Assembly (NCBI GenBank): GCA_046760705.1
Contig: JBHIER010000129.1
Span: 1 to 8,112 of the forward strand
Direction of reading: 5' to 3'
Source of the DNA: JBHIER01 sp046760705 [NCBI: bacterium]
GTDB taxonomy: Bacteria > JBHIER01 > G020348925
DNA length: 8,112 nucleotides
The notes beneath the pieces were generated by a model. The model saw nothing but the letters and a program-made list of their open reading frames with translations. It was not told the DNA's origin and made no database searches. Shown piece by piece: positions 1-8,112 of this stretch. The translations under genes and the position numbers were made by a program. Each line of letters opens with the position of its first letter. Positions within the stretch are counted from its first letter, which is position 1.

Positions 1-510
1 TCTTTTTGAGATTTTGTGGGAAGCGGGTGTGAGTGCATTTTGCAAGAGAGAGACCTGTTGCTGTCAGTCGAAGCCCCTAACCAACAATAAGCCACAAAAC
101 TCCACAAAAGAGCACAAAATTAATCGTCCAGAAGTTTCCTCTTTGACCAGGACACAGATGAACACAGATTTTCATGTATTAAATACAAACACCTGACCGA
201 ATGGGTATTCGATGTAGAACAAACAGTTATTCGATAGACTTCAAGGGCTTTGCTAAAAATAAAGCCTCCTGGCCGGTGCTACCACTCCTGTTTTACCGTC
301 GAAGGTGGCGAAAGAGCTCAATCTGAAGAAGACTGGTATGGCCCGCGTTAGGTATGCTGGCGAAAGAAGGGAAAAAAGAGACTGAATCTACTGACACCCC
401 CTTGCTGGAGGAGCTTTGATCCGAGAAAGCCGCATTTCGGAGGGAGAGCCTTTTCGGCTGTCCGGCAGTTGCTCCGATCCCAATCGGGGCGCTGATCCCG
501 GAGGCGGGGA
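1..510. other. Intergenic stretch without a recognisable gene
   Basis: I find no coding region here. The only open frame, near 14-196 on the plus strand, is low-complexity, lacks a ribosome binding site and resembles no protein I know. The stretch holds two short period-10 repeats (listed separately) and a few small inverted repeats, such as CCGAT/ATCGG at about 475-486. Its AT-rich left part (80-260) gives way to a GC-richer right part that runs into the decayed gene remnant. It could be the worn-out remainder of older genes or mobile DNA, but nothing identifies it. Confidence 0.6.
91..170. repeat. Two degenerate decamer-period repeats
   Basis: CACAAAA occurs three times at exact 10-base spacing (93-99, 103-109, 113-119). 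About 33 bases later ACACAGAT occurs twice, also 10 bases apart (152-159, 162-169). Both motifs share the ACA core and the decamer period, so they may be decayed relatives of one simple-sequence tract. I recall similar CACAGATGAA-like and CACAAAAGG-like tracts in intergenic DNA of environmental bacteria, but know no assigned function. Confidence 0.5.
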
Positions 511-931
511 CTAATAAGAGGCTAAAGCCTTAAATCCGATTGGATAGAGGGGATTGCTCGGTCGAGTCGGCAATAACAGAGGGGGACCCTCATGATCCGC
601 CTTGACCGGATGATCCAGGGGATACCAACGTTCGATATGAGGGTCGGGAACAGCATAGAGAATGCGATCATGTATTATTTGACCGAGCCTTTTTACGTGC
701 CGTTGCAACTGTTGAATGCGTTCATCATACCCTTTACAATTTCCGTCCGTAATCTCGCAGAAACTCCCTAAACTGGTTAATAACTCTCGAGCCATGTCTT
801 GCAGATCTCACATCATAAAGCAGAAGGTGAGCCATAATGCCTTCCTCCCTTGCGACGCGCTCCACAAGGGCCTTTAGAAACCGCTCATGGGCCCGGTCTT
901 CCAGAAAGTAGCAAACCCTGATCTTACCCAC
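511..931 (-). pseudogene. Decayed small partner protein of an AAA ATPase (internal deletion/frameshift)
   Basis: Two overlapping frames form one broken gene. It starts at a GTG (931-929) behind a good GGGGAG ribosome binding site at 938-943, 6 bases away. The first frame encodes a beta-strand/helix start (KIRVCYFLEDRAHERFLKAL) and an RSARHG segment, reads sensibly to about FREFLRD (codon 60), then stops at 734. The second frame resumes with ITDGNCKGYDER and later PDPHIERW, and stops at 511. From memory, small proteins encoded just behind OLD/RecF-like ATPases carry the order EDR...RSARGG...TDxNCKGY..R...PDPHIERW, with about 12-15 residues, including a hydrophobic strand, before TD. Those residues are missing here, which fits an out-of-frame deletion near 745-755. 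After the ERW motif the likeness fades. I cannot name the family. A Toprim-like nuclease fold is possible but unproven. Confidence 0.6.
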
Positions 932-1102
932 CGAAGTCTCCCCGCAAGATGCGATCCTCTAATGCGTGACCTATATCTCTGCGTCGGAATAAAGGGCCAA
1001 TAGTTCGGAATGGTTTAATGGTGCTCTGGCCGTCTTCTTTTTTGCAAACAAACAGATCAGAGTCCGCAAAATATTCTGGGAGAATAAGCTGTCCGTCTTC
1101 GG
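924..1102 (-). pseudogene. C-terminal remnant of an AAA ATPase (OLD/RecF-like)
   Basis: About 59 codons remain, ending at TAA (926-924). The visible order is ILPEYFADSDLFVCKKEDG, then IKPF, GPLFRRRDI, ALED and a terminal RGDFGG. That order (a short strand with a charged DG turn, an acidic helix, then a Gly-Asp/Leu-x-Gly-Gly end) is what I remember from the C-termini of OLD-like AAA ATPases, which follows the 'ATHSP' switch region. No Walker A, signature or Walker B part exists: upstream of 1103 the DNA belongs to the transporter gene. The stop overlaps the GTG of the following remnant (GTGGGTAA), the usual arrangement of a coupled pair. The same frame stays open to 1190, but that part is antisense-frame shadow of the transporter. 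A short orphan coding remnant of another family is possible. Confidence 0.55.
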
Positions 1103-3247
1103 CTACACATCCTGTTTCGGGGCGAGGAACTTGTTGTAGAGCAGAAGGGCGGCGATGGTGAAAAGTCCGATGCAACTGAAGATGAGCCACAGCGTCCGGG
1201 GCTGGTTGAGATGGTCCACATAATGGACATAGAGTTTAGCGCCCATGGGGGCGCCTATGCTCGAGCCGATGACACCGTAGAGAAAGATGTAGCCCATGTA
1301 GGTGGCCACCCGATCCCTGGGAGCGGTCAGGCCGACGTAGCTGATGAACTTGGGGTGGGTGGTCATCTCTCCGATGGAGAAGACGATGATGCCGGCCATA
1401 AAAACCCAGATGTTTGTGTTGATGGCCAGGATGGCCAGACCGGTGGTGCCGAGGCCGATCCCGACCATCATGGTGGGCAGGGCCTTGGTCTTTCTGACGA
1501 TCATCGAAACGAGAAGCTGAAGCACGATGATGGTGCCGGCGTTGATGACCGTCACGTGTTCGACATCGAAAAACCAGTTGATGTGAAGTCCGATAGCGCC
1601 GAGGGTATTGTTGACAAAATTGTTCAGAGCAGTAGCATCAACGTATGCCTTTACGTACCACAGCACGGAGTCGAACATCTGAAAATAGAGAACCCAGAAG
1701 CCGGAGTAGAGAAAGATTAATAGCAGGAACCGCCAGTGGTTCCGAAAGCGGCTCATATCCTCAAAGTCCATGAGATAGATGGAGGGTGCGGTCAGGAAGA
1801 TGATCGAGCTCAGGATGCGCGAGAATAGGGAGAGTCCTGGCAACAGCCACAGCAGAGCTCCGGCCGCGGCAACCGTGACCACCGCGTAAACGAGCCGGGT
1901 TGAACGGGAAGCCGCCTTGTAGCGGGGTTCGAGGGCCAGTATCACCCCAGCCGATAGCACCAGCAGAGCGATGAAGGCCAGAAGGAACGGGCGGTGCGAG
2001 CCGCGCTGGAACAGATCCTCCACCACCTCCTCGGGCACAGTGGCCAGCTCTGGAACCGCCCGGAGGGCGGCCAAAAGCTCGCCACGGTACTCCTCGTAGC
2101 TGGTCGGGTCGGTCACCCGGATCTGGACCCTGCCTCCGGCTATCCGGTCCACGGAGAACCGCGCCTCACCCCCGATTTCCCTCAACCTCAGTTGCGGCGG
2201 TCTGGTCGCCTTCTCCACCATGGCCATCAGGGTCTCCCGGTCCACCGTGGCAGGTATCCCTGCTGCCCGCAACGAGTCCAGCATCGGGTCGAGGAAATCA
2301 GCTATGTCATCCGGCCGGTGCACCACCAGCACAGGGGCGAGGGCAGACCCCTGGCCCGGGACGACCTGAAAGGGCTGTTTGGCGGTCATGTCCCGCCGGA
2401 CCTGGACTTCGAAGAGAACTCCGTCCACATCGAAGGCTGTGCCCGGAGCGGCCACAACCGCGGTGCGCGGGGCCGCATACCGGGAAGCAGCCAGAGCAAC
2501 GAATCCGACCAGGAGCAAGGCGGCCAGAAAGGCGGTTCCCCTGCTCGCCCGGCAGGATCGGTAGACCAGGATCACGGGCGAATAGACGATCTCAAAGGCG
2601 TCGGCGACGGTCCGGATGAGGTTGAACTCCTTCCGGGCCTCAGCCTCCTGGGGCATGGGTGGATCCTTGAAAAGAGTGATCGTTGGAATGAGCATGGCGC
2701 CAGTGCAAATGGCCGAGGCGATGATGACCCACTCCCAGCCGACGTTGTTCTTCAGGAGGGGGACCAGGATGAGGGGAAAGAGGAAAGCTCCCAGGTTGAT
2801 GGACCAGTAGTAGATGCCGAACCCGAGGGTGGAGTTCGACTCGTCGGTGGTTCGGGCGATGGCCCCACTGATGACGGGCTTGAAGGCCCCGGCGCCGAGC
2901 CCCATGACGACCAGAGCCATGAAAACGGTGGTGTAGGAGGTCATCTGGCTGGTGAAGAAGTATCCGCCTCCCAACAGGGCAAAGGCGACCATGAGGGTGC
3001 GACGATAGCCGAAACGGTCGGCCAGGGCACCGCTAATGATGGGGAGAAAGTAGAGAAGCGGCTGAATGGTCCCCTTAATGGTACCGACACTCTCTTTTGG
3101 GAAATTGAGGATGTCGGTGAGATAGACGGAGAGAACGCTCATCATACCGTAGTAAGCACCGCGTTCGAAGAACTCGAACATGACCACGACCCAGTAGAGT
3201 CGGGGGAAGGATCTGAGAGTACCGGTCTTGGGTTTCGATTCGGCCAC
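1103..3247 (-). CDS. POT-family (PTR2) proton:oligopeptide symporter with an inserted extracytoplasmic domain
   Basis: A 714-residue inner-membrane carrier of the major facilitator superfamily, predicted to import di- and tripeptides with protons. Family marks are clear: the E25-F-F-E28-R29 motif in TM1 followed by AYYG, the TM4 lysine in GAFKP (K123), the INLGA motif (150-154) and the TM10 glutamate in IGEM (E627). The N-terminal half spans about 17-195 and the C-terminal half about 505-706. Bacterial members usually have 450-550 residues. Here the linker between the halves (about 230-490) contains a TM helix at 236-254, a soluble segment at 255-418 and TM helices at about 419-438 and 451-471, perhaps with one more at 476-492. 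By topology the soluble part should lie outside the cytoplasm. GTG is the start because GAGGAG sits 6 bases upstream and family similarity begins at once. The gene ends at the junction with the ATPase remnant. Confidence 0.9.
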   Translation of the reverse strand: MAESKPKTGTLRSFPRLYWVVVMFEFFERGAYYGMMSVLSVYLTDILNFPKESVGTIKGTIQPLLYFLPIISGALADRFGYRRTLMVAFALLGGGYFFTSQMTSYTTVFMALVVMGLGAGAFKPVISGAIARTTDESNSTLGFGIYYWSINLGAFLFPLILVPLLKNNVGWEWVIIASAICTGAMLIPTITLFKDPPMPQEAEARKEFNLIRTVADAFEIVYSPVILVYRSCRASRGTAFLAALLLVGFVALAASRYAAPRTAVVAAPGTAFDVDGVLFEVQVRRDMTAKQPFQVVPGQGSALAPVLVVHRPDDIADFLDPMLDSLRAAGIPATVDRETLMAMVEKATRPPQLRLREIGGEARFSVDRIAGGRVQIRVTDPTSYEEYRGELLAALRAVPELATVPEEVVEDLFQRGSHRPFLLAFIALLVLSAGVILALEPRYKAASRSTRLVYAVVTVAAAGALLWLLPGLSLFSRILSSIIFLTAPSIYLMDFEDMSRFRNHWRFLLLIFLYSGFWVLYFQMFDSVLWYVKAYVDATALNNFVNNTLGAIGLHINWFFDVEHVTVINAGTIIVLQLLVSMIVRKTKALPTMMVGIGLGTTGLAILAINTNIWVFMAGIIVFSIGEMTTHPKFISYVGLTAPRDRVATYMGYIFLYGVIGSSIGAPMGAKLYVHYVDHLNQPRTLWLIFSCIGLFTIAALLLYNKFLAPKQDV

Positions 3248-3253
3248 AGCTCA

Positions 3254-3259
3254 CTCCTC
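3254..3259 (-). promoter_or_regulatory. Ribosome binding site fixing the GTG start of the transporter
   Basis: Read on the minus strand, GAGGAG lies 6 bases before the GTG at 3247-3245. The strong match and ideal spacing support GTG over any internal ATG, the first of which would cut into TM1. Confidence 0.75.
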
Positions 3260-3310
3260 TGCTTTGGGTGGACGGGTTGCACCTTCCTTTCTTCAGAGCT
3301 CAGTCGCCCA

Positions 3311-3340
3311 AATATACAATCAAAGGGTGGAAGATGCCAC
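3311..3340 (-). promoter_or_regulatory. Candidate sigma70-type promoter for the transporter gene
   Basis: On the minus strand a GTGGCA (-35, 3340-3335; 4 of 6 consensus bases) is followed after 18 bases by TATATT (-10, 3316-3311; 5 of 6). Transcription would begin near 3304, giving a leader of about 56 bases. The 256-base gap to the glycosylase gene upstream leaves room for an independent promoter. The -35 box is mediocre. Confidence 0.35.
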
Positions 3341-3399
3341 AGAAATGTGCGGTTTTTTTACTTAGTAGAAGATATGAGAGGGGTAGCAGGGGTCCAATA

Positions 3400-3442
3400 C
3401 GGAGTACGGATTTCGGAGTGCGGAATTCCGGGGGGCATGCCC
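3400..3442. repeat. Short direct repeat followed by two 10-bp palindromes
   Basis: Two copies of CGGAGT(A/G)CGGA (3400-3410 and 3414-3424) are separated by TTT. The second runs into the perfect palindrome CGGAATTCCG (3421-3430), and two bases later comes another, GGGCATGCCC (3433-3442). The cluster lies between the glycosylase stop and the transporter start, upstream of the candidate promoter. It may be a decayed repeat element or an operator; no T-tract follows, so a rho-independent terminator is unlikely. Confidence 0.45.
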
Positions 3443-3503
3443 TTAGTCGGGAATAAATCCAGTTGGATAACTGTGCCCCAGGGCAAAACCAGAGTCTGCT
3501 TGC

Positions 3504-4313
3504 TTATGGCAGTCTCTGGCATTTGGGGCAGATGTACTGAGCATTGGAGCCGGTCTTGATCTTTTGAGCCTTCGCCCCACATCTGGGGCAGACGGCCTCG
3601 TCCTGATAGGCGAAGGAGAGATTGGCGAGGCCGTATCTACCTTTCCGGCCGAAAAAGTCGACCTCGTAGGAGCTCGATCCCAATCGGATCGATTCATTGA
3701 AGACCTTCTGGATGGCTTTGTGGAGTCGATTCACCTGGGCGACTGAGAGGGAGGGGATGGGGTGGAGGGGATGGAGCCGGGCCTTGAAGAGGATCTCCTG
3801 AATGTAGAAGTTGCCTATGCCGCGCAACCGCTTCTGGTTGAGGAGAAAGGATTTGACTGCGCCGCGCCGCCTGCGGAACAGAGCTCGAAACTCCGATGCG
3901 GAGAGCTCCAACGGGTCCGGACCGAGGCCCTCCGTCATGGCATGGACTTCACCGCCTAAGACGAGATGGAAGTATCCGAACCACCATAGAGTGATAAAGA
4001 ATCCGGTTTCGTCCCTGAAGGTCACAAGCAGACGGGTCTTCTGGGGAGGTGACTGGCCCTTTTTGAGGTAGCACAGTTCGCCCCCCATGCCCAGACTGAT
4101 GTACAATCGGACCTTTCCGGTGAGATCGATCTCCACCCATTTGCCCACAGGCCGGACCCCACGGATCTCTTCTCCAGGTAGGATCCTGTGGTACTCATCT
4201 TCAGAGCGGTTCAGACATTTCGGTTGAAAGATAAAGACACCTCGAACCCTTTTGCCCTTGAGCGTCCGGGCCATCTGATCGGCGATGACGACCATTTCTG
4301 GGAGTTCTGGCAT
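3504..4313 (-). CDS. Fpg/Nei-family DNA glycosylase/AP lyase, divergent
   Basis: A 269-residue base-excision-repair enzyme, the usual length for Fpg (MutM). Members excise oxidised bases such as 8-oxoguanine or formamidopyrimidines and cut the abasic strand. Visible: the N-terminal MPELPE with catalytic Pro2, Glu3 and Glu6; the beta-hairpin lysine (K58 in VGKW); the LGMGG loop whose Met76 matches the base-stack-filling Met of Fpg; the helix-two-turn-helix with N168 in GIGNFYIQE; and a C-terminal zinc finger C242-x2-C245-x16-C262-x2-C265. Two key places differ from classic Fpg: the RRF void-filling loop reads W110-W111-F112, and the zinc-finger arginine that contacts DNA is N257. It may therefore be a separate subfamily with another lesion preference, so I give no gene symbol. 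The gene follows the M2 gene by 63 bases on the same strand and may be cotranscribed. No strong ribosome binding site precedes the ATG. Confidence 0.9.
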   Translation of the reverse strand: MPELPEMVVIADQMARTLKGKRVRGVFIFQPKCLNRSEDEYHRILPGEEIRGVRPVGKWVEIDLTGKVRLYISLGMGGELCYLKKGQSPPQKTRLLVTFRDETGFFITLWWFGYFHLVLGGEVHAMTEGLGPDPLELSASEFRALFRRRRGAVKSFLLNQKRLRGIGNFYIQEILFKARLHPLHPIPSLSVAQVNRLHKAIQKVFNESIRLGSSSYEVDFFGRKGRYGLANLSFAYQDEAVCPRCGAKAQKIKTGSNAQYICPKCQRLP

Positions 4314-4376
4314 ATCAAGTCACGTAATTCGGTTACGGTGACGCGGCCCGTTTCGTTGAACGGTTGCGGTTACTGC

Positions 4377-6068
4377 TCACAGCGATGGCCCTTTTATGAA
4401 CTGCTGCCCAAAATGGGCTGGATTCAAGGGCTCGCCGGTGGCATAGCGGAGCAGACCGTTCCAGTCGTATCGCTTGCCCGGCTGAAAGATGCGCTCTTTC
4501 ATGTAGTCGCCCACTTCAGGATGGTCGAAGTAGGCGGTCACCACAGGGTCTTGGGACTTCAAAACGGTCTTGGCGATGTAGGTATAAAACTGCGAGGCCG
4601 TCAATTCGCCGAGCATGTAATTGTGGTAGTAGACCGGGGCCGAGGTAAAATGGATCTTCGCCGCCCAGTCGGGTTCGTTCCTGTTCTCCGGGCGAATGAT
4701 GAGTTGATACTTTTCCTTCAAATCCCACCACCGGGTGTTGAGATCCCCATCCGGATCGGTATACAAAGCGCGTTCGAAGTTGAACATCACCTGGCACCAG
4801 CGGGCGAAGACCAACTGCCCGATACGTTGGCTCTTTTCGATGGTCGGTTGTATCCGGTCTCTCTGTTCTGGGGAGATGAGGCCCATGGCGTAGAGCCAGT
4901 TGGCATTGTGAGCCAGGCGACCGAACATCAAGGCGATGGCTTCGGTCGTAAAGGCGTGGGCTGGTCCCCGCAACAGGAAAGGGAGGCTGCGGTCGATATA
5001 CTTGTCGTAGACCCCGTGGCCCAGCTCGTGGAGCATGGTGTCCATCTCATATTCGTCGTTGGCCAGATTGGCCATGATCCGAATGTCACCCTCCCGGTCA
5101 ATGTCGGTGCAATAGGCGTGGGGGTATTTACCCTCCCGCTCGTACAAGTCACTGCGCTCGATGATGTCATCGACCTCTAAACCGATGCTCTCGTAAAACT
5201 TGGCCGCCAACCCTTTCACATCTTCGTCTTTGTAGAACTGATCGAGGCTCACTTCGGCCACCTTCGGCACCTCCTGGAAGAAGGGGTCGTTGTACCCCCA
5301 CGGCCGCATCATCTCGGGGGTGAGGCCGTAACGGGGAGCCAGGATGCTGTCCACTTCGGCCTTCAGTCTCCTGTAAGGTTGCTCCGTGGTCTCGGCCAGC
5401 CTTCCGAATAGATCGATCAGATCGGACTCGTTCTGTTCGGCCAGGGTGAGGGCCATAGTATAGTAGTTATCGAACCCCAGTTGTCGGGCCGCTTTGTTGC
5501 GGAGTTTGACCAACCTGATGAGGTCGGGTTGGACAACCCGGCCGACCTGCTTGCTGGCCTCCCAGGCTTTTTTCCTTTTGATCCAACTGGTCTCAGTTCG
5601 CAGGATCTCATAGATCTGTTTGGTAGAGACCTTCTGGTCATCGATGGTCCCCCGAAAGGTATTGAACTTCTCCTCGACGGCGGTGCTGATCTCCACCATC
5701 TGACGCATCAGTGTGCTGTCGATCTGATTCTCCAGGTAGCTGTTGAACAGCAGGGTCAGTTGGCGTGCCAACAGGGGATCCTTGACCCGGCCGGACTCCT
5801 TCCACTCCTTCAGTTGCCCAAACTCCTCACGGTTGCTGTAGATCTTTTTCAGATCCAGCTCCAGTTGGGCGTACCGGTCATACAACTGCTGTTCCCCGGA
5901 GGCCGTCGCCTCCCAGTAGGTGAGGTTTCTCTCCTTCAAAAGAGGTTGCACCCGAGCCAGATGGGATTTCACAAAGGACTTGAACCGCTTCTGTTCCTTG
6001 GTGGCGCAGCCGGCCACGGAAAGGATCAGACCGACGGTCAAAACAGCACTCACACCCTTATGAAACAT
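4377..6068 (-). CDS. M2 (ACE-like) zinc metallopeptidase, lipoprotein
   Basis: A 563-residue predicted peptidyl-dipeptidase. Residues 1-21 form a lipoprotein signal: basic start, hydrophobic core and lipobox V18-A-G-C21. Ala at +2 suggests the outer membrane, so the enzyme would act outside the cytoplasm. The zinc site is H347-E-L-G-H351 with the third ligand probably E376 in FTTEA, 25 residues on (24 in human ACE). The segment K471-x-H473 with Y480 seven residues later matches ACE Lys511, His513 and Tyr520, which hold the substrate's C-terminal carboxylate; this supports M2 rather than M3 and suggests release of C-terminal dipeptides. The protein is mostly helical throughout, as expected. 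It is the first gene of a minus-strand run with the glycosylase and the peptide transporter. The ATG has an exceptionally long ribosome binding site. The natural substrate is not readable from the sequence. Confidence 0.9.
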   Translation of the reverse strand: MFHKGVSAVLTVGLILSVAGCATKEQKRFKSFVKSHLARVQPLLKERNLTYWEATASGEQQLYDRYAQLELDLKKIYSNREEFGQLKEWKESGRVKDPLLARQLTLLFNSYLENQIDSTLMRQMVEISTAVEEKFNTFRGTIDDQKVSTKQIYEILRTETSWIKRKKAWEASKQVGRVVQPDLIRLVKLRNKAARQLGFDNYYTMALTLAEQNESDLIDLFGRLAETTEQPYRRLKAEVDSILAPRYGLTPEMMRPWGYNDPFFQEVPKVAEVSLDQFYKDEDVKGLAAKFYESIGLEVDDIIERSDLYEREGKYPHAYCTDIDREGDIRIMANLANDEYEMDTMLHELGHGVYDKYIDRSLPFLLRGPAHAFTTEAIALMFGRLAHNANWLYAMGLISPEQRDRIQPTIEKSQRIGQLVFARWCQVMFNFERALYTDPDGDLNTRWWDLKEKYQLIIRPENRNEPDWAAKIHFTSAPVYYHNYMLGELTASQFYTYIAKTVLKSQDPVVTAYFDHPEVGDYMKERIFQPGKRYDWNGLLRYATGEPLNPAHFGQQFIKGPSL

Positions 6069-6070
6069 GA

Positions 6071-6084
6071 TCCTCCTCCTCCTT
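6071..6084 (-). promoter_or_regulatory. Extended ribosome binding site of the M2 gene
   Basis: On the minus strand AAGGAGGAGGAGGA ends two bases before the ATG at 6068. Three overlapping GGAGG cores offer several registers of pairing with 16S rRNA, at spacings from short to optimal, which suggests high translation and fixes this start directly ahead of the lipoprotein signal. Confidence 0.75.
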
Positions 6085-6302
6085 GTTAAGATGTTCGTTC
6101 AACGGTAGGGAAGCTGGACAAAGCTCGAAACCGGAAAGAACGCATAACGAGCCCCGTTCGATAGAGGCTATCTCACAGGGCCGGCACCGAGACATACAAA
6201 CGAAGAACACCGCAGGTAAATATCGAGACGTAACACAATTTAGAAATGGACAACTCAGTTCGCCTCCTCTCCAAAATTCTCCACAGGGTTGCCTCCAGAA
6301 AA
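6085..6302. other. Left part of the divergent intergenic region, no gene seen
   Basis: This stretch should contain the leader and promoter of the minus-strand M2 gene, but I find no pair of boxes with acceptable spacing. TTGTCC at about 6249-6254 (minus) has no matching -10 at 16-18 bases. Open frames on both strands here show no family likeness and no ribosome binding site. Confidence 0.45.
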
Positions 6303-6385
6303 GTCTCATCGAGACGAGGGTCCCATCGGGACGAGGGTCTCATCGAGACGAGGGTCTCATCGAGACGAGGGTCTCATCGAGCTCG
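6303..6385. repeat. Tandem array of 17-bp hairpin-forming units
   Basis: The unit GTCTCATCGAGACGAGG occurs at 6303-6319, 6337-6353 and 6354-6370 without change. 6320-6336 is a variant (GTCCCATCGGGACGAGG) and 6371-6385 a partial fifth copy losing its right arm (GAGCTCG). Each full unit contains an inverted repeat GTCTC-ATC-GAGAC with 5-bp arms. In the variant both arms changed together (T to C on the left, A to G on the right), so pairing is kept. A worn CATCGAGA copy lies at 6418-6425. The period is not a multiple of three and there are no spacers, so it is neither protein repeat nor CRISPR. It sits between divergent genes, about 80 bases upstream of the HD-gene promoter, consistent with a multi-site operator, a structured RNA leader or an expanding simple repeat. 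Confidence 0.9.
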
Positions 6386-6464
6386 CCACGTATATTCTTA
6401 GAACATAAGATTCTGGACATCGAGATGCAAGGGAAAATCGTTACGCCGATGCTTCAATTGAAAC

Positions 6465-6493
6465 TTGACATTAGGCAGGGAAGAGGTTAAATT
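6465..6493 (+). promoter_or_regulatory. Sigma70-type promoter of the HD gene
   Basis: A perfect -35 box TTGACA (6465-6470) is followed after 17 bases by TAAATT (6488-6493; 4 of 6 consensus bases). Transcription would begin near 6500, leaving a leader of only about 23 bases before the ATG. The hairpin array lies upstream of the -35 box, where activators or repressors could act. Confidence 0.6.
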
Positions 6494-6503
6494 CTTGAGA
6501 TAT

Positions 6504-6515
6504 CCTTTCGAAAGG
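6504..6515 (+). promoter_or_regulatory. 12-bp palindrome overlapping the ribosome binding site of the HD gene
   Basis: CCTTTCGAAAGG is a perfect palindrome. Its right half shares AAGG with the ribosome binding sequence AAGGGG (6512-6517), which is 5 bases before the ATG at 6523. In RNA a 4-bp stem with a UCGA loop could partly mask that site; in DNA it could be a small operator at the transcription start. The stem is short, so the effect may be slight. Confidence 0.4.
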
Positions 6516-6522
6516 GGCGGAG

Positions 6523-7068
6523 ATGACGAGAGATGAGGCGTTGGATTTAGTCAGATCGAAGGTCTCAAACAAGAACCTGATCAAACATATGCTGGCCACG
6601 GAGGCGGTGATGAGGAGCGTGGCCGGCCGTTTGGGAGAGGATCCGGAGCCGTGGGGGTTGGCCGGCCTTCTTCACGATTTAGATTACGACCAGACGGTGG
6701 ACGATTTCCCCAGGCACGGGCTTCTAACAGCGGAAATGCTGGCAGCCTTTGACGTTGATGCAACTGTTGTCCAAGCCATCAAGGCCCATCCCGGGCACGT
6801 GCCGGCCCAGTCGCGCATGGATAAGGCCCTCTACGCTGTGGATCCTTTGACCGGACTCATCGTCGCAGCCGCCTTGATGCACCCGACGAAGAAGCTCAAA
6901 AGCGTCGATACGGCCTTCGTTATGAACCGGTTCAAGGAGAAACGGTTCGCCGCTGGGGCCAATAGAGAGCAGATCAAAACCTGTGACCGGATTGGACTCG
7001 AAGTGGAGGAGTTTATCGGGATTGCTTTAAGAGCGATGCAGAGCATAGATGACCAGTTGGGTCTATGA
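6523..7068 (+). CDS. HD-superfamily predicted hydrolase
   Basis: A 181-residue cytoplasmic protein with a single HD domain, the metal-dependent phosphohydrolase fold. Metal-site residues in order: H22 in NLIKHMLATE, H51-D52 in GLLHDLDYD, H65 in PRHG, H89 and H92 in KAHPGH, and D107 in AVDPLTGLI. The pattern and length fit the stand-alone bacterial HD hydrolases grouped as COG2316 in my memory; the substrate of these proteins is not established, nucleotides being the usual guess. There is no sensor or output domain. The ATG follows AAGGGG by 5 bases, and a good promoter lies just upstream. It is divergent from the M2 gene and ends before a repeat element that separates it from the PHP gene, so it is probably transcribed alone. 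Confidence 0.88.
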   Translation: MTRDEALDLVRSKVSNKNLIKHMLATEAVMRSVAGRLGEDPEPWGLAGLLHDLDYDQTVDDFPRHGLLTAEMLAAFDVDATVVQAIKAHPGHVPAQSRMDKALYAVDPLTGLIVAAALMHPTKKLKSVDTAFVMNRFKEKRFAAGANREQIKTCDRIGLEVEEFIGIALRAMQSIDDQLGL

Positions 7069-7090
7069 CATCAATAGTGTCTGAACGAAA

Positions 7091-7107
7091 ACTCATGATT
7101 TATGAGT
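7091..7107. repeat. Small hairpin downstream of the HD gene
   Basis: ACTCAT (7091-7096) and ATGAGT (7102-7107) are exact reverse complements around a GATTT loop, starting 22 bases past the HD stop. AT-rich with only two G-C pairs and no following T-run, it is a weak terminator candidate at best. It may be part of the repeat element. Confidence 0.35.
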
Positions 7108-7201
7108 CTCATTGCGAGCACCCCGAACTCGTTTCGGGGGACGAAGCAATCCCCTGATTTTCGAGAGATTGCTTCGCTCTTTTCAATCGCTCGCAATGAG
7201 A
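7107..7201. repeat. Inner REP/MITE-like element with three nested stems
   Basis: Thirteen-base arms TCTCATTGCGAGC (7107-7119) and GCTCGCAATGAGA (7189-7201) are exact reverse complements. Inside are a second pair, CGAAGCAATC (7142-7151) with GATTGCTTCG (7167-7176), and a compact hairpin, CCCCGAA (7121-7127) with TTCGGGG (7133-7139). Together they can fold into one branched cruciform or RNA. The motifs match a type of dispersed intergenic repeat (TCATTGCGAG...CGAAGCAATCTC) known to me from many environmental genomes. The element has no coding capacity and would need a transposase from elsewhere, if mobile at all. Transcribed, it could act as a terminator or RNA stabiliser for the HD gene. Confidence 0.75.
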
Positions 7202-7294
7202 GCAGAATACGAATTCAGCAAACTCCCGGACAGACACTAAATAGACGCGTAAACGGGTAACTCCGTGACCCTCCGGGCGACCCCTCAGAGGTTT

Positions 7295-8112
7295 ATGGTT
7301 TTGGCAGACAGATTGTGCGAGTATGTCGGTGCCATCCACATCCATTCCAATTACTCCGACGGCTCGAAGACGATCCCAGAAATCGCCGCCATTGGTGAGT
7401 CGGTGGGCCTCGATTTTCTCCTCTTCGCCGATCACATGACCCTCAAGCCCCTGGCCGATGGCCTCGAAGGATGGCACGGCAAAGTCCTGGTCCTCATCGG
7501 GTACGAGATCAACGATCCTCAGAATCGGAATCACTATCTGGCCTTTAATCTTGACGAGATTGTTGAGCCTGGCCTGCCGGCGAAGGTGTATGTGAAGACC
7601 GTCAGGGAGAGAGGGGGGATCGGCCTCATCGCCCACCCCGACGAAGTCCGGACCGCACTTCCCGATCACCCCTCCTATCCCTGGACAGAATGGAGCGTCG
7701 ATGGGTTCGACGGCATCGAAATATGGAATCACATGTCGGAATGGATGGAGGGTTTGACCAGACACAACAAGCTGTGGCGGTTTCTCTCTCCCCGAAGGGC
7801 GTTGAAAGGCCCGACGGCCAGGACATTGAAATGGTGGGACGATTTCAACCAACGGAGGAGAGTGGTCGGAATTGGCGGTATCGACGTCCACGCCTATCCG
7901 TACAAGGTCGGACCGATCACTGTTGAAATCTTCCCGTACAAGGTTCAGCTCAAATCGATTCGCACTCACCTGTTACTGGATGCGCCGTTATCCTCCGATG
8001 TCCAGGTTAGCAAAGAGGCGGTCTATCGGTCTTTGACCCACGGTTCGGCCTTCGTCTCCCATTACCGGTGGGGCGATGCCACGGGATTTCGTTTTTGGGC
8101 CGAGAGTGGGGA
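7295..8112 (+). CDS. PHP-domain metallohydrolase, CehA/McbA-like, 3' end beyond the window
   Basis: At least 272 codons are open to the right edge with no stop, so the gene is partial. All PHP-fold metal motifs are present in order: H15-x-H17 with S21-D22-G23; D46-H47 in FADHMT; E71 in GYEIND and H80 in NHYL; H114 in LIAHP; and D197-x-H199 in GGIDVHAY. The complete set argues for an active, tri-metal phosphoesterase-like hydrolase, as in the CehA/McbA and polymerase-type PHP proteins. Substrate is unknown. There is no signal peptide, so it is probably cytoplasmic. A basic, tryptophan-containing stretch (about 150-190) lies between motifs III and IV, and sequence after 205 begins a further beta-rich part. 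The start is uncertain: ATG at 7295 has AGAGG only 3 bases before it, while TTG at 7301 has it 9 bases away. The repeat element upstream suggests separate transcription from the HD gene. Confidence 0.85.
   Translation, partial: MVLADRLCEYVGAIHIHSNYSDGSKTIPEIAAIGESVGLDFLLFADHMTLKPLADGLEGWHGKVLVLIGYEINDPQNRNHYLAFNLDEIVEPGLPAKVYVKTVRERGGIGLIAHPDEVRTALPDHPSYPWTEWSVDGFDGIEIWNHMSEWMEGLTRHNKLWRFLSPRRALKGPTARTLKWWDDFNQRRRVVGIGGIDVHAYPYKVGPITVEIFPYKVQLKSIRTHLLLDAPLSSDVQVSKEAVYRSLTHGSAFVSHYRWGDATGFRFWAESG

Follow-up and report, generated by a model that had tools for sequence, protein, structure and literature searches.

The array of 17-bp units that lies between two divergent genes in the window (the whole 8,112-nucleotide stretch analysed here) is probably an ordinary kind of short tandem repeat, whose one neat detail is a hairpin with both arms changed in step. 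With moderate confidence, it may be regarded as a minisatellite-like, lineage-restricted repeat in a fast-changing spacer, which would have grown by replication slippage and in which quasipalindrome template switching would have matched the arms. The features on which this reading depends are as follows.

4377 to 6068, minus strand: M2/M3-like metallopeptidase gene (M2)
6069 to 6522, no strand: 454-bp intergenic spacer between the divergent genes (in the relative L001 it measures 224 bp)
6303 to 6381, no strand: tandem array of the 17-bp unit GTCTCATCGAGACGAGG, four full copies plus 11 bases, delimited by TRF and unit matching
6303 to 6319, no strand: unit 1, a perfect 5-bp dyad with loop ATC
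6320 to 6336, no strand: unit 2, with GTCCC/GGGAC in place of GTCTC/GAGAC and the dyad intact
6337 to 6353, no strand: unit 3, identical in sequence to unit 1
6354 to 6370, no strand: unit 4, identical in sequence to unit 1
6371 to 6381, no strand: partial unit 5, right arm broken, 3 of 5 pairs
6465 to 6493, plus strand: promoter-like site of the HD gene, TTGACA-17-TAAATT, one found against a shuffle mean of 0.4; the counterpart in L001 is TTGACT-17-TAAATT
6523 to 7068, plus strand: gene for an HDIG-type HD-domain protein (HD)

An earlier note, made from the letters of the window, had described four full units and a partial fifth, and this proved correct, with full units beginning at 6303, 6320, 6337 and 6354. 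The start of the array also stands, but the end given there, 6385, does not, because the fifth unit matches for 11 bases from 6371 and stops at 6381. The length of the divergent intergenic region, 454 bases, was likewise right. TRF reports a period of 17, 4.6 copies and 93% matches with a score of 144. When up to three mismatches are allowed, four matches to the unit are observed against 0.04 expected, and none of 200 shuffles reaches four. The head-to-tail, nearly identical copies of a unit longer than that of a microsatellite are as expected of a minisatellite-type tandem repeat. Two segments that flank it, 6222-6233 (ATCGAGACGTAA) and 6419-6430 (ATCGAGATGCAA), resemble part of the unit and may be either decayed copies or chance resemblances.

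Bacterial minisatellites and intergenic VNTR-type repeats consist of head-to-tail units of some ten to tens of bases that are highly identical, lie between genes and are restricted to particular lineages. The array shares the arrangement, the high identity, the intergenic location and the apparent restriction to a lineage with this class. It differs in that its unit is mostly a perfect dyad and that one unit has both arms changed in match. Some other known elements resemble it in part. REP and REPIN elements are likewise palindromic and extragenic and can form tandem clusters (PMC3116915). A possible difference from them is that the unit of the window occurs at control level in the 80 relatives' genomes searched, and a Pfam scan of five proteins of the window found no RAYT. 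The BrickBuilt MITE minisatellite of Porphyromonas gingivalis also has a short unit (23 nt), is spacerless and lies between genes (PMC4596501). BrickBuilt, however, possesses inverted-repeat ends and occurs in 19 copies in one strain, whereas inverted ends around the array did not exceed chance. With the array removed, the spacer was searched for arms more than 100 nt apart with at most one mismatch; the longest inverted pair was 11 nt, and 25 of 100 shuffles gave an equal or better one.

The neat detail is found in unit 2. All five pairs form in each of units 1 to 4, against three of five in the truncated fifth, and unit 2 departs from units 1, 3 and 4 at two bases, which lie in opposite arms and form a pair. 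The earlier note's double change, from GTCTC/GAGAC to GTCCC/GGGAC with the 5-bp stem kept, is thus borne out. Its further point, that the alternative hairpin between neighbouring units is spoiled by this change, holds in part. The junction of units 1 and 2 does gain an A-C mismatch, but the junction of units 2 and 3 gains only a G-T, which is a wobble pair in RNA. The between-unit hairpins at junctions 3-4 and 4-5 are perfect.

How surprising these features are can be estimated. Among random 17-mers drawn at window composition (20,000 trials), 5.3% contain a cyclic dyad of 5 bp or more with a loop of 3-8, as do 7.4% of shuffles of the unit, and the dyad by itself is a mild surprise. In simulations of 200,000 trials for each bias setting, two random substitutions in the unit prove to be matched and complementary with a frequency of 1.2% without transition bias, rising to 2.4% when the bias is strong. 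The matched change is therefore improbable by chance, as had been proposed, and the dyad bears on it. One explanation is nevertheless that two independent neutral substitutions in unit 2 matched by coincidence. The double change was seen once and singled out after the fact, and a frequency of 1.2-2.4% is still appreciable when a reader looks over so many features. That low probability itself argues against a coincidence, which is considered improbable. Equally, the tie between dyad and double change, which had suggested that the dyad may be under selection, is real, but selection is not implied by it, because template switching inside an inverted repeat can also match arms (PMC7202029, PMC8604942).

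In the mechanism that is preferred here, tandem copies of a hairpin-forming unit would have arisen by replication slippage. One arm of unit 2 would have changed first; a template switch by the polymerase inside the hairpin would then have carried this change over to the opposite arm, a process known as quasipalindrome correction. A perfect dyad could thus persist without selection, and HD or M2 would be affected, if at all, only incidentally. In published work, the nascent strand serves as template at inverted repeats in Escherichia coli and yields a more perfect repeat (PMC7202029), and mutations in yeast convert imperfect repeats to perfect ones (PMC3820800). Among natural strains of yeast, arm homogenisation is reported to produce the patterns commonly read as positive selection, so that an adaptive explanation is unneeded (PMC8604942). 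The spacer DNA aligns poorly between the window and L001.

The complementarity of the arms of unit 2, kept at five of five pairs through matched changes, is the outcome expected at a quasipalindrome template-switch site, where inverted repeats likewise have arms that become complementary (PMC7202029, PMC3820800). Those sites were followed as reporter mutations, whereas the array presents only an end state, and in a tandem array; none of the cited cases concerns a tandem array of this sort. By analogy, template switching would be enough to account for the matched change. That it was the actual event in unit 2 we infer from this one unit. Counted against it is the observation that the dyad is perfect in each of the four full units and that the sole changes in them preserve pairing, since selection would give the same result. 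No intermediate with one changed arm was found, either with the two-unit pattern in genome_contigs or among single units in the 80 relatives' genomes. The case calls for caution, since two changes that compensate each other within a single array look like selection on a stem, and a known copying process gives an equal picture. Repeated compensated changes in close strains, if they exist, would make this a small, tractable case for separating selection on symmetry from template switching.

The alternative most directly concerned with selection is an operator array, in which a dimeric DNA-binding protein would occupy each dyad and control HD, M2 or both, and the matched change would keep the twofold symmetry of the site. 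The perfect dyads of the four full units and the symmetric change are in keeping with it, as is the location of the array, with 83 bp between its end and the -35-like hexamer of HD and 234 bp between its beginning and the start codon of M2. The repeat itself is less favourable. A period of 17 bp corresponds to 1.62 helical turns, so that neighbouring sites face different sides of the DNA; binding along one face is thus less likely. Moreover, altering the recognised bases in both half-sites usually weakens binding, which counts against an operator.

Comparison with relatives bears further on this point. A search with the HD protein found 124 places that encode relatives, of which the best 80 were used; many of these loci other than L001 are short pieces, so that synteny there is only partly covered. 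Among these 80, the nearest relative is L001 (CP070758.1, Gemmatimonadota bacterium isolate bin29), whose HD is 83% identical. It is also the only one of them at which POT, Fpg, M2, HD and the PHP-like protein all match, with 72-85% protein identity. The 224-bp spacer between M2 and HD in L001 contains neither a tandem array nor a copy of the unit, and retains its promoter-like TTGACT-17-TAAATT at the matching place before HD. Of the 76 loci that have more than 500 bp upstream of HD, only L019 has a tandem array in the nearest 500 bp, and its unit is unrelated. A conserved position upstream of the same gene, which is expected of an operator array though not strictly defining, was therefore not observed. 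The earlier view that the position of the array fits regulation of HD or M2 is contradicted in the relatives examined, and a regulatory reading based on conserved position was rejected for them on the evidence of L001 and the 76 HD loci. The earlier note had also named loss of the array from a close relative, without other change, as telling against its reading. L001 does lack the array, but its aligned DNA is only 74-79% identical to that of the window and its whole spacer is shorter. Overall, an operator array is unlikely. A newly evolved form confined to one lineage, in which selection holds the symmetry of the site while the half-site drifts and in which the divergent HD hydrolase and peptidase are controlled, is more doubtful still.

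Another alternative is that the array forms RNA stems in the leader of M2 or in an antisense transcript, for example as an attenuator. The minus-strand RNA of 6298-6390 folds better than most of its shuffles (z -2.30, 3 of 200 as good), and the single stems of units 1 and 2 also fold better than their own shuffles (z -3.05 and -2.42). In addition, the minus strand has a single terminator-like site, at unit 1, where a stem at 6315-6303 is followed by TTTTC. Set against these observations, the shuffle mean for such sites is 0.6, and the plus-strand RNA of the same segment is unexceptional (z -1.08, with 32 of 200 shuffles as good). In its best fold the arms of unit 1 pair with those of unit 3 around the stem of unit 2, and separate unit stems are not formed. 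No promoter-like site for M2 was found on the minus strand of 6040-6560, and Rfam 15 gave no match at or above the gathering score in the whole window. An RNA stem array consequently appears very unlikely. When the array was folded as single-stranded DNA, neither strand was exceptional (z -0.22 and -0.44).

The restriction to one lineage that the preferred reading, a slippage-grown repeat with template switching, includes was assessed by searching for the unit elsewhere. A two-unit pattern, in which arm positions 3-4 and the loop were free, had no match in genome_contigs (one genome per species, 84,980 species); this pattern demands two whole neighbouring units with an exact GAGG spacer, so that degenerate or single copies escape it. 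Among 50 genomes, 9 contained single units with up to two mismatches, at 12 places in all, where the reversed control gave 13; among 30 further genomes 4 did, with 5 places against 6 for the control. Over the 80 genomes behind the HD relatives the total of 17 against 19 is at control level, and two units side by side occurred in none of them. The many copies with unpaired arm changes that would mark a neutral simple repeat, as the earlier note had envisaged, were accordingly not found in these 80 genomes. The relative G052 has one lone match that differs from the unit by a single base. In G001, the degenerate single-unit search gave one exact match with unpaired arms, and the two-unit pattern at up to two mismatches had no match. 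This genome has two single-unit matches, one of them about 25 kb from HD in L088, a locus of long reading frames without firm assignment. Kinship searches around G001 gave back that genome only and are uninformative on its family.

Mobile DNA and the literature were also searched. The array query gave two plasmid hits at E 0.8 and no match in phages, and the spacer DNA had no plasmid match at E 0.1. Viral contigs contained no match to the one-unit pattern and no confirmed relative by HD protein. A literature search with the literal 17-bp unit found no paper. Against six relatives, the spacer DNA gave 47 pieces with E no higher than 10, of which the best was a 25-base match in G031 (E 0.0089); it lies outside the array and was taken as chance. 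Judged by these sequence searches, the array is apparently restricted to, and new in, this lineage.

Tandem arrays with dyads are found elsewhere among the relatives. In the 2.0 of 5.04 Mb of the nearest relative that was scanned by TRF (100 stretches of 20 kb), 38 rows had a period of 10-60 and at least 2.8 copies, and two of the 38 contained a dyad of at least 5 bp, with 79% matches each. The 17-bp unit was in none of these 38 rows. In a set of 94 loci, 38 TRF rows outside the window reached 2.5 copies or more, none with the unit of the window; three of them carry dyads of 5-6 bp (L011, L044 and L065). The array of L044, with a 56-bp unit at 97%, shows that the window is not alone in having a near-perfect array with a dyad. 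Two further repeats were observed. One, a degenerate tandem repeat of 30 bp that contains a CCCTTTCATAAGGG dyad, lies near the ends of reading frames at 17143-17250 of L107, in the relative G001. At 2653-2752 of L037, a different 17-bp array of 5.9 copies at 93% begins at the 3' end of the HD match (2125-2667).

Some observations concern the genes around the spacer. Positions 1103-3247 encode a POT/MFS-type transporter whose matched parts (Pfam 26-254 and NCBIfam 452-702) are separated by about 200 residues, pointing to a long insert between them. It matches L001 over 713 residues at 73%, and window DNA 1850-2272 within it is unaligned to L001 by blastn. Adjoining HD, positions 7265-8110 encode a PHP-like protein that resembles the CehA/McbA family with a score below the family cut-off. 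A PHP-like match occurs in 11 of the 80 HD loci and, where its place is listed, lies within about 3 kb downstream of HD, suggesting that the PHP-like gene and HD form a kept gene neighbourhood.
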